Source: Sphaerisporangium corydalis
GTDB lineage: Bacteria > Actinomycetota > Actinomycetes > Streptosporangiales > Streptosporangiaceae
Assembly: GCF_025506355.1 (NCBI RefSeq)
Contig: NZ_JANZYP010000001.1
Span: 155,932 to 219,931, forward strand
Direction: 5' to 3'
DNA: 64,000 nucleotides
Shown: piece after piece, positions 1 to 64,000 of the stretch
How positions within the stretch are numbered: the stretch's first letter is position 1
How the letters are laid out: every line of letters begins with the position of its first letter
Program-made: the position numbers and the translations under genes
Notes under the pieces: model-generated
Database searches by the model: none
Told to the model about the DNA's origin: nothing
What the model saw: only the letters and a program-made list of their open reading frames with translations

Positions 1-2
1 CC

Positions 3-1142
3 GGGGTCGACCTGGCCGACGGCGGCCAGGGGGTGAGCGTGACCACCGGCGGGCCGGTGGTCCGCGCGCGGTACCTGGTGGCGTGCGACGGGGGCCGCAG
101 CACGGTGCGCAAGCTGCTGGAGCTGCCGTTCCCCGGGCGGCCGGGCACCTACCTGGCGGTGCTGGCCGACATCCGGCTGTCGTCGGTCTCGGCGCTGGTG
201 CCCGAGCGGGCCGGGCACATCAGCACCCTGACCCGTGAGGCAGGCGGGTACTGGACGATGCTGGTCCCGATCGGGGGCGACCGGTACCGGTTCACCTACG
301 GTCACGAGAGCCAGACCGACCGGGCCGAGAACACCGACAGGTCCGACATCTCCCGCGACACCCCGGTCACCCCGGGCGAGATCACCGACGCGCTGACCGC
401 CGTGTACGGCGAGCGGACGGTGCTCGGCTCGGTGGACAACTCCTCGCGGTTCACCGACGCGACCCGGCAGCTGGAGCACTACCGGCACGGCCCGGTGCTG
501 TTCGCCGGCGACGCCGCCCACATCCACCCGCCGCTCGGCGGGCAGGGCCTGAACATCGGGATGCAGGACGCGATCAACCTGGGGTGGAAGCTGGCCGCGA
601 CGCTCCAGGGCCGGGCGCCGCACGGCCTGCTGGACACCTACCACGCCGAACGGCACCCGGTGGGCGCCTCGGTGCTGCACCACACCTCCGCCCAGCGGGT
701 GCTGGCCGATCCCCGGCCGACCCCGGACGTGGCGGCGCTGCGTGACATCTTCGTCGATCTGGTGCGGCTGCCGGACGCCAACCGTCATCTGGCCGGCCTG
801 ATGTCGGGCCTGTCGCTGCGCTACGACCTGGGCGGGGGGCACCCGCTGGTGGGGCGGCGGGTGCCCGACGCCGAGCTGGTGACCGAGTCGGGGACCATCC
901 GGCTGTCGGCGCTGTTCGGTGCCGGGCACGCCGTCCTTGTGGACCTGGCCGGGATCGTGCCGGCCGGTCTGCGGCTTCCCGCCGGGATCGACCTGGTCCG
1001 GGCCAAGTGCACCGAGGACCTGGGCGCCGCCGCGCTGCTGCTGCGCCCCGACGGCTACCCGTGCTGGGCCGGCGACGACCCCGCCGAGGCGCGCACCACC
1101 CTGCCGGCGGCGATCGCCGCCCACCTGGCCCCGCTGCCCTGA
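3..1142 (+). CDS. FAD-dependent aromatic-ring monooxygenase (PheA/TfdB type), 5' end outside the window
   Basis: The frame is already open at the left edge, so the N-terminal dinucleotide-binding motif lies outside the window; a GTG at 33 is internal. The visible part has the DG motif (ACDGGRSTVRKLL) and the second FAD motif (GDAAHIHPP then GGQGLNIGMQDA), both diagnostic of class A flavoprotein hydroxylases that use NAD(P)H and O2 on phenols or polyketide aromatics. The C-terminal 130 residues, after the DLGGGHPLVGRRVPD segment, resemble the thioredoxin-like tail of this family. Substrate cannot be told. The family is normally about 500-550 residues, so roughly 130 are missing to the left. 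Confidence 0.9.
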   Translation, partial: GVDLADGGQGVSVTTGGPVVRARYLVACDGGRSTVRKLLELPFPGRPGTYLAVLADIRLSSVSALVPERAGHISTLTREAGGYWTMLVPIGGDRYRFTYGHESQTDRAENTDRSDISRDTPVTPGEITDALTAVYGERTVLGSVDNSSRFTDATRQLEHYRHGPVLFAGDAAHIHPPLGGQGLNIGMQDAINLGWKLAATLQGRAPHGLLDTYHAERHPVGASVLHHTSAQRVLADPRPTPDVAALRDIFVDLVRLPDANRHLAGLMSGLSLRYDLGGGHPLVGRRVPDAELVTESGTIRLSALFGAGHAVLVDLAGIVPAGLRLPAGIDLVRAKCTEDLGAAALLLRPDGYPCWAGDDPAEARTTLPAAIAAHLAPLP

Positions 1143-1206
1143 TTCTCCTTCTCCGTCGGCTGGAGTAGCGGTCACTTTCTGGCCGCTTTCGCTGCGAGGG
1201 TGTGGT

Positions 1207-1821
1207 GTGCAAGCGACGACGACCGACGAAGGGCCGACCACCGTGACCGCCACCACCCTGCCATCGCCCACGCTCGACGCCGAGCGGGCCGATCTGCTCG
1301 CCACGCTCGCGGCCGTGCGATCCGCGCTGACCGGCACCGTCCGCGGGCTGGGCGCCGAGGAGCTCGGCGAGCGCCCGACGGTCAGCGCCCTGTGCCTGGG
1401 CGGGCTGATCAAGCACGTCACTTCCATGGAGGAGGGGTGCATGCGTTTCGTGACCGGGGGGCCCGAGGCGATGGGCCACGATCTGCCCGAGGGTGTCACC
1501 TGGGCCGACATCGCCGCCGGGACGGCGCGGGAGATCCCGCGGTGGATGATCGATTATCAGGACGCGTTCGCGATGGCGCCGGGTGAGACGCCGGCGTCGA
1601 TCCTTGCGCGCTACGAGCGGGTCGCCGCGCGCAGCGAGGAGATCGTCGCCGCGGTCCCGGACCTGTCGGCGGCGTTTCCGCTGCCGGAGGCGCCCTGGAA
1701 CGAGCCGGGGGCGGTGCGCAGCGTGCGCCGGACGCTGATGCACCTGATCGCCGAGACCGCCCAGCACGCGGGGCACGCCGAGATCCTGCGCGAGACCCTG
1801 GACGGTCACCGGTCGACCTGA
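1207..1821 (+). CDS. DinB/DUF664-family protein
   Basis: A 204-residue soluble protein with the four-helix-bundle look of DinB-like proteins: an N-terminal helix with ERADLLATLAAVR, a central LIKHVTSMEE with a putative metal-ligand His, and a C-terminal LMHLIAETAQHAGHAEILRE carrying two more His. This H...HxxxH pattern is the divalent-metal site of the family, many actinobacterial members of which are thought to be thiol-dependent transferases. I chose the GTG at 1207 because a GAGGG lies just upstream; a GTG at 1243 is an alternative. It stands alone between the monooxygenase and a strong terminator. Confidence 0.82.
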   Translation: MQATTTDEGPTTVTATTLPSPTLDAERADLLATLAAVRSALTGTVRGLGAEELGERPTVSALCLGGLIKHVTSMEEGCMRFVTGGPEAMGHDLPEGVTWADIAAGTAREIPRWMIDYQDAFAMAPGETPASILARYERVAARSEEIVAAVPDLSAAFPLPEAPWNEPGAVRSVRRTLMHLIAETAQHAGHAEILRETLDGHRST

Positions 1822-1896
1822 GCCCCGTGTCCTGGCCGATGGCCGTCCGGGGCGCCCGGCCGGTCCCCCGGTGATATGATCAACTTAATCCCTTTA

Positions 1897-1936
1897 AGCC
1901 TTCTCGGGCGGAGTTCGCCCCCGAGAAGGCTTTTTG
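1897..1936 (+). terminator. Intrinsic terminator after the DinB-like gene
   Basis: A perfect 12-bp inverted repeat, AGCCTTCTCGGG at 1897-1908 and CCCGAGAAGGCT at 1920-1931, with an 11-nt loop, runs straight into five T residues on the plus strand. This is the most canonical rho-independent terminator in the window. Confidence 0.85.
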
Positions 1937-2021
1937 GTGCCCGGGGTCGCCGCGCCGGCCATGCGGGTGACCCCGCCGTACTCCCCCTCGGCCCCTGCTC
2001 GTCTTCACGGAAGGACCACCG

Positions 2022-2918
2022 ATGACCTCGCACACCGGCACCGCGGCGGACGCGGGCACCTGGAGGCTCGGTGACCTGACGGTCAACCGGCTCGGGTTCG
2101 GCGCGATGCGCCTGACGGGCAGCGCCGCCTTCGACCTCGGCGCCCCGAGCGACCGCGAACGGTCGATCACCGTGCTGCGGCGCGCGGTCGAGCTGGGCGT
2201 CGACCACATCGACACCGCCGCGTTCTACTTCTCCGCGCTGCGCTCGGCCAACGAGCTGATCAACCGGGCGCTGGCCCCCTACCCCGACGACCTGGTCATC
2301 GCCACCAAGGTCTGGCCGGGCCGTGACCCCTCGGGCCGGTGGTGGTGGGCCACGCCGGAGCAGCTGCGCGGCCAGGTCGAGGAGAACCTGCGCCAGCTGG
2401 GCCGTGACCACCTGGACGTGGTGAACCTGCGGATCCCCAAAAGGCGCGCCACCGGCTCGATCGCCGGGCACTTCGGCGCGCTGGCCGCCCTGCGCCAGGC
2501 CGGGCTCATCCGGCATCTGGGGATCTCCAACGCCACGCCGGAGCACCTGGCCGAGGCCCAGGCGATCGCGCCGGTGGTCTGCGTGCAGAACCCCTACGGC
2601 GTCGGCGCGCCGGCCGGGGACCAGGAGTTCCTGCGGGACTGCGGCGAGCGGGGCGTCGCCTTCGTGCCGTTCTTCGCGATCGCCGGCGCCGGGCGCGAGG
2701 CGGGCGCGGGCGCCACCCACGACGACAGGGTGCTCGCCGTCGCCCGCGCGCACGGCGCCACGCCCGCGCAGGTCCTGCTGGCGTGGACGCTGCACCAGGG
2801 GCCGCACGTGCTGGCCATCCCCGGGACCGGCGACCCCGCCCACCTGGCCGACAACGTGGCGGCGGGCGCCCTGCGGCTGTCGGCCGAGGAGGTGGCGCGC
2901 CTTTCGGCCACCGGCTGA
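2022..2918 (+). CDS. Aldo/keto reductase
   Basis: This 298-residue protein is an NADPH-dependent (beta/alpha)8 aldo/keto reductase. The family signatures are visible: GFGAMRLTG near residue 28, then VDHIDTAAFYFSALRSANELI with the catalytic Asp and Tyr, TKVWPG with the catalytic Lys, and the C-terminal cofactor stretch LAIPGTGDPAHLADNV. The usual catalytic His strand reads DVVNLRI, so the conserved His after the LD pair (normally LxxxH) seems replaced by Asn; this is often seen in the AKR subgroup annotated as oxidoreductases of unknown substrate. ATG start with AAGGA upstream. A monocistronic gene between a terminator and an opposing oxidase. Confidence 0.92.
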   Translation: MTSHTGTAADAGTWRLGDLTVNRLGFGAMRLTGSAAFDLGAPSDRERSITVLRRAVELGVDHIDTAAFYFSALRSANELINRALAPYPDDLVIATKVWPGRDPSGRWWWATPEQLRGQVEENLRQLGRDHLDVVNLRIPKRRATGSIAGHFGALAALRQAGLIRHLGISNATPEHLAEAQAIAPVVCVQNPYGVGAPAGDQEFLRDCGERGVAFVPFFAIAGAGREAGAGATHDDRVLAVARAHGATPAQVLLAWTLHQGPHVLAIPGTGDPAHLADNVAAGALRLSAEEVARLSATG

Positions 2919-2984
2919 GCGCCCCGGTTCGGCGAGGGTGCGGGCCGGGCCGCCTGGGCGGGTGGCGGGCTCAGGGGCGGCGGC

Positions 2985-4328
2985 TCAGGGGGCGGGCGGG
3001 ATGTTGAGGTTGCGGCGGAACACGTTGTCGGGGTCGTAGGCGGCCTTGACCTCGCGCAGGCGCCGGTAGTCCCCGACGGTGTAGGCCGAGGGGGTCCTTG
3101 TGGGGTCGGACAGGAAGTTCAGGAACGCCACCCCGGTGGCGTGGGCGCGCAGCACCGCCTCCAGCTCGGGCGCCCGCGCGCCGGGGGTGACCGACAGCGG
3201 CACCGTGCGGTGCCCCACCGGCCCGGCGCCCGGCCGGGGACGGGCCATCGCCCCGGCCCAGTGCCGCACCTCGACCGGCACCAGGGTGCCGGAGGTGATC
3301 GCCTCGATCACCGCGTCGGGAAGATGGTCGAAGAACTCCGCCTGCCGGCACCGGATGCCGCCCATGGCGGTGGCGGCGGAGGACGCGGGGCCCATCGCCT
3401 CCCACAGGGCCGGCCCGGCGGCCTGGCGCAGCGGGCGCAGCAGCCGTTCGGCCTCGGCGGCCTCCCCGGTGTACAGGGCCCGGATCGCCAGCACCCGGCG
3501 GCCGCGCAGCGGGCCGGGCACCTGGGCGGCGGCGGGCAGCGGGGTCAGCAGCACCGCGGTGCTCAGCTCGTCGGGGGCGCCGGCGATCCAGTCGCGGTAC
3601 AGCGCCAGGGTGCCGGCGGCCCGCTCGGCCGGGAAGTACGCCGTGCCGGCGTACACCTGGGAGACCGGGTGCAGCCGGAACTCCAGGGAGGTCACCACGC
3701 CGAAGTTGCCGCCGCCCCCGCGCAGCGCCCAGAACAGGCTGGGGTGGCGGTCGGGGCTGGCGGTGACGTGGCGGCCGTCGGCGGTGACCACCTCGGCGCG
3801 CAGCACGTTGTCGGCGGCGAAGCCGTATTCGCGCGACAGCCAGCCGACCCCGCCGCCCAGGGTGGAGCCGGTGACGCCGACCGTGGGGTCGGAGGCCGAC
3901 AGCGGCGCCAGGCCGAAGGGCGCGGCGGCGGCGATCACCTGGCCCCACCGGGCGCCGGGGCCGACGCGGGCGACGCGCCGGGCGGGGTCCACCAGGACCG
4001 TGGCCATGGCGGAGGTCCGCAGCAGGATGCCGTCGCCGGCCGGGACGTGGGTGCCGTGCCCGGTGGCCCGCACCGCCAGCGGGAGCGTGTGCTTGCGGGC
4101 GGCCACCACCGCGGCCCGCACGTCGGCGGGCCCCGAGGCCTCGGCGACGATCGCCGGGCGCGGGCCGGCCGTGCAGTGCCCCTGGCACCGTCCGGCGTCG
4201 TGGCCGGGGTCGCCGGGCAGGCGCAGCTCGCCGGCGAAGTCGCGGCGCAGCCGGCGGACGGCGGCGCGGGCGCCCTCGCCGGGGCCGGTGTCCCGCGCGG
4301 GCTGGTGCCGGTGGGCGTGCTGGGTCAT
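2985..4328 (-). CDS. FAD-linked oxidase, berberine-bridge-enzyme type
   Basis: A 447-residue member of the vanillyl-alcohol-oxidase/PCMH flavoprotein superfamily. It has the FAD-binding region ATGHGTHVPAG with the His that normally carries the 8-alpha-histidyl flavin bond, the loop GSTLGGGVGWLSREYG, and the C-terminal BBE motif DPDNVFRRNLNIPP. The usual second anchoring Cys (GxCxxxG) is replaced by VGVTGST, so a mono-covalent flavin is likely. I moved the start from an upstream in-frame ATG (4403) to the ATG at 4328, which has GGGGAAGG about 10 nt upstream. A TTGACA on the minus strand at 4422-4417 could be its -35 element. It probably oxidises a secondary-metabolite alcohol or sugar. Confidence 0.88.
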   Translation of the reverse strand: MTQHAHRHQPARDTGPGEGARAAVRRLRRDFAGELRLPGDPGHDAGRCQGHCTAGPRPAIVAEASGPADVRAAVVAARKHTLPLAVRATGHGTHVPAGDGILLRTSAMATVLVDPARRVARVGPGARWGQVIAAAAPFGLAPLSASDPTVGVTGSTLGGGVGWLSREYGFAADNVLRAEVVTADGRHVTASPDRHPSLFWALRGGGGNFGVVTSLEFRLHPVSQVYAGTAYFPAERAAGTLALYRDWIAGAPDELSTAVLLTPLPAAAQVPGPLRGRRVLAIRALYTGEAAEAERLLRPLRQAAGPALWEAMGPASSAATAMGGIRCRQAEFFDHLPDAVIEAITSGTLVPVEVRHWAGAMARPRPGAGPVGHRTVPLSVTPGARAPELEAVLRAHATGVAFLNFLSDPTRTPSAYTVGDYRRLREVKAAYDPDNVFRRNLNIPPAP

Positions 4329-4555
4329 CTCAAAGGCCTTCCCCTTGTGGTCGGTCGTGTCCGGCCGGGGGTGCGGCCTCGGCGATGACGGACACCCTTC
4401 CACCGACAGTTTTTATTGTCAAGGCTGCTGGAACTGTCGGACCCGCCGCCCGCCGCGCGCACGGACGGGCGCAGGGGCGCCGCGTGGCGGGTGACACCCC
4501 GGTTGACCTGGTGTGATTCCGGTACAGCGGGCCCGGGCCGGGGTACGGGCCCGGT

Positions 4556-4858
4556 ATGGACCGTTCCGAAGAGCCCGGCCCCGCGCCCGAGGACCGGGCG
4601 GGCCCGGCGCCCGCACCGGCAGACCGGCCCCCGGATCGGACCGGCACGCTGCGCCCGCCCGCCCGTGCGGTGAGCGCGCGGCTGATCGGCGCCTGCGCCG
4701 GCGTGGTCGTCCTGGTGGCCCTGGCCGTCTACGGGGCGCTGCGCGAGATCTGGCCGCTGTTCTTCGTGTGCTGCGTGCTGACCGCCGTCACCGCGGCGTA
4801 CGCGATCGTGGAGGGCGAACGCCTGCGCCGCGACGACGACCCCGCCGGCGCGGACTGA
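4556..4858 (+). CDS. Small membrane protein with two TM segments
   Basis: A 100-residue protein of unknown function. The first 45 residues are Pro/Ala/Asp-rich and cytoplasm-like. Two hydrophobic segments follow (LIGACAGVVVLVALAVYGAL and LFFVCCVLTAVTAAYAIV), then a charged tail ERLRRDDDP. The composition is typical of actinobacterial DUF-type small membrane proteins. It is divergent from the oxidase and convergent with the methyltransferase. No strong ribosome binding site is seen before the ATG. Confidence 0.6.
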   Translation: MDRSEEPGPAPEDRAGPAPAPADRPPDRTGTLRPPARAVSARLIGACAGVVVLVALAVYGALREIWPLFFVCCVLTAVTAAYAIVEGERLRRDDDPAGAD

Positions 4859-4915
4859 CCGCCCGGCCGCCGGTCCGCCGGTCCGCCTGCCGTTACCGGC
4901 GGCCGCCGCCTGCTT

Positions 4916-5767
4916 CTAGCCGTGCCCGGCGGGCGGGCGGGTGCCGATGACGACGGTGGCGTTCAGCTCTTCTGACACGGTCAGGCGCGGGATCAGGCCG
5001 CAGGCGGCGGCGGCCCGCATGGCCGGCGGCGCCTGGGCGTCGCTGGTCTCCACCAGCACGTGGCCGCCCGGCGACAGCCACCGCGACGCCCCGGCGATCA
5101 CCCGGCGCACCACGTCGAGCCCGTCGGCGCCGCCGTCCAGCGCCACCAGCGGCTCGTGCACGCGGGCCTCGGAGGGCAGCAGCCCGATCGCCTCGGTCGG
5201 CACGTACGGCGCGCAGGCCACCAGCACGTCGACGCGGCCCCGCAGCGCGCCCGGCAGCGGCTCGTACAGGTCCCCCTGGTACACCCGGCCACCGGCGGCG
5301 GCCAGGTTGCGGGCGGCGCACGCCGCCGCGCCGGGGTCGATGTCGGTGGCGTGCACCTCGGCCCGGCCCAGGGCCGCGGCCAGCGCGGCGCCGATCGCGC
5401 CCGAGCCGCAGCACACGTCGAGCACCACGGCCGCCCGCCCGCCACCGCCGGCGGCGGTGGCAGTGGTGGTGGCGGCGCGGGCCAGGGCGGCGGCCTGGGC
5501 GACCAGGAACTCGGTGCGGCGGCGGGGCACGAAGATCCCGGGGCCGACCGAGATCCGCAGGCCGCAGAACTCCGCCCAGCCAAGGACGTGCTCCAGGGGA
5601 AGGCCGGCGGCGCGCCGCCCGGCCATGGCGGCCACCTCCCCCGGGCCGGCCGCCGTGGAGATGATCAGCTCGGCCTCGTCCTCGGCGAACACGCACCCGG
5701 CGGCGCGCAGCAGGGCGACGACCGCGGGACGGGTCAGGGGCAGGGGGGAAGCGGGGGAAGGTGACAT
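4916..5767 (-). CDS. PrmC/HemK-like class I methyltransferase
   Basis: This 283-residue protein has the HemK/PrmC layout: an N-terminal helical domain, then a Rossmann methyltransferase domain with the SAM loop LDVCCGSGAIG (about residue 115) and an acidic ribose-binding TDID. It resembles the actinobacterial putative protein N5-glutamine methyltransferases that sit alongside the true PrmC. The substrate motif, normally NPPY, reads CAPY here (VACAPYVP): Cys replaces the Asn or Asp that contacts the Gln amide, so GGQ-loop methylation is doubtful. The ATG at 5767 lies 3 codons before a Pro-rich stretch. The gene is isolated from housekeeping prfA. Confidence 0.82.
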   Translation of the reverse strand: MSPSPASPLPLTRPAVVALLRAAGCVFAEDEAELIISTAAGPGEVAAMAGRRAAGLPLEHVLGWAEFCGLRISVGPGIFVPRRRTEFLVAQAAALARAATTTATAAGGGGRAAVVLDVCCGSGAIGAALAAALGRAEVHATDIDPGAAACAARNLAAAGGRVYQGDLYEPLPGALRGRVDVLVACAPYVPTEAIGLLPSEARVHEPLVALDGGADGLDVVRRVIAGASRWLSPGGHVLVETSDAQAPPAMRAAAACGLIPRLTVSEELNATVVIGTRPPAGHG

Positions 5768-5929
5768 GTGGTGCGCCTTTCGGGATGCCGATGGGCGCCC
5801 CCGGTCACCTACGTCGGTCCGGCCGCACGTCCTGCGGAGGGAGCACCCAGCCTGGTGGAGCGGTAATGGGGCTCACCTCCTCGGTAGGTCCATCGCCGGC
5901 GCCGCCCACACTACCGGGTCGCCCGGAGG

Positions 5930-6478
5930 TCAGGGCGCGGGCGGCAGGGTGGCGCCGATCCCGGCGATGATCAGGTCGAGGCCGGCCTGGAAGTCGCGGT
6001 CGCGCTCGGGGCGCGGCGTCGCGGCGCGGCGGGCCTGCTCTTCCATGGTGAACCCGTTGACGTAGGCCAGGACGGTGTCGGTGGCCACGACGGCGGCCCG
6101 CTCGGCGGCGCCGGCCGCGCGCAGCACCTCGACGATGCGCATGAAGGAGGCGACCGCGTCGGGCCCGGGGTCGTAGAAGGTGGCCAGCAGGCGCGCGCCG
6201 TCGCGGTGGGCGAGCATGCCCTCGCGTCCCGAGGCGGCCATGGCGCGCAGGTGGCCGGCCCAGTCGCCCGCGGGGACGGCGGGCGCGGGGGCGCCGGCGA
6301 CGATGTGGCCGACCATGGCGTCCAGCAGGGCGCGCTTGCTCGGGTAGTGGCGGTAGAGGGCGCCGGGCTGCACGCCGAGGCGCTGGGCGAGCCTGCGGAC
6401 GGTCAGGTCGTCGATGCCCACCTCCTCCAGCAGGTCCAGGGCGGCGGTGAGCACCTCCTGTCGTCGCGACGCCATCAT
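5930..6478 (-). CDS. TetR-family repressor (TetR_C, tetracycline-repressor-like)
   Basis: A 182-residue regulator: the N-terminal HTH reads TVRRLAQRLGVQPGALYRHYPSKRALLDAMV and the ligand domain resembles the TetR C-terminal class. An upstream in-frame ATG at 6562 would add 28 residues encoded by the operator palindromes; I prefer the ATG at 6478, which has GGGAGG 6-8 nt upstream. It is divergent from the FAD monooxygenase at 6583 and the shared 104-nt intergenic region carries two 15-bp palindromes, so it should repress both that gene and itself, as TetR does for TetA. Confidence 0.9.
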   Translation of the reverse strand: MMASRRQEVLTAALDLLEEVGIDDLTVRRLAQRLGVQPGALYRHYPSKRALLDAMVGHIVAGAPAPAVPAGDWAGHLRAMAASGREGMLAHRDGARLLATFYDPGPDAVASFMRIVEVLRAAGAAERAAVVATDTVLAYVNGFTMEEQARRAATPRPERDRDFQAGLDLIIAGIGATLPPAP

Positions 6479-6523
6479 CGCGGCCTCCCTCCCACTTGTC
6501 GTGCGGCCGGTTCCCATCCTAGA

Positions 6524-6553
6524 GTGAACTTTGTTCACGTGAACTAAGTTCAC
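6524..6553. promoter_or_regulatory. Tandem TetR operator between tetR and the monooxygenase
   Basis: Two abutting 15-bp palindromes, GTGAACTTTGTTCAC (6524-6538) and GTGAACTAAGTTCAC (6539-6553), share the half-site GTGAAC/GTTCAC. They sit between the divergent genes, 29 nt before the monooxygenase ATG, where a bound dimer pair would block both promoters. This layout is typical of autoregulated TetR/monooxygenase pairs. Confidence 0.85.
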
Positions 6554-6582
6554 TTCGATCATGAAGGAGAAGGGCCACGACC

Positions 6583-7725
6583 ATGAAGGTCATCGTCATC
6601 GGGGCAGGACTCGGCGGGCTGGGCCTGGCCCACGCGCTGCTGGCACAGGGCGTTCACGCCGAGGTGTTCGAACGCGACACCGCCCTGACCGCCCGCTTCC
6701 AGGGCTACCGCGTCGGGCTGGGCGAGCAGGGGCTGGCCGCCCTGGAGCGATGCGTCCCGGTGCGGCTGCACCCGCTGCTGCGCGCCGTCAGCGGCGAGCT
6801 GACCGGGGACGGGCGCGTCGTCGGCCCCCAGCTGCAGGAGTACGGGTCCACCCCGCGCCAGGACGAGGGGCTGCTGTTCGACCGCCACGTCCTGCGGCAC
6901 CTGCTGTACGCGGGCCTGGAGGAGCACGTGCGGTTCGGCGCCCGGCTGGAGTCCTATGAGTACCTGCCCGGCGGGGGCGTGCGCGCGTGTTTCGCCGGCG
7001 GCGCCACCGCCACCGCCGACCTGCTGGTCGGCGCGGACGGGATGGGCTCCACCGTGCGGCGGCGGCTGCTGCCGTCGGTGAGGATCCTGGACACCGGGAT
7101 CGGCGGGGTGATCGGCCGCACGCCGATGACGGCGCGGCTGGCCGGGCTGGTGCCCGGCTGGAGCACCGTGGTGGCCGACGGCGATTTGCGGCTGTTCATT
7201 GGCAAGATGCCGTTCGCCCGCCCGCCCCGCGAGGCCGCCGCCGAGCTGGCGCCCGGCGTCGTCCTGCCCGACACCCGAAGCTACCTGCGCTGGGTGCTGC
7301 TGCTGCCCGATGACCGCCCCGGCCCCTGGCAGGACGCCGAGGAGCCCGAGGACGGCATCGACGTGGTGGCCGGGCTCGTCGCCGGCTGGCACCCGCTGCT
7401 GCGCGAGATGATCGCCCAGGGCGACCGCGACAACAGCGGCATGGGCCCGATCCGGTACGCCGACCCGATCGGGCCGTGGCCGGCCGGGCCGGTCACGCTG
7501 CTCGGCGACGCCGCCCACCCCATGCCGCCCGGGGGGCTCGGCGCCAACCTCGCCTTCGGCGACGCGGTGTCGCTGGCCGGGAGCCTGGGCGCCGTGCGCG
7601 AGGGGCGCGCGGAACTGCTGGAGGCGGTCGCCGGGTACGAGGAGCGGATGCGCCAGGCCGCCGCGGGGGTGCACGCCGACGCCATGGGCACCCTGGACAT
7701 GATCACCGGCGCGCGCGGGCGCTGA
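6583..7725 (+). CDS. FAD-dependent monooxygenase (UbiH/TetX type)
   Basis: A complete 380-residue class A flavoprotein monooxygenase. The N-terminus has the GxGxxG motif (IGAGLGGLGLAHAL) and the acidic residue E27 that binds the adenosine ribose; the DG motif is LLVGADGMGSTVRRRL; the second FAD motif is LLGDAAHPMPPGGLGANLAFGDA. Length and motifs match TetX-like and salicylate-hydroxylase-like enzymes, which inactivate or hydroxylate aromatic compounds with NADPH and O2. AAGGAGAAGG lies 10 nt before the ATG. Control by the divergent TetR suggests induction by its own substrate, perhaps an antibiotic; that is inference. Confidence 0.9.
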   Translation: MKVIVIGAGLGGLGLAHALLAQGVHAEVFERDTALTARFQGYRVGLGEQGLAALERCVPVRLHPLLRAVSGELTGDGRVVGPQLQEYGSTPRQDEGLLFDRHVLRHLLYAGLEEHVRFGARLESYEYLPGGGVRACFAGGATATADLLVGADGMGSTVRRRLLPSVRILDTGIGGVIGRTPMTARLAGLVPGWSTVVADGDLRLFIGKMPFARPPREAAAELAPGVVLPDTRSYLRWVLLLPDDRPGPWQDAEEPEDGIDVVAGLVAGWHPLLREMIAQGDRDNSGMGPIRYADPIGPWPAGPVTLLGDAAHPMPPGGLGANLAFGDAVSLAGSLGAVREGRAELLEAVAGYEERMRQAAAGVHADAMGTLDMITGARGR

Positions 7726-7750
7726 GCCCCTCGCGCGCCCGCCCGGCCGG

Positions 7751-8437
7751 CTACCCGGCGCGGGAGGTGATCTCCCGCATGGCGCGTTCGGCGGCCTCGG
7801 CGTCGCCGGTCTGCACGGCCTGGGCCACCTCGGCGTGCAAGCGGATCGCCTCCGGCGCCGGGTCGCGGGCGCGGCCGGTGAGCACCTGGGCGACCACGGT
7901 GGCCAGCGCGCCCAGCATGTCGTTGCCCGAGGCCTCGAGCAGGGTGGTGTGGAACAGGATGTCGGCCCGCAGGTAGGCGTCGCGGTCGCCGGACCTGCCG
8001 TGCACGGCCATCGCCATGACGGCGCCGGTGAGCTCGCCGCACTGCCCGGGGGTGGCGTGGCGGGCCGCCAGCGCGGCGGCCACCGGCTCGACGCCGCCGC
8101 GCAGCTGGTCCAGCGAGCCCAGCAGCCGCGTGCGGCCGGCGCCGTCCAGGCGCCAGCCGATGAGGCGGGGGTCGAACAGGTTCCATCCGGCGCGCGGGGC
8201 GACGGTGACCCCGACGCGGCGGCGGCTGGTCACCAGGCCCATCGACTCAAGGACGCGGACGGCCTCGCGGATCACCGAGCGCGACACCCCGAAGCGCTGT
8301 TCGAGCTGTTCGATGCGCAGCACCTGGCCCGGGGGGAACGCCGCGGAGGTGATCAGGACGCCCAGTTCGTCCAGGACGCTGCCGTGCAGTCCCGCATTGA
8401 TCTGTTCTTTGGCCGCCACAAGGGCCCATACTGCCAC
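7751..8437 (-). CDS. gntR: GntR/FadR-family regulator of the gluconate genes
   Basis: This 228-residue protein has an N-terminal winged helix (LEQRFGVSRSVIREAVRVLESMGLV) and an all-helical FCD ligand domain with the metal-binding His pattern (ILFHTTLLEASGNDML, LHAEVAQAV). It is divergent from gluconokinase and gluconate permease, so it is very likely the repressor that gluconate or 6-phosphogluconate relieves. The start is uncertain: GTG at 8437 is used, GTG at 8419 is equally plausible, and neither has a strong ribosome binding site. Confidence 0.88.
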   Translation of the reverse strand: MAVWALVAAKEQINAGLHGSVLDELGVLITSAAFPPGQVLRIEQLEQRFGVSRSVIREAVRVLESMGLVTSRRRVGVTVAPRAGWNLFDPRLIGWRLDGAGRTRLLGSLDQLRGGVEPVAAALAARHATPGQCGELTGAVMAMAVHGRSGDRDAYLRADILFHTTLLEASGNDMLGALATVVAQVLTGRARDPAPEAIRLHAEVAQAVQTGDAEAAERAMREITSRAG

Positions 8438-8476
8438 GCCGGGTCGTGTCCAGCGGCCCAGGAGATCAAAAAGTAT

Positions 8477-8486
8477 GATTAATCAG
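8477..8486. promoter_or_regulatory. Candidate GntR operator palindrome
   Basis: TGATTAATCA is a perfect 10-bp palindrome in the 117-nt region between gntR and gluconokinase, the only AT-rich stretch nearby. A related TTGATAACAGATGATTA follows at about 8498. The position fits a GntR site controlling both directions. Confidence 0.5.
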
Positions 8487-8554
8487 GGGTCGCCTCTTGA
8501 TAACAGATGATTATTCGTGGCACCCTTTCGGGCAGTTACCTGGAGAGGCGCCTC

Positions 8555-9130
8555 ATGAACCCCACCGATCCTCCGCCCCCGACTCCCCCGGCCCCCCCGC
8601 CCCAAACCGCCCCGGCCCCGCTGCTGGTCGTCATGGGCGTGACCGGTTCGGGCAAGACGACCGTCGGGGAGGCACTGAGCCGGCGGCTCGGGGTGCCGTT
8701 CGCCGACGCCGACGACTTCCACAGCCCCGCCAGCATCGCCAAGATGTCGGCCGGCGTCCCGCTGCAGGACGCCGACCGGCTGCCGTGGCTGCGCTCGATC
8801 GGCGCCTGGCTGGCCGGGCACGCCGCCACCGGCGCGGTGGCCAGTTGCTCGGCGCTCAAGCGGGCCTACCGTGACGTCCTGCGCGCCTCGGCGCCCTCGG
8901 TGGCCTTCGTCCACCTGCACGGCGACCAGGAGACGGTGCGCGCGCGGGTCGCCGCCCGGCCCGGCCACTTCATGCCCGCCTCGCTGGTGGCCTCCCAGTT
9001 CCAGACCCTGGAGCCGCTGGAGCCCGGCGAGCACGGCGTCGTGCTCGACCTGCGCCGCGGCGTGGAGGAGCTGGTGGAGGACTACCTGGCCGCGGCGGGC
9101 GCCCGCCCGGCCACCGACCCCCGGGCGTGA
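8555..9130 (+). CDS. gntK: Gluconokinase
   Basis: This 191-residue kinase phosphorylates D-gluconate to 6-phosphogluconate. The Walker A motif is GVTGSGKTT at about residue 29, followed by the GntK-specific DADDFHSPASIAKMSAGVPL substrate region and the lid arginines (RVAARPGHFMPASLVASQF). The first 22 residues are Pro-rich. The ATG at 8555 has GGAGAGG 7 nt upstream; an earlier ATG at 8507 has none. The stop is one base before the permease start, so the two are co-transcribed. Confidence 0.95.
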   Translation: MNPTDPPPPTPPAPPPQTAPAPLLVVMGVTGSGKTTVGEALSRRLGVPFADADDFHSPASIAKMSAGVPLQDADRLPWLRSIGAWLAGHAATGAVASCSALKRAYRDVLRASAPSVAFVHLHGDQETVRARVAARPGHFMPASLVASQFQTLEPLEPGEHGVVLDLRRGVEELVEDYLAAAGARPATDPRA

Positions 9131-9131
9131 G

Positions 9132-10508
9132 TTGACCCCCCACCTGATCGCCCAGGCCGCCCCCGCGGCCGTCCCCGCCGGGCGGCTGCTGCCCGCGGCG
9201 CTGATCGGCATCGCCCTGATCGTCGTGCTGATCACCCGGTTCCGCCTGCACCCCTTCTTGAGCCTGACCCTCGGCTCGCTGACCGTCGGCGCCATCGCGG
9301 GCGTGTCGATGACCGACGTGGTCAAGAGCTTCACCGACGGGTTCGGCGCCACCGCGGCCGGCGTCGGCACCCTGATCGCGCTCGGCGCGATGTTCGGCAA
9401 GCTGCTGGCCGACTCCGGCGGCGCCGACGAGGTCGTGGACACCATCGTCGGCCGCTCCAGCCCCCGCACGCTGCCGTGGGCGATGGCGGGGGTGGGCGCG
9501 CTGATCGGCCTGCCGATGTTCTTCGAGATCGGGCTCGTGCTGCTGATGCCGGTGATCTTCCTGGTGGCGCGGCGGTCGGGGCTGTCGCTGATCCGCGTGG
9601 GCATCCCGGCGCTGGCCGGGCTGTCGGCGATGCACGGCCTGGTGCCGCCGCACCCGGGGCCGCTGGTCGCCATCGACGCGCTCAAGGCCGACCTCGGCAT
9701 CACCCTGGGCCTGGGTGTGCTGATCGCGGTGCCGACGGTCGCGATCGCCGGCCCGCTGTTCGCCCGGTTCGCCGCCCGCTGGGTGGACGTCCCGGCGCCC
9801 GAGCTGTTCGCGGCCCGCCAGGAGCCGGGGCCGCAGGAGCGCCGGCCCTCGTTCGCGGTGACGCTGGCCACCGTGCTGCTGCCGGTCGTGCTGATGATGG
9901 GCAAGGCCGTGGCCGACCTGGTGATCGCCGAGGGCTCGGTGGCGCGCACCGCGCTGGACTTCCTCGGCACCCCGCTGGTGGCGCTGCTCATCGCGGTCAT
10001 CGTGGCGATCTTCACCCTGGGCCTGGGCGCGGGCATGGACCGCAAGGCGATCGCGGCCACCCTGGAGGGGGCGCTGCCGCCGATCGCGGGCGTCCTTTTG
10101 ATCGTGGCGGCGGGCGGCGGCTTCAAGCAGACCCTGGTCGACACCGGCATCGGCAAGCTGGTGGCCGACTGGGTGCAGAACAGCGGCCTGTCGGTGCTGC
10201 TGCTGGCCTGGCTGGTCGCGGTGCTCATCCGCCTGGCCACCGGGTCGGCGACGGTGGCCACCGTCACCGCCTCGGGCATCCTGGCCCCGCTGGTCACCAC
10301 CATGGACACCGGGCACACCTCGCTGCTGGTGCTGGCCATCGGGTCGGGGTCGCTGTTCTTCTCCCACGTCAACGACGCGGGGTTCTGGCTGGTCAAGGAG
10401 TACTTCGGGCTGAGCGTGGGGCAGAACCTGAAGACCTGGTCGGTGATGGAGACGGTGATCTCGGTGGTCGGCCTGGTGTTCGTGCTCCTGATCAGCCTGG
10501 TCATCTAA
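9132..10508 (+). CDS. gntT: Gluconate:H+ symporter, GntP family
   Basis: A 458-residue polytopic transporter with about 12-14 hydrophobic segments and the GntP hallmarks: GALIGLPMFFEIGLVLLMPV, AMHGLVPPHPGPL and the C-terminal GSGSLFFSHVNDAGFWL. It imports gluconate or a related sugar acid across the inner membrane. No ATG or GTG is available near the N-terminus in this frame; the TTG at 9132, immediately after the gntK stop, gives a normal family length. Translational coupling to gntK is therefore likely. Confidence 0.92.
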   Translation: MTPHLIAQAAPAAVPAGRLLPAALIGIALIVVLITRFRLHPFLSLTLGSLTVGAIAGVSMTDVVKSFTDGFGATAAGVGTLIALGAMFGKLLADSGGADEVVDTIVGRSSPRTLPWAMAGVGALIGLPMFFEIGLVLLMPVIFLVARRSGLSLIRVGIPALAGLSAMHGLVPPHPGPLVAIDALKADLGITLGLGVLIAVPTVAIAGPLFARFAARWVDVPAPELFAARQEPGPQERRPSFAVTLATVLLPVVLMMGKAVADLVIAEGSVARTALDFLGTPLVALLIAVIVAIFTLGLGAGMDRKAIAATLEGALPPIAGVLLIVAAGGGFKQTLVDTGIGKLVADWVQNSGLSVLLLAWLVAVLIRLATGSATVATVTASGILAPLVTTMDTGHTSLLVLAIGSGSLFFSHVNDAGFWLVKEYFGLSVGQNLKTWSVMETVISVVGLVFVLLISLVI

Positions 10509-10641
10509 GATCATCGCAACCGGCCGGTCGGGGCGCCGCGTGCTACCCTCGACAGTCGTTCGCCCGATATGGGGGCTTTGTCGGCCTCGGTGCCGGGCGG
10601 GCGGCGGTCAGGTCCGTACGGCGAGGTGAGGGCGAGGATCG

Positions 10642-11124
10642 GTGGAGATCGAACAGACCGCGCTGCCGGGCATCGGGCTCAAGCACGAGTTCACCACCCA
10701 CACCGGCCGCAAGATCGCCGTGGTGTCCCACCGCGGCGGCCGCCGCGACCTGGTCCTGTACGACAGGCACGACCCCGACCGGGCGTGCGAGGCCATCCAG
10801 CTCAACGACGAGGAGGCCGACGCCCTGGTCGAGCTGCTGGGCGCCCCCCGCATCGTCGCCCGGCTCAACGCCCTGCACCGCGAGGTCGAGGGCCTGGTCA
10901 GCGTCCAGCTCCCCATCCCGCCCGGCTCACCCTACGCCGGCCGGCCCATGGGCGAGGCACGGGTGCGCACCCGCACCGGCGCCTCCCTGGTCGCCGTCGT
11001 CCGCGCCGGGCAGGTGCACACCAGCCCCACCCCCGACTTCCCGCTGGCCGCCGGCGACGTGGTCGTGGTGGTGGGCGGCACCGAGGCCACCTCCGCCGTC
11101 GCCGACATCCTCACCGGCGGATAG
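10642..11124 (+). CDS. Cation:proton antiporter regulatory subunit (KhtT-like, TrkA_C)
   Basis: A 160-residue cytoplasmic protein with an N-terminal KhtT-like domain (GIGLKHEFTTHTGRKIAVVSHRGG) and a C-terminal RCK_C/TrkA_C domain from about residue 88 ending in AGDVVVVVGGTE. In Bacillus KhtT gates the K+/H+ antiporter KhtU in response to ligand and pH. It lies 6 nt upstream of a matching antiporter gene. GTG start with GAGG about 8 nt upstream. Confidence 0.88.
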   Translation: MEIEQTALPGIGLKHEFTTHTGRKIAVVSHRGGRRDLVLYDRHDPDRACEAIQLNDEEADALVELLGAPRIVARLNALHREVEGLVSVQLPIPPGSPYAGRPMGEARVRTRTGASLVAVVRAGQVHTSPTPDFPLAAGDVVVVVGGTEATSAVADILTGG

Positions 11125-11130
11125 GCCCGC

Positions 11131-12288
11131 GTGCACACCGCTGAACTGTTCGTCGAACTCGGCGCCATCGTGCTGGCGCTCGGCGTGCTCGGCGCGCTCG
11201 CCCTGCGCGCCGGCATCTCCCCCATCCCGCTGTACCTGCTGGCCGGCCTCGCCTTCGGCCAGGGCGGCATCCTGCCCCTGGCCACCAGCGAGAGCTTCAT
11301 CGCGGTGGGCGCCGAACTCGGCGTGGTGCTGCTGCTGCTGACCCTGGGCCTTGAGTACAACGCCGACGAACTGGTCACCAGCCTGCGCGGCAACGCCCGC
11401 GGCGGCCTGGCCGACCTGGTGTTCAACGCCGCCCCCGGCGCCGTCGCCGCCCTGGTCCTCGGCTGGGGCCCGGTCGCCGCCTTCGCCATGGCCGGGGTCA
11501 CCTACGCCACCTCCTCCGGCATCACCGCCAAGGTGCTGTCCGACCTCGGGTGGATCGGCAACCGCGAGACCCCCGTGGTGCTGTCGCTATTGGTCTTCGA
11601 GGACCTGACCATGGCGCTGTACCTGCCGATCCTCACCGCCATCCTGGCCGGGGTCAGCCTGGCCGGCGGCGCCATCACCGTGGCCATCGCCCTGGCCACC
11701 GTCAGCGTGGTCCTGCTGGTCGCCCTGCGCTACGGGCGGATCATCGAGGCCTTCGTGTCCAGCCCCAACTCCGAGGTGCTGCTGCTGAAGGTCGTCGGCC
11801 TGGCCCTGCTGGTCGCCGGCGTGGCCCAGCAGCTCCAGGTGTCGGCCGCCGTCGGCGCGTTCCTGGTCGGCATCGCGCTGTCGGGCGAGCTGGCCCACGA
11901 GGCCCGCGCCCTGCTGACCCCGCTGCGCGACCTGTTCGCCGCGGTGTTCTTCGTCTTCTTCGGCCTGCAGACCGACCCCGCGGCCATCCTGCCCATGGCC
12001 GGGGTGGCGGCGCTGCTGGCCCTGGTCAGCATGGTCACCAAGCTCGCCACCGGCGCCTACGCCGCCCACCGCGCCGGCATCGGCCGCGCCGGGCAGGCCC
12101 GCGCCGGCATCGCGCTCATCCCGCGCGGGGAGTTCAACATCGTCATCGCCGGGCTGGCGGTCGCCGCCGGCACCCACCCCGACCTCGGGCCGCTGGCCGC
12201 CGGGTACGTGCTGATCCTGGCCGCGTTCGGGCCGCTGGCCGCCCGGCTGGTCCAACCCCTCATCACCGCCATCGCCCGCCGCGCCTGA
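11131..12288 (+). CDS. Monovalent cation:proton antiporter, CPA2 family (KhtU-like)
   Basis: A 385-residue Na_H_Exchanger-domain membrane protein with 12-13 hydrophobic helices. Family features include LYLLAGLAFGQGG in TM2, LLLTLGLEYN, LVFEDLTMALYLPIL with the ED pair of the ion site, and RAGIALIPRGEFNIVIAG near the end. It lacks the RCK domain of KefB; the separate upstream 10642 protein supplies it. Together they should exchange K+ or another cation for protons. Confidence 0.92.
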   Translation: MHTAELFVELGAIVLALGVLGALALRAGISPIPLYLLAGLAFGQGGILPLATSESFIAVGAELGVVLLLLTLGLEYNADELVTSLRGNARGGLADLVFNAAPGAVAALVLGWGPVAAFAMAGVTYATSSGITAKVLSDLGWIGNRETPVVLSLLVFEDLTMALYLPILTAILAGVSLAGGAITVAIALATVSVVLLVALRYGRIIEAFVSSPNSEVLLLKVVGLALLVAGVAQQLQVSAAVGAFLVGIALSGELAHEARALLTPLRDLFAAVFFVFFGLQTDPAAILPMAGVAALLALVSMVTKLATGAYAAHRAGIGRAGQARAGIALIPRGEFNIVIAGLAVAAGTHPDLGPLAAGYVLILAAFGPLAARLVQPLITAIARRA

Positions 12289-12356
12289 TCCTCCACCCCC
12301 GGACAAACGGACACCAGGTCGCTTTCCCGGCGCCCCGGCGGGGGTACACCGACCAC

Positions 12357-12914
12357 ATGGCCGAGTTTCTGATGGACATCCAGACCCTGCGGGACCGGGC
12401 GCGCGCCGAGATCGGCAAGGGCCCGGTGACCGCGGCGTACGGGGCCGACCTGCCGAGGGTCATCGAGGTGTGCAACGAGGCGCTGGCGACCGAGATCGTC
12501 TGCGTCCTGCGCTACAAGCGGCACTACTACACCGCCACCGGGATCCTGGCCGAGCCGGTGGCCAGGGAGTTCCTGGAGCACGCCGCCGACGAGCAGCGCC
12601 ACGCCGACCTGCTGGCCAACCGCATCTCCCAGCTCGGCGGCGACCCCGACTTCGACCCCGCCCGGCTGAGCACCCGCGCGCACACCCAGTACGACGCGAG
12701 CCTCGACCTCATCGAGATGATCAAGGAGGATCTGATCGCCGAGCGGGTGGCCATCGCCTCCTACACCGAGATCGCCCAGTGGCTGGGCGACGGCGACCCG
12801 ACCACCCGGCGGTTGTTCGAGGAGCTGCTGGCCGACGAGGAGGACCACGCCGACGACCTGGCCAACCTGCTGGAACGCCTCCCCCGGGAGATCGCCGCGA
12901 TCCGCCCCGCCTGA
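12357..12914 (+). CDS. Ferritin-like protein (bacterioferritin/Dps-related)
   Basis: A 185-residue four-helix protein with two di-iron half-sites: EALATEIVCVLRY with EHAADEQRHADL, and ERVAIASYTEI with DEEDHADDL. This spacing is that of bacterioferritin-like ferritins, and there is no haem-ligand Met at the usual place, so an iron-oxidising or Mn/Fe-storage role is more likely than cytochrome b1. The ATG at 12357 follows GCGGGGG. Single gene, convergent with the ferredoxin operon. Confidence 0.87.
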   Translation: MAEFLMDIQTLRDRARAEIGKGPVTAAYGADLPRVIEVCNEALATEIVCVLRYKRHYYTATGILAEPVAREFLEHAADEQRHADLLANRISQLGGDPDFDPARLSTRAHTQYDASLDLIEMIKEDLIAERVAIASYTEIAQWLGDGDPTTRRLFEELLADEEDHADDLANLLERLPREIAAIRPA

Positions 12915-12989
12915 CGGCCGCCGCCGGTCGCCCGGCACGGCCCGGCGGCATCCTCGGCCGCGTGCCTGCGGGCCCGGGGGGCACGCGGC

Positions 12990-13190
12990 TCAGCCGTGGG
13001 GGTCCAGGTGGATCGCCGCGGTCGGGCACACGCTCGCGGCCTCGGCCACCGCCGCGTGCAGCGCCCCGCCCGGGGAGGGGTCGAGCAGCACCACCACCCC
13101 GTCGTCCTCCCCCTGGTCGAACACCTGCGGGACCAGCAGGACGCACTGGCCCGCCCCGCAGCACCTGTCGCGGTCGACGGCCACCTTCAT
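12990..13190 (-). CDS. 3Fe-4S ferredoxin, P450 partner
   Basis: A 66-residue ferredoxin. The cluster motif is C-x5-C-x(n)-CP: RDRCCGAGQCVLLVPQVF and SVCPTAAIHL, the three-cysteine arrangement of Streptomyces SoyB/SuaB-type ferredoxins that feed electrons to cytochromes P450. It is the last gene of an operon with the P450 at 13900-15111. Start ATG 13190 with AAAGAAG upstream. Confidence 0.93.
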   Translation of the reverse strand: MKVAVDRDRCCGAGQCVLLVPQVFDQGEDDGVVVLLDPSPGGALHAAVAEAASVCPTAAIHLDPHG

Positions 13191-13246
13191 GATCGTTTCT
13201 TCTTTCCTCGCGGTCGGTGCCCGGTCCATGCGTCGTCCCGCGCCGG

Positions 13247-13897
13247 TCACGGCGGGGAGGTGACCGGGGCCAGCCACAGCCCGACGATCGCGTCGATCAG
13301 CCCGACCGCCGTCGCCTCCCAGGTGGCCCGCGCCGGTTCGGTGCCCTCGTGCAGGGCGCGTTCCCGCTCGGCCAGCATGTGCACGATCAGCAGCCGGCTC
13401 ATGTCGCCTCGTTCGCGCCTGACCCCCTCGGGCAGGGCCGGGACCAGCGCGAACAGACCCTCCAGGTTCCGCCGCATCGAGGGGGTGGCGACCACCTCGG
13501 CGATGACGATCTGGCGGAGCGCGGGCTCGGTGTCCGCCTGCGCGATGAACCGGGCGTACCAGGTCGGGGCGCCCAGGGACGCCAGGTGGCCGGTGGTCGG
13601 GCGCACCAGGCAGGCGACCCATTCGCGCAGGTCGGGTGAGCCGTCGATCGCGGCGAGCAGCTCCAGGCGGCGCCGTTCGGTGGCCGCGGCGTGGTGGCGG
13701 GCGATCGCGCGCACCAGGTCGGCCTTGGTGCCGAAGTGGTAGCCCACCGCGTAGTTGTTGGACTGCCCCGCCGCCTCGCCGATCTGGCGGTTGGAGACCA
13801 TCGCGATGCCGTGCTCGGCGAACAGCCGCTCGGCGGCGGCCAGGATCGAGGCGCGGGTCTCGCGTCCCCGCCCGGGCCTCACCGGGGGTGCCGTCAT
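13247..13897 (-). CDS. TetR-family regulator of the P450 operon
   Basis: This 216-residue protein has an N-terminal HTH (RASILAAAERLFAEHGIAMVSNRQIGEAAGQSNNYAVGYHFGTK is the region; key turn GQSNNYAVGYHF) and a helical ligand domain. It starts 2 nt after the P450 stop, so the two are translationally coupled, with the ferredoxin gene 56 nt downstream. It probably autoregulates through the palindrome ahead of the P450 gene. Confidence 0.92.
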   Translation of the reverse strand: MTAPPVRPGRGRETRASILAAAERLFAEHGIAMVSNRQIGEAAGQSNNYAVGYHFGTKADLVRAIARHHAAATERRRLELLAAIDGSPDLREWVACLVRPTTGHLASLGAPTWYARFIAQADTEPALRQIVIAEVVATPSMRRNLEGLFALVPALPEGVRRERGDMSRLLIVHMLAERERALHEGTEPARATWEATAVGLIDAIVGLWLAPVTSPP

Positions 13898-13899
13898 GG

Positions 13900-15111
13900 T
13901 CACCAGCTCACGGGCACCTGGCGCAGGCCGCCGACCAGCAGGCCCTCGCGGCGGGCGAGCGCGCCGGGCGGCACGGCCAGCTCCAGGGTGGGCAGGTCGC
14001 GCAGCAGCACCTCCAGCACCGCCTGCAGCTCGGTGCGGGCCAGCGCCTGGCCCAGGCAGGAGTGCGGGCCGACGCCGAACGCCAGGTGGGCGTTGGGGGT
14101 GCGGCCCAGGTCCATGGCGTCGGCGTGCTCGAACGCGCCCTCGTCGCGGTTGGCGGCGCCCATGCTGCAGACCACCGTGCTGCCGCGCGGCAGCGTCCGG
14201 CCGCCGACCTGGAGGTCCTCGGTGAGGTAGCGGGGCATCCCGAACCCGGGGTTGGCGTCGAAGCGCAGCACCTCCTCCACCGCCGGGCGGACCAGCGAGG
14301 GGTCGGCGCACAGCCGCTCCCAGCGCGACCGGTCGGCCAGCAGCATCGCCGCCATCTTCCCGATCATGTTCGCCGTGGTCTCGTGCCCGGCGACCAGCAG
14401 CCCCTGCCCGGTGCCGAGCACCACCGTCTCGGTCAGCCGCCCGTCGGCGGCGTCGACGATCGCGATCAGCTCGCTGAGCAGGTCCTCGCCGGGGTCGGCC
14501 CGCCGGGCCGCGATGTGGGCGCGGAAGTAGCCGGCGAACTCCTCCTGGGCGGCGTCGATCTGCTCCTGGCCGTACCGCGTCATGCTGAGCATGGTGTCCG
14601 ACCAGTAGGCGAACCTGTCGCGGTCGGCGTCCGGCACCCCGAGCAGGTCGCAGATCACCCACACCGGCAGCGGGAAGCCCAGGCCTGCCACCAGGTCGGC
14701 GGGCGACCCGCGCTCCACCATGTCCGCCACCAGCCGCCCGGCCATCGCCTCCACGCGCGGCCGCATGGCCAGGACCCGCTTGGCGGTGAACGCCCTGCCG
14801 ACCAGGCGCCGCCACTGCTGGTGCGCCTCCCCGCCGCCGCCGGCCAGGCCGCCGGAGGCGACGCCGAACACCCCGCCCGAGGCGTTGGCGGTGACCCGGG
14901 CGGCGTCCTCGGCGTCGAGCCTGCGGGTGAACCGCGGATCGGACAGCACCTGGCGCACGTCCTCGTACCGGGTCAGCAGCAGCGCCTGGTCGCCGCTGGC
15001 CAGCCGGATCGGGGCCACCGGGCACTCCTGTCGCAACCGCTCCCACTGCTCGGGCGGTTCCAGCGGGGCCTGGCTGCGGAACGGGTACTCCTGGGGGCCG
15101 GACTCACTCAC
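13900..15111 (-). CDS. Cytochrome P450 (CYP105-like, bacterial class I)
   Basis: A 403-residue soluble P450. The I-helix motif is LVAGHETTANMI, the K-helix EEVLRF carries ExxR, and the haem ligand loop is FGVGPHSCLGQALAR. The upstream ATG at 15144 is in frame, but the GTG at 15111 has a perfect AGGAGG 6 nt before it and gives the usual length, so I take that. Electron supply is likely from the ferredoxin at 12990. Substrate unknown; the paired TetR suggests a xenobiotic or metabolite-induced oxidation. Confidence 0.95.
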   Translation of the reverse strand: MSESGPQEYPFRSQAPLEPPEQWERLRQECPVAPIRLASGDQALLLTRYEDVRQVLSDPRFTRRLDAEDAARVTANASGGVFGVASGGLAGGGGEAHQQWRRLVGRAFTAKRVLAMRPRVEAMAGRLVADMVERGSPADLVAGLGFPLPVWVICDLLGVPDADRDRFAYWSDTMLSMTRYGQEQIDAAQEEFAGYFRAHIAARRADPGEDLLSELIAIVDAADGRLTETVVLGTGQGLLVAGHETTANMIGKMAAMLLADRSRWERLCADPSLVRPAVEEVLRFDANPGFGMPRYLTEDLQVGGRTLPRGSTVVCSMGAANRDEGAFEHADAMDLGRTPNAHLAFGVGPHSCLGQALARTELQAVLEVLLRDLPTLELAVPPGALARREGLLVGGLRQVPVSW

Positions 15112-15154
15112 CGAAGCCTCCTGCGCGTCGAGGACTCCCCTCATCTAAGCCACG

Positions 15155-15170
15155 TGACTTACTTAAGTCA
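15155..15170. promoter_or_regulatory. Candidate TetR operator before the P450 operon
   Basis: TGACTTACTTAAGTCA is an inverted repeat with 7-bp arms (TGACTTA/TAAGTCA) and a 2-bp spacer, 44 nt upstream of the chosen P450 start. It is the only AT-rich symmetric element in this interval and fits a TetR dimer site. Confidence 0.75.
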
Positions 15171-15186
15171 ACCGACTCATTCCAAC

Positions 15187-15219
15187 GGGCCCGGCCCCGC
15201 AGGAGCGGGGGCCGGGCCC
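15187..15219 (-). terminator. GC hairpin after phosphoketolase
   Basis: A 12-bp perfect stem (GGGCCCGGCCCC at 15187-15198, GGGGCCGGGCCC at 15208-15219) with a 9-nt loop lies 13 nt after the phosphoketolase stop on the minus strand. There is no T tract, as in many actinobacterial terminators. Confidence 0.7.
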
Positions 15220-15232
15220 GGCGCGCGGGTGC

Positions 15233-17548
15233 TCAGTGGGGCCAGTTCCAGTCGCGGATCTCCGGGAGGTCCTCCCCGTGCTCGCGGGTGTGGGCGCGGG
15301 CGCGCGCCCGCTCGTCGGCCATGTCCTGGCGCAGGCGGGCGCAGCGGTCCCCCAGGCCGGGGACCCGGTCGATGACATCGATGACCAGGTGGAACCGGTC
15401 GATGTCGTTCATCATCACCATGTCGAACGGCGTGGTGGTGGTGCCCTCCTCCTTGTACCCGCGCACGTGCATGTTGTCGTGGCCGTTGCGGCGGTAGGTC
15501 AGGCGGTGGATCAGCGACGGGTACCCGTGGAAGTTGAAGATGACGGGCTTGTCGGGGGTGAACAGCGCGTCGTAGGCGTCGTCGGACAGGCCGTGGGGGT
15601 GCTCGGAGGCCGGTTGCAGCCGCATCAGGTCCACGACGTTGACCACGCGCACCTTCAGCTCCGGCAGGTGGCGGCGCAGCAGGTCGGCGGCGGCCAGCGT
15701 CTCCAGGGTCGGCACGTCGCCCGCGCAGGCCAGCACCACGTCGGGTTCGTGGCCCTCGTCGGTGGAGGCCCACGGCAGGATGCCCAGCCCCCGGGTGCAG
15801 TGGGCGACCGCGTCCTGCATGGGCAGCAGGTCCAGGACCGGCTGCTTGCCGGCGACCACGACGTTGACGTAGTCGCGCGAGCGCAGGCAGTGGTCGGCCA
15901 CCGACAGCAGCGTGTTGGTGTCCGGCGGCAGGTACACCCGCACCACCGTCGCCTTCTTGTTGACCACCACGTCCAGGAACCCCGGGTCCTGGTGGCTGAA
16001 GCCGTTGTGGTCCTGGCGCCACACGTGCGAGCTCAGCAGGTAGTTGAGCGAGGCGACCGGGCGGCGCCAGGGGATGCGCCGCGAGGCCTCCAGCCACTTG
16101 GCGTGCTGGTTGAACATCGAGTCCACCACGTGGATGAACGCCTCGTAGGAGTTGAACAGCCCGTGCCGCCCGGTGAGCAGGTAGCCCTCCAGCCAGCCCT
16201 GGCACAGGTGCTCGCTGAGCACCTCCATCACCCGCCCGTCCGGCGCGAGGTTCTCGTCGGTCTCCAGCCCCTCGGCCTCCCACACCCGGCCGGTGACCTC
16301 GAACACCGCCGACAGCCGGTTGGAGTCGGTCTCGTCGGGGCCGAGCAGCCGGAAGTTGTCGGGGTTGGCGACGATGACGTCCCGCAGGAAGGCGCCGAGC
16401 ACCCGCGTCGGCTCGGTGGCGGCGCTCGCCGGCGCCTTCACCTCGGCCGCGTAGCCGCGGAAGTCGGGCAGCACCAGCGGGCGCAGCAGCTCGCCGCCGT
16501 TGGCGTGCGGGTTGGCGCTCATCCGGCGCCGCCCCTTAGGCACCAGGGCCGCGACGTCCTCGGCCGGGGCGCCGTCGCCGTCGAACAGCTCTTCGGGACG
16601 GTAGGAGCGCATCCACTCCTCCAGCGCCGCACGGCGGCCGGCGTCCTCGCGCACGCCGGTCAGCGGCACCTGATGGGCGCGCCAGGTGCCCTCCACCGGG
16701 CGGCCGTCCACCCGCTTGGGGCCGGTCCACCCCTTGGGCGTACGAAGGACGATCATGGGTGGGCGGTCGCCGGAACCGGCCCTGACCTCGGCGATCTGGT
16801 CGAACACCGTGTCCATGGTCTCGGCCATCAGCCGGTGCACCGCCGCCGGGTCATCGCCGGCGACCACGTGCGGGCGGTAGCCGTACCCCTCCATCAGCTT
16901 GATCAGCTCGGGCTCGGGGATCCGCGCCAGCACGGTCGGGCCGGCGATCTTGTACCCGTTCAGGTGCAGGATGGGCAGGACCGCCCCGTCGGTTTCCGGG
17001 TTGAGGAACTTGCCGGAATGCCAGCTGGTGGCCAGCGCGCCGGTCTCGGCCTCGCCGTCCCCGACCACGCACGCCACCACCAGGCCGGGGTTGTCGAAGG
17101 CGGCGCCGTAGGCGTGGGCCAGGGAGTAGCCGAGCTCGCCGCCCTCGTTGATCGACCCGGGGGTCTCGGGGGCGGCGTGGCTGGGGATGCCGCCGGGGAA
17201 GGAGAACTGGCGGAACAGCCGCCGCATCCCGGCCTCGTCCTGGGAGACCTCGGGGTAGAGCCGTGAGTAGGTGCCCTCCAGCCAGGCGTGCGCGACGGTG
17301 GCCGGCCCGCCGTGCCCCGGCCCGGCGATGTAGATCATGTCCTGGTCGCGCCGCTCGATCACCCGGTTCAGGTGGGCGAAACAGAAGTTCAGGCCGGGTG
17401 TGGTGCCCCAGTGGCCGAGCAGGCGCGGCTTGACGTGCTCGGGCCGCAACGGCTCCTTCAGCAAGGGGTTGTCCAGCAGGTAGATCTGCCCGACCGACAG
17501 GTAGTTGGCGGCCCGCCAGTAGGCGTCGACCCGCTCCAGCTCATTCAT
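15233..17548 (-). CDS. xfp: Phosphoketolase (xylulose-5-phosphate/fructose-6-phosphate)
   Basis: A 771-residue thiamine-diphosphate enzyme that splits xylulose 5-P or fructose 6-P to acetyl phosphate plus an aldose phosphate. Visible signatures are [10 protein letters not shown] near the N-terminus, the TPP/Mg motif [14 protein letters not shown], and the C-terminal [16 protein letters not shown] and [17 protein letters not shown]. Length fits the family (about 790). The ATG at 17548 is chosen over an upstream GTG (17566). It lies 75 nt downstream of ohrR on the same strand, so read-through from the ohrR promoter is possible. Confidence 0.95.
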
Positions 17549-17623
17549 GCCTATGAGCGTGCCCACGTGGCGGGGGATATGCCAGAGACCTTGGTCCCGG
17601 CGTGCGGGTCCCCCGCCGGGACC

Positions 17624-18115
17624 TCACTCGGGCGCCGCCCCGCTGGCCGCGGTGTCCAGCAGCGCGCCGTCCAGTGCCGTGGTCAGCCGCCCGAGGGCGT
17701 GCCGCAGGTGGGTGAGCTCGCCCTCGTCCAGGCCGGTGGCCGCGAAGATCCGCGCGGGCACCTGGCGGGCGCGGCGGCGCAGCGCCGAGCCCCCGGCGGT
17801 GAGGCGCACGTGCACCGAGCGCTGGTCGTGGACGCCGCGGTCGCGCCGCACCAGGCCGGCGGCCTCCAGGCGCTTGAGCAGGGGGGACAGGGTGCCGGAG
17901 TCGAGCCGCAGCGAGGCGCCGAGCTCCTTGACCGTGGGCGGGCGCCCGTCGGCGGCCCCCGGGCCGCCCTCCCACAGCACCAGCATCACCAGGTACTGGG
18001 GGTAGGTGAGGCCGAGGTCACGCAGCTCGCGCCGGTAGATGCCGTCCAGCGCCCGCGAGGCGGCGTGCACGGTGAAGCAGACCTGGTTGTCCAGTCGCAG
18101 CGACTCGTCCTCCAT
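17624..18115 (-). CDS. ohrR: OhrR, MarR-family organic hydroperoxide sensor
   Basis: A 163-residue MarR protein. The N-terminal LDNQVCFTVHAASRAL holds the single reactive Cys of OhrR, followed by LTYPQYLVMLVLWE and the wing KELGASLRLDSGTLSPLLKRLEAAGLVRR. Oxidation of this Cys by organic peroxides releases the repressor from DNA. It is divergent from ohr and separated by a classic OhrR palindrome. Only one Cys is present, so it is a one-Cys (S-thiolation) type, fitting a mycothiol-making host. Confidence 0.95.
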   Translation of the reverse strand: MEDESLRLDNQVCFTVHAASRALDGIYRRELRDLGLTYPQYLVMLVLWEGGPGAADGRPPTVKELGASLRLDSGTLSPLLKRLEAAGLVRRDRGVHDQRSVHVRLTAGGSALRRRARQVPARIFAATGLDEGELTHLRHALGRLTTALDGALLDTAASGAAPE

Positions 18116-18139
18116 GGCAGTAGTCTACAATTTGACTGT

Positions 18140-18156
18140 GCACAATTTAATTGTGC
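18140..18156. promoter_or_regulatory. OhrR operator
   Basis: GCACAATTTAATTGTGC is a perfect 17-bp palindrome between ohrR and ohr. It matches the known OhrR box core (ACAATT-n-AATTGT). A second, weaker half-site TACAATTT lies at 18126-18133. Confidence 0.92.
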
Positions 18157-18188
18157 GCAATTGATCGCCGCCGACGAGAGGGACCCCC

Positions 18189-18602
18189 ATGAGCGCCCTG
18201 TACACCGCCATCGCCACCGCCTCGGGCCGTGAGGGCCGCGCGGTCTCCTCCGACGGCCGGCTGGACGTCACCCTGGCGCCGCCGGTGTCGCTGGGCGGCA
18301 GCGGCGAGGGCACCAACCCCGAGCAGCTGTTCGCCGCCGGGTACGCCGCCTGCTTCGCCAGCGCGCTCACCCTGATCGCCCATCGCCGCAAGCACGACGT
18401 GTCCCAGGCGTCGGTCACCGCCGAGGTCGGGCTGGTGGCGGGCGAGGGCGGCGGATTCACCCTGGAGGTCACGCTGCGCGTGGAACTGCCCGACGAGCTG
18501 CAGGGCGAGACCGGCCAGGCGCTGGTGGAGGCCGCCCACCAGGTGTGCCCCTACTCCAACGCCACCCGGGGCAACATCCCGGTCACCCTGGTGGTCGAGT
18601 GA
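18189..18602 (+). CDS. ohr: Organic hydroperoxide resistance protein Ohr
   Basis: This 137-residue OsmC-fold thiol peroxidase reduces organic hydroperoxides. The peroxidatic Cys is in AAGYAACFASALTLIA and the resolving Cys in VCPYSNATRGNIPVTL, both in the expected Ohr positions. ATG start with GAGAGGGA upstream. The OhrR box overlaps its promoter. Confidence 0.96.
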   Translation: MSALYTAIATASGREGRAVSSDGRLDVTLAPPVSLGGSGEGTNPEQLFAAGYAACFASALTLIAHRRKHDVSQASVTAEVGLVAGEGGGFTLEVTLRVELPDELQGETGQALVEAAHQVCPYSNATRGNIPVTLVVE

Positions 18603-18638
18603 CCCCCTAGCGGGCGCGGCCCGCCGCCGGAAAACCTG

Positions 18639-18669
18639 TTGCGGGAATGTCGGTGGCGTTGGCTAGGGT
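18639..18669 (+). promoter_or_regulatory. Promoter for a leaderless ABC-transporter mRNA
   Basis: TTGCGG at 18639-18644 and TAGGGT at 18664-18669 are spaced 19 bp. The -10 lies exactly 7 nt before the GTG at 18677, the spacing seen when transcription begins at the start codon. Confidence 0.45.
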
Positions 18670-18676
18670 TCGCTGC

Positions 18677-19606
18677 GTGTCCGAGCAACCCCTGATCCGT
18701 GCCCGCGGCCTGGTGAAACGCTTCGGCGACTTCACCGCGGTGGACGGCATCGACATCGACGTGGCCCCCGGCGAGGCGTTCGGCTTCCTCGGCCCCAACG
18801 GCGCCGGGAAGTCCTCCACGATGCGCATGATCGGCTGCGTGTCGCTGCCCACGGCCGGCGAGCTGCGCATCCTCGGCATGGACCCGGCGCGCGAGGGGGC
18901 CGCGATCCGCGGCAGGCTGGGCGTCTGCCCCCAGCTGGACAACCTCGACCCCGACCTCAACGTCCGCGAGAACCTCACCACCTACGCCCGCTACTTCGGG
19001 ATCTCCCGCCCCGAGGCGCGCCGCAGGGCCAGGGAGCTGCTGGAGTTCGTCCAGCTCGCCGACCGGGCCGGCAGCAAGGTCGAACCCCTGTCGGGCGGCA
19101 TGAAACGCCGCCTGACGATCGCCCGCGCCATGGTCAACGACCCCGACATCGTCCTGTTGGACGAGCCCACCACCGGCCTGGACCCCCAGGCCCGCCACCT
19201 GCTGTGGGAACGGCTGTTCCAGCTCAAACGGCGCGGCACCACCCTGGTGCTCACCACCCACTACATGGACGAGGCCGAGCAGCTGTGCGACCGGCTGGTG
19301 GTCATGGACGGCGGGCGCATCGTCGCCCAGGGCTCGCCCCGGTCGCTGATCGCCGCCCACTCCACGCCCGAGGTGGTCGAGCTGCGCTTCGGCGACGAGC
19401 GCCCCGCCGGCCTGGCCGGCAAGCTCGCCGGGATCGGCGAGCGCGTCGACCCCCTGCCCGACCGGGTGCTGGTCTACGCCGCCGACGGCGACGCCGCCAC
19501 CGCCGAGGTGCACCGGCGCGGCCTGACCCCCTCCAGCGTGCTGGTGCGCCGCTCCACCCTCGAGGACGTGTTCCTGCACCTCACCGGCCGGACGCTGGTC
19601 GACTGA
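18677..19606 (+). CDS. ABC transporter ATP-binding protein (DrrA/NodI type)
   Basis: A 309-residue ATPase of an ABC-2 exporter. Walker A is GPNGAGKSS, the signature is LSGGMKRRL, Walker B is DIVLLDEPTTGLDPQ and the H-loop is LTTHYMDEAEQLCDR. The C-terminal 80 residues form the DUF4162-type tail of DrrA/NodI ATPases. I chose the GTG at 18677 (apparently leaderless) over an ATG at 18647. Its stop overlaps the first permease start by one base (TGATG). Confidence 0.95.
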   Translation: MSEQPLIRARGLVKRFGDFTAVDGIDIDVAPGEAFGFLGPNGAGKSSTMRMIGCVSLPTAGELRILGMDPAREGAAIRGRLGVCPQLDNLDPDLNVRENLTTYARYFGISRPEARRRARELLEFVQLADRAGSKVEPLSGGMKRRLTIARAMVNDPDIVLLDEPTTGLDPQARHLLWERLFQLKRRGTTLVLTTHYMDEAEQLCDRLVVMDGGRIVAQGSPRSLIAAHSTPEVVELRFGDERPAGLAGKLAGIGERVDPLPDRVLVYAADGDAATAEVHRRGLTPSSVLVRRSTLEDVFLHLTGRTLVD

Positions 19607-20388
19607 TGGCCGTGCTCGCGACCCGGGTGACCTCCCGCTCGACCCTGGCGGTGCTGGAACGCGCCCTGACGCTGTACCGCCGGCTGTGGCGGACCTCGGT
19701 GCTGTCGTCCTTCGTGCTGCCGGTGATGTTCCTGGTCAGCATCGGCGTCGGCGTCGGCGGCCACGTGGGCCAGGTCGGCGGCACCGACTACCTGTCGTGG
19801 ATCGTCCCGGGCGTGCTGGCCTCGACCGCGTTCCAGATGGCCGTCGGCGAGTGCACCTACCCCGTGCTCGGCGACTTCAAATGGGTGCGCGCCTACCACG
19901 CCATGCGCGCCACGCCCGTGGAGCCCGGCGACATGGTGTGCGGCTGGCTGCTGTACATCCTGATCCGCGTGGAGATCTCGGTGGCGGTCTTCCTGGTCAT
20001 CACCGCCTCGTTCGGCACGCTGCACTCCCCGCTGGCCCTGCTCACCCCACTGGTGTGCGCGCTGGTGGCGCTCGCGGTGGCCGCGCCGACGATGGCCTTC
20101 GCCGCCAGCGTCGACCAGGACAGCTACTTCGCGCTGCTGTTCCGGTTCGTGCTGATCCCCTCGACCCTGTTCGGCGGCGTGTTCTTCCCGGTCGACCGGC
20201 TGCCCGCGCTCATCCGGCCGCTGGCGTGGCTGTCGCCGCTGTGGCACGGCGCCGAGCTGAACCGGGCCGCCACGCTCGGCACCGCGCCCCCCTGGCCGGT
20301 CGCCGCCCACGCGGGCTACCTGCTGGTGTTCGCCGGGGCCGGGATCGCCTGGGCGTTCCACGCCTTCCGCAAGCGACTTCAGGACTGA
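19606..20388 (+). CDS. ABC-2 type permease, first subunit
   Basis: A 260-residue ABC-2 membrane protein with about six hydrophobic helices; landmarks are LSSFVLPVMFLVSIGVGVGG, YLSWIVPGVLA, and PSTLFGGVFFPVDRLP before the last helices. Its ATG overlaps the ATPase stop. It pairs with the next gene to form a heterodimeric exporter of the NodJ/DrrB class. Confidence 0.93.
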   Translation: MAVLATRVTSRSTLAVLERALTLYRRLWRTSVLSSFVLPVMFLVSIGVGVGGHVGQVGGTDYLSWIVPGVLASTAFQMAVGECTYPVLGDFKWVRAYHAMRATPVEPGDMVCGWLLYILIRVEISVAVFLVITASFGTLHSPLALLTPLVCALVALAVAAPTMAFAASVDQDSYFALLFRFVLIPSTLFGGVFFPVDRLPALIRPLAWLSPLWHGAELNRAATLGTAPPWPVAAHAGYLLVFAGAGIAWAFHAFRKRLQD

Positions 20389-20391
20389 CAC

Positions 20392-21207
20392 ATGGTGACC
20401 ACGATGATCGCCGCCCGGGTCGCCTCCGACCGGCTGTCCCCCGCGCGCATCGGCGCGGTGATGGGCCGCAACGTGGGGGCGCTGCGCTCGGGGCCGGCCT
20501 ACTGGCTGGTGCTGGTGTCGGGCTTCTTCGAGCCGCTGCTCTACCTGCTGTCCATCGGCGTCGGCGTCGGCGCCCTGGTCGGCGACCTGCCGGTCGGCGG
20601 GCGCACCCTCCCCTACGCCACCTTCGTCGCCCCGGCGATGCTCGCCGTCTCGGCCATGTCCGGCGCCCTGTCGGAGACCACGTACAACTTCTTCTTCAAG
20701 ATGAAGTACATGAAGACGTTCGACGCGATCCTGGCCACCCCGGTGCGGCCGTTCGAGATCGCGCTCGGCGAGCTGGGCTGGGCCATGGTGCGCGGCTCGG
20801 TGTACACCGGGGCCTTCGTGATCGTCATGATCGCCCTCGGGCTGGCCACGCCGCTGTGGGCGCTCGCCGCCTTCCCCGCCACGATGCTGGTCGGGCTGGC
20901 GTTCGGCTCGCTCGGCATGGCGATCAGCACGCTGATGCGCGGCTGGCAGGACTTCGACCTGCTGGCCAGCGGCCAGTTCGCCCTGTTCCTGTTCTCCGGC
21001 ACCTTCTCCCCCGTCGCCGACTATCCGCTCCCGGTCCGGGTGCTGGTCGAGGCGACACCGCTGTACCAGTCGGTCGAGCTGGTCCGGGGCCTGGCGATCG
21101 GCGACCCGGGCTGGAGCCTGCTGGCGCACGCCGCCTACCTGGTGGCGATGGTCGCCGCCGGCCTGCTGTTCGCCGCCCGCCGCCTGGAACGGGTCCTGTG
21201 CGTCTGA
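20392..21207 (+). CDS. ABC-2 type permease, second subunit
   Basis: This 271-residue permease parallels its neighbour (PLLYLLSIGVGVGALVG, TYNFFFKMKYMKTFDAI, FSGTFSPVADYPLPVRV). NodJ/DrrB-like proteins export lipochito-oligosaccharides, anthracyclines or other hydrophobic molecules, but the cargo cannot be told here. It starts 3 nt after the previous stop; other in-frame starts lie a few codons downstream. Confidence 0.93.
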   Translation: MVTTMIAARVASDRLSPARIGAVMGRNVGALRSGPAYWLVLVSGFFEPLLYLLSIGVGVGALVGDLPVGGRTLPYATFVAPAMLAVSAMSGALSETTYNFFFKMKYMKTFDAILATPVRPFEIALGELGWAMVRGSVYTGAFVIVMIALGLATPLWALAAFPATMLVGLAFGSLGMAISTLMRGWQDFDLLASGQFALFLFSGTFSPVADYPLPVRVLVEATPLYQSVELVRGLAIGDPGWSLLAHAAYLVAMVAAGLLFAARRLERVLCV

Positions 21208-21418
21208 ACCCCCCGCCGAACCGCCCCGGCGGGCACTCCACCGAATACAGCGTTGGCCGCTCCACCATCCACCGCATCATCCACAACCCGGAGACCTGAG
21301 CACCGGCGCCCTGACCTGCGGATCAGTCACAGCTGGCGGCTGGTGGTGGCGGCCTTGCCGGTAGCGAGCCCAGAACCCTCAGTGGCCAGGCGTTCTCGCA
21401 GGCTGGGATCACGAGACG

Positions 21419-22360
21419 TCAGGCGTCATCCCGCTGGTCCAGCCATTTGAGAATGGCCTGGTTTGTTTCTTCGGGTTCTTCCTGCTGGATCCAGTGGCCG
21501 CAGTCCAGGCGGACCACTTCCACGTCGGGCACGAACTCTGCCAGGTTTTCCGACCTCGCGACCGGGTCCCGGTCGCCGTAGATCATGAGGGTGGGCTGGT
21601 GGATGATCGAGTCCACGTCCGCCAGGAGGCGCCAGTTGCGGTCGAGGTTCCTGTACCAGTTGATGCCGCCGGTGAATCCGGATGTTTCGAAGGCGGAGAC
21701 GAGGACGGCCAGTTCGCTGTCGCTCATGATGGGTTCGCCGAGGGGTGCCTGCGCTCTGGCGAGGTTGATCAGTGCCATGCCCGGCTGAGGCTCCGGCGGC
21801 GGCTGGTTCTTCCGGTACAGGTTGCGGAGGAACTGGGCGGTGTTGTCGTCGAATACGGCGTCGGCGACGCCCGGCCGCCGGTTGAAGTGAACGAAGTAGA
21901 AGTCGCCGCCGAGCATGTCCTCCATGAACTCGATCCACGGCTTTTCCCCGCGTTCCTGGTAGGGCAAGCTCAGGTTGATCACTTTGTTCACACGGGTGGG
22001 GTGCAGCAGGGTCAGGCCCCAGACGACGAACGCGCCCCAGTCGTGGCCGATGAAGGTGGCGTTCTGGTATCCGTAGTGGTCCAGGAGCGCGACGAGGTCA
22101 CCCGACAGGTGTTCGATGTCGTAGTCCGTCACCTCGGCCGGGCGGGAGGAGTTGCCGTAGCCGCGCTGGTTCGGGGCGATGACGTGGTAGCCGGCCGCGG
22201 CGAGGGCGGGCATCTGGTGGCGCCAGGTGGAGGCGTGGTCCGGCCAGCCGTGGCAGAGCACGATGGGCCTTCCCGCGTTCTCTCGGCCCGCTTCGAAGAC
22301 TTCGAGTTCCACACCGTTGACCGGAATGAGGGTGGGCTTGGGGAAATCGGTTGAGGTCAT
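21419..22360 (-). CDS. Alpha/beta hydrolase, epoxide-hydrolase type
   Basis: A 313-residue hydrolase. The oxyanion motif is HGWPD, the nucleophile elbow GHDWGAF carries Asp as in epoxide hydrolases and haloalkane dehalogenases, a lid Tyr is in NWYRN, the acid is in YGDRDPV and the catalytic His in DCGHWIQQE. These residues fit soluble epoxide hydrolase, opening epoxides to diols. It is divergent from a WYL regulator with a long inverted repeat between them. Its codon use is less GC3-extreme than its neighbours, hinting at recent acquisition. Confidence 0.92.
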   Translation of the reverse strand: MTSTDFPKPTLIPVNGVELEVFEAGRENAGRPIVLCHGWPDHASTWRHQMPALAAAGYHVIAPNQRGYGNSSRPAEVTDYDIEHLSGDLVALLDHYGYQNATFIGHDWGAFVVWGLTLLHPTRVNKVINLSLPYQERGEKPWIEFMEDMLGGDFYFVHFNRRPGVADAVFDDNTAQFLRNLYRKNQPPPEPQPGMALINLARAQAPLGEPIMSDSELAVLVSAFETSGFTGGINWYRNLDRNWRLLADVDSIIHQPTLMIYGDRDPVARSENLAEFVPDVEVVRLDCGHWIQQEEPEETNQAILKWLDQRDDA

Positions 22361-22378
22361 GGCGCCATCCTGACGCCG

Positions 22379-22403
22379 AAACCGGTCACCTCATGACCGG
22401 TTT
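22379..22403. promoter_or_regulatory. Perfect inverted repeat, likely WYL-regulator operator
   Basis: AAACCGGTCA (22379-22388) and TGACCGGTTT (22394-22403) are perfectly inverted with a 5-nt spacer. The element lies 18 nt from the epoxide-hydrolase start and 19 nt before the WYL regulator start, so one bound dimer would control both. Confidence 0.8.
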
Positions 22404-22422
22404 GTGTGGGAGTTTTGCGGGC

Positions 22423-23370
22423 GTGCGAACCGACCGGCTGGTGGCCGTCCTCCTCTTGCTGCAACGGCGCGAGCAGGTGACGGCGGCAGAGGTCGCCCGG
22501 GAGCTGGAGGTCTCCGAGCGCACCGCCCGCCGCGACCTCGACGCCCTGGCCATGGCCGGGGTGCCCGTGTACTCCACGCAAGGACGGGGCGGCGGCTGGC
22601 GCCTGGTGGGCGGCGCCCGTACCGACCTGTCCGGGTTGACCGCGGGTGAGGCCCGCGCCCTGTTCCTGGTCGCCGGCCCGGCCTCGGCCGCGACCCCGGC
22701 CGTGAAAGCAGCCCTGCGCAAACTCGTCCAAGCCCTGCCGGAACCCTTCCGCGCCCAGGCCGAAGCGGCAGCATCATCCTTGGTCATGGACCCGCGACGA
22801 TGGGGGTCGAGCCGGGTCGAGCACCGACCACCTCGCTTCCTCGACGACCTCCAGGACGCGGTGATCGGCGGCGTCCAGGTGCGGCTCGGCTATCTCGATG
22901 GCAAAGGCGCCGAAACCGAGAGGACCGTCCACCCGCTGGGCATCGTCGCCAAAGGCCCGGCGTGGTATCTCGTCTCCCACACCGAGACCGGCCGACGGAC
23001 CTTCCGGATCGACCGCGTGACATCCGCCGACCCGACCGGCGATCCCGTGCACCGGCCCGAGGACTTCGACCTCGCCGGGAGCTGGCGCGAGATCGCCGAC
23101 GAGATCGACCGCAAACGAACACCTCTGGAGGTCCAGGCCGTCTGCGCGCCCCACGCCATAGGCATTCTCCGGATCGGGTTCGGCGCCCGACTCGAAGTCG
23201 GAGGCACCACGACCGACGGACGCGTCGACGTCGTGATCCGCGGCCACGACGACCACACCCTCGCCGGCGAACTCGCCGGGCTGGTCGAATGGCTCGAAGT
23301 GACCGGCCCCCCGGGTGTACGAGACCACCTGGCCTCGATCGGCGACGCGCTCGTCGAGCGATACAGCTGA
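22423..23370 (+). CDS. YafY/PafC-like HTH-WYL transcriptional regulator
   Basis: A 315-residue regulator: N-terminal HTH_11 (RTDRLVAVLLLLQRREQVTAAEVARELEVSERTARRD is the region; turn at ELEVSERTARRDL), then a WYL domain from about residue 150 (RTVHPLGIVAKGPAWYLV) and the WCX tail with GPPGVRDHLASIG. The WYL domain binds a ligand, nucleotide or single-stranded DNA. The GTG at 22423 has GGGAG upstream and starts with the conserved RxDRL. It likely controls the divergent epoxide hydrolase. Confidence 0.93.
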   Translation: MRTDRLVAVLLLLQRREQVTAAEVARELEVSERTARRDLDALAMAGVPVYSTQGRGGGWRLVGGARTDLSGLTAGEARALFLVAGPASAATPAVKAALRKLVQALPEPFRAQAEAAASSLVMDPRRWGSSRVEHRPPRFLDDLQDAVIGGVQVRLGYLDGKGAETERTVHPLGIVAKGPAWYLVSHTETGRRTFRIDRVTSADPTGDPVHRPEDFDLAGSWREIADEIDRKRTPLEVQAVCAPHAIGILRIGFGARLEVGGTTTDGRVDVVIRGHDDHTLAGELAGLVEWLEVTGPPGVRDHLASIGDALVERYS

Positions 23371-23439
23371 CGCCGGCACGGGCGCTCAGCCCACGTGCTG
23401 AGCATGCTCGGCGAGCATGATGCGATCGCGGGAAACCGG

Positions 23440-24054
23440 TCACGACGTCGGCGGGTCCGTCGGCCTGGCTCGCTGAGGGTGGATCGTCTCGTGCCGGGCC
23501 AGCATCGCCACGTACTCGGCGATCTTCCGGGTGCGCGTCTCGGCCCGCTTGACGGCATTGACCCGGATGATGAGAGCGAAGCGGTTGGTCTTGGTGAGCA
23601 CCTCGAACATCGCCTGCGCCGCTGGGTCGGCGGCGATCGCGGCTCCCAGGTCGGCCGGGACCTCCGCTTCCGACGGCGGTGCATAGGCGGCCGTCCACCG
23701 CCCGTCGGCCTTCGCGGCGTCCACCGCGGCACGGCCGGCGGGCAGCATCAGGCCGGCCGCCTCCAACCGGGCCACGTTGGTGACGTTGCGCTGGGACCAG
23801 ACACTGCGGGACCGGCGCGGGGTGAACCGCCTCCAGGAACTCTCCTCGTCGCGCTTGCGGGCCTGCCCGTCGATCCAGCCGAAGCACAGTGCCTCATCGA
23901 CCGCCTGCTGCCAGGTCAGCGTGGTGACGGAGCCGCCCTTCCTGGTCAGGGCGAGCCACACGCCAGGAGAGGCGGTGTGGTTGCCCAGCAGCCACGCGCG
24001 CAGCGCCGCGCTGTCAGCCACGATCAACTCGTCCAGTTCGGTTCCGGTCACCAC
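23440..24054 (-). CDS. YdeI/OmpD-associated family protein
   Basis: A 204-residue protein with the family landmarks LTRKGGSVTTLTWQQAVDEALCFGWIDG, RRFTPRRSRSVWSQRN and the C-terminal LTKTNRFALIIRVNAVKRAETRTRKIAEYV. Members are widespread in actinobacteria with no settled function; the fold is bacteriocin-protection related (YdeI) by published annotation. Its GTG start lies 30 nt from the remains of a transposase. Confidence 0.88.
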   Translation of the reverse strand: MVTGTELDELIVADSAALRAWLLGNHTASPGVWLALTRKGGSVTTLTWQQAVDEALCFGWIDGQARKRDEESSWRRFTPRRSRSVWSQRNVTNVARLEAAGLMLPAGRAAVDAAKADGRWTAAYAPPSEAEVPADLGAAIAADPAAQAMFEVLTKTNRFALIIRVNAVKRAETRTRKIAEYVAMLARHETIHPQRARPTDPPTS

Positions 24055-24084
24055 CGCAGGCTAGTACCGCGCCCCGGTGTTGCG

Positions 24085-24377
24085 ACTGGTCCGGGCTGTC
24101 CGGCAAGCTAAGCGCGGTCAGCACGTCAGGCCGGATCGCCTCCCACTGATCCCCTTCCAGCAGCTCGGCTTGGGGGTTGCGCCATTTGGTGGAGGTGTCG
24201 GCGTAGATCTCGCGGCGCTTCAGGCCGCGCCAGAACCGCTCCAGCACGCAGAAGGCGTAGGCATGCGGTTCACCGCCCCGTCCGCGCCGGGTGGCCGAAC
24301 ACCAGCTGCTTCCACGGCCCGTTCACCACCTCCGCCTGGGGCGCGCCATGCGGGTCGCCGCGCCCGCCGCCGGATCC
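24085..24377 (-). pseudogene. Decayed Tn3-family transposase fragment
   Basis: Two overlapping minus-strand frames together read as the C-terminal end of a Tn3-family transposase: GAPQAEVVNGPWKQLVFGHPAR (to about 24282), then in another frame ADGAVNR, then HAYAFCVLERFWRGLKRREIY and further on WRNPQAELLEGDQWEAIRPDVL. The pieces join if two single bases near 24278 and 24264 are restored. Roughly the last 100 residues remain, with no start, no terminal repeats and no resolvase nearby, so it is a relic. Confidence 0.7.
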
Positions 24378-24400
24378 GGCCTGAGCAGACACCCTGTATG

Positions 24401-24422
24401 CACGGTGTGTCTGAACACTGTG
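24401..24422. promoter_or_regulatory. Candidate TetR operator
   Basis: CACGGTGT and ACACTGTG form an 8-bp inverted repeat with one mismatch and a 6-nt spacer; TGTATGC also occurs on both sides as a direct repeat. It lies 78 nt before the TetR gene at 24500. Confidence 0.55.
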
Positions 24423-24499
24423 TATGCTGCTCGTGGATGAGCGGCTGGACCTGCATCTCCGCAGGTCGGGCAACGTTCGAGACACTCAGGGAGGCGGCC

Positions 24500-25165
24500 A
24501 TGGCGTCGGTGACGCGGCGGCGAGACCGTGATCTCCAGGAGCGGTCCACCGAGGCGGAGACCAAGCTGGTCTCGGCCGTGGAGAGGCTCCTGAACGCCGG
24601 TGAGTCCTTCACCGAGATCAGCGTTCAGCGCATCATCGAAGAGGCCGGGGTGTCCCGGGCCACCTTCTACGCGTACTTCCAGGGAAAGCCGGACATCCTC
24701 CGGCGGCTCGCGCAGAAGATCAGGGACGCCTCCCTGGCCCTGGCCGAGCAGTGGGACCCCGGGGCGGGCGAGGACGGCGCGGACCGGTACACCGCCTTCT
24801 TCCAGGACGTGCTCGCCCTGCACCGGGCCCACCACCCGGTGCTGTCCGCGGTCCGCGAGGTCGCCACCTACGACGCGGCGGTACGCGACTTCTACACCGC
24901 CGACCTGGAGGGGTTCGACGAGGCCGTGCTCGCGACGCTCCTGGAGCAGCAGCGCGCCGGGGCCACGCCGTCCGACCTGGACGCCGTGGCCGCCAGCAGG
25001 GTCATCGTGTGGGGCGGGGCCCAGGCCATGGCCCACCACATCAACGTCGACGACGGGAGCGGTGACGCCGCGCTGGCCCGCGAGCTCGGGCACATCTGGT
25101 GGTACGGCGCCTACCGCCGCCCGGGGACGACCATCGATCAGCCGAGCAGTGAGGACATGAAATGA
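24500..25165 (+). CDS. TetR-family regulator
   Basis: A 221-residue repressor. The HTH is SVQRIIEEAGVSRATFYAYFQGKPDILRRL, preceded by a charged N-terminus (RRRDRDLQERSTEAE). The C-terminal part is a generic TetR ligand domain. The ATG has AGGGAGG 7 nt upstream. Its stop overlaps the hydrolase start (ATGA), so the pair is an operon; the hydrolase product or substrate may be the effector. Confidence 0.93.
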   Translation: MASVTRRRDRDLQERSTEAETKLVSAVERLLNAGESFTEISVQRIIEEAGVSRATFYAYFQGKPDILRRLAQKIRDASLALAEQWDPGAGEDGADRYTAFFQDVLALHRAHHPVLSAVREVATYDAAVRDFYTADLEGFDEAVLATLLEQQRAGATPSDLDAVAASRVIVWGGAQAMAHHINVDDGSGDAALARELGHIWWYGAYRRPGTTIDQPSSEDMK

Positions 25166-25878
25166 GCGACAGCGGTTCCACCTACGTCCTGATCCCGGGG
25201 GCCTGGCACGGCGGGTGGTCCTGGCGCCCGGTGGCCGAGCGGCTGCGCGCCGCCGGGCACCGCGCCGTCTGTCTCACCCTTCCCGGCCTCGGGGACGGCG
25301 ACGATCCCTCAGGGATCGGGCTGCGGGACGCGGTGGACCATGTGGTGGCGGAGGTGGAGAGGCTGGGCGTCACCGGCGTCACCCTGGTGGCCCACAGCTG
25401 GGGCGGGTACCCGATGGCCGGCGCCGCCCACCGCCTGCGGGGCACGGTCTCCAAGGTCGTCTACTACTCCGCGCAGGTCCCCCTGCCCGGCAGGTCGATG
25501 CTGGACGACAACCCTCCGCAGGCCGCGGCGTGGCTGCGTGAGCTGATCGAGGACTCCCCGACGCGCTCGATCCCGCCCACCCTGGAGTTCGTCCAGGGCC
25601 TGTTCATGCAGGGCGTCGAGCAGCAGACCCAGCGTCTGGTGGCCGAGCTGCTGACCCCGCAGCCCGGCGGCTACTTCCTGGACGCCCTCGACGACCCGGG
25701 CGTGTCCGAGCCCGGCGTTCCCGCGCTCTACATCCTCGGGCAGGACGACCGCGCGCTCCCCCGCCCCGGCGCCGAGTTCGCCGCGCGACTGGGACTGGAG
25801 CCGGTCATGGTCCCCGGAACCCACGAGGGCATGCTCACCCACCCCGACGAGATCACCAAGGCGATCCTGAACAACTGA
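25162..25878 (+). CDS. Alpha/beta hydrolase (MenH/hydroxynitrile-lyase-like)
   Basis: A 238-residue serine hydrolase: oxyanion region PGAWHGGWSW, nucleophile AHSWGGYP, acid GQDDRALP and His in PGTHEGMLTHPDE. The short size and PGAWHG motif match the group of esterases close to hydroxynitrile lyases and methylesterases. Translationally coupled to the upstream TetR. Confidence 0.9.
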   Translation: MSDSGSTYVLIPGAWHGGWSWRPVAERLRAAGHRAVCLTLPGLGDGDDPSGIGLRDAVDHVVAEVERLGVTGVTLVAHSWGGYPMAGAAHRLRGTVSKVVYYSAQVPLPGRSMLDDNPPQAAAWLRELIEDSPTRSIPPTLEFVQGLFMQGVEQQTQRLVAELLTPQPGGYFLDALDDPGVSEPGVPALYILGQDDRALPRPGAEFAARLGLEPVMVPGTHEGMLTHPDEITKAILNN

Positions 25879-25918
25879 CACCACCCCCGGCGCCGGCCCG
25901 GCGGGCCGGCCGCAGGGG

Positions 25919-25998
25919 CGGCCGTCCGGCTACGCGGGGGGTGGCGGTGCCGCTCTTCAGCCGTTCGGCGGCGGTCTTGTCGGCCGTCCGGCTACGCG
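25919..25998. repeat. 18-bp direct repeat at the 3' end of the ThrRS-like gene
   Basis: CGGCCGTCCGGCTACGCG occurs at 25919-25936 and 25981-25998, followed in both copies by a GGTGGCGG-like stretch. The second copy includes the stop codon end of the ThrRS-like gene, so the first is a small downstream duplication of its 3' end. Confidence 0.75.
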
Positions 25999-26594
25999 AG
26001 GGTGGCGGGGTCCCACAGGTGGGTGCTGTGCGCGCCGACCAGGGCGCCGATGCGGGCCAGGGCCTCGGCGGCGGGCAGGGCGTCCAGGCGGCGGCCGTCG
26101 CGCAGGCGCAGGGCGACCAGGTCGCCCGCGGCCTCCTTGGGCCCGATCACCGCCTGGTACGGCACCAGGCGCGCGGCCCGGACGCGGGTCAGCCCGCCGA
26201 GCACCCCCGAAAGCTCCGAACGGTACATCCCGCCCAGCTCGGCGATCCGCAGCGGCAGCTCCCGGTAGCTGCGGGCACGGGAACGGTAGATCAGCGCATG
26301 GTGGGGGCACAGGCTCGGCCGCAGGACGACCTGCTCTCCCCCCAGGTCCATCGGGGGGAACATGTCGTCGCTGTAGTGGGACCAGTGCCCGGAGATCTCG
26401 TACAGCTCCCGCTTGCCCAGCACCGGCGAGTACACGTGCCGGTACCCCGCCCGGCGCTCGGCGTCGCGGATGTACTCCTCCAGGGCGTGCCGCACGATCG
26501 CCCCGTCGGGCAGCCAGTACGGTAGCCCGGCGCCGATCAGCGGGTCGGTGTCGAACAGGCCCAGCTCGCGGCCGAGCCTGCGGTGGTCGTGCAT
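25992..26594 (-). CDS. Internally truncated threonyl-tRNA synthetase-like protein
   Basis: This 200-residue protein matches the ThrRS catalytic core in its first 135 residues: [12 protein letters not shown], motif 1 region [35 protein letters not shown], the zinc-ligand Cys in [15 protein letters not shown], and motif 2 ending [10 protein letters not shown]. It then jumps in frame to the very end of the anticodon domain ([20 protein letters not shown]). About 200 residues are missing: the TQDDAHIF His, motif 3 and most of the anticodon domain; the N-terminal editing domain is also absent. It cannot be a normal synthetase. GAGGAG lies 8 nt before the ATG. It is preceded by a Thr-rich leader peptide and hairpin, so expression probably answers to charged tRNA-Thr. 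Function unknown. Confidence 0.85.
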
Positions 26595-26634
26595 GGTGGT
26601 CTCCTCGCGGACGTCGGGCGAGTGACCACACGGC

Positions 26635-26664
26635 GAAGCCCCGGGGCACTCGCCCCGGGGCTTC
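26635..26664 (-). terminator. Attenuator hairpin before the ThrRS-like gene
   Basis: A perfect 13-bp stem (GAAGCCCCGGGGC with GCCCCGGGGCTTC) closes a 4-nt loop, starting 15 nt after the leader-peptide stop. In the RNA, the loop side GGGCGAGUG can also pair with CACUCGCCC at 26624-26616, just ahead of the gene's ribosome binding site, giving two exclusive structures. No U tract follows. Confidence 0.75.
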
Positions 26665-26678
26665 GGACTGAGAACGGG

Positions 26679-26729
26679 TCAGCGCGCCGGGACGGTGTCC
26701 GGCGTCGTCGTCACAGCGGCACGCTTCAT
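26679..26729 (-). CDS. Threonine-rich leader peptide (attenuation)
   Basis: A 16-residue reading frame, MKRAAVTTTPDTVPAR, with three consecutive ACG codons and a fourth Thr codon, ends 15 nt before the 13-bp hairpin and 84 nt before the ThrRS-like ATG. There is no Shine-Dalgarno; instead TACCGT lies exactly 7 nt before the ATG, the arrangement of leaderless actinobacterial mRNAs. Like trp and leu leader peptides, ribosome stalling at Thr codons when Thr-tRNA is scarce would change hairpin folding. That regulatory reading is inference. Confidence 0.7.
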   Translation of the reverse strand: MKRAAVTTTPDTVPAR

Positions 26730-26736
26730 GCCGCAG

Positions 26737-26742
26737 ACGGTA
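26737..26742 (-). promoter_or_regulatory. -10 element of the leader-peptide transcript
   Basis: TACCGT on the minus strand fits TAnnnT and lies 7 nt from the leader-peptide ATG. The -35 region (near 26761-26766) is not close to consensus. Confidence 0.45.
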
Positions 26743-26890
26743 GCAGGGCCACCGCCGCCCGCACCGCCCATTTTTCCGCGCGCGAGAGGGACGACCGGGC
26801 CGGGCGGATGGGCGCGACCCTTTTCCGCGTTCCGCGCGCGGGGAGACGACCGGCCGGTCAGGTGGCGGGCCGTAACCCTGCTTCGGCGGG

Positions 26891-28129
26891 TCAGGGCCGC
26901 GGGCCGTAGCCCTCCTTCCGCAGGGCGCGGCGGTAGACGGCGTCCATGACCCGCCGGCTCAGCCAGGCGAGGGCGGCCAGTGATCCGGCGAGCAGGCGCA
27001 GCGCCGGCACCTTCACCCCGAGCTGCCGTGTCGCCGACGCCGTCAGCCCGTCCAGCGTGGCCGCGTCGGCGTGGCCGGCGTCGTCCCAGAGGTTCGCGGC
27101 GGCGACGGCACGGTCGTGCGCCAGCTCGGCCCGCTCCACGGTGACGACCAGGGCGGTCCGTGGGACGGCGGAGCCCAGCGCCATGGACGCCAGCAGGTCC
27201 GCGTCGTCGGTGACCATGGCGGTGCCGCTCACGTGCAGCACCTCGGTGCGGCCGGGGACGAGCATCGCGGCCGAGAACCGGTCGTCGGCGAGCAGGTTGC
27301 GCGAGGTGTCCGCGCGCTTGTTGCCGCGCCGGTCGGGGATGGCCAGCGTGTGCCCGTCGAGCACCTGGACGAAGCCGGGGGTGTCGCCGCGCGGGCTGGT
27401 GTCGGCGCCGCCGTCCCGGTCCCAGGAGGACACGACCAGGAACGGCGAGGCCCGAAGGAAACCGGTCACACCCGCGCCGGACAGCGGCCCTTCGGCGACG
27501 TCCGGGGCGGACGGCCCCCCGGCGAGGTCCGCGGCGGACAGCGGCGTCCCGGCGGCATCCAGGCCGGACGGCGTCCCGGCGACGCCTGCGGAGTACGGCG
27601 GCCTTTCGGCGACGTCCGGGGCGGACGGCGGGCCGCCGGTGATCGTGGAGGGGGGCGCCGTGGGGACGGCCGGGGTCCACAGCCGGGATCGGAGGATCGC
27701 CCGCGCGCAGTGGATGTAGGCCTGGCCGACCGCGACGACGATCCGGCCGGGGGATCGTCCGGCGACCGAGCCGTTCACCCGGAGCGTCTCGCCGACGCCG
27801 GGCAGCAGGAAGACCAGGGAGACCGCGCCCGAGGCGTCCGCGTCGGTGGCGAAGGCGATCCGCGCCGGCGACTCCGCCTCGGCGAAACCGGGCCGCCCGC
27901 CGACCATCGTCGTCCGGGGCCGCCCGGCGCCGTCGCGGTGGCCGAAGCCCGCCAGGGACGCGACGGCGAGCATGTCGCGGCAGGCGTCGTCCAGTTCCGT
28001 GAGTTCCTTCATCAGCACGAGCGCCGACGGGCGCCCGATGATCGCTTCGAGCCGCGCCGCGGTCGTGATCCGGTTCATGCCGGCGGCCGTTCGCCGGGCG
28101 GGTCCGGTCGTCGAAGGTGTGGTGCGCAT
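26891..28129 (-). CDS. Pyridoxamine 5'-phosphate oxidase-like FMN protein with a repetitive insertion
   Basis: A 412-residue protein with a split-barrel flavin-binding domain in its central and C-terminal parts: FLRASPFLVVSSWDRDGGADTSPRG, the PGFVQVLDGHTLAIPDRRGNKRADTSRNLL segment, and the tail of the actinobacterial group (WDDAGHADAATLDGLTASATRQ). Such proteins bind FMN or F420. Between about residues 165 and 220 is a Pro/Gly/Ala-rich insertion built from DNA repeats (APDVAE occurs twice). GGAGG lies 9 nt before the ATG. The first 150 residues contain a weaker second copy of the same fold (FGHRDGAGRPRTTMVGGRPGF). Confidence 0.78.
   Translation of the reverse strand: MRTTPSTTGPARRTAAGMNRITTAARLEAIIGRPSALVLMKELTELDDACRDMLAVASLAGFGHRDGAGRPRTTMVGGRPGFAEAESPARIAFATDADASGAVSLVFLLPGVGETLRVNGSVAGRSPGRIVVAVGQAYIHCARAILRSRLWTPAVPTAPPSTITGGPPSAPDVAERPPYSAGVAGTPSGLDAAGTPLSAADLAGGPSAPDVAEGPLSGAGVTGFLRASPFLVVSSWDRDGGADTSPRGDTPGFVQVLDGHTLAIPDRRGNKRADTSRNLLADDRFSAAMLVPGRTEVLHVSGTAMVTDDADLLASMALGSAVPRTALVVTVERAELAHDRAVAAANLWDDAGHADAATLDGLTASATRQLGVKVPALRLLAGSLAALAWLSRRVMDAVYRRALRKEGYGPRP
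27491..27629. repeat. 25-bp direct repeat inside the oxidase gene
   Basis: The same 25-nt sequence (beginning TTCGGCGACGTCCGG, ending GCGGACGGC) occurs at 27491-27515 and 27605-27629. Shorter related units (GGCGAC/GGCG-ACTCCG-like) lie between. They encode the PSAPDVAE units of the insertion. Confidence 0.75.
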
Positions 28130-28222
28130 GGTCGTGAGACCTCCAGGCGTCGGACGGGGACACGGGCGCGGAGCCGGGCCCGTGTCCCGGCTTCCTCGTC
28201 AGCGGTCGCGGAGCGGGTGCCG

Positions 28223-28552
28223 TCAGCGGGTACGTCCGTGCTCGCGGGCCGCCTCCGGCGAACCGGCCGGTTCGCCGAAAAGCGCCTTGAGCGCCTGGAC
28301 GTGCCCGGCGTAGGCGCGCCGGCCCTCGGCGGTGAGGCTCACCCAGGTCTTCACCCGGCCCCGGCCGGTCGGCTTGGAGATCACGAGGTAACCGGCGTCC
28401 TGCAGCACCTTCAGGTGTTTGCTCAGCACCGAGTCGGCCACGCCGAGGATGTCGCGCAGCACCGCGAACTCGGCGCTGGAGGAGGCGGCGAGGAGCGCGC
28501 AGATCCGCAGCCGGTTCGGCGCGTGCACCACCTCGTCGAACCGCTCGCTCAC
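28223..28552 (-). CDS. Winged-helix transcriptional regulator (ArsR/MarR-like)
   Basis: A 109-residue DNA-binding protein of the HTH_27 type: RFDEVVHAPNRLRICALLAA, then AVLRDILGVADSVLSKHLKVLQDAGYLVISK and the wing GRVKTWVSLTAEGRRAY. No metal-binding Cys are present. The GTG start overlaps the preceding membrane-protein stop by 4 nt, so both are one operon and the regulator may sense the membrane protein's state or control its own operon. Confidence 0.9.
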   Translation of the reverse strand: MSERFDEVVHAPNRLRICALLAASSSAEFAVLRDILGVADSVLSKHLKVLQDAGYLVISKPTGRGRVKTWVSLTAEGRRAYAGHVQALKALFGEPAGSPEAAREHGRTR

Positions 28553-28992
28553 GCGCCCGTCCTCAGGTGGGCCCGCAGCGCGAGGTCGAACCGCCGGCAC
28601 AGGACGATGGTGGCGGCGTACCCCGCCACGGCCAGGCACCACACCGGCCACCGCACATCGGTCAGGGCCCCGATCCCGAGGGCGGCGGCGACGGCCAGGA
28701 CCGTCACGGCGCCCAGCGCGCCGATCCACCGGCCGGCGGGGCCCGCTTCGAGGCCGGACACCCACAGGCCGGTCAGGCGGCGATAGGCGCGGGTGAGCGC
28801 GGCGCTGCCGGTGAGCAGCAGCACGACACTCCCGATCTTGACCGCGGTGCCGCCGAGCCCGGCCGCGAGCACGCAACCGGCGAGCAGCAGCCCGAAGGCC
28901 GGGTGGTACCACCACGGGGTGACCAGCCGGTCGGCGATGGCCGCGCGGGCTTCGGCGATGAGGGACAGGTCCCCGGCACCGTGGTTTTCCAT
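28549..28992 (-). CDS. Small four-TM membrane protein
   Basis: A 147-residue protein with four hydrophobic helices (FGLLLAGCVLAAGLGGTAV, IGSVVLLLTGSAAL, GALGAVTVLAVAAALGIGAL, WCLAVAGYAATIVL) and an N-terminal WWYHPAFG. This arrangement is common for membrane proteins paired with small PadR/ArsR-like regulators in actinobacteria. Function unknown. Confidence 0.82.
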   Translation of the reverse strand: MENHGAGDLSLIAEARAAIADRLVTPWWYHPAFGLLLAGCVLAAGLGGTAVKIGSVVLLLTGSAALTRAYRRLTGLWVSGLEAGPAGRWIGALGAVTVLAVAAALGIGALTDVRWPVWCLAVAGYAATIVLCRRFDLALRAHLRTGA

Positions 28993-29392
28993 GTCGGAAA
29001 CTCAATCACATTCCAACTCGGAAAGTCAATCCGGCCGGTGACGGACACGATCCGACCGGGACGACGAGCCGTCGCCGGTGACGCCGCCGGGCCGGCCGGG
29101 CGGCCACTCCCGCACGCCTGTGCCGGGCCTGCGGCGAACGCGGCCGCGTGATCCGTACCGTCACCCCGCTGCGCTACCCTGTCCGAGCCGGCGTCGCGCG
29201 AGCGGATCACCGCCGCCAGCCGCCCGGCTCTGGAACCCGCGTGCCGTCCGGTACGCCGGCCGTCCGGTGCGGGGATCGCCGGAGGCGCGGGTTCGCGGCG
29301 GGGAGGCGTGCGGGACGATCCCCAGGTCACCGATGGGTCCGACCGGCACGCCGTACACGGCACAACGAACGCCTACAGATAAGGACAATCCA
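28993..29392. other. 400-nt gene-free region with a direct repeat
   Basis: No convincing gene is seen here; the open frames have no motif or coding bias. GGAAACTCAATC (28996-29007) and GGAAAGTCAATC (29020-29031) repeat at a 24-bp period in an unusually AT-rich stretch just upstream of the membrane-protein gene, and may bind the regulator at 28223. The right end holds the TACAGAT and AAGGA preceding the isomerase-family gene. Confidence 0.5.
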
Positions 29393-30187
29393 ATGACCGA
29401 GCTGAACGCGGAACGTGCCCGGCAGGCGATCGTCGAGCACACCCGGCGTCTGGCGGAATCAGCCGCCGAGGCCGGGCCTGAGGCCGCCGTGCCGACCGCG
29501 CCGAAGTGGACCGTCGCCGACCTGGTCGAGCACCTGGGTCAGACCCAGCACTGGGTCGCGGAGATCATCGAGCGCCGCGTCACCGACCCCGCGCGGCTGC
29601 CCACCGAGATGGCCGTGCTCCCCGCCGACCCCCGCGAGTGGCAGGCGTGGCTGACGGAATCCGCGCGGCGGGTCGCGAGCGCGTGCTCCGATGACGCGCT
29701 CGACGCGCCGGTTTTCAACCCCGCCGGGGACGAGCGGCCCGGGACGCGGTTCTGGATGACCAGCATGCTCAACGAGGCGGTCGTCCACGGCTTCGACGCG
29801 GCCGCTGCGGCGGACCGGCCGGCCGACGTCGACCCCGACATCGCGGCCGCGCTCATCGGCAACCACCTCGCGATGCTCACCGCCCCCACCTGGGAGATGC
29901 AGCGGGCCGAGTCCGCCCACGCCATCCGGGGCACCGGGCAGACCCTGCAGTGGCTGGCCACCGACACGGCGGGCGCCTGGTTCATCGAGCGGCGGCCTGA
30001 GGGGGCGGCGTGGCAGCCCGGTACCCGGCCGGCCGATGTGACGGTGACCGGCCCGGCACGGTCGCTGCTGCTGGCCCTGACCCGGCGGCTCCCGCTCACC
30101 GGCTCCGACGCCACCGGCATCGGCGTCGACGGCGACACCGGCCTCGCCCAGCACTGGATCGACAACACCGCCCACGTCAGCGGCTGA
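29393..30187 (+). CDS. Maleylpyruvate isomerase family mycothiol-dependent enzyme
   Basis: A 264-residue protein with an N-terminal DinB-like metal-binding bundle (WTVADLVEHLGQTQHW, ANEAVVHGFDAAAA reads as NEAVVHGFDA with His) and a C-terminal alpha/beta domain (WQPGTRPADVTVTGPARSLLLALTRR). This is the MDMPI layout that uses mycothiol as cofactor. AAGGA precedes the ATG. The specific reaction is unknown; only a few relatives isomerise maleylpyruvate. Confidence 0.9.
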   Translation: MTELNAERARQAIVEHTRRLAESAAEAGPEAAVPTAPKWTVADLVEHLGQTQHWVAEIIERRVTDPARLPTEMAVLPADPREWQAWLTESARRVASACSDDALDAPVFNPAGDERPGTRFWMTSMLNEAVVHGFDAAAAADRPADVDPDIAAALIGNHLAMLTAPTWEMQRAESAHAIRGTGQTLQWLATDTAGAWFIERRPEGAAWQPGTRPADVTVTGPARSLLLALTRRLPLTGSDATGIGVDGDTGLAQHWIDNTAHVSG

Positions 30188-30275
30188 CCGGCACCGGCCA
30201 CCGCCCCGTTCGGCATGACACCGGACCGCCCCGTCAGCGGCTGACCTGCCACCGCCGCGTTCGGCATGACACCGG
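30175..30275. repeat. Tandem duplication over the end of the isomerase-family gene
   Basis: CGTCAGCGGCTGACC ... GTTCGGCATGACACCGG occurs at 30175-30224 and again, 57 bp later and slightly shorter, at 30232-30275. The first copy contains the stop codon. Confidence 0.75.
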
Positions 30276-30290
30276 TACGAGAACTCCGGC

Positions 30291-31517
30291 TCAGCGGGGC
30301 GCGGGCCCGCCGGAGGAGGCCGCCGCGTGGCAGGCGCCCCGGCCGTCGGCGCGTGCGGTGATGCGGCCGGCCTCGACGCGGACGGCGACCTCGGTCCCGT
30401 CGCTGACGGCGGGCACGCCGGCCGCCGCCGCCAGGACGCCCGCCTCGTCGTACACCACCTGAAGGCGCGGCCAGGCCGGCGGCGCGAAGGCCTGGCGCAG
30501 GCAGCCGCGCAGGTCGGCGATGGTCAGCCGGGCCAGCGGCGCCAGCTCGGCGGGGTCGCCGGTGACCAGGACCGCGGTGACGGTGACGCCCGGCGGCGCG
30601 GCCCGCACGGCCTCCTCGGCGGCCTCCAGCCGGTGCAGCCCGAGGATCGCGACCACGCCGTCGCCGGTGAGCCGGGCGGGTTCGCCGCGCATGGCGTCCA
30701 TCGAGGGCGGCGGGGACCACGCCTGGTCGGCGGGCACCGCGCGGGGCGCGTAGGCGAGGTGCGGGGGCGACCACACGTCGTCCAGGCCGAGGCCGGCGAT
30801 CTCCTCGCAGACGCGGACGATGTCGAAGGGATCCACGAACCCGGGCGCGGCGGCGGCGAGCTGGCCGGCGCCGTGCAGGGTGGTCAGGGCGGCCTCGGCC
30901 ACGCGCACCATGCGGGCGGCGTGCGGGGCCAGCCGTTCGAGGGCCAGCCCGAGCAGGATCGCGTCCAGCTTCATGAGCTGCGCGTACGGCCGCCGGATGT
31001 GCTCGTCGGACAGGACCTCGGGCATCAGGTCCATGCCGAGCCTGGCCGGGTCGCGCCGCTCGTCGGTGGCCAGCGGCAGCCGCGCGACCCAGGCACGCGC
31101 GAACGCACCGAGCGCCTGCCGCGCGGCGTCCCCCGGGGACGACCGGCCGGTGTGCGATGGGCCGGGGGCACCGTCAGCCGAACCGGAGTTCGCTGAGCCC
31201 GGGTGCGATGGACCGGAGGCGCGGCCGGCCGGGTCGGAGCGCGATGAGCCCGGCCGCGGTGAGCCGGGGGCACGGTCAGCCGAGTCGGAATCCGGTGATC
31301 CGGCGGCGCGTTCGGCCAGGTCGGCGAGGACGGCGAAGTACAGGGCCCGTTTGCCGGGGAAGTTGGAGTACACCCCGCCGCGGGTCAGCTCGGCTCGCTC
31401 GGCGATGACGTCGATCTTGGCGTCGCGGAAGCCGCGCTCGGAGAACTCCTCCATCGCCGCGGCCAGCACCCTGGCCCGGTTGAGCTCCTGGCTCTCCGCC
31501 CTGCTGAGCCGGCCCAT
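30291..31517 (-). CDS. TetR-family regulator with an extended C-terminal domain
   Basis: A 408-residue protein, about twice the usual TetR length. The HTH is DVIAERAELTRGGVYSNFPGKRALYFAVL. A 55-residue Ser/Pro/Gly/Ala low-complexity stretch (SADRAPGSPRPG, SADGAPGPSHTG) follows. Then comes a helical ligand domain, then from about residue 300 a region like a thioredoxin/peroxiredoxin fold (VTAVLVTGDPAEL, LQVVYDEAGVLAAAAGVPAV, GTEVAVRVEAGRITARADG) without the CxxC or peroxidatic Cys. GAGGAGG lies before the ATG. It is divergent from a P450, which it may control. Confidence 0.85.
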   Translation of the reverse strand: MGRLSRAESQELNRARVLAAAMEEFSERGFRDAKIDVIAERAELTRGGVYSNFPGKRALYFAVLADLAERAAGSPDSDSADRAPGSPRPGSSRSDPAGRASGPSHPGSANSGSADGAPGPSHTGRSSPGDAARQALGAFARAWVARLPLATDERRDPARLGMDLMPEVLSDEHIRRPYAQLMKLDAILLGLALERLAPHAARMVRVAEAALTTLHGAGQLAAAAPGFVDPFDIVRVCEEIAGLGLDDVWSPPHLAYAPRAVPADQAWSPPPSMDAMRGEPARLTGDGVVAILGLHRLEAAEEAVRAAPPGVTVTAVLVTGDPAELAPLARLTIADLRGCLRQAFAPPAWPRLQVVYDEAGVLAAAAGVPAVSDGTEVAVRVEAGRITARADGRGACHAAASSGGPAPR

Positions 31518-31558
31518 CGTCCTCCTCGGTCTGCGGCGTTGCCGCCCATGGCGAACCA

Positions 31559-31592
31559 AGATACCGTGACCATCCATATGATGAGAGTATCT
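31559..31592. promoter_or_regulatory. Candidate operator between tetR and P450
   Basis: AGATAC (31559-31564) and GTATCT (31587-31592) are perfectly inverted around an AT-rich core containing CATCCATATGATG. The element lies in the 105-nt divergent region, 31 nt before the P450 ATG. Confidence 0.5.
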
Positions 31593-31622
31593 GATCACAC
31601 CATCCGAAACCTGGGGGCGGCC

Positions 31623-32831
31623 ATGACCGACGCCGAGACGGACGTGAGCGGCGTTCCCGAGATCGACCTGACCGACGCCGAGGTGCTGCGCGACCCCGCC
31701 GCCGCCTACGGGCGCGCCCGGGAGCTGTCGCCGCTGGCACGGGTCTCGGCGCCCGGCATGCCCGCGATGTGGGTGCTGACCCGGCACGAGGGCGCCAGGG
31801 CGATGCTGAACGACCCCCGCTTCGAGCTCGGCGCCGGCAGCTACATGCGGCCCGCCGGCATCCCCGAGCACTGCCTGGCCTACATGCGCACCATGCAGGA
31901 GATGGAGGGGCCCGAGCACGCGCGCATACGCAGGCTGGTCTCGCCGGCGTTCACCCCCCGGCGCGCCGCCGAATTCCGCCCCCGGATCGAGGCGATCGTC
32001 GAGACCCTGCTCGACGAGCTGGAAGGCCACGCGCGGGACGGCACGGCCGACCTGCTGGCGCACTTCGCCCGCCCGCTGCCGATGGAGGTGATCTGCGAGC
32101 TGACCGGCGTCGCCGCCGCCGACCGCCCCCGCTGGCGGGAGTACGGAGCCGCCGTCGCGGCCGGCCGGGGGCAGGAGTTCGCCGACGCCATCCCGGCCAT
32201 CATGGAGGCCGCCGTCGCCGCGGTCGCGCGAAGCCGGTCAGAACCCGGCGACGACCTGATCTCCGACCTGCTCGGCGTCCAGGCCGGTCAGGAGGACCGG
32301 CCCGCCGACGCCGAGCTGGTCACCCTGGTCTGGCACCTGGTCCTGGCCGGGCAGACGCCCACCAACCTCATCGCCAACGCCGTCGACACCCTGCTCCGCC
32401 ACCCCGCCCAGCTCGCCGCGCTGCGCGCCGACCCCGGGCTGATGCCGCGCGCCGTGGACGAGCTGACCCGCTGGGACGGCCCCGTGCTGCTCACCATCCC
32501 CCGCCGCGCGCGCGAGGACGTCGAGCTGCACGGGGCGCTGATCCGCGCGGGCGACCTCGTCACCGCCGCGCTCGCCTCGGCCAACCGCGACCCGCGCGCG
32601 ATCGGCGACCCCGACCGGCTCGACCTCGGCCGCGCCCCCGCCGCCGGCCACCTCGGGTACGGCCACGGGCCGCATTTCTGCCTGGGGGCGGCGCTGGCCC
32701 GCGCGCAGACCGAGGTCGCCCTGGCCGGGCTGCTGCGCCGCTTCCCCGGCCTGGCGCTCGCCGCGTCCGCCCCGGGGCACCTTCCCGACCCGGGCACCTG
32801 GCGGCTGGCGTCCCTGCCGGTGACCCTGTGA
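31623..32831 (+). CDS. Cytochrome P450
   Basis: A 402-residue bacterial P450. The I-helix is LVLAGQTPTNLIAN, where the usual acid-alcohol pair (E/D-T) reads Gln-Thr-Pro-Thr; ExxR is in DELTRW; the haem loop is GYGHGPHFCLGAALARAQ. The ATG at 31623 has GGGGGCGG upstream and is preferred over two earlier ATGs in the operator. No ferredoxin is adjacent. The altered I-helix acid is shared by some P450s of antibiotic pathways. Confidence 0.94.
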   Translation: MTDAETDVSGVPEIDLTDAEVLRDPAAAYGRARELSPLARVSAPGMPAMWVLTRHEGARAMLNDPRFELGAGSYMRPAGIPEHCLAYMRTMQEMEGPEHARIRRLVSPAFTPRRAAEFRPRIEAIVETLLDELEGHARDGTADLLAHFARPLPMEVICELTGVAAADRPRWREYGAAVAAGRGQEFADAIPAIMEAAVAAVARSRSEPGDDLISDLLGVQAGQEDRPADAELVTLVWHLVLAGQTPTNLIANAVDTLLRHPAQLAALRADPGLMPRAVDELTRWDGPVLLTIPRRAREDVELHGALIRAGDLVTAALASANRDPRAIGDPDRLDLGRAPAAGHLGYGHGPHFCLGAALARAQTEVALAGLLRRFPGLALAASAPGHLPDPGTWRLASLPVTL

Positions 32832-32873
32832 CCCCCGGCCGCCCCGCGTGGCGCCACCTCGGAGGGTTCCCCC

Positions 32874-34154
32874 GTGGTGCGCGCCGGTGACCGCGGCTCC
32901 CCGCTGACGTGCACGTTCTGCGGGAAGACCCAGAAGGAGGTCGGCCGGCTGATCGCGGGACCCGAAGGCGTCTGCATCTGCGACGAGTGCGTCGGGCTGT
33001 GCACCGAGCTGATCGAGGAGGAGCTCCACGAGTCCTCTGGGGGCGGCCCGCCGGAGACGCCCACGCCCAAGGAGATCGACGAGTTCCTCGGGGGGTACGT
33101 CGTCGGGCAGCACGCCGCGAGGAGGACGCTCGCGGTGGCGGTGCACAACCACTACAAACGGGTCAGGTCCGGCGCCGGGCGGCGCGCCGGGACGACCGAA
33201 CCGGTCGAGCTCGGCAAGTCCAACATCCTGCTGCTCGGCCCGACCGGGTCCGGCAAGACCCACCTGGTCCAGACGCTCGCCCGGATGCTGGAGGTCCCCT
33301 TCGTCATCGCCGACGCCACCGCGCTCACCGAGGCCGGGTACGTCGGGGAGGACGTCGAGCACATCCTGCTCAGGCTGATCCAGGCCGCCGGCCACGACGT
33401 CAGGAAGGCCGAGACCGGCATCGTCTACATCGACGAGATCGACAAGATCGCCCGCAGGGGCGAGAACCCGTCGATCACCCGCGACGTCTCCGGCGAGGGC
33501 GTCCAGCAGGCGCTACTGAAGATCATCGAGGGGACGGTCGCCTCCGTGCCGCCGCAGGGCGGCAGAAAACACCCGCACCAGGAGCTCATCCAGATCGACA
33601 CCACCGACGTGCTGTTCATCGTGGGCGGGGCGTTCGCCGGGCTGGAGCACATCATCGAGCGGCGGGCCGGCCACCGGGGCGCCGGGTTCGGCGCCGCCAT
33701 CGGCGGGCGCGAACGGGCGGACGTCCTGGCCGGGGTCATGCCCGAGGACCTGCTGAGGTTCGGGCTGATCCCCGAGCTGGTGGGCCGGCTGCCGGTGGTG
33801 TCGGTCCTGCACCCGCTGGACCGCGCGGCGCTGGTCCGCATCCTCACCGAGCCGCGCGACGCGCTGACCAGGCAGTACCAGAAGCTGTTCGCGATGGACG
33901 GCGTCGAGCTGGAGTTCACCGAGGACGCCATTGGCGCGATCGCCGACCAGGCGCTGCTGCGCCGCACCGGCGCGCGGGCGATCCGGGCCATCCTGGAGGA
34001 GGTGCTGCTCGACGTCATGTACGAGGTGCCGAGCCGGGACGACGTGGCCCGCGTGGTGGTCGGCCGCGCCACCGTGCTCGGCAAGGTCAACCCGGCCCTG
34101 GTCCCCCGCGACCGGCCCGGCGGCGAGCGGGACCGCCACGAGCGGTCCGCCTGA
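32874..34154 (+). CDS. clpX: ClpX-like AAA+ unfoldase (paralog)
   Basis: A full-length 426-residue ClpX: zinc finger [12 protein letters not shown] with ICDECVGLC, Walker A GPTGSGKT, pore loop GYVGED, Walker [17 protein letters not shown] loop GGRKHPHQE and sensor 2 TGARAIRAI. The ClpP-docking IGF/LGF loop reads AGF (RGAGFGAAI), losing the hydrophobic residue that plugs into ClpP. It sits between a P450 and a DUF952 gene rather than beside clpP, so it is probably a second ClpX with altered or no ClpP pairing. GTG start with GGAGGG upstream. Confidence 0.93.
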
Positions 34155-34181
34155 CCCCGGTAACGTCGGGAGCGGGTCCGA

Positions 34182-34502
34182 TCAGCGGGCGAACGGGGTG
34201 ACCGACACCACGGCCGCGACCGGGAGCGGGCCGTAGATGTGCGGGAAGGCCTCGTCCGCGTCCGGCGGCACCTCGAAGACCACCGGGCAGCCCAGCAGGT
34301 CCTGGTCGACGGCCAGCACGACCAGCGGCTCGGTGACGCCGGTGTAGAAGCGCTCGGCGACGCCGCGGAGCTGGTCCAGGTCGGCGCACGCGTGGATGAA
34401 CCCCTCCTCGGCCAGGGTCCGTCCGAGGGTGGACATGCGGTACTCGCCGGCGCCCGCCGCGGCGGCCCACTCGTCCGCCAGTGCGAGATGAAGGATCGTC
34501 AC
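34182..34502 (-). CDS. DUF952 family protein
   Basis: A 106-residue protein with the DUF952 pattern: [58 protein letters not shown] and [16 protein letters not shown]. Function unknown; the fold is related to ADP-ribosyl-binding/transferase-like proteins in published annotation. The GTG at 34502 is preceded by TACGCT at exactly 7 nt, so the mRNA is probably leaderless; an upstream start at 34526 is less likely. Confidence 0.87.
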
Positions 34503-34509
34503 CGGCCAC

Positions 34510-34515
34510 AGCGTA
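34510..34515 (-). promoter_or_regulatory. -10 element for the leaderless DUF952 mRNA
   Basis: TACGCT on the minus strand fits TAnnnT and lies 7 nt before the GTG start codon. Confidence 0.4.
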
Positions 34516-34551
34516 GCGCCCCCCACCCCGGCCTCCGGCGCCCGTGAGGGG

Positions 34552-35175
34552 TCACAGGGCGCGCAGGGCCCGGGTGAGCAGGGCGTGGGTCTCGGCGGCG
34601 GCCCCGGGGCGGGCCTCGACCAGGTGTTCCATCCACAGCCCGGCCAGCAGCACCCCGACCATGCGGGCCGCGTCCCGTCCCGAGGGGCGGCCCGCCCGGG
34701 CGAGCGTCCCGGCGACCAGGGCGTCGCACCCGTCGGTCCAGTCGCGGGCGATGGCCTGCAGGGCCGGGTCGCGGCCGGCCTGAAGGTAGAGCTCCCACAG
34801 CCCGAGCTGGCGCAGCCGGTCGCCCTCGCCGCCGGGCCCCATCGCCTCGGTGAGCGTCCGCGCCAGCTCCTGCGGCGCGGTCAGGCCCTCGTCCGGGACG
34901 GCCTGGAGCCGGGCGCGCATGCCGTCCAGCTCCCCGGCGACCAGCAGGGCGAACGACTCGGCCACGAGCTGGTCGCGGGAGGCGAAGTAGTAGGTGGTCG
35001 CGGCGAGCGGGAACCCGGCCCGCCGGGCGACGGCCCGGTGGGTGACGGCGGTGAAGCCGCCCTCCTCCAGCAGGCCGACCGCGGCCCGCACCAGCGCCGC
35101 GCGGCGCCGTCGCCCCCGCTCCTGGGCGGGCCGGGTGGCGGCGGCGTCAAGGGCGGTGTCGTGGGGGGTGGTCAA
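34552..35175 (-). CDS. TetR-family regulator of the SMR exporter
   Basis: A 207-residue repressor with HTH TAVTHRAVARRAGFPLAATTYYFASRDQLV. No ATG or GTG start fits; the TTG at 35175 overlaps the SMR stop (TTGA), giving translational coupling. A palindrome upstream of the SMR gene is its probable operator. This exporter-repressor arrangement suggests induction by the exported cation. Confidence 0.9.
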   Translation of the reverse strand: MTTPHDTALDAAATRPAQERGRRRRAALVRAAVGLLEEGGFTAVTHRAVARRAGFPLAATTYYFASRDQLVAESFALLVAGELDGMRARLQAVPDEGLTAPQELARTLTEAMGPGGEGDRLRQLGLWELYLQAGRDPALQAIARDWTDGCDALVAGTLARAGRPSGRDAARMVGVLLAGLWMEHLVEARPGAAAETHALLTRALRAL

Positions 35176-35495
35176 TGGGAGCCGGCCAGGTTGAGCAGCA
35201 CGACACCGCCGATGATCAGCAGGATCCCGCCGGCCTTGGCCAGGTTCATCGCCTCGCCGAGGAACAGGGCACCGATCACCGCGATCGCCGCCGTGCCGGC
35301 CCCCGCCCACACCGCGTACGCGACACCGACCTCCATATGGAGTTTCAGCGCGCGGGCCAGCAGGACGAAGGAGGCGATGTACCCGATCACCACCACGACG
35401 GTCCAGCCCTTGCCGGCGAACCCGTCACTGAGTTTCAGTGCCGTCGTCGCCAGCACCTCCGAAGCGATGGCGGCGGCGAGCAGCAACCACGGCAT
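35172..35495 (-). CDS. SMR-family multidrug efflux protein (EmrE/SugE-like)
   Basis: A 107-residue transporter with four hydrophobic helices. The essential membrane Glu is in AIASEVLATTALKLSDGF (E14 of EmrE), followed by YAVWAGAGTAAIAVIGALFLGE. It exchanges quaternary ammonium-type cations for protons as a dimer. The ATG at 35495 has AGGGAGG upstream; an earlier start at 35540 would lie inside the operator. Key residues W/Y-A-V-W favour the EmrE side. Confidence 0.94.
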   Translation of the reverse strand: MPWLLLAAAIASEVLATTALKLSDGFAGKGWTVVVVIGYIASFVLLARALKLHMEVGVAYAVWAGAGTAAIAVIGALFLGEAMNLAKAGGILLIIGGVVLLNLAGSH

Positions 35496-35530
35496 GGGAC
35501 GTGCCTCCCTGACCTCGACCGGCGAGGTAT

Positions 35531-35550
35531 ACCGGTACATGCGTACCAGT
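35531..35550. promoter_or_regulatory. Candidate TetR operator before the SMR gene
   Basis: ACCGGTACATGCGTACCAGT has 8-bp arms (ACCGGTAC/GTACCAGT, one mismatch) and a 4-bp spacer, 36 nt upstream of the SMR start. GGTATACC nearby at 35526-35533 is a further short palindrome. Confidence 0.7.
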
Positions 35551-35634
35551 TTATCCCCCCCGCCGGCGGCGCACCGGCGCCGGTCCCGCCGTCGTGCCGC
35601 ACCCGCCGTGACCAGGCGACCGAGCGGCGGGTGC

Positions 35635-36441
35635 TCACCCGAGCAGGCGGGTCACCAGCGCGGGGTGGCCGGGCAGGGCGGTGGTGATCATTTTCTCGAC
35701 CCAGGGTTCCTGTCCCGCCACGTCGACCCGCGACCAGTCGATCGGCCCGAGCGGCGGCTCCGGGTCGTACTCGATGAACAGCTGCACCAGCTTGGCGACC
35801 GGCTCCCCCGCCAGGCGTTCCACCAGGTGCAACGCCAGGTCGATGCCGGCCGACACCCCGGCCGCGGTGATCACCGGCCCGTCCCGCACCCACCGCCGCG
35901 TGACCGCCGTCGCGCCGAACCTGCCCAGCAGGTGCCGGCACGACCAGTGGGTCGTGGCCCGCCGTCCCTCCAGCAGCCCGGCCGCGCCGAGCACCAGCGA
36001 GCCGGTGCAGACCGAGGACACGATCTCGGCGTGCCCGGCGGCCTCGCGCAGCCAGTCCAGCATCTCCTCGTCGGCCAGCGCGGCGAACGTCGGCTCGGTG
36101 CCGCCCGGCACCACGATCGCGTACGGCTCGCGCACCTGGCCGAGGGAGTGGCTCGCGGTGACCGACAGCGGGGTGTCGGTGGGCAGGGCCCCGGTGTCCT
36201 TGGCGACGACGACCGTACGGAAGGAGGGGTCGATCTGGGCCAGCGCGGACAGGACCTGCAGAGGTCCCACCAGGTCGAGCAGCGTGATCCCCGGATACAG
36301 CAGGAACGCGATCGTCTTCACCGCGTCCGGAGCGGCGGGACCGGCCGGATCGGTGGTTTCGGTGGCCTCGGTGGTTCCGGTGGCCCCGGTGGCCGAGGAA
36401 GGGGTGTCGCCGGTGGCGTGGGAGGGCGTCGTGTCCGTCAT
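35635..36441 (-). CDS. DJ-1/PfpI family protein (isonitrile-hydratase-like)
   Basis: A 268-residue class I amidotransferase-like protein. After a Thr-rich 40-residue N-terminus comes TIAFLLYPGITLLDLVGPLQVL, PGGTEP, and the nucleophile elbow SSVCTGSLVLGAAGLLEG with the reactive Cys, then ATTHWSC and TAAGVSAGIDLALHL. The motif set fits isonitrile hydratase/InhA-like members. It is divergent from a GlxA-type AraC regulator with the same fold. Confidence 0.9.
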   Translation of the reverse strand: MTDTTPSHATGDTPSSATGATGTTEATETTDPAGPAAPDAVKTIAFLLYPGITLLDLVGPLQVLSALAQIDPSFRTVVVAKDTGALPTDTPLSVTASHSLGQVREPYAIVVPGGTEPTFAALADEEMLDWLREAAGHAEIVSSVCTGSLVLGAAGLLEGRRATTHWSCRHLLGRFGATAVTRRWVRDGPVITAAGVSAGIDLALHLVERLAGEPVAKLVQLFIEYDPEPPLGPIDWSRVDVAGQEPWVEKMITTALPGHPALVTRLLG

Positions 36442-36564
36442 GGCCCCACACTCCGGCCTGCGTCGCGCACGAGGCAACGACGGCGCACGGGTGTGGCAGG
36501 ATTTCTGCGATCCCTGTCTCACCGCCACGACCTCCCGCCGCCGAAAGCGCTGAAAGGTACGGAC

Positions 36565-37611
36565 ATGCCCGAGCCGCCGCACGCACAGGAACGTCCCGAC
36601 GGCGAGCGGGACCGCCCGCCGCGCGCGCGGAACCGGGCGGGGGCCGAGCGGGTGTTCGTCGTCGTCGGGTACGAGGACGCCGAGCTGCTGGACATCGCCT
36701 GCGTGACCTCCAGCCTGGACGCGGCCAACCGGCTCGGCGCCCGGCCGCCGTACCGGATCCGGCTGGCCACCCCCGGCGGCCGGGCGATCGGCTGCTCCTC
36801 CGGGCTGCGGCTCGACGGGCAGGAGACCCTGGAACGGCTCACGGGCCCGATCGACACGCTGCTGGTGTCCGGCGGGTACGGTCACGAGCGGGCCGCCGCC
36901 GACACCCGCCTGACCGCGCACGTGCGCCGGCTGGCCGCCGAGAGCAGGCGGGTCGCCTCGGTGTGCACCGGGACCTCGATCCTGGCCGCCGCCGGCCTGC
37001 TGGAGGGCAGGCGCGCCACCACCCACTGGGCGTACGCCGGGCTTCTCGCGGCCGGGCACCCGGGTGTGCGCGTCGACCCGGCGCCGCTGTTCGTCCGCGA
37101 CGGCCCGGTGTCCACCTCGGCGGGGGTCACCAGCGCGCTGGACCTGACGCTGGCGTTCATCGAGGAGGACCACGGCGCCGACCTGGCACGCTGGACGGCG
37201 CGCGCCCTGGTCACCTACCTGCAGCGTCCCGGCAACCAGGCGCAGATGAGCATGTTCGTGGCGGCGCCGCCCCCCGACCACGCCGTGGTGCGCCGCCTGG
37301 CCGAGCACATCGCCGGCCATCTGGACACCGAGCTGACCGCCGCCACGCTGGCGGCGCGGGCCGGGGTGAGCGAACGGCACCTGCACCGGCTGTTCTCCGA
37401 ACACCTCGGGCAGAGCCCCGGCAGGTTCGTGCGCGGCGCCCGCGCCGAGGCGGCGGCCCACCTGCTGTCGTCCACCACGCTGCCGGTGTCGGCGGTGGCC
37501 CGGCGGTGCGGTTTCGGGACCGCCGAGACGCTGCGCCACACCTTCCAGGACGTGTACGGCATGCCGCCGTCCCGGTACCGGCTGGCCGCGAGGCCCGCGC
37601 CTGCCGCGTGA
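36565..37611 (+). CDS. GlxA/FtrA-type AraC regulator with DJ-1/PfpI domain
   Basis: A 348-residue regulator: an N-terminal PfpI-like sensor (VFVVVGYEDAELLDIACVTSSLDAAN, SVCTGTSILAAAGLLEGRRA) and a C-terminal AraC DNA-binding domain from about residue 235 (LAARAGVSERHLHRLFSEHLGQSPGRFV and AVARRCGFGTAETLRHTFQ). GAAAGG is upstream of the ATG. It likely regulates the divergent DJ-1 gene, whose sensor-like domain is homologous. Confidence 0.94.
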   Translation: MPEPPHAQERPDGERDRPPRARNRAGAERVFVVVGYEDAELLDIACVTSSLDAANRLGARPPYRIRLATPGGRAIGCSSGLRLDGQETLERLTGPIDTLLVSGGYGHERAAADTRLTAHVRRLAAESRRVASVCTGTSILAAAGLLEGRRATTHWAYAGLLAAGHPGVRVDPAPLFVRDGPVSTSAGVTSALDLTLAFIEEDHGADLARWTARALVTYLQRPGNQAQMSMFVAAPPPDHAVVRRLAEHIAGHLDTELTAATLAARAGVSERHLHRLFSEHLGQSPGRFVRGARAEAAAHLLSSTTLPVSAVARRCGFGTAETLRHTFQDVYGMPPSRYRLAARPAPAA

Positions 37612-37702
37612 CCGGGCGACGCCCGGCCGGAGGGTCGCTTTCCCCGGCGGGCGTGGTGAGTTCGCTTGCCATCGGTATCGAATGCGTGTTCCACTGTCGG
37701 TC

Positions 37703-38689
37703 ATGCGTTTCGACGCCCTTCCCCTTGTCGAGGACACCGCCGCGGCGCGGCCGCGCATCGAGCGCCGGGCGGTCCGCCGGGCCTCGGGTGACACGACCTT
37801 CTACGAGGTGCCGGCGCGCACGATCATCGACCGGGTCCCTGAGTCCATCGGGCTCGGCATCGGCTGGGCGGTCAGCCCCTACCGAGGCTGCGCGCACGCC
37901 TGCCTGTACTGCGCGGCCCGGCGCGCCCACCGCTACCTCGGCCTGGACGGCGAGCGCGACTTCGGCACGGCGATCGTGGTCAAGACCGACGCGGCCAGGC
38001 GCCTGCGCGCCGAGCTGGCCTCGCCCCGGTGGGCCGGCGAGCCGGTGGGCATCGGCCTGAGCGGCGACTGCTACCAGGAGGCCGAGCAGGTCTACCGCCT
38101 GATGCCCGGGATCATCGCCGCGCTGCGCGACGCCGGCAACCCGTTCCGGGTGATGACCAAGAGCGCGCTGGTCCTGCGCGACGCCGAGCTGCTGGCCGAG
38201 GCGGCCGAGGTCGCCGAGGTGGAGGCGCGGGTGTCGATCGGCTTCGTCGACGACCGCCTGCGCCGGGCGGTCGAGCCGGGGGCGCCGAGCGCGCAGAAGC
38301 GGCTGGAGCTGTGCGCCGAGCTGGGCGAGCGCGGGGTGCCGTGCGGGGTGCTGATGGGGCCGATCCTGCCGTGCCTGACCGACTCGGAGGACCAGCTCCG
38401 GGCCGTGGTGCGGCGGGTCGCCGAGGCCGGCGCCGCCGGCATCACGCCGATGGTGCTGCAACTGCCCGCCGGGGCCCGCGAGTGGTACATGCGGTGGCTG
38501 GCCGAGGAGCATCCCCGGCTGGTGCCGCGGTACGAGGAGCTGTACGGGGCCGGGCCGCTGGCCGCCGGGGACTACCGGCAGCGGGTGGTCGGCCGGGTGA
38601 CCGAGCTGGCCCGGTTGTACGGCATCGGAGCCCGGCGGGAGCCCTGGCGGGCCCGCCGCTCCGCCGACCGCCAGCTCGCCCTGCTCTGA
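37703..38689 (+). CDS. Radical SAM protein, Rv2578c family
   Basis: A 328-residue radical SAM enzyme. The 4Fe-4S motif CxxxCxxC is in GCAHACLYCAAR, with SPYRG before it and GLSGDCYQEAE (SPL-like) further on. The spore-photoproduct-lyase-like family includes M. tuberculosis Rv2578c, of unknown function. The ATG at 37703 gives the family's MRFDALPL start; an ATG at 37682 is an alternative. No clear ribosome binding site. Confidence 0.92.
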   Translation: MRFDALPLVEDTAAARPRIERRAVRRASGDTTFYEVPARTIIDRVPESIGLGIGWAVSPYRGCAHACLYCAARRAHRYLGLDGERDFGTAIVVKTDAARRLRAELASPRWAGEPVGIGLSGDCYQEAEQVYRLMPGIIAALRDAGNPFRVMTKSALVLRDAELLAEAAEVAEVEARVSIGFVDDRLRRAVEPGAPSAQKRLELCAELGERGVPCGVLMGPILPCLTDSEDQLRAVVRRVAEAGAAGITPMVLQLPAGAREWYMRWLAEEHPRLVPRYEELYGAGPLAAGDYRQRVVGRVTELARLYGIGARREPWRARRSADRQLALL

Positions 38690-38740
38690 CCCCGCGACCC
38701 TCTCGACCTCCGCCCGGCCGCGCGGCGCCGGTGGGCGCGG

Positions 38741-39244
38741 TCATGCCGGTGAGGTGGCCGCCTCCTCGAATGGGCGGCGCGGGGCTCGCCAGAAGGCGCC
38801 GACGGATCCGAGCGTGACCAGCATCCAGCAGGTGTTGGGGAACCGGCGCAGGCTCGCGACGTCGCGGCCGTTCCAGCTCCCGGCCGCCCAGACGTTGATC
38901 GGGTTGAAGTCGGTGGTGCAGATCGTTTCCGGTGAGGCCGTGAACTTGTTGAGATCGGCGTCCACCTCGTCCAGGGCGGCGCAGGCCTCCCGTGGCTTGG
39001 GGTGGGTTCCGCCGATGGGAGCGCAGTTCAGCACGGCCATCTGGTCCGGCGGCCAGACCTTCACCCCCGGATTGATCGTCAGCACGACCGAACGGACCGG
39101 CCTGCCCGGTTCCGGCCCGGTGCCGGAGGCCGAGGCCGCCGGTGGCGGCCGCTCGGGTCCGGCGTACGCGGGCGACGCCCGGGTCCCGGCAGATGCGGCT
39201 AGCAGCACTACGAAGAACAAGGACTGTGTGATCGCGCGGCGCAT
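38741..39244 (-). CDS. Secreted subtilisin-inhibitor-like (SSI) protein
   Basis: A 167-residue exported protein: signal peptide (RRAITQSLFFVVLLAASAGTRA) then the SSI domain with NCAPIGGTHPKPREACAALDEV and ICTTDFNPINVWAAGSW and four Cys. In SSI the reactive bond follows Met73 in CPMVYDP; aligned here is CTT-DFNP, so P1 is Thr, suggesting a target other than chymotrypsin-like or subtilisin enzymes. AGGGGG lies before the ATG. It is 27 nt downstream of a secreted S1 protease, almost certainly its partner. Confidence 0.9.
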   Translation of the reverse strand: MRRAITQSLFFVVLLAASAGTRASPAYAGPERPPPAASASGTGPEPGRPVRSVVLTINPGVKVWPPDQMAVLNCAPIGGTHPKPREACAALDEVDADLNKFTASPETICTTDFNPINVWAAGSWNGRDVASLRRFPNTCWMLVTLGSVGAFWRAPRRPFEEAATSPA

Positions 39245-39271
39245 CTTGCCCCCTCGGAAGAACCAGCACAT

Positions 39272-40825
39272 TCACTGATCGTTGTCGGGATGCCGGCGAA
39301 GGGGGCCCGGCTCGGACGGTCCGGGCGTGGCGTAGCCCAGAGAGTAGGGGCCGGAACCGCCGGCGGCCTTCACCTGGTAGCGGTACCGGCCGGCCGTGCC
39401 GGTGTAGGTGATTGTCTCGCCCGAGCCCGGTGATTCGGCCGAGGCGACGGTGACCCACTCCCGGCCGCCCCACTTTTGCAGGTAGAGGTCGAAGTCGGCG
39501 CCCGGGGGACCTTGCAGACACGCGGCGTGCACGCCTGACACCGCCGAGCGGTAGAAGCGGTCGCCCGGCTGGTAGGCGGAGGCGTCGGGGGCCAGGGTGC
39601 CGGTGACGACGCGCGGGTAGCCGCTGCAGGCGGCCGTGGTCGGCGGCGGGTGCGCGCCGTGCGTGGTCACCAGGGTCAGGCCGAAGGAGGTGAGGAGCTC
39701 CGCGACCGGCTGGAAGTAGCTGGTGCCGCCCGTGACGCAGTCACCGGAGCCGCCGGAGGTGACCCCCTGGGCCTGGTCGATGGAGACGAACGGGCCGCCG
39801 GAGTCGCCGCGTTCGGCGCACACGCTGGTCCTGGTCAGATGGAAGACGTTGCCCTGGGGGTAGGCGACGCTGACGTTGCGCTGCCGGATGGTGCCGCAGT
39901 GCCAGTCGTCGGTGGAACCGGCCCGGCAGACCGAGGCGCCCTCGATGGCGACCTCGGACCCCTCGACGCCCACCACGCTGCCGATGCCGTTGTTCACCGA
40001 CGGCGTGGGCGTCCAGTCGCGGTTCACACCGATGTAGGAGAAGTCGCTGATGGGGAAGACCGACGCCTGGATGACGCCCTGGGCGACCCGGTTGACCCCG
40101 AAGGTGGCCTGGCCCTTCACCCCGCAGTGCCCGGCGCTGACGAAGCCGTTCTGGGTGCCGCGCATGACCGAGAAGCCGATCGAGCAGCGGGTCGTCGCGC
40201 CGATGTAGTAGGGGTCGCCGCCCACCAGGTCGTAGAGGGGCACAGGCCGCTCGGTGGAGACCACCACCTTCACCGCGGAGCTGTCCACACCGGTGGACTT
40301 GATGGCGGTCTCGGTCACGGAGGGGTCCTCGGACAGGACCGTGACGACGTTGTTGCGCACGTCGATGTAGCGCACGCTGCCCCCGGCGACCGGATGGGGG
40401 GGAAGCGCGGAGTCCAGCTTGCCCTTGATCGTGTTGAGCTGTTTCAGCGACCGGATCACCACTTCGGGCCGGGCGCCCGCGGTGAGGATCCGGGGGATGT
40501 CGGCGGCCTTGGTGGTGGCGACCACGAGGGTCTGGGCGATGGTCCCCGAGAGCCAGGCGCCGGCGAAGTCGCCCCCGAGGGTGCGATGGAACCGCTCGGC
40601 GAGCGGGGCCAGCCGGCTCTCGTTGAGCAGCCGCGCCTGGGCCTGGGCGGGGCTGAGGCCGAGGTCACGCTGGAGTGCCTCGATCATGCCGGGCGGTGGT
40701 TTGCGGGCCTCCGCGGTGGCCGCGGCCCGCACCGGCCGGGCCTGGGCGGTGCCGGGGGCCGCCGCCAGGACGAGGACGCCCACCACCACAGCGCGCCACG
40801 TGACGGCGCGACGTCTGCGCGACAT
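39272..40825 (-). CDS. Secreted S1 peptidase, streptogrisin/alpha-lytic type
   Basis: A 517-residue preproenzyme: signal peptide (AVVVGVLVLAAAPGTAQA), a long prodomain (about residues 40-195; ALQRDLGLSPAQAQARL), the protease with His in FVSAGHCG, Asp in SDFSYI, and Ser in CAERGDSGGPF, and a C-terminal PPC-like beta domain from about residue 410 (DFDLYLQKW, YRYQVKAAGGSGPYSLGY). Catalytic triad complete. GAGGAGAG precedes the ATG. The SSI-type inhibitor follows in the same operon. Confidence 0.95.
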   Translation of the reverse strand: MSRRRRAVTWRAVVVGVLVLAAAPGTAQARPVRAAATAEARKPPPGMIEALQRDLGLSPAQAQARLLNESRLAPLAERFHRTLGGDFAGAWLSGTIAQTLVVATTKAADIPRILTAGARPEVVIRSLKQLNTIKGKLDSALPPHPVAGGSVRYIDVRNNVVTVLSEDPSVTETAIKSTGVDSSAVKVVVSTERPVPLYDLVGGDPYYIGATTRCSIGFSVMRGTQNGFVSAGHCGVKGQATFGVNRVAQGVIQASVFPISDFSYIGVNRDWTPTPSVNNGIGSVVGVEGSEVAIEGASVCRAGSTDDWHCGTIRQRNVSVAYPQGNVFHLTRTSVCAERGDSGGPFVSIDQAQGVTSGGSGDCVTGGTSYFQPVAELLTSFGLTLVTTHGAHPPPTTAACSGYPRVVTGTLAPDASAYQPGDRFYRSAVSGVHAACLQGPPGADFDLYLQKWGGREWVTVASAESPGSGETITYTGTAGRYRYQVKAAGGSGPYSLGYATPGPSEPGPLRRHPDNDQ

Positions 40826-41010
40826 GATCTCTCCTCGGCCTCGGTTCTCCTACCAAGGGGGAGATCACCGCCACCACTCGTGATCACGCGATACCGGCAA
40901 CGCCACCTTAAAACAACCCATGCCACCTGGGCCCTGGACACGCCGAGGCATCATCCCGGGCACGCGGTGCGGCGGACACGCGCGGGTGAGGCCGGGCGGG
41001 GAGCGCGGCC

Positions 41011-41058
41011 GATCAGGGGTACGGCCGGTCAGGGGTACGGCCGGTCAGGGGTACGGCC
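41011..41058. repeat. 16-bp tandem repeat, three copies
   Basis: GGTCAGGGGTACGGCC (first copy begins GA) is repeated three times in a row at 41011-41026, 41027-41042 and 41043-41058, immediately after the L,D-transpeptidase stop; a fourth partial copy enters the gene's end. Confidence 0.85.
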
Positions 41059-41060
41059 GG

Positions 41061-42272
41061 TCAGGCCTTGAGGGCGCTGCCCTTCTTCCACTGCTTGAAC
41101 GAGAGCTGCCAGAAGCCCCAGCCGTTGTTCCACTCCAGCGCGCGGTTGGTGCCCACGATCGTCACCACGTCGCCGCGGTGGAAGTTGTCGTAGAACCACC
41201 TGGCCTGGTCGGGGCGGGCGTTGACGCAGCCGTGGCTGACGTTGGCGCGGCCCTGCGAGCCCACCGACCAGGGGGCGCTGTGCACGTACTCGCCGCTGTT
41301 GGAGATGCGCACGGCGTGGTTGACGATCTCCTTGTAGTACCCGGGGTCGCCCTCTTTCTTCCCGGGAGAGATCATCGTGACCGGGTTGCCCCGCTCCATG
41401 GTGAGGTGGACGCCGTTGGTGGTGGTGTACTCGCGGGAGGTGGCCTTGCCCGCGCTGATCGCCATCTTCTGGATGACCTTGCCGTCCTTGCGGACGACCA
41501 TCTGGTGGGTGCGCGTGTTGACGCTGCTGACCCACGCGGCGCCGATCTTCATCGTGGTGGCGTAGTTCTTGACGCCGTACATGTCCTTGCCGGCGCGCAC
41601 GCCTTCCAGGCGGGCGACGAACTTGACCTTCTGGTGGGCGGGCCAGTACTTGGCGGGCCGGTAGATGGCCAGGGCGTCGTTGATCCACCGCCAGGCGCCC
41701 GCGACCGGCTTCTGGGCGGTGACCTCCAGCGACTCCTCCACGGCCTTCTTGTCGCCGACGGCGTGGTTGAACGTCACCATGATCGGCATGCCGACCCCGA
41801 CGGTCTCGCCCTTGCGGTTGGGCGTGATGTCGCGGATGCGCAGTTCCTCGGAGGGCTTGAGGGTGGTGAACGAGCTGCTCGCCTCGGCCGGGCCGCCGTC
41901 GCCGCTGGCCTTGGCCGACACGGTGTAGTTGCTGGAGGGCTTGAGCGGCGCCTTGGAGGTCCACTTGGTGTGGCCGGAGTCGAACTCGCCCTTGACCGAC
42001 CTGCCACCGGCCTGGACGGTGACCTCCTGCAGCTCCCCGTTGCTGGCGGTGACCACGACGCTCTTGTCCGGGCGGACCTTGCTGGCGCCCTTCACCGGGC
42101 TGATCTTGATCTCGGGCGCGGGGATCGCGGGCGCGCTGCTGCCGCCACCGCTGGCGCCAGGGGCGGCGGTGCCGGTCCCGGTGCCGGTGGAGCACGACAC
42201 GGCCAGCAGGCCGGACGTGACCAGGGCCAGCCCGGCGATCGGGGTCTTCAGACGATGACGAAAGTCCCCCAC
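41061..42272 (-). CDS. L,D-transpeptidase lipoprotein with Ig-like domains
   Basis: A 403-residue cell-wall enzyme. The lipobox is LLAVSC, followed by a Gly/Ser/Ala-rich linker, two Big/Ig-like domains (about residues 50-240) and the YkuD catalytic domain with HSAPW and SHGCVNARP, where Cys is the nucleophile. This matches mycobacterial LdtMt2-type enzymes that make 3-3 peptidoglycan crosslinks. The GTG at 42272 has GGAGAGG upstream; 42302 is an alternative start. Confidence 0.95.
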   Translation of the reverse strand: MGDFRHRLKTPIAGLALVTSGLLAVSCSTGTGTGTAAPGASGGGSSAPAIPAPEIKISPVKGASKVRPDKSVVVTASNGELQEVTVQAGGRSVKGEFDSGHTKWTSKAPLKPSSNYTVSAKASGDGGPAEASSSFTTLKPSEELRIRDITPNRKGETVGVGMPIMVTFNHAVGDKKAVEESLEVTAQKPVAGAWRWINDALAIYRPAKYWPAHQKVKFVARLEGVRAGKDMYGVKNYATTMKIGAAWVSSVNTRTHQMVVRKDGKVIQKMAISAGKATSREYTTTNGVHLTMERGNPVTMISPGKKEGDPGYYKEIVNHAVRISNSGEYVHSAPWSVGSQGRANVSHGCVNARPDQARWFYDNFHRGDVVTIVGTNRALEWNNGWGFWQLSFKQWKKGSALKA

Positions 42273-42584
42273 TGACCTCTCCCCCACGGCGGCAAAGTGC
42301 ACTGAAAAAAACCCTAATAGGGATTGCCACCCGAACGTACCGCTTTTGGACGAGTTAGATCACATTTCGGTCACCTTGGGGGAGATATGGTCAAGGAAAC
42401 CACCCGGCAGGGTCAAGAAGATCTAATGACATTGTCCGGGTATGTGACCCGGTCAAAGGGCGCACGGATGCGCGCGGCCACCGCGCACCTGCCAAAGGGC
42501 ACGTCTCGCCACGGCGGGACGCCGGCACGGTGACACGCGCGAGGCCGCCGCGGTGAAGGCGGGCGGGGCGGGAGGCCGCGCGGG
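42273..42584. other. Gene-free region upstream of the L,D-transpeptidase
   Basis: No gene is visible in these 312 nt. It holds CCCTAATAGGG (42312-42322), a perfect 11-bp palindrome close to the transpeptidase start, and AT-richer DNA that probably contains its promoter. The stretch 42480-42584 is GC-rich and featureless. Confidence 0.5.
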
Positions 42585-44798
42585 TCAGCCCTGGAGCAGC
42601 CGGTGGGTGAGGCTGGTATGGCGCCGCCCGGCGCCGCGCGTCCGCACCGCCTGCGCCAGCGCGCGGCGCGAGCCCACCAGGACCACGAGCTTCTTGGCGC
42701 GGGTGACCGCGGTGTACAGCAGATTGCGCTGCAGCATCATCCAGGCGCTGGTCGCCAACGGGATCACCACGGCGGGATATTCGCTGCCCTGCGAGCGGTG
42801 GATGGACACCGCGTAGGCGTGGGCCAGCTCGTCCAGCTCGTCGAAGGCGTATTCGACGGTCTCGTCCTCGTCGGTCAGGACGGTGAGTTTGCTCTCCTCG
42901 GGGCGCAGGTCGGTCACCACGCCGACGGTTCCGTTGAACACCCCGGCCACGCCCTTGTCGTAGTTGTTGCGCAGCTGGGTGACCTTGTCGCCGATCCTGA
43001 ACACCCGGCCGCCGTACCGGCGCTCGGGCATGCCCTCCCGCGAGGGGGTCAGCGCCTCCTGGAGCTCGTTGTTGAGGTTGCCGGCCCCGGCCGCGCCGCG
43101 GTGCATCGGCGCGAGCACCTGCACGTCGCGGCGGGGGTTGAGGCCGAACCGCTTGGGGATGCGGCGCGCGACCACGTCGACGGTCAGCGCGGCGATCTCC
43201 TCGGGCTCCTCGCAGGGGAACAGGAAGAAGTCGGTCATGCCTTCCAGGGCCGGGTGCAGCCCGGTGTTGATGCGGTGGGCGTTGACCACCACCCCCGACC
43301 GCTGGGCCTGGCGGAAGATCTGCGTGAGCCGTACGCGCGGGACGGTGTCGGCGGCGAGCAGGTCGCGCAGCACCTCCCCCGCGCCGACCGAGGGCAACTG
43401 GTCGACGTCGCCCACGAACAGCAGGTGGGAGCCGGGGGCCAGCGCCTTGACCAGCTTGTTGGCCAGCAGCAGGTCCAGCATGGAGGCCTCGTCGACCACC
43501 AGCAGGTCGGCGTCCAGCGGGTTGTCGCGGTCGAAGGTGGCCTCGCCCCCGGGGCGGAGCTGCAGCAGGCGGTGGACGGTGGTGGCCTCGTGGCCGGTGA
43601 GCTCGGCGAGCCGCTTGGCGGCCCTGCCGGTGGGGGCGGCGAGCACGACCTTGGCCTTCTTGGCGCGGGCCAGCGCGACGATGGACCGCACGGTGAAGCT
43701 CTTGCCGCACCCGGGGCCGCCGGTCAGCACGGCCACCTTGGAGGTGAGCGCCAGCCGGACCGCCTCGGACTGCTCGGGGGCCAAATCGGCGCCGGTGCGC
43801 CCGCGCAGCCAGGTGAGCGCGGCCGTCCAGTCCACGTCGCCGAAGGCGCCGAGCCGGTCGTGGCCGGAGTCGAGCAGGCGCCGCAGGCCGCCGGCCAGCG
43901 ACAGCTCGGCGCGGTGGAAGGGCACCAGGTAGACCGCCGGGACCGTCGCCTCGCCGGCCGGGACGTCCTCGCGGACCACGCCCTCCTCGGCGACCAGTTC
44001 GTCCAGGCAGCTCGACACCAGCTCGGCCGGGACCTCCAGGATCTTGACCGCGTCGCCGACCAGGTTGGGGGCGGGCAGGTAGCAGTGGCCGGCGTCGGCG
44101 CCCTGGGACAGGGTGTAGCGCAGGCCGGCCTTGACCCGGTCGGGGCTGTCGTGCGGGATGCCGACGGCCTGGGCGATGGTGTCGGCGGTCTTGAAGCCGA
44201 TGCCCCACACGTCGTCGGCCAGCCGGTAGGGCTGTTCCCTGACGACGGTGATGGAGGTGTCGCCGTACTGCTTGAAGATGCGCACCGCGATGGAGGTGGA
44301 CACCCCGACCCCCTGCAGGAAGATCATCACCTCTTTGATGATCTTCTGTTCCTCCCAGGCGACGGCGATCATCTTGGTGCGTTTGGGGCCGAGGCCGGGG
44401 ACCTCCACCAGGCGCTCGGGCGCGGTCTCGATCACCTCCAGCGTCTGGACCCCGAAGTGGTCCACGATGCGCTCGGCCATCTTCGGGCCGATGCCCTTGA
44501 CCAGGCCGGACCCGAGGTAGCGCTGGATGCCCTGGACGGTGGCCGGCAGGACGGTTGTGTAGGACCACACCTCGAACTGCTTGCCGTACTTGGGATGGGA
44601 GCCCCACCGTCCGGTCAGGCGCAGGCTCTCCCCCACCTGCGCGCCCAGCAGTGGCCCCACCGCCGTGACCAGCTCGGCCCCACCCCGCCCGACGGCCACC
44701 CGGGCGATGGTGTAGCCGGTCTCCTCGTTGGCGTAGGTGATGCGCTCCAGGACCGCGTCAAGACCCGTGGCAGGAGGACCACCCGATCCAGTCGTCAC
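42585..44798 (-). CDS. recD2: RecD2-type ATP-dependent DNA helicase
   Basis: A 737-residue SF1B 5'-3' helicase. The N-terminus is the OB and helix-hairpin-helix region of RecD2 (KGIGPKMAERIVDHFG, VPGLGPKRTKMI). Motif I is GGPGCGKSF, motif II is VVDEASMLD, motif III GDVDQLPSVGAG, motif IV ... FRQAQRSG and motif VI LLYTAVTRAKKLVVLVGS. RecD2 acts without RecBC, in repair. GTG start. Confidence 0.95.
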   Translation of the reverse strand: MTTGSGGPPATGLDAVLERITYANEETGYTIARVAVGRGGAELVTAVGPLLGAQVGESLRLTGRWGSHPKYGKQFEVWSYTTVLPATVQGIQRYLGSGLVKGIGPKMAERIVDHFGVQTLEVIETAPERLVEVPGLGPKRTKMIAVAWEEQKIIKEVMIFLQGVGVSTSIAVRIFKQYGDTSITVVREQPYRLADDVWGIGFKTADTIAQAVGIPHDSPDRVKAGLRYTLSQGADAGHCYLPAPNLVGDAVKILEVPAELVSSCLDELVAEEGVVREDVPAGEATVPAVYLVPFHRAELSLAGGLRRLLDSGHDRLGAFGDVDWTAALTWLRGRTGADLAPEQSEAVRLALTSKVAVLTGGPGCGKSFTVRSIVALARAKKAKVVLAAPTGRAAKRLAELTGHEATTVHRLLQLRPGGEATFDRDNPLDADLLVVDEASMLDLLLANKLVKALAPGSHLLFVGDVDQLPSVGAGEVLRDLLAADTVPRVRLTQIFRQAQRSGVVVNAHRINTGLHPALEGMTDFFLFPCEEPEEIAALTVDVVARRIPKRFGLNPRRDVQVLAPMHRGAAGAGNLNNELQEALTPSREGMPERRYGGRVFRIGDKVTQLRNNYDKGVAGVFNGTVGVVTDLRPEESKLTVLTDEDETVEYAFDELDELAHAYAVSIHRSQGSEYPAVVIPLATSAWMMLQRNLLYTAVTRAKKLVVLVGSRRALAQAVRTRGAGRRHTSLTHRLLQG

Positions 44799-44979
44799 GC
44801 GACCCCCCGTCTCCAGCGCTTCGCCAAGGGTAGAGCCTCACCGCCGGGGGAGCGGCAGCAGACGGACGAGCGAAGTGAGCGCGCCGGTGTCCGAAGGACG
44901 GTCGGTCCGTCATCCGCCGGGCAGGTAGATCACCGGTAATGTGGCCACCAGGTGGCACCGGACACAGGGAGGGCGGCCG

Positions 44980-46332
44980 ATGGCGGCGGTCATGGAAGTC
45001 ACGGCACGCGCGCTGCTGCGCCGGTTGGCGATCGAGCAGGCCGAGACGCGGATGCCGTCGCTGGTGGCCATGGTCTCGCGGGACGGCGAGCCGGTCTGGT
45101 TCGGCGCCCGGGGCACGGTCGAGGGCGCCGACCCCACCCCCGACACCCAGTACCGCATCGGGTCGATCACCAAGACCCTGGTCGGCGTGCAGGTGATGCG
45201 CCTGCGCGACGAGGGCCTGCTCGACCTGAACGACCCGCTGTCCAAGCACCTGGCGGGCACCCCGGTCGGCGACGCCACCATCGCCCAGCTCCTGTCGCAC
45301 ACCGCCGGCCTCACCGCCGAACCGCCGGGACCCTGGTGGGAGCGCACCCCCGGGGTGGGCATCGACGCCCTGGCCGGGGCGCTGGACGGCGGCACCGCCC
45401 GCCACCGGCCCGGCCGCAGGTTCCACTACTCCAACCTCGGCTTCGCCCTGCTCGGCGAGCTGGTCGCGCGCCACCGCGGCGTCCCGTGGCCGCAGGCGGT
45501 GCGCTCGGAGATCATCGAACCGCTGGGCCTGAACGACACCACCGCCCGGCCGCGCGAGCCGCACGCCCGGGGGTACGCCGTCCACCCGTGGGCCGACGTG
45601 CTGCTGCCCGAGCCCGAGCACGACGCGGTGGCCATGGCCCCGGCGGGGCAGCTGTGGTCCAGCGCGGCCGACCTGGCCCGGTGGTCGGCGTTCCTGGCCG
45701 GCGGGCGCGAGGCGGTGCTGTCGCGCGCCACGCTCGCCGAGATGCGCGAGCCGGCCACCCTCGACGACGGCGACACCTGGACCGGCGGCTACGGCCTCGG
45801 CATCCAGCTCATGCGCCACCGTGGCAGGCGCCTGGCCGGGCACGGCGGGTCGATGCCCGGGTTCCTCGCCCTGACCTGGGCCGATCCGGCCGACCACGTC
45901 GGGGTGCTGTGCATGGCCAACTCCACCTACGGCCTGCGCGCCTCCCTGGTCACCGACCTGCTGGACATCCTGGACGCCCACGAGCCGCCCATCCCCGGCG
46001 CCTGGTCCCCCTCCCCGGCCGACCCGGACCTGCTGGAGCTCACCGGGCCCTGGTACTGGGGGCCGGCCGCCTACGTGCTGCGCCTGCTGCCCGGCCGTGA
46101 CCTGTCGCTGGGCCCCGTCGGCGGGCCGGGCCGGTCCTCGCGGTTCGCCGCGCGGGCCGACGGCACCTGGCTCGGCCTGGACGGCTACTACGCCGGGGAG
46201 ACGCTGCGCCTGGTGCGGCGCCCCGACGGTACGGTCGACCACCTCGATCTGAACACCTTCGTGTTCACCCGGCGGCCCTACGACCCGGGCGCGCCGGTGC
46301 CCGGCGGCGTGGACGAGGCCGGCTGGCGCTGA
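44980..46332 (+). CDS. Serine hydrolase, class C beta-lactamase/DD-peptidase fold
   Basis: A 450-residue protein with the SxxK motif in GSITKTLVG, the YxN motif in FHYSNLGFALLG and an HGG motif (GHGGSMPGFL). No signal peptide is seen, so it is probably cytoplasmic, like many esterase-type members. The ATG at 44980 has GGGAGGGCGG upstream. The C-terminal 100 residues form an extra beta domain. Confidence 0.93.
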   Translation: MAAVMEVTARALLRRLAIEQAETRMPSLVAMVSRDGEPVWFGARGTVEGADPTPDTQYRIGSITKTLVGVQVMRLRDEGLLDLNDPLSKHLAGTPVGDATIAQLLSHTAGLTAEPPGPWWERTPGVGIDALAGALDGGTARHRPGRRFHYSNLGFALLGELVARHRGVPWPQAVRSEIIEPLGLNDTTARPREPHARGYAVHPWADVLLPEPEHDAVAMAPAGQLWSSAADLARWSAFLAGGREAVLSRATLAEMREPATLDDGDTWTGGYGLGIQLMRHRGRRLAGHGGSMPGFLALTWADPADHVGVLCMANSTYGLRASLVTDLLDILDAHEPPIPGAWSPSPADPDLLELTGPWYWGPAAYVLRLLPGRDLSLGPVGGPGRSSRFAARADGTWLGLDGYYAGETLRLVRRPDGTVDHLDLNTFVFTRRPYDPGAPVPGGVDEAGWR

Positions 46333-46440
46333 GCCCGGGAGACCCGCCGTGAGCTCGGCCTGGTTGACTGCGGGTGAGGGAACGAGCGAGCCGCCCGGAC
46401 GGCGGGCCCGGCCGCTCGGCGAGCCGCCGGGGGCGGGAAC

Positions 46441-47715
46441 GTGAGCACCGACACCGAGGTCGAGACCCTGCTGCGCGACCTGGCGCCGCAGGTGCTCGGC
46501 GCGCTGGTCCGCAGGCTCGGCCGGTTCGACACCGCCGAGGACGCGGTGCAGGAGGCGCTGCTGGCCGCCGCCGTCCAGTGGCCCAAGGACGGCCTGCCGG
46601 ACAACCCCCGGGGGTGGCTGATCACGGCCGCCTCGCGGCGGCTCACCGACCTGTGGCGCAGCGAGCACGCCCGCCGCGTGCGGGAGGCCACGGTCGCGGC
46701 CATGGACCACGCCGGCGAACCCGTCGCGCCGGGACCGGAGGACCAGGCCGGGCAGGACCGGGACGACACCCTCACGCTGCTGTTCTTGTGCTGCCACCCG
46801 GCGCTGTCGCCGTCCTCCCAGATCGCGCTCACGCTGCGCGCCGTCGGCGGCCTGACCACCGCGCAGATCGCCCGTGCCTTCCTGGTGCCCGAGGCGACCA
46901 TGGCCCAGCGCATCAGCCGGGCCAAGCAGCGCGTCAAGACCACCGGCATCCCCTTCGGCATGCCCCCCGAGCCCGAGCGCGCCGACCGGCTGCGCGTCGT
47001 GCTGCACGTGCTCTACCTGATCTTCAACGAGGGCTACACGGCCACCTCAGGCCCCGACCTGCACAGCCGCGAGCTGACCGGCGAGGCGATCCGGCTGGCC
47101 CGCGCGGTCCACCGGCTGCTGCCCGGCGACGGCGAGGTGACCGGGCTGCTCGCCCTCATGCTGCTCACCGAGGCCCGCCGCCCGGCACGCACCGACGGCG
47201 ACGGCGCCCTGATCCCGCTGGCCGAGCAGGACAGGGGCCGGTGGGACCGCGAGCACATCGCCCAGGGCGTCGCGCTCATCACCGAGGCGCTGTCCAGCAC
47301 CCCGCTCGGCCCCTACCAGCTCCAGGCGGCCATCGCCGCGGTGCACGCCGAGGCGCCCGACGCCGCCGCCACCGACTGGCCGCAGGTCCTTGCGCTGTAC
47401 GAGGTGCTGGCCGGGGTCGCGCCCAACCCGGTGGTGACGCTCAACCACGCCGTGGCGCTCGCCATGGTCAAGGGCCCGCTGGCCGGGCTGGACCTGCTGG
47501 CCACCCTGGACGGCGACGAACGGGTCTCGGGCCACCACCGCCTGGACTCCGTCCGCGCCCACCTGCTGGAGATGGCCGGTGACCACCAGGCCGCCCGCGA
47601 GGCCTACCGGGCCGCGGCCCGCGCCACGGCCAGCCTTCCCGAGCGCCGCTACCTGGAGGCCCGCGCCGACCGGTCCGCGCCACGATCACCCGGCGGCGGG
47701 GACCCGCCCGGCTGA
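46441..47715 (+). CDS. ECF42-type RNA polymerase sigma factor with TPR-like C-terminus
   Basis: A 424-residue sigma factor. Region 2 is DTAEDAVQEALLAAAVQW with PDNPRGWLITAASRRLTDLWR; region 4 is GGLTTAQIARAFLVPEATMAQRISRAK; from about residue 185 an all-helical DUF6596/TPR-like extension follows (LYLIFNEGYTATSG, ITEALSSTPLGPYQLQAAIAAVHAE). ECF42 proteins need no anti-sigma factor and are usually encoded next to a YCII-domain protein, which is not adjacent here. GTG start. Confidence 0.93.
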   Translation: MSTDTEVETLLRDLAPQVLGALVRRLGRFDTAEDAVQEALLAAAVQWPKDGLPDNPRGWLITAASRRLTDLWRSEHARRVREATVAAMDHAGEPVAPGPEDQAGQDRDDTLTLLFLCCHPALSPSSQIALTLRAVGGLTTAQIARAFLVPEATMAQRISRAKQRVKTTGIPFGMPPEPERADRLRVVLHVLYLIFNEGYTATSGPDLHSRELTGEAIRLARAVHRLLPGDGEVTGLLALMLLTEARRPARTDGDGALIPLAEQDRGRWDREHIAQGVALITEALSSTPLGPYQLQAAIAAVHAEAPDAAATDWPQVLALYEVLAGVAPNPVVTLNHAVALAMVKGPLAGLDLLATLDGDERVSGHHRLDSVRAHLLEMAGDHQAAREAYRAAARATASLPERRYLEARADRSAPRSPGGGDPPG

Positions 47716-47809
47716 GCCCGCTCGCGCGCTGCGGGGCCGCGTTCCGGCCGGACGAGCAGGACCCGTATCGCCTTGCCTGATATCCTTATGCTGTAAAGAG
47801 ATAGCTCGG

Positions 47810-47825
47810 CCTTAATCCCCTAAGG
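47810..47825. promoter_or_regulatory. Candidate TetR operator
   Basis: CCTTA-n6-TAAGG lies directly ahead of the TetR start at 47835, overlapping its AAGGAG ribosome binding site. The half-site recurs as CCTTATG (47784-47790) and CATAAGG (47829-47835), making four half-sites in 52 nt. Confidence 0.5.
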
Positions 47826-47834
47826 AGCCATAAG

Positions 47835-48656
47835 GTGGTCGTGTTCGCCGGCCAGGGGGACGTTCAGCGCACCATGGCCCTGCTGTGGCGCACCGCCGGC
47901 CCTGGTGACCCCCGGACCGCCCCCGGGCCCAAACCCGCGCTGAGCGTGGACATGATCGTGGACGCGGCCATCGCGGTCGCCGACGCCGAGGGGATGTCCT
48001 CGCTGTCGATGCGCGCGGTCGGCGAACGGCTCGGGCGCACGGCCATGGCCCTGTACACCTACGTCCCGAGCAAGGGCGAGCTGGTCGACCTCATGTACGA
48101 CCGGGCCCTGGCCGAGCTGCCGCGCGGCTACGACGGCGAGGCGGGCTGGCGGGCGGCGCTCACGCGGTGGGCCGGGGACGGCTGGGCGTTCTACCTGCGC
48201 CACCCGTGGGTGCTGCAGGTGTCGCAGGCGCGGCCGGTGCTCGGGCCCAACGAGTACGTCATGATGGAGACGCTGCTGGGCGTCCTGCGCGGCACCGGCC
48301 TCGGCGCCCCCGTCGTGCGGCGCCTGGTCGGGACGCTGATCTACTTCGTGCGCGGCACCGTCCAGCCGGTCGCCGAGGCGCGGCAGGCCGCCACGGCCAC
48401 CGGCGTGCCGGACCAGGAGTGGTGGGACGGCCGGTCGGCCCAGATCGCGCAGGTCGCCCCCGACTTCGCCGAGCGGTTCCCGATGGTGGTCTGGCTGGGC
48501 ACCGAGGGGGCGTCCCCTCTCGGGGACGAAGCCGACGAGCCCTGCCCGGACGACGACCGGCCCTACATGGAGGCCGAGGCCGAGAAGACCTTTCAGGCCG
48601 GGCTCACCGTCCTGCTGGACGGCATCGAGGCCGCCATGCGCCGCGCCGGCCTGTGA
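47835..48656 (+). CDS. TetR-family regulator (TetR_C type)
   Basis: A 273-residue regulator: HTH SMRAVGERLGRTAMALYTYVPSKGELVDLM after a 35-residue N-terminal extension, and a C-terminal domain of the tetracycline-repressor class with ARQAATATGVPDQEWW. GTG start with AAGGAG 7 nt upstream. No co-transcribed partner; it faces the glyoxalase gene convergently. Confidence 0.92.
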   Translation: MVVFAGQGDVQRTMALLWRTAGPGDPRTAPGPKPALSVDMIVDAAIAVADAEGMSSLSMRAVGERLGRTAMALYTYVPSKGELVDLMYDRALAELPRGYDGEAGWRAALTRWAGDGWAFYLRHPWVLQVSQARPVLGPNEYVMMETLLGVLRGTGLGAPVVRRLVGTLIYFVRGTVQPVAEARQAATATGVPDQEWWDGRSAQIAQVAPDFAERFPMVVWLGTEGASPLGDEADEPCPDDDRPYMEAEAEKTFQAGLTVLLDGIEAAMRRAGL

Positions 48657-48716
48657 TCCGCCGCCGGCCGGTTCGTCGCGCACCAGGTCCTCGCCCGGGC
48701 GCGCGGCGGACCGGGG

Positions 48717-49082
48717 TCAGTTCGTCTCGATCACCGACAGGATGTTGCCCGCCGGGTCCTTGAACCAGGCGATGTTGGGGCCGCCCCTGCGGAAGATCCC
48801 CTTGTCGTCCACGCCGTCGTAGGCCTCGAAGGTGATCCCGGCCGCGAGCAGGCGCTCCACGGCGGGCTCGATGGCGTCGACGGGGAAGTTCAGGATCGTG
48901 AACGTCGCCGGGGTGTGGTCGTGCTTGGGGTAGACCAGGGTGTCACGGCCACCGGCGATGTGCAGGGTGAGCATCCCGTGGTCCTCCGACACCCGCAGGC
49001 CGAGCGTCGTGCCGTAGAACTCCTTGGCCTTCGGGATGTCGTCCACCGAGAATCCGCTGAACGCCTTGACGTGCTCGAACAT
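48717..49082 (-). CDS. VOC/glyoxalase-superfamily protein
   Basis: A 121-residue protein with two beta-alpha-beta-beta-beta halves: [25 protein letters not shown], and [18 protein letters not shown] ending [14 protein letters not shown]. It is a metal-dependent lyase, dioxygenase or antibiotic-binding type that cannot be assigned further. The ATG at 49082 has GAAGGAAG upstream. Confidence 0.9.
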
Positions 49083-49359
49083 GTCGGTCACTTCCTTCGT
49101 GTCGGGCCCCGGTGAGCATCGTGTCACGCCCTCGGGACGACGCCATCGCCCGAGGCGCGCAGGGCTCGGGCCCGGGCGGGCCGCCTAATTGGCCCGGTCG
49201 GCCGGAGGGGAATTGGCCCTACCGGCGGACCGAATCCCCCAATAGCGTCACTTGACGTCACCCGGCGCGCGGCCGGGTGGCGACTCGGGGGAACGGGAGA
49301 GATGACGTGACGATGGGGTGCGCGGCCTTGGCGCCGTACCGGCCGGCGGGCGTGACCAG

Positions 49360-50286
49360 GTGAGCGGGCGCGGCTGGGCGCTGTTCGCCGTGATGGGCGT
49401 CCTGTGGGGCGTCCCCTATCTGATGATCAAGGTGGCGGTGGACGGCGTGTCCGTCCCGGTGCTGGTCCTGGCGCGGACGGCGATCGGCGCCGCCGTGCTG
49501 CTGCCGCTCGCCCTGCGCGGCGGCCGGATGGCGGCGCTGCGCGGGCACTGGGCGCCGCTGGCCGCGTTCGCCGCGATCGAGATCATCATTCCGTGGTGGC
49601 TGCTCTCCGACGCCGAGCACCACCTGACCAGCTCGATGGCCGGGCTGCTCATCGCGGCCTCGCCCATCGTCGGGGTGGTGGTGGCCCGGCTGGCGGGCGG
49701 CGCCGAGCGGCTCAGCCTGCTCCGGTGGACCGGCCTGGCGGTGGGCCTGGCCGGGGTGGCCGTCCTGGCGGCGCCGGGCCTGCGCGGCGGGCAGCCGTGG
49801 CCGATCGTCGAGGTGCTGCTGACCGCCGTCTGCTACTCCGTCGCGCCGCAGATCGCCGCCCAGCGGCTCAAGGACGTCCCCTCTCTGCCGATGACCGCGG
49901 TGTGCCTCGGCTTCGCGGCCCTGGTGTACACGCCTCCGGCGATCCTGACCTGGCCGCACGCGCTGCCCGGCGTGCGGGTGCTGGCCGCGCTCGCGGGACT
50001 CGCCGTGGTGTGCACGGCGCTGGCGTTCATCGTGTTCTTCGCGCTCATCCGCGAGGTCGGCGCCTCGCGGGCCCTGGTGTTCACCTACCTCAACCCGGCG
50101 GTCGCGGTCACCGCGGGCGTGCTGCTGCTCGGGGAGCCGCTCACCACCACGATCGTGCTCTCGTTCGCGCTGATCCTCGCCGGTTCGGTCCTGGCGACCG
50201 CCCGGCAGTCCGGCGGCGAAACCGAGCCCGCCGGGGTGCCGGCCGCCGGGGACGACCACGCCGGCCGGGCCGCCTCCAGCGTGTGA
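49360..50286 (+). CDS. DMT-superfamily transporter (EamA/RhaT)
   Basis: A 308-residue permease with ten hydrophobic helices and two EamA repeats (RGWALFAVMGVLWGVPYLMIK and LTAVCYSVAPQIAAQR; YLNPAVAVTAGVLLLGEPLT in the second). Such proteins export metabolites or amino acids. The GTG at 49360 is taken; an upstream ATG at 49318 adds 14 residues. The 277-nt region before it holds AATTGGCCC twice (49187 and 49211) and no gene. Confidence 0.9.
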   Translation: MSGRGWALFAVMGVLWGVPYLMIKVAVDGVSVPVLVLARTAIGAAVLLPLALRGGRMAALRGHWAPLAAFAAIEIIIPWWLLSDAEHHLTSSMAGLLIAASPIVGVVVARLAGGAERLSLLRWTGLAVGLAGVAVLAAPGLRGGQPWPIVEVLLTAVCYSVAPQIAAQRLKDVPSLPMTAVCLGFAALVYTPPAILTWPHALPGVRVLAALAGLAVVCTALAFIVFFALIREVGASRALVFTYLNPAVAVTAGVLLLGEPLTTTIVLSFALILAGSVLATARQSGGETEPAGVPAAGDDHAGRAASSV

Positions 50287-50498
50287 CGCCCACCGCGAAC
50301 CCCCGACCGGCCGATGGCGAGACGGCGCTGTCATCGGGAAACCAATGGGACTCGCGTGATCACAGGGGACTATGTGATGCAGTTCACAAGGACATCACGA
50401 AATATCCGGGGATGAAGTCCCCGTTTACCCCTACGTCTCACAAGCGGGGGAGGATTTCCCCGTAAGCGGGATGACCGACCACAAAGGGGGGCACCACC

Positions 50499-51152
50499 GT
50501 GGGCACCACGATCACGACCGCCGAGCGCGGCCACGTTCACCGGATGCGCGCCGACGCGTCGCGCAACCGGGAGCGGATCGTGGCCGCCGCGCGCGAGGCG
50601 TTCGTCGAGTACGGCGCCGAGGTGACCCTCGACCAGATCGCACGACGGGCAGGGGTCGGCAACGCCACCATCTACCGGCACTTCGCCGACCGCTCCGAGC
50701 TGATCCGGCAGGTGACCCTCGAGGTCATGAACCGGATCGTCGAACTGGCCGAATCGGCGCTCGCCGACACGCCGGACGCCTTCGCGGCGCTCCAGCGTTT
50801 CGTGCACGGCGCGGCCAACGAGAAGATCGGGGCCCTCTGCCCGATGCTGTCCGACGGCTGCGAGCTGATCGCCGCCGAACTCGCCGACAAGCGCGTCCGC
50901 CTAGAGCGGGCCCTGGAAGACATCATGGACCGGGCACGACGCTCAGGCCAGCTGCGCCCCGATGTGGCGGCCGGCGACATCCTGATCGCGTTGCCGCAGC
51001 TCACCCGGCCCCTGCCGGGTACCTCCTGCCTGAACCTCGAAAGGTTCGCGGACCGTCACCTGCAGCTGTTCCTGGACGGCCTGCGCGCTCCGGCGCGCTC
51101 CACGCTGCCCGGAAGCGCTCCGACGTTCGAGGACCTCCAGCGGCAGAGCTGA
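50499..51152 (+). CDS. TetR-family regulator of the MFS exporter
   Basis: A 217-residue repressor: HTH TLDQIARRAGVGNATIYRHFADRSELI, then the helical ligand domain with ALCPMLSDGCELIAAEL. GTG start with GGGGGG upstream. It is 90-100 nt upstream of a DHA2 drug exporter and is the obvious local regulator of it. The 212-nt region before it contains palindromes (GGGGATGAAGTCCCC at 50408-50422). Confidence 0.92.
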   Translation: MGTTITTAERGHVHRMRADASRNRERIVAAAREAFVEYGAEVTLDQIARRAGVGNATIYRHFADRSELIRQVTLEVMNRIVELAESALADTPDAFAALQRFVHGAANEKIGALCPMLSDGCELIAAELADKRVRLERALEDIMDRARRSGQLRPDVAAGDILIALPQLTRPLPGTSCLNLERFADRHLQLFLDGLRAPARSTLPGSAPTFEDLQRQS

Positions 51153-51254
51153 CCACCGGCCTGCCGGCCGCCAGAGTCCGCGTACTCCCCGCGCGCCGTC
51201 ACTCCTGACTTCTCTTGCCATTTTTCGATCAACGTACTGATAGTGAGTCAATTC

Positions 51255-52772
51255 ATGCCTGAAACGGCCCAGGTCCAGCCGGACCCCCGCCGCTGGAAAG
51301 CACTCGCGTTCATCGCCATAGCCCAATTGATGGTCGTGCTCGACGCGACGATCGTGAACATCGCCCTCCCCTCCGCCCAGGCCGACCTCGGCATCTCCGA
51401 CGCCAACCGCCAGTGGGTCATCACCGGTTACGCCCTGGCGTTCGGCGGGCTGCTGCTGTTCGGCGGGCGCATCGCCGACCTGTGGGGGCGCAAGCGCGCC
51501 TTCACCGCCGGCCTGATCGGCTTCGCCGCCGCCTCCGCGCTCGGCGGCGCCGCGGTCAACGAGTCGATGCTGCTCGGCGCCCGCGCCCTGCAGGGCGCGT
51601 TCGGCGCGCTGCTGGCCCCCGCCGCGCTGTCGCTGCTCGCGGTGATGTTCACCGAGTCGAAGGAACGTGCCAAGGCGTTCGGCATCTACGGCGCCATCGC
51701 GGGCGGCGGCGGCGCCGTCGGCCTGATCCTCGGCGGCTTCCTCACCGAGTACCTCGACTGGCGCTGGACGTTCTTCGTGAACATCCCCTTCGCCGTGGTC
51801 GCCGCCATCGGCGCCTTCCTGGTCGTCCGCGAGCCGGTCGGCACCCGCAACAGGAGCGGCCTGGACATCCCCGGCGTCGTCCTGGCCAGCCTCGGCCTGG
51901 CCTCTCTGGTCTACGCCTTCAACCGCGCCGAGTCCGACGGATGGACCGCGGGCGTGACCCTCGGGCTGTTCGCCGCGGCCGTCGTGCTGCTCGGCGCGTT
52001 CGTGCTGGTGGAGAGCAGGGTCCGGGCCCCGCTGCTGCCGCTGCGCGTGATCGCCAACCGTAACCGCGGCGGCGTGTACATGTCGCTCGGCCTGGCCGTC
52101 ATCGCGATGTTCGGCCTGTTCCTCTTCCTCACCTACTACCTGCAGGCCATCAAGGGGTACTCGCCGGTCCAGACCGGCTTCGCCTTCCTGCCGATGATCG
52201 TCGGCATGATCATCGGGTCGACGCAGATCGGCGCCCGCCTGATGACCCGGGTGCCGCCGCGCCTGCTGATGGCCCCGGGCTTCCTGCTCGCCGCCATCGG
52301 CATGCTGATCCTCACCCAGATGCGGATCGACAGCTCCTACCTCACCCTGGTGCTGCCCGGCCAGGTCCTGCTCGGGCTCGGCATGGGCACCGCGTTCATG
52401 CCGGCGATGAGCCTGGCCACGTACGGCGTCCAGCCGCGCGACGCCGGGGTGGCCTCGGCCATGGTCAACACCTCCCAGCAGATCGGTGGCGCCATCGGCA
52501 CCGCGCTGCTCAACACGGTCGCCACCAGCGCCGCCGCGACCTGGGTCACCGCGCACGCCGCCGAGGCGGGCAGGCTGGGCAAGGCCGCCTTCGTCAACCA
52601 GGCGGCGGTGGCGGGGTACGCCGCCGCGATCTGGTGGGCGGTCGGCATCCTGGTGCTCTCCGCGATCATCGCGATCACCCTGATCGACACCGGTCACCAG
52701 GGCGGCGCACCGGTCGCGGCGACCGGCGAGGACGGGCAGGACGCGCCCGCGCTCCCGGCGCTCGCGCACTGA
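51255..52772 (+). CDS. MFS multidrug transporter, DHA2 family (EmrB/QacA)
   Basis: A 505-residue major facilitator with 14 hydrophobic helices. Motif A reads GRIADLWGRKR, motif C-like region GAIAGGGGAVGLILGGFL, and the N-terminal LMVVLDATIVNIALPSAQADLG is the DHA2 signature with the membrane Asp. It expels drugs using the proton gradient. An in-frame GTG at 51243 gives four more residues; neither start has a strong ribosome binding site. Confidence 0.95.
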   Translation: MPETAQVQPDPRRWKALAFIAIAQLMVVLDATIVNIALPSAQADLGISDANRQWVITGYALAFGGLLLFGGRIADLWGRKRAFTAGLIGFAAASALGGAAVNESMLLGARALQGAFGALLAPAALSLLAVMFTESKERAKAFGIYGAIAGGGGAVGLILGGFLTEYLDWRWTFFVNIPFAVVAAIGAFLVVREPVGTRNRSGLDIPGVVLASLGLASLVYAFNRAESDGWTAGVTLGLFAAAVVLLGAFVLVESRVRAPLLPLRVIANRNRGGVYMSLGLAVIAMFGLFLFLTYYLQAIKGYSPVQTGFAFLPMIVGMIIGSTQIGARLMTRVPPRLLMAPGFLLAAIGMLILTQMRIDSSYLTLVLPGQVLLGLGMGTAFMPAMSLATYGVQPRDAGVASAMVNTSQQIGGAIGTALLNTVATSAAATWVTAHAAEAGRLGKAAFVNQAAVAGYAAAIWWAVGILVLSAIIAITLIDTGHQGGAPVAATGEDGQDAPALPALAH

Positions 52773-52792
52773 CCCACCCCGTACACCGCTGA

Positions 52793-52820
52793 GGGGCCCG
52801 GCCGACGCCGGGCCCCTTTT
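52793..52820 (+). terminator. Intrinsic terminator after the MFS exporter
   Basis: A 9-bp stem GGGGCCCGG/CCGGGCCCC with a 6-nt loop is followed by TTTT, 20 nt after the stop. Confidence 0.85.
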
Positions 52821-52855
52821 CGCGCGCCCGGGGCCGTTCCCGGGGGTCCCGCGAC

Positions 52856-52902
52856 TTGACGCCCAATGGGGCTAACCGTTATCTATAGGGGCTAACGGTT
52901 AG
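52856..52902 (+). promoter_or_regulatory. PadR promoter with a 10-bp inverted repeat
   Basis: TTGACG (52856-52861) and TTATCT (52879-52884), spaced 17 bp, form a near-consensus promoter. CTAACCGTTA (52872-52881) and TAACGGTTAG (52893-52902) are perfectly inverted around the -10, so repressor binding would cover it. Confidence 0.8.
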
Positions 52903-52912
52903 AGGGGGTGCC

Positions 52913-53440
52913 ATGCGGCAGGAAGTGGTGCTGGCGATGCTGGCCAAGGAGCCGTCGCACGGCTACCAGTTGCGCGCCCGGCTGCGCGACGCGCTCGGCC
53001 CGCTCGGCGAGGCGATGAACGCCGGGCAGATCTACGTCACGCTGACCCGGCTGGAGAAGGCCGGCCTGCTGGCGGCCGACAGGCCCGCCGACGGCGCCGA
53101 CCGGTCGGATCGCAAGGTGTACGCGCTCACCCCCGAGGGCCAGCGGCGGGTCGCCGAATGGATCGCCGAGGTGAGCTGGCCGAGACCCGACCTCGCCGAG
53201 TTCCATCTCAAGCTGATCGCGGCCGCGTCGGCCGGGCTGGCCGACCCGATCACCATCGTCGACACCCAGCGCCGCGAGCTGCTGCGCCGGCTGCGTGACG
53301 CCCAGCGCGCCGCCATGGCCGAGCCCGACCGCTCGGACGCGGCGCTCTTGCTGGAGGGCATCGTGCTCCGGCTGCAGGCCGACCTGCGCTGGCTCGAGGC
53401 CTGTGAGCAGAACTGGACCCACCCAAGGAGTGGCTCGTGA
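52913..53440 (+). CDS. PadR-family transcriptional regulator
   Basis: A 175-residue repressor: EVVLAMLAKEPSHGYQLRARLRDALGPL and the wing KVYALTPEGQRRVAEWI, with the PadR C-terminal helices. GGGGGTG precedes the ATG. Its stop overlaps the start of the ABC ATPase, forming a PadR-MacB-type export operon in which PadR senses the toxic substrate. Confidence 0.93.
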   Translation: MRQEVVLAMLAKEPSHGYQLRARLRDALGPLGEAMNAGQIYVTLTRLEKAGLLAADRPADGADRSDRKVYALTPEGQRRVAEWIAEVSWPRPDLAEFHLKLIAAASAGLADPITIVDTQRRELLRRLRDAQRAAMAEPDRSDAALLLEGIVLRLQADLRWLEACEQNWTHPRSGS

Positions 53441-54183
53441 GCGACACCGCCGGCACGCCCCTGCTTCGCGCCCGAGGGCTGCGCAAGGAGTACGGCAAGG
53501 GGGAAGGACGGGTGCGCGCCGTCGACGAGGTCGACCTCGACGTCGGCGCGGGCGAGACGGTGGCGATCATGGGGCCCAGCGGCTGCGGGAAGTCCACGCT
53601 GCTGCACCTGCTCGGCGGGCTGGACCGGCCCTCGCGCGGAGAGGTGTCGCTGAACGGCCGCCGCATCGACGACATCGGCGAGAAGGCCCTGGCCCGGCTG
53701 CGCAGGACCGCCGTCGGCTTCGTCTTCCAGTCCTTCCACCTGATGGAGGAGCTCACCGCCGTGGAGAACGTCGAGCTGTCGGCGCTGCTGGCAGGACGCT
53801 CGCCCCGGGCCGCCAGACGGCGCGCGGAGGAGCTGCTGGAACAGGTCGGGCTCGCCGGCCGGGCCCGGTTCCTGCCCTCCGCGCTGTCGGGTGGCCAGCG
53901 GCAGCGGGTCGCGGTCGCCCGGGCGCTGAGCAACGAACCGCTGGTCGTGCTCGCCGACGAACCGACCGGCAATCTGGACAGCGCCGCCACCCTGGACGTC
54001 CTGCGGCTCTTCGAGGGCCTGCACGAGGCCGGTCAGACGCTGGTCATCGTCACCCACGACGTGCGGATCGCGGCAACCGCCGACCGGATGATCTCGATGC
54101 GCGACGGCGTGCTCGTGGACGAGACCAGGTTGACCGGCGGCACCACCGGGCGGCTCGGCGCGCTCGCCGGGCTGGGGGACTGA
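53437..54183 (+). CDS. ABC transporter ATP-binding protein (LolD/MacB type)
   Basis: A 248-residue ATPase: Walker A GPSGCGKST, Q-loop FVFQSFHLMEELTAVENVEL, signature LSGGQRQRVAVARAL, Walker B VLADEPTGNLDS and H-loop VTHDVRIA. The pattern is that of mechanotransmission-type (MacB/LolD/FtsE) ATPases. GTG start overlaps the PadR stop by 4 nt. Confidence 0.95.
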   Translation: MSDTAGTPLLRARGLRKEYGKGEGRVRAVDEVDLDVGAGETVAIMGPSGCGKSTLLHLLGGLDRPSRGEVSLNGRRIDDIGEKALARLRRTAVGFVFQSFHLMEELTAVENVELSALLAGRSPRAARRRAEELLEQVGLAGRARFLPSALSGGQRQRVAVARALSNEPLVVLADEPTGNLDSAATLDVLRLFEGLHEAGQTLVIVTHDVRIAATADRMISMRDGVLVDETRLTGGTTGRLGALAGLGD

Positions 54184-54188
54184 CGGCG

Positions 54189-56006
54189 ATGGGCCGCATC
54201 CTGCTCGTGTGCCGCCTCGCCGTGCGCGACCTGCGGCGGCGCCGCGTCGAGGCCGCGCTACTGCTGCTGGCCATCATGGCGGCCACCACGACGCTGACCC
54301 TGGGGCTGGTCCTGCGCGACGCGGCCGGCGACCCCTACCAGAGCACCCGGGAGGCCACCAGCGGGCCCGACGTGGTCGCCGGAGCCGGCCGGGCCGCGGG
54401 GCTGTCCGGCCTTGAGGAACTGGCCGGCGCCCCCGGCGTCGCCGGGCACAGCCGGCCGTACCCGGTCGCCCCGGCGACACTCCAGACGTCCGGCCGGACC
54501 TCCGACGTGCAGGCCGTCGGACGCGACGCCGCGCCCGCGCCGATCGACCAGCCCAAGGTGGTCCAGGGCGGCTGGGTCCGCGACGGCGGCGTGGTGGTCG
54601 AGGCCGCCTTCGCCGACGCGCTCGGCGTGCGCGCCGGTGACCAGGTCACCCTGGACGGCCGGCGGTTCGAGGTTACCGGCGTGGCCGTCACCGCCGCCAT
54701 GCCGCCCTACCCGGGCTCGTCCTGCGTCGTCGCCACCGGGTGCGTGAACGGCGTCGTCCCCGACGGCAGGACATTGCCCGAAGAGATGCTGCGCAATCCC
54801 GGACTGGTCTGGCTCACCCAGGCGGACGTGCGGAGCCTCGCCCCCGATCCGGGCTCCCTGTCGTATGTGATGAACCTGAAGCTGACCGACCCCGGCCAGG
54901 CCCAGGCGTTCGCCGACGCGAACCAGGGCGGCGCCCTGTTCGTCCAGTCCTGGCAGGGCATCCTCGAGGACGCCACCGAGCTGGCCAGGGACTCCCAGAT
55001 CCTCCTGCTGATCGGAGCCTGGCTGCTCGGCCTGCTCGCCGTGGCCAGCCTTTCCGTGCTGGTCGGCAGCCGGATGGCCGACCAGACCAGACGCGTCGGG
55101 CTCCTCAAGGCCGTCGGCGGCACACCGGGCCTGGTCGCCGCCGTGCTGCTCGCGGAGTACGTCCTGGTGGCCCTCGTCGCCGCGGCGGCCGGGCTGGCGG
55201 TCGGGACGCTGGCCGCCCCCTCGCTCACCGAGTCCAGTGCGGGCCTCGTCGGCGGCGCGGGCACCCCGCCGATGACCGTGTCCACGGCCGGACTGGTGAC
55301 CGCCGTGGCCCTCGGGGTCGCGGTGGTCGCCACCGTCGTCCCGGCCGTGCGCGCCGCCCGCTCCAGCACCGTCGACGCGCTGGCCGACGCGCCACGCCCG
55401 CCCCGCCGCGTCGGCTGGCTGATCGCGGTCTCGGCCCGGCTGCCCGTGCCGCTGCTCCTGGCCTCGCGGGTCGCCGCCCGCCGGCCGCGACGGGTCGTGC
55501 TGGGGGTGGTCAGCATCGCGGTCACGGTCAGCGGGATCTACGTCCTGCTGGTGCTCAACGCCTTCCTCGGCTCCCAGCCGCTCACCGGCGGATACGACGA
55601 CGCCCAGGTGGAGGTGCTGCGCCACGTGCTCCTGGTCTGGACGGTCATCCTGCTGTCCCTGGCGGCGGTCAACGCCGTCGTCATCACCTGGGCGACGGTG
55701 CTGGACAACCGGCATTCCTCGGCGCTGGCGCGCGCCCTCGGCGCGACCCCGCGTGAGGTGAGCGCGGCACTGGCGGCCGCGCAGGTGCTGCCCGCGCTCG
55801 CCGGCGCCGCCTTGGGGGTGTTCCCTGGCGGCTTCGCCCTGTTCGCCGCGATCAACGCGATCACCGGCGGCGACAGCGACCGGGTCACGCTTCCCTCCCT
55901 GTGGCAACTGCTCGCCGTGGTGCTGGCGACCGTGCTGGTGGTGGCGGCGCTCACCTCGGTGCCCGCCCACCTCGGCGCCCGCCGCCCGGTGACCGAGACC
56001 CTTTGA
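54189..56006 (+). CDS. FtsX/MacB-type ABC permease
   Basis: A 605-residue permease. One N-terminal helix (VEAALLLLAIMAATTTLTLGLVL), a large extracellular MacB-like domain (about 50-260), then FtsX helices (ILLLIGAWLLGLLAVASLSVLVGSRM; TRRVGLLKAVGGTPG coupling helix) and a second set (VLGVVSIAVTVSGIYVLLVLNAF, SSALARALGATPREVSAAL). The duplicated FtsX units suit a single-gene full transporter. Five nucleotides separate it from the ATPase. Confidence 0.93.
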   Translation: MGRILLVCRLAVRDLRRRRVEAALLLLAIMAATTTLTLGLVLRDAAGDPYQSTREATSGPDVVAGAGRAAGLSGLEELAGAPGVAGHSRPYPVAPATLQTSGRTSDVQAVGRDAAPAPIDQPKVVQGGWVRDGGVVVEAAFADALGVRAGDQVTLDGRRFEVTGVAVTAAMPPYPGSSCVVATGCVNGVVPDGRTLPEEMLRNPGLVWLTQADVRSLAPDPGSLSYVMNLKLTDPGQAQAFADANQGGALFVQSWQGILEDATELARDSQILLLIGAWLLGLLAVASLSVLVGSRMADQTRRVGLLKAVGGTPGLVAAVLLAEYVLVALVAAAAGLAVGTLAAPSLTESSAGLVGGAGTPPMTVSTAGLVTAVALGVAVVATVVPAVRAARSSTVDALADAPRPPRRVGWLIAVSARLPVPLLLASRVAARRPRRVVLGVVSIAVTVSGIYVLLVLNAFLGSQPLTGGYDDAQVEVLRHVLLVWTVILLSLAAVNAVVITWATVLDNRHSSALARALGATPREVSAALAAAQVLPALAGAALGVFPGGFALFAAINAITGGDSDRVTLPSLWQLLAVVLATVLVVAALTSVPAHLGARRPVTETL

Positions 56007-56076
56007 GCCGGAACGCCCGGGGGCCCGGCGTGCCGGAGTCGCGTGCCGCCGCGACTCCGGCGCCCAGGGGCAGGGT

Positions 56077-56670
56077 TCACAACCGGCCCGGCAGCGACCA
56101 TCCACCGCAGTCGGAGCCGAGCTGGAAGAGCCCGCTGTCGTCGCACCCCCGGACCGAGAAGTAGTGGACGGGACCGCTGCTTCCCACGGGGTCAGGTCCC
56201 GGCCCGGTCATCGGCCTGCTGAAGCCGCCATTGAACGGGTCACGGCGCTTCACCTTGTACTTCGTGACCTCGTCGTTGCTGAACGAGTAGCGGACCTCGA
56301 AGAAGTCCCAGTCCCGTCCGGTCGGCCCCCACTGGAAGACGGCCCGGTCGCCGGATTGGAACACCCGGATCATCATTCGCGGCCCGAGTGCCGGGGACCA
56401 GCCGATCTGGCCGTTGCGGAAATCCTGCCGGCGGGCCTTGTTGGCGGCGAAACCGTACTCGGCGCGGGTGGGGCAGCCGAAGACACTGTTCTCACCGCCC
56501 ACGGCCCGCCATTTCTCGCCGATCAGCCCGAAGGGCTGGAACGCGGGATTGCAGGCGGTGGACGTCGTGGCGGCCGTCGTGGTGCCGCCGGCGTGGGCGG
56601 GAGGCCCCAGCAGCATGGTCGCGGAAAGCGCGAGGGCGGCCGTCGTCGAAAAGCAGAGTCGGCGGTTCAT
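56077..56670 (-). CDS. Secreted LGFP-repeat protein
   Basis: A 197-residue exported protein. Signal peptide (STTAALALSATMLLGPPAHAGG), then one clear LGFP-type repeat (IGEKWRAVGGENSVFGCPTR, RRQDFRNGQIGWSPALG) as in mycobacterial and corynebacterial cell-wall-anchored proteins, then a C-terminal part with Cys pair (GCDDSGLFQLGSDCGGW). AGGAG precedes the ATG. It lies 95 nt downstream of a secreted serine hydrolase, so both probably act at the wall. Confidence 0.85.
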   Translation of the reverse strand: MNRRLCFSTTAALALSATMLLGPPAHAGGTTTAATTSTACNPAFQPFGLIGEKWRAVGGENSVFGCPTRAEYGFAANKARRQDFRNGQIGWSPALGPRMMIRVFQSGDRAVFQWGPTGRDWDFFEVRYSFSNDEVTKYKVKRRDPFNGGFSRPMTGPGPDPVGSSGPVHYFSVRGCDDSGLFQLGSDCGGWSLPGRL

Positions 56671-56765
56671 GGTGTACTCCTGCGGATCCTCATCGGGAAT
56701 CGTCCTTTCGAATGGAGTTCTCGTTTTGTCATCGGGTCGAATTCGCTGCTCACCGGAACGGCTCG

Positions 56766-57803
56766 TCAGCCGGAGCTGTACGCCGCCCGGCGCAGTGTGT
56801 TGTCGAGGTCGAGGCGCGCGGAGTCGGTCAGGTTCCGGTCGTAGGTGACGGTGACCGAAATCCCGTTGTCCCACATGGCGAAGAAGGAACTGAACTGCTG
56901 GGGAGTGGTCACGGTCGAGCTCCAGCTGCCGTGATGGAACAGGTTGCGGCCCGTCGCCGTGCGCACCACGAACATTCCGAGCGAGGCCGTGGGGCTGCTG
57001 GAATTGGCCAGGGCGATGATGAAGTCGTGACCCGCCTGACTGAGCAGCCCGGACCGGGGGTCGTAGGCCCGCGCGAACATGGCGTACTCGACCGCGGAGA
57101 TCTCCCAGCCGCCGAACGCCCCCAGGGCCCGCGTGCCCGGACCGATCCTGGCGTTCGGCGCGCCACGCGGAGCCAGCGCCGTACGCCGGCAGTAGGACTC
57201 GTAGGACTCCTGAGTGATCGTTTGGATGATGTAGCCGAGAATGGCGTAGTTGATGTTGTTGTAGATCTCGCTCACGGGCATGGTGAGGAGATGCTCTGCC
57301 AGCGCACGGCGGATCAGGATCACGTCGGAGGAGTCGGCGTTGGGGACTCCGACCAGTCCTGAGCCCTGGGACGTGTCGATGTAGATCCTGCTCCGGTGCC
57401 GGAGAAGCTGCTCGACGGTGATGTTGGCGACCCCCGGGGACCACGGTCCGGTGGCGTCCAGAAAGCTCGGCGGCAGCGAATAGAGCGCCGTTCTGAACCC
57501 CGCCAGCCGGCGGTCGTCGATGAGCGACAGGAAGCACACCGCGGTGATCGCCTTCGACAGCGAGGCGACGTGAGCGGGCGTTTCCGCCGACATCTGGTTG
57601 TACCCGTAGGAGCCGACGAGCCGGTTGTCGCGCATCACCGCCATGCCCGCGTTGCTGACTCCGTTGACGGCCATCCACGTGCCGAGGGCGGAGTTGATGC
57701 GATCCTGGACGGTGGTCTGGGCCCGGGCGGGACCGGGCGCCCAAACGACAACCATCACCGCCGTCATGGCGACGGTCAGGAGACGCCTAGCCTGAGCGAT
57801 CAT
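56766..57803 (-). CDS. Secreted serine hydrolase (beta-lactamase/DD-peptidase fold)
   Basis: A 345-residue exported enzyme. Signal peptide VAMTAVMVVVWAPGPARAQ; SxxK in HVASLSKAITAVC, YxN-like NNINYAILGYIIQTI. No HGG/KTG box is obvious. GAGAGG precedes the ATG at 57803; an upstream in-frame start at 58001 lies in the regulatory repeats. It lacks typical class A or C residues beyond these, so it may act on wall peptides or esters rather than drugs. Confidence 0.88.
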   Translation of the reverse strand: MIAQARRLLTVAMTAVMVVVWAPGPARAQTTVQDRINSALGTWMAVNGVSNAGMAVMRDNRLVGSYGYNQMSAETPAHVASLSKAITAVCFLSLIDDRRLAGFRTALYSLPPSFLDATGPWSPGVANITVEQLLRHRSRIYIDTSQGSGLVGVPNADSSDVILIRRALAEHLLTMPVSEIYNNINYAILGYIIQTITQESYESYCRRTALAPRGAPNARIGPGTRALGAFGGWEISAVEYAMFARAYDPRSGLLSQAGHDFIIALANSSSPTASLGMFVVRTATGRNLFHHGSWSSTVTTPQQFSSFFAMWDNGISVTVTYDRNLTDSARLDLDNTLRRAAYSSG

Positions 57804-57899
57804 TAGCCGACCTCTCGGAAAGGGCCGCCGAGCGGCCTGGGAAGGTGAACTGCCAGGTGGGGGATGTCTGCCTGGCTCCACGTTCGCCTGACGGGAGAG

Positions 57900-57921
57900 T
57901 GTCCGGCGATGTGACCGGACA
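57900..57921. promoter_or_regulatory. Palindrome TGTCCGG-n8-CCGGACA, copy 1
   Basis: TGTCCGG (57900-57906) and CCGGACA (57915-57921) are perfectly inverted. The preceding GGGAGAG is shared with copy 2, marking both as sites of one protein. Confidence 0.65.
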
Positions 57922-57978
57922 AAGTTAATTAATGTCGGTGAATTCGCAGGTGGCGCTCGATAGGCTGAATTATGGGGA

Positions 57979-58003
57979 GAGTGTCCGGCGGCGCCGGACA
58001 CTC
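57979..58003. promoter_or_regulatory. Palindrome GAGTGTCCGGC-n3-GCCGGACACTC, copy 2
   Basis: An 11-bp perfect inverted repeat with a 3-nt centre contains the same TGTCCGG/CCGGACA arms as copy 1. It lies 38 nt before the HTH-binding-protein fusion gene. Confidence 0.7.
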
Positions 58004-58040
58004 GGAAACGGGCGGAATCATGATCTGACGGGGCGGTCAG

Positions 58041-59930
58041 ATGGGATCTGAATCGGATTTACGACCGGCGTTCGCGCGGCGGCTACGGGCGCTGAAGGAC
58101 GCGGCGCAGATGTCGGTCCGCGAACTGGAGGTCGCCAGCGGCCGCACGCCGCGGCGCCGCGCGGGACAGGAGCCGCTCCGGCTGAAGCGCAGCACCATCG
58201 ACGGGATGATCAGCAAAACCCGGCCGGTGTGCCCGCAGCAGGAGCATTTCGAGGTGTTCGTCGACACCTGTCTGCTCCGCGTCGAACAATCGCACCGGTC
58301 GCCGCCCCGCGGGTTCGGCGACCGCCGGGCATGGGACGCGGCCTATCGGGACCTGCTGGTGGGAATGGCCGGGGCGCGCAGCACGAGCCGGCTGGCGGCG
58401 GAGGCGGTCATCCGGCTGAGCGAGGCGAACCCGGCTCCGGCCGGCGACCACGGCGACCACGACGACCACGACGACCACGACGACGGTGACGCGGCCGGCG
58501 CGGTCACCACGTACCGGGAACCGGAGACCTTCACCGCGGTCGGCACGTACCGGGGGCCGGAGACCTTCGGCCCGGTGGCGGGGTCAGGGGCGGTGCGGCC
58601 GTCAGAGGAACAGATCCTCAGTCCCGCGAGCCCTCCGCCCAGGGTGTCCGGCCGGCGCCGGAGGAGCGACCTGGCCAAGGGGGTCGGCGTGCTCGCGCTG
58701 ACCGGCGTGGCCGTCGCCGCCTGGGCCCTGTCGCCGCTGTCCAGGAACGGGGCGGGGGGCGCGCGGGCGACGATCGCCCCGGCCGTGGGCGGCGACGGGG
58801 TGCTGCGGCTGGGGGCGCTGGTGCCCCAGAGCGGCGGCCTGCAGTTCTTCAACCGCCCGATGGCCGCGGGCGTCCGGCTGGCCATCGCCGACATCAACGC
58901 GGCCGGCGGGGTGTTCGGCCGCAAGGTGGTGGGGACCGAGGCCGACGCGGGCGACTCCGACGACCGAGGCGCCCAGGCCCTGACCCGGCTGGTCGCGGGA
59001 AAGGCCGATGTCATCATCGGTCCTGTCAGCTCCTCGGCGTCGCTGGCGATGCTCGACCAGGTCAAGAACGCCGGCGTCGTGCAGATCTCGCCCACCGCGA
59101 CCTCCGACCGGCTCACCGACGCCGACGACGACGGGCTGTACTTCCGCATGGCGGGACCGGACGCCATGCAGGGCGACGTCCTCGGAGGGCTCATCCGCGC
59201 CGACGGCGGACGGCGGGTGGGCATCCTCGCGCTGGACGACTCCTACGGGACGGGGCTGAGCGGGCACATCCGCAGGTCGCTGGAGCGTCATGGCGTCGGC
59301 CGCGTCCACGTCGAGACCTACGACACCTCCGACGCGAGCTACATCACCGAAGTGCGGAAGATCAGGGCCGCCGACCCCGACGCGATCGTGGTGGTCGGCT
59401 ACACCGAGACCACGGCCATCGCCCGCGAGCTGGTACGGCAGGGGCTCGGCGCGCGCGGGCACAAGTGGTACTTCACCGACGGCTACCATTCCTCCGGCGA
59501 GAGCACCCGCCTGCCCCGGGGCACCCTCACGGGGGCCAAGGCGACCCAGGCGGGCGCCGAGGTGGCCGGCGCCTTCCAGCAGCGGCTGCTCGCCGTCGAC
59601 TCCGCGCCCACGGACTTCACCTACGCGCCGGAGGCCTACGACGCCACCATCGTCGCCGCCCTGGCCACCGTCGCCGCCGGCCGCGACGACCCGAAGGTCA
59701 TCGCCGCCACCATGGCCGGCGTGACCAGGGGCGGCGAGCGGTGCACCGACTTCAGGACCTGCGCCGGGCTGCTGGCCGCCGGCCGGGACATCGACTACGA
59801 CGGCGCCAGCGGCCCGATCGACTTCACCGACAAGGGCGACCCCGCCAAGGCGTCGATCGGGGTGTTCCAGTACAAGGCCGACAACACCTACGTGACCCAT
59901 TCCCACACGCTCGGCGAACTGCCGGCCTGA
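58041..59930 (+). CDS. HTH-TM-solute-binding fusion (membrane-bound LivK-like sensor)
   Basis: A 629-residue protein with an unusual layout. Residues 1-80 look like the DNA-binding-like N-terminus of actinobacterial HTH proteins (FARRLRALKDAAQMSVRELEVASG, LKRSTIDGMISKTRPVCPQ). A His/Asp-rich linker (GDHGDHDDHDDHDDGD) and Pro-rich stretch follow, then one hydrophobic segment (GVGVLALTGVAVAAWAL) near residue 220. From about 255 to the end is a Peripla_BP_6/LivK-type ligand-binding domain (LRLGALVPQSGGLQFFN, GPVSSSASLAMLDQVKNAG, FAYAPEAYDAT). No permease or ATPase is adjacent, so a sensing role is inferred. Confidence 0.85.
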   Translation: MGSESDLRPAFARRLRALKDAAQMSVRELEVASGRTPRRRAGQEPLRLKRSTIDGMISKTRPVCPQQEHFEVFVDTCLLRVEQSHRSPPRGFGDRRAWDAAYRDLLVGMAGARSTSRLAAEAVIRLSEANPAPAGDHGDHDDHDDHDDGDAAGAVTTYREPETFTAVGTYRGPETFGPVAGSGAVRPSEEQILSPASPPPRVSGRRRRSDLAKGVGVLALTGVAVAAWALSPLSRNGAGGARATIAPAVGGDGVLRLGALVPQSGGLQFFNRPMAAGVRLAIADINAAGGVFGRKVVGTEADAGDSDDRGAQALTRLVAGKADVIIGPVSSSASLAMLDQVKNAGVVQISPTATSDRLTDADDDGLYFRMAGPDAMQGDVLGGLIRADGGRRVGILALDDSYGTGLSGHIRRSLERHGVGRVHVETYDTSDASYITEVRKIRAADPDAIVVVGYTETTAIARELVRQGLGARGHKWYFTDGYHSSGESTRLPRGTLTGAKATQAGAEVAGAFQQRLLAVDSAPTDFTYAPEAYDATIVAALATVAAGRDDPKVIAATMAGVTRGGERCTDFRTCAGLLAAGRDIDYDGASGPIDFTDKGDPAKASIGVFQYKADNTYVTHSHTLGELPA

Positions 59931-59952
59931 AAGGTCCGGCCCGGCCGTGCCC

Positions 59953-59984
59953 TTGACCTTGCCCCTGGGGGAAGGTTCGACGAT
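59953..59984 (+). promoter_or_regulatory. MerR-type promoter with dyad in the spacer
   Basis: TTGACC (59953-59958) and GACGAT (59979-59984) are separated by 20 bp, longer than the usual 17. The spacer holds ACCTTGCCCC-T-GGGGGAAGGT, an almost perfect dyad. These are the hallmarks of MerR-controlled promoters. The -10 lies exactly 7 nt before the ATG at 59992, so the transcript is leaderless. Confidence 0.75.
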
Positions 59985-59991
59985 GCTCCCC

Positions 59992-61416
59992 ATGCACACG
60001 AACGCACTGCGCACCGTCCAGGCCCAGATCCGCGAGCAGGCCGCCGCCTACTGCGAGTCCAGCGGCGTCCCCGGGTACGTCGCCGGTGTCCACCACGCAG
60101 ACGAGCAGATCATCGTCGCCCACGGCACCGCGAACGTGGCCACCGGCGCGCCGATGCTCGAAGACACCGGGTTCCTGTTCGGCTCCGTCACCAAGGTCCT
60201 GACCACCACGCTGGTCCTGCGGCAGGTCGAGCGGGGACTGCTGGACCTCGACACGCCGGTGGTGAGGTACCTTCCCGAGTTCGCCCTCTCCGTGCCGGGC
60301 GCGGCGGACAAGATCCTGGTCCGCCATCTGATCTCCCACACCAACGGCATCGACGCGGACCTGTTCTTCCCCGACGCCAGGGGACGCGACGCCCTCACGA
60401 CCTACGTCGACGGCCTCGCGAGCGGCTGCGGCACCCTGTTCGAGCCCGGCGAGCAGCTCAGCTACTCCAACGGCGGCATGATCGTCGCGGGCCGCCTGCT
60501 GGAGGCGGTAACCGGCGTGCCCTTCCCCGACCTGCTCCAGCGCGACATCTACTCGACCGTCGGAATGCAGGACTCCAGCACCTCGGCCGAGCAGGCCATC
60601 CTGCGCAGCACGGCCGTCGGCCACTTCCCCGATCCCGAGACCATGGCGGCCAGGCCCACCGGCATGTTCATGCTGCCGGAGACCTGGGGCCCGGCCGGTG
60701 GCACGCCGATCGGCACCGTCGCCGACCTGCTGGCCTTCGGCCGCACCCACCTCGCGGGCGGTGTGTCCCCCTCAGGCGCACGCGTCCTGTCGCCGGCGTC
60801 GACCGCGCTGATGCAGCGGACCTCGCACGACATGGCGACCCCGAACGTCCCGCCGATGGGCCTGGGATGGGTGCGGTACCCGTTCGGCGACACGACCGTC
60901 CTGGCCATGTCGGGCGCGTCGCCCGGCGGCGTGGCCATCCTGTGCGTCGTCCCCGGACACGACCTGGTCTTCACCGCCTTCGGTAACACCTCGGGGGCGA
61001 TCATGCTGCACGACCGGATCCTGCGGTGGCTCCTGAGCGAGCATCTCGGCGTCCGGATCCCTGCTTTGATCACCGGCCGGGAGCAGGACGTCGACCTCAC
61101 CCCGTACGCGGGCACCTACCGCTCCGACCAGCTCCGCATCGACGTGAGCATCGCCGACGGCGGGCTTGAGGAGCGCACGACCTACGAACCGGCCGACGAA
61201 TCGCAGGAGCGGATCTTCACCCGGTTCTCCGGCGGCATGACCTCCGCTCCGCCGCGGCGTTACGTGCCGATCCGGCCGGGCCTGTTCGCGCCCGCCGGAT
61301 ATCCGGTGGAGACGTTCGACGGATACCTGCGGCTCCTGCTCGTCTCCTACCACGACGTCCGTGACGGCCAGGCACGCTTCCGCAACGGCGGCGGCCGCCT
61401 GACCCGGCGGGCCTGA
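59992..61416 (+). CDS. Serine hydrolase (beta-lactamase/DD-peptidase fold)
   Basis: A 474-residue protein. SxxK is in GSVTKVLTT, the Tyr motif is LSYSNGGMIVAGRL, and GASPGG (LAMSGASPGGVAI) stands in the HGG position. No signal peptide. An unusual C-terminal domain of about 130 residues follows. The ATG at 59992 suits a leaderless mRNA; GTG 59947 and ATG 59983 are alternatives. The MerR gene just downstream should activate it. Confidence 0.92.
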   Translation: MHTNALRTVQAQIREQAAAYCESSGVPGYVAGVHHADEQIIVAHGTANVATGAPMLEDTGFLFGSVTKVLTTTLVLRQVERGLLDLDTPVVRYLPEFALSVPGAADKILVRHLISHTNGIDADLFFPDARGRDALTTYVDGLASGCGTLFEPGEQLSYSNGGMIVAGRLLEAVTGVPFPDLLQRDIYSTVGMQDSSTSAEQAILRSTAVGHFPDPETMAARPTGMFMLPETWGPAGGTPIGTVADLLAFGRTHLAGGVSPSGARVLSPASTALMQRTSHDMATPNVPPMGLGWVRYPFGDTTVLAMSGASPGGVAILCVVPGHDLVFTAFGNTSGAIMLHDRILRWLLSEHLGVRIPALITGREQDVDLTPYAGTYRSDQLRIDVSIADGGLEERTTYEPADESQERIFTRFSGGMTSAPPRRYVPIRPGLFAPAGYPVETFDGYLRLLLVSYHDVRDGQARFRNGGGRLTRRA

Positions 61417-61460
61417 GCGCGTTCCGAACACCCTGACCACCGAGTGGGAGAATGTCGAGA

Positions 61461-62210
61461 GTGATCACGATTGGCCGGCTCGCGCACTACGCCGGAGTGA
61501 CCAGCAAGACCATCCGCCACTATCACGAGCGCGGTCTGCTCGCCGAGCCCGACCGCGACTCCTCCGGCTACCGGCGCTACACCGCCGCGGACGCCATCGA
61601 GCTCGTCAAGATCAGGACCTTGGCCGACGCGGGCGTGCCGCTGGCCCGTGTCAAAGTCCTTCTCGACGCCGACCCGGACACGCTCGCGGCGGCCATCGCC
61701 GAGATCGACCACGACCTCCAGGACCGCATGGCGCGGCTGGCGCGAACCCGCGACCGCCTCGCCCGGCTGCGCGGCGACGACCGGCTCTTCGTTTCGCCGG
61801 AGGTCGCCGGCCACCTCGACGATCTGCGCGAGCTCGGTGTCAGCGAGCGCCAGGTGCGCATGGAACGCGACGGGTGGATCCTCATGCGAACCGCCTCACC
61901 CGAGGACGCCGCCGTGTGGATCGCCGAAAAACGCGAGTTCATGGCCGATCCCGAGTTCCGTGCCCTCTACCTGGAACATGACGACGCCTACGACTGGCCG
62001 CCCGACGATCCCCGCCTCCCCGCCCTCGCCGACCGCACCAGGGACTGGTTCGCCCGGCACCACAGCGAATCCGAGACCCGCCCCGTCCACGACCCGACCA
62101 TCGCCGACCTGGCCGCGCGGTCCCAGCCCGGAGCCTCGTCCCCGGCCTGGGACCGCCTCGCCCGGCTCATGAAGGGGACCGGCCTCGATCGACCGGACCC
62201 CTCGGCCTGA
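61461..62210 (+). CDS. MerR-family transcriptional regulator
   Basis: A 249-residue activator with the MerR HTH (IGRLAHYAGVTSKTIRHYHERGLLAEPDRDSSGYRRY; the key part is VTSKTIRHYHERGLL), a coiled-coil (LQDRMARLARTRDRLARLRG) and a large effector domain. It lies 44 nt downstream of the serine hydrolase. The GTG at 61461 has GGGAGA 9 nt upstream; the ATG at 61452 is too close to it. Its 3' end overlaps the convergent MFS gene by 44 bp. Confidence 0.92.
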   Translation: MITIGRLAHYAGVTSKTIRHYHERGLLAEPDRDSSGYRRYTAADAIELVKIRTLADAGVPLARVKVLLDADPDTLAAAIAEIDHDLQDRMARLARTRDRLARLRGDDRLFVSPEVAGHLDDLRELGVSERQVRMERDGWILMRTASPEDAAVWIAEKREFMADPEFRALYLEHDDAYDWPPDDPRLPALADRTRDWFARHHSESETRPVHDPTIADLAARSQPGASSPAWDRLARLMKGTGLDRPDPSA

Positions 62211-63438
62211 TCGAATTCCGTTCGGGCCAGGAGGGTGAGAAGCGCTCCCGCCGGAACGCGGCGGCCAGCGGGAGACCGAAGGCGATGCCGGCGGCGCCGA
62301 GCGTCGCGATGGCCGTCGCCGGGGTCAGGAGCTCGGCGAGCGCCCCGCCGAAGATCATCCCGGCGCCCTGCGCGGCGATCAGGATGGATCCGGCCAGACC
62401 GACCGCTCGCCCGCGCATTCCCTCGGGCACGATGCGGACGAACTCCGCGTTGATCGCGACCTGGTACGCCATGAGCGCGCCGACCAGCCCCAGCAGCACG
62501 AACGAGAGGACCAGGCCCGGTCGCAGCAGGAAGCCGAGCAGCGGGACGCTGGCGAGCACGGCGAGCGGGCCGCTGTGCCGCAGCCGGGCCTCGGGGCCGG
62601 CCAGGCGGCAGAACACCAGGATGCCGATCACGCTGCCGGCCGGGATGGCCGTCATGAGCAGGCCCGCGGCGGCCGGCCCGGCGCCGAGCCCCGCGGCGTA
62701 CGGGACCGCGAGCGCCTCCGGCGCCAGGTAGAACCCGGCGAGCAGGGCGAGCCCGAGCAGGCTGCGCAGCCGAGGGTCTCCGAGGATCAGCCCGGCGGCG
62801 CCCCCCGACCAGGGCCTCGGCCCCGCGCCGTCCGGTGGCGGGGCGGGGCGCCGGCGCAGGCCGGCGCCCACGATCAGCGCCGAGGCCAGGAACGTGCCGG
62901 TGTCCACCACCAGGGCGATGTGCGGTCCCGTCAGGGCGATGGCGACCCCACCGGCCCCGAAACCGGCCAGGTTGGTGACCTGGCTGGTCATGTGACCGAA
63001 CGCCACGCCGGTGACGTAGCGATCCGCCGGCAGCAGGTCCACCGTCACGGCCATGCGGGCGGCCCTCGCCGGCGCCTCCAGCAGCTGCACGACGAACAGC
63101 AGCACGCACAGCGGCGCCAGCGGCATGCCGGGAACGGCCATCGCGGCGACGAGCACGGCCCGGCCCAGATCACACCACACCATGACCTCGCGGCGCGGAT
63201 GACGGTCGGCCAGGCCCGACAGCAGCGGGCCGCCCAGCAGGGCGGGCAGGTAGGTGAGCGCGTAGGTGAGGGCCGTCAGGGCCGCCGACGCGGTCCGGGC
63301 GTAGACGAGCACGGCCAGCGCCACCCGGGCGAGCTGGTCACCGGTCTCGGAGAGCGCCTGGGAGATCCACAGCATCCGGTACTCGCGGACCGCAAGTACC
63401 CCGAGAAACCCCCGCCGATAACGGGCCGGCACACGCAT
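62167..63438 (-). CDS. MFS exporter (DHA1/Bcr-like, MFS_3 type)
   Basis: A 423-residue transporter with 12 hydrophobic helices; LRRRPAPPPDGAGPRPW marks the central loop. The early motif LWISQALSETGDQLARVALAVLVYARTAS is typical of the MFS_3 drug and siderophore exporters. It is divergent from the peptide/radical-SAM genes at the right edge and could export their product. Its 3' end overlaps the MerR gene. Confidence 0.9.
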   Translation of the reverse strand: MRVPARYRRGFLGVLAVREYRMLWISQALSETGDQLARVALAVLVYARTASAALTALTYALTYLPALLGGPLLSGLADRHPRREVMVWCDLGRAVLVAAMAVPGMPLAPLCVLLFVVQLLEAPARAARMAVTVDLLPADRYVTGVAFGHMTSQVTNLAGFGAGGVAIALTGPHIALVVDTGTFLASALIVGAGLRRRPAPPPDGAGPRPWSGGAAGLILGDPRLRSLLGLALLAGFYLAPEALAVPYAAGLGAGPAAAGLLMTAIPAGSVIGILVFCRLAGPEARLRHSGPLAVLASVPLLGFLLRPGLVLSFVLLGLVGALMAYQVAINAEFVRIVPEGMRGRAVGLAGSILIAAQGAGMIFGGALAELLTPATAIATLGAAGIAFGLPLAAAFRRERFSPSWPERNSIRPRGPVDRGRSPS

Positions 63439-63506
63439 CGAGGTGGCCTTTCTCTCTGGGTAATAAGGTGATCGGTCCTGTTAATAAAGCGGGCGTCCCC
63501 GGAGCC

Positions 63507-63536
63507 TGGACGACATCAGTTAACCAGCTGTATTCT
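63507..63536 (+). promoter_or_regulatory. Promoter of the peptide/radical SAM operon
   Basis: TGGACG (63507-63512) and TATTCT (63531-63536) are spaced 18 bp. They end 8 nt before the AAAGGAGG of the peptide gene, giving a very short 5' leader. This AT-rich stretch stands out from its surroundings. Confidence 0.55.
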
Positions 63537-63563
63537 CACCTTGGAAAGGAGGGGATCAAATTG

Positions 63564-63644
63564 ATGAAAACGACGATTCTGCACAGCAACATTCTCGGTG
63601 GCGTCACCTGGAACCGGAACACCTCGGCCACCAGGTCTTTGTGA
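63564..63644 (+). CDS. Putative 26-residue RiPP precursor peptide
   Basis: A short frame beginning MKTTILHSNILGG with a C-terminal half rich in Thr, Asn and Arg (one Trp at 16). AAAGGAGGGG at 63545-63554 is the best ribosome binding site in the window, with 9 nt to the ATG. A hairpin (TCGGCGG/CCGCCGA, 63659-63676) follows its stop, as between precursor and enzyme genes in RiPP clusters. I know of no match; its role is inferred from the radical SAM gene 88 nt downstream. Confidence 0.6.
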   Translation: MKTTILHSNILGGVTWNRNTSATRSL

Positions 63645-63658
63645 CGTAAGTACGCCGA

Positions 63659-63676
63659 TCGGCGGTGAGCCGCCGA
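63659..63676 (+). terminator. Small hairpin between the peptide and radical SAM genes
   Basis: A 7-bp stem TCGGCGG/CCGCCGA with loop TGAG, no T tract. It could attenuate transcription into the enzyme gene or stabilise the peptide mRNA. Confidence 0.45.
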
Positions 63677-63732
63677 AACTCCCGCCGCCCCCCGCGGCGT
63701 ACCGGACCGACGGCTCACACCCGGGAGCGATA

Positions 63733-64000
63733 ATGCGGTTGATCCTAGCCTCGATGCCCTGGGCCGACCTGCACAGTCCCTCGCCCGCCATGGGAATCCT
63801 CGGCGCCAGGACACGCGCGGCCCGCCCGGGCACCGAGGTCACCGAATATCACGGCGCCATCCGCTGGGCCGAATATCTGCTCGCCGCCACCAATGGCGAA
63901 CTCACGCCGGAGGATTACGCGCGCATCGCGGACGACGCGCCGAGCGGACTCGGTGAATGGATCTTCGCGGGCGCTCTGAACGGCCGGCCTGAATGGCGGC
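63733..64000 (+). CDS. RiPP maturation radical SAM enzyme, N-terminus only
   Basis: The first 89 codons before the right edge. The N-terminal MRLILASMPWADLHSPS and LGEWIFAGAL are typical of the B12-binding-type RiPP maturation radical SAM C-methyltransferase family (first domain begins with a MPWAxLxxPS strand, then EWxFA). The CxxxCxxC motif would lie beyond the window. GGGAG is 8 nt before the ATG. Its substrate is presumably the short peptide upstream. Confidence 0.75.
   Translation, partial: MRLILASMPWADLHSPSPAMGILGARTRAARPGTEVTEYHGAIRWAEYLLAATNGELTPEDYARIADDAPSGLGEWIFAGALNGRPEWR

Follow-up and report, generated by a model that had tools for sequence, protein, structure and literature searches.

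A 26-residue frame beside a cobalamin-binding radical SAM enzyme and a DUF5825 protein in Sphaerisporangium corydalis: a probable minimal, divergent clavusporin-type RiPP locus

Can a peptide of only 26 residues be the substrate of the cobalamin-binding radical SAM enzyme that is encoded downstream of it? The question arises at the right edge of a 64,000-nucleotide stretch (contig positions 155932-219931) of the Sphaerisporangium corydalis genome (9.48 Mb in 162 contigs), referred to here as the window. A forward-strand frame of 26 codons, MKTTILHSNILGGVTWNRNTSATRSL, runs there from an ATG to a TGA stop (63564..63644), and a preliminary description of the same DNA had proposed it as the precursor of a small RiPP. 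The frame and its ribosome binding site are as described: the site, AAAGGAGGGG (63545..63554, forward strand), shares a seven-letter match with AAGGAGGTGA and ends 9 nt before the ATG and 6 nt before an in-frame TTG at 63561, an alternative start that would yield 27 residues. GC contents at the three codon positions of the frame are 0.31/0.54/0.81. The 88 nt that had been counted from its stop to the ATG of the enzyme gene at 63733 are likewise exact.

Only the first 268 bases of the enzyme gene lie within the window (63733..64000, forward strand). Followed across the edge on the same contig, in coordinates (L007) that equal the window position minus 60000, the gene spans L007:3733-5601, ends at the equivalent of window position 65601 and encodes a complete protein of 622 aa. 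Residues 4-605 match TIGR03975, the profile for RiPP maturation radical SAM C-methyltransferases, with 570.3 bits (4.8e-171) against a curated cut-off of 281.85, which supports, as far as sequence goes, the assignment by family to the cobalamin-type enzymes of this kind that had been proposed from the N-terminus. The extension to the right also brought the anticipated B12-binding domain (PF02310), next to a Radical_SAM domain (PF04055), both over cut-off, and a further gene. The cysteine motif, in contrast, is Cx7CxxC (CWWGERHHCTFC, at residue 271) and not the CxxxCxxC that had been anticipated. It is present in 88 of 89 rows, a count that includes the S. corydalis enzyme and duplicate places, and it recurs as Cx7Cx2C in PoyC, the B12 radical SAM C-methyltransferase of the polytheonamides, for which methylation of beta carbons is described (PMC11285071). 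A sequence search of the PDB returned the methyltransferase TokK (2.7e-9) as the sole match at E<=0.001, and the genome itself holds a single match to an enzyme of the TIGR03975 type. The substrate of PoyC is a long proteusin precursor, unlike the 26-mer, and we know of no DUF5825 partner for it.

The further gene, joined to the stop of the enzyme gene by an ATGA overlap, encodes a DUF5825 protein of 171 aa (L007:5598-6113, forward strand; PF19142, 1.6e-24), present in one copy only in the genome. DUF5825 adjoins the enzyme in 72 of 87 loci (tblastn, 1e-6), some of which are one place fetched twice. Eleven of the 15 loci without a DUF5825 match have enzymes less than 40% identical to that of S. 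corydalis, and one miss, L054, gains a match once its flanks are extended (this longer version being L074). A homologous pairing of a B12 radical SAM enzyme with a DUF5825 protein has been characterised in the biosynthesis of the clavusporins (mpc cluster), where it is reported to carry out C-methylations (PMC12257519); the two enzymes are therefore of a known kind, and the locus, previously put forward as possibly undescribed, is not wholly so, while its nature as a RiPP locus stays the most likely one. The DUF5825 protein may plausibly bind the leader. In the AlphaFold2 model (32 sequences, initial Met absent; pLDDT 94.8, pTM 0.89), around 60 residues match winged-helix regulators with probabilities of up to 0.93 among the best 50 of 744 structural matches. 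The more specific idea of a PqqD-like RRE was not borne out: the model has no match in the PDB at E<=0.001, and no PqqD is named among the best 50 of the 744.

We consider it likely that these genes form a minimal, divergent clavusporin-type RiPP locus, and the 26-residue frame has a good chance, judged from sequence features, of being the precursor that the B12/radical SAM enzyme acts upon. The clavusporins themselves are reportedly peptide surfactants, hydrophobic and C-methylated, that help Streptomyces to develop. The S. corydalis peptide differs from such precursors in its 26 residues, its lack of proline and its hydrophilic second half.

Short frames recur in the same slot beside related enzymes, so that the 26-mer, earlier judged very short for a precursor, has company at 18, 24 and 27-30 residues. 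In a tree of 63 rows, hand-chosen from the loci available, the S. corydalis enzyme groups with those of L062, L066 and L068 (support 100/96), and it is nested with these sisters in a clade of 27 rows (support 100/99), a placement made unsure by the long end branch on which it sits. All three sister loci have a frame in the slot. L062 carries MKIKKTAIRSQSQKAPRIYTWQKHSASSK (29 aa, ATG), whose stop lies 88 nt before the enzyme gene, the same distance as in S. corydalis; L066 carries MIIKKVAIRSQSVSAPKMGWQKKN (24 aa, GTG start, weak ribosome site), 92 nt before the enzyme gene; and in L068 the frame comprises 47 residues, follows a strong ribosome site and stops 144 nt before the enzyme gene, with the DUF5825 gene of that locus lying upstream. 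More distant loci show further types. Among Streptomyces-like members of the 27-row clade, a conserved frame (e.g., MEIKKVVVREDQQSTTRRPAILEKRPTR) that starts with (E)I(K/R)Kxx(V/I)(R/K)(E/D) occurs in 16 of 17 new loci, although in L080, L082, L084 and L088 what was called is a longer frame (57-86 codons) that includes it; elsewhere the calls are 27-48 residues long, and the exception, L076, has an 85-residue repeat frame. A frame with the same start is found in L069 and L070. Eight loci whose enzymes are 42-45% identical to that of S. corydalis have precursors with leaders such as MQKDIIHNDPLAGDEENRKPSVGITVTVPFRN. Two of the eight were examined, L095 and L096, and both have a Peptidase_S9 gene upstream, accompanied by an MFS gene in L096. 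This peptidase fits the role of the prolyl oligopeptidase MpcP, which is reported to cleave off the clavusporin leader (PMC12951456), and these loci are therefore called clavusporin-like, a name that refers to gene content only. Their precursors comprise 31-40 residues, mostly with RKP before the core. On another branch, an 18-residue frame, MKRK(S/A/V)IRKQQ(T/G)ASQRHEF, precedes the enzyme gene in five out of five examined loci, of which L026 and L060 were found first and L097-L099 were then picked as likely members; it is among the shortest precursor candidates seen.

Several loci of the collection stand out for other reasons. In L067 (G143:C32), a precursor-like frame of 65 residues, located at -276 to -79 relative to the enzyme gene and preceded by a strong ribosome site, contains six units of the PMIRSAAT type; its neighbours encode the B12 radical SAM enzyme, a DUF5825 protein and an MFS transporter, together with a P450-like protein and a possible Asp/Asn hydroxylase (by sequence reading and clustering). 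The Amycolatopsis loci L003, L004 and L005 have frames of 58, 74 and 74 residues, respectively, 38 nt before the enzyme gene, with ALTVT repeats and a common GRGVTMYNEAG near the C-terminus. In L071 (the same as L002, Actinoallomurus iriomotensis), an GAAGGAGGTGC site is followed by the five-codon frame MRYVH, at -96 to -79 before the enzyme gene at 8001. This frame stands directly after a P450 gene and directly before the genes for the B12 radical SAM enzyme and DUF5825; genes for an O-methyltransferase and an M28 peptidase are close by. MRYVH resembles a biarylitide-type pentapeptide, and the locus looks like one in which such a pentapeptide is coupled to C-methylation. Biarylitides resemble the S. 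corydalis case in their very small precursors and minimal leader requirement (PMC12951456) and differ from it in being cross-linked by a P450, of which the 12 scanned genes around the S. corydalis locus have none.

The 26-mer had been described as having no recognisable leader and as being mostly core. This no longer holds in full: residues 2-13 align without gaps with the leader of the precursors from clavusporin-like loci, so the core may be the second half only, although the match is modest. Of eleven peptides compared with the 26-mer, that of L045 was equalled by none of 5000 shuffles in global alignment and by none in local alignment, followed by those of L062 (global p 0.007, local 0.021) and L044 (global p 0.010, local 0.041), and the other eight did not stand out (global p from 0.19 to 0.87). 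A matrix built from seven leaders of the clavusporin-like loci, a family picked only after this eleven-peptide comparison, ranks the 26-mer first among the 105 short frames (15-60 codons) that follow a ribosome site within 80 kb of sequence. It also ranks first among 622 when no such site is demanded, with a score of 6.97 versus 6.93 for the second. Shuffled versions of the 26-mer score equally high in 77 of 20000 cases. Its likeness to a leader of the MQKDIIHNDPL type is nonetheless low in absolute terms, as unrelated-looking frames reach 6.9-11.6 with this matrix in the scanned loci versus 7.0 for the 26-mer, in a scan that made no ribosome-site demand and omitted 14 loci, mostly second copies of places already scanned. 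With a matrix from the nearer IKKxxVRE frames, the 26-mer comes only tenth of 105, and the IKKxxVRE motif is therefore not claimed for it. Residues 1-13 would form a leader-like part and the core would lie within residues 14-26.

In the alignments, W-Q-K in the peptides of L062 and L066 aligns with W-N-R in the 26-mer, the whole L066 match (p 0.19) being not above chance, and such a shared tryptophan would suit an enzyme that runs a different B12/radical SAM reaction, for instance a cross-link involving this residue. PbsB, a B12 radical SAM enzyme, is indeed reported to cross-link aromatic residues (PMC12257519). We nevertheless hold such a reaction to be decidedly improbable, since the TIGR03975 score lies far over its cut-off and an enzyme of this type with DUF5825 is reported to C-methylate (PMC12257519). 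Biphenomycin-like YHxYxY clusters share with S. corydalis the combination of a B12 radical SAM gene, there a second one, and a DUF5825 gene (PMC12257519), but they rely on an MNIO and its partner for aromatic cross-linking, and none of the 12 genes scanned with Pfam around the S. corydalis locus matches an MNIO.

How often would a frame like the 26-mer arise by chance? Under a rule that asks for a frame of 15-70 codons that follows a ribosome site and ends at most 150 nt upstream of a gene, 28 of 161 other genes in the studied loci are preceded by a comparable frame, and 20 of 107 are when the control is restricted to gaps of 150 nt or more; a ribosome site and the right position do not, therefore, decide the matter by themselves. 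The same rule finds such a frame before 16 of the 27 clade enzymes, skipping L062 for its weak ribosome site and scoring L066 via a frame other than the 24-mer. These chance frames speak for an alternative that we deem unlikely, namely that the enzyme and DUF5825 do act together as a RiPP pair, while the 26-codon frame is a regulatory peptide or a chance frame and the true precursor is encoded elsewhere. The same can be said of L063, L064 and L065, which have the enzyme, DUF5825 and a divergent MFS gene but lack a convincing precursor candidate in the slot and whose substrate may lie elsewhere, and of the absence of any homologue of the 26-mer in 342 genomes of the order. Against an accidental frame, however, count the seven-letter ribosome site, the ATG start and the codon bias, the in-register match to the leaders of relatives and the occupied slots of the three sister loci. 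The preliminary description had named a lack of conservation of the frame beside homologous enzymes as grounds for refutation, and this applies in part, in that the slot and the size class are conserved and the peptide is not. The best other match in the 342 genomes has an E-value of 0.036 and a stop inside, and three matches of 67% over 18 residues were rejected because of internal stops, the one in G247 lying, by sequence reading, on the antisense strand of a methyltransferase gene. When all frames of 37 loci, including that of S. corydalis, were scanned, nothing scored above 44 outside the latter (self-score 134).

The spacer between the two genes (63645..63732, forward strand) contains a strong stem-loop. 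The hairpin that had been noted after the stop is real, as the fold of 63646-63733 beats those of 197 among 200 shuffled sequences (z -2.4; refolded one base shifted, z -2.2), and the spacers of two sister loci fold similarly (z -3.35 in L062 and -2.60 in L066). A scan found no terminator-like site. The stem-loop suggests partial attenuation, by which more precursor than enzyme would be made. The good promoter that had been credited to the frame was not recovered: a scan confined to sigma-70-type sites gave 0 consensus sites versus 0.2 expected. The missing consensus promoter would be in keeping with a decayed or silent remnant, as would the patchy distribution of the enzyme in the genus, where, at 1e-60, five of 11 members including S. 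corydalis have a match and six do not. A remnant is very improbable all the same, given that the enzyme and DUF5825 frames are intact, their motifs are in place and the two share an ATGA overlap. At wider ranks, and again counting the S. corydalis genome, the enzyme has matches in 54 of 297 family genomes (1e-20), 30 of 345 of the order (1e-140) and 12 of 394 of the class (1e-130); one class-mate genus, which we take to be Streptomyces-like, has them in 18 of 392 (1e-175).

Export and leader removal were considered among the neighbouring genes. The divergent MFS gene that had been suggested as an exporter is present (62167..63438, reverse strand; 423 aa, PF07690, 6.7e-23), and it may belong to the locus in that role by its position and family. 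The link is weak, since the transporter is only 27-31% identical to the MFS proteins encoded beside L063-L065 and up to 57% identical to unlinked ones, and as a conserved part of the locus it was rejected on these figures. Loose clustering puts an MFS gene in 10 of 16 loci, although two of these 16 represent a single place, and the S. corydalis transporter is matched in 57 of 61 genomes of the family at 1e-40. Further upstream genes encode a MerR regulator, a beta-lactamase-family serine hydrolase and a periplasmic-binding protein; downstream follow an alpha/beta hydrolase, an inositol-phosphatase-type protein, a carboxymuconolactone decarboxylase and a TetR regulator. Near the locus lie two distinct genes for serine hydrolases of the beta-lactamase family (PF00144), at 56766-57803 (reverse strand) and 59983-61416 (forward strand). 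Unlike the two clavusporin-like loci examined, the S. corydalis locus has no Peptidase_S9 gene (PF00326) among the 12 called genes of at least 60 residues between window position 56766 and L007:12057, and neither a prolyl oligopeptidase among these genes nor a proline before the core in the 26-mer was found. The alpha/beta hydrolase was rejected as a conserved maturation protease, its sole match elsewhere being a weak one, to a gene of L068.

Taken as a clavusporin-type locus, the genes would work as follows. The 26-mer would be bound through its N-terminal half, KTTILHSNILGG, as the recognition part, the C-terminal half, VTWNRNTSATRSL, would carry the modified residues, and DUF5825 would assist the enzyme, perhaps in presentation of the peptide. 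At the [4Fe-4S] cluster of the enzyme, a 5'-deoxyadenosyl radical would be generated, and this radical would abstract hydrogen from a side-chain carbon in VTWNRNTSATRSL that is not activated, most likely the beta carbon of Val, Thr or Ile. Methylcobalamin would then donate a methyl group to this carbon and be remade from a second SAM, in line with the radical hydrogen abstraction and methylcobalamin chemistry described for class B enzymes (PMC11285071). The stem-loop would hold expression of the enzyme under that of the precursor. Proteolysis and export would fall to other proteins, possibly the downstream alpha/beta hydrolase and the divergent MFS transporter.

Whereas enzyme pairs of this kind were known before, what appears new from the sequences is a divergent, very short precursor that lacks the usual protease signal. 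We found no literature on such mini-precursors, which the clavusporin survey may already cover. Tentatively, and with more doubt than confidence, the pair could be viewed as a portable C-methylation module that requires hardly any leader and has been adopted for unrelated mini-precursors, i.e., the 18-mers, the 26-mer, the tandem-repeat cores and the biarylitide-type pentapeptide; the product of the 26-mer would then be hydrophilic, C-methylated and of a class other than the surfactant clavusporins. C-methylation of unactivated carbons is chemically hard, and a pair that acts on substrates of 18-30 residues would, if this is true, be a handy tool. The candidate series beside this one enzyme family (18, 24, 26, 27-30, 40 and 47 residues, and repeats) would offer a set for questions on the minimal leader and the site of methylation.
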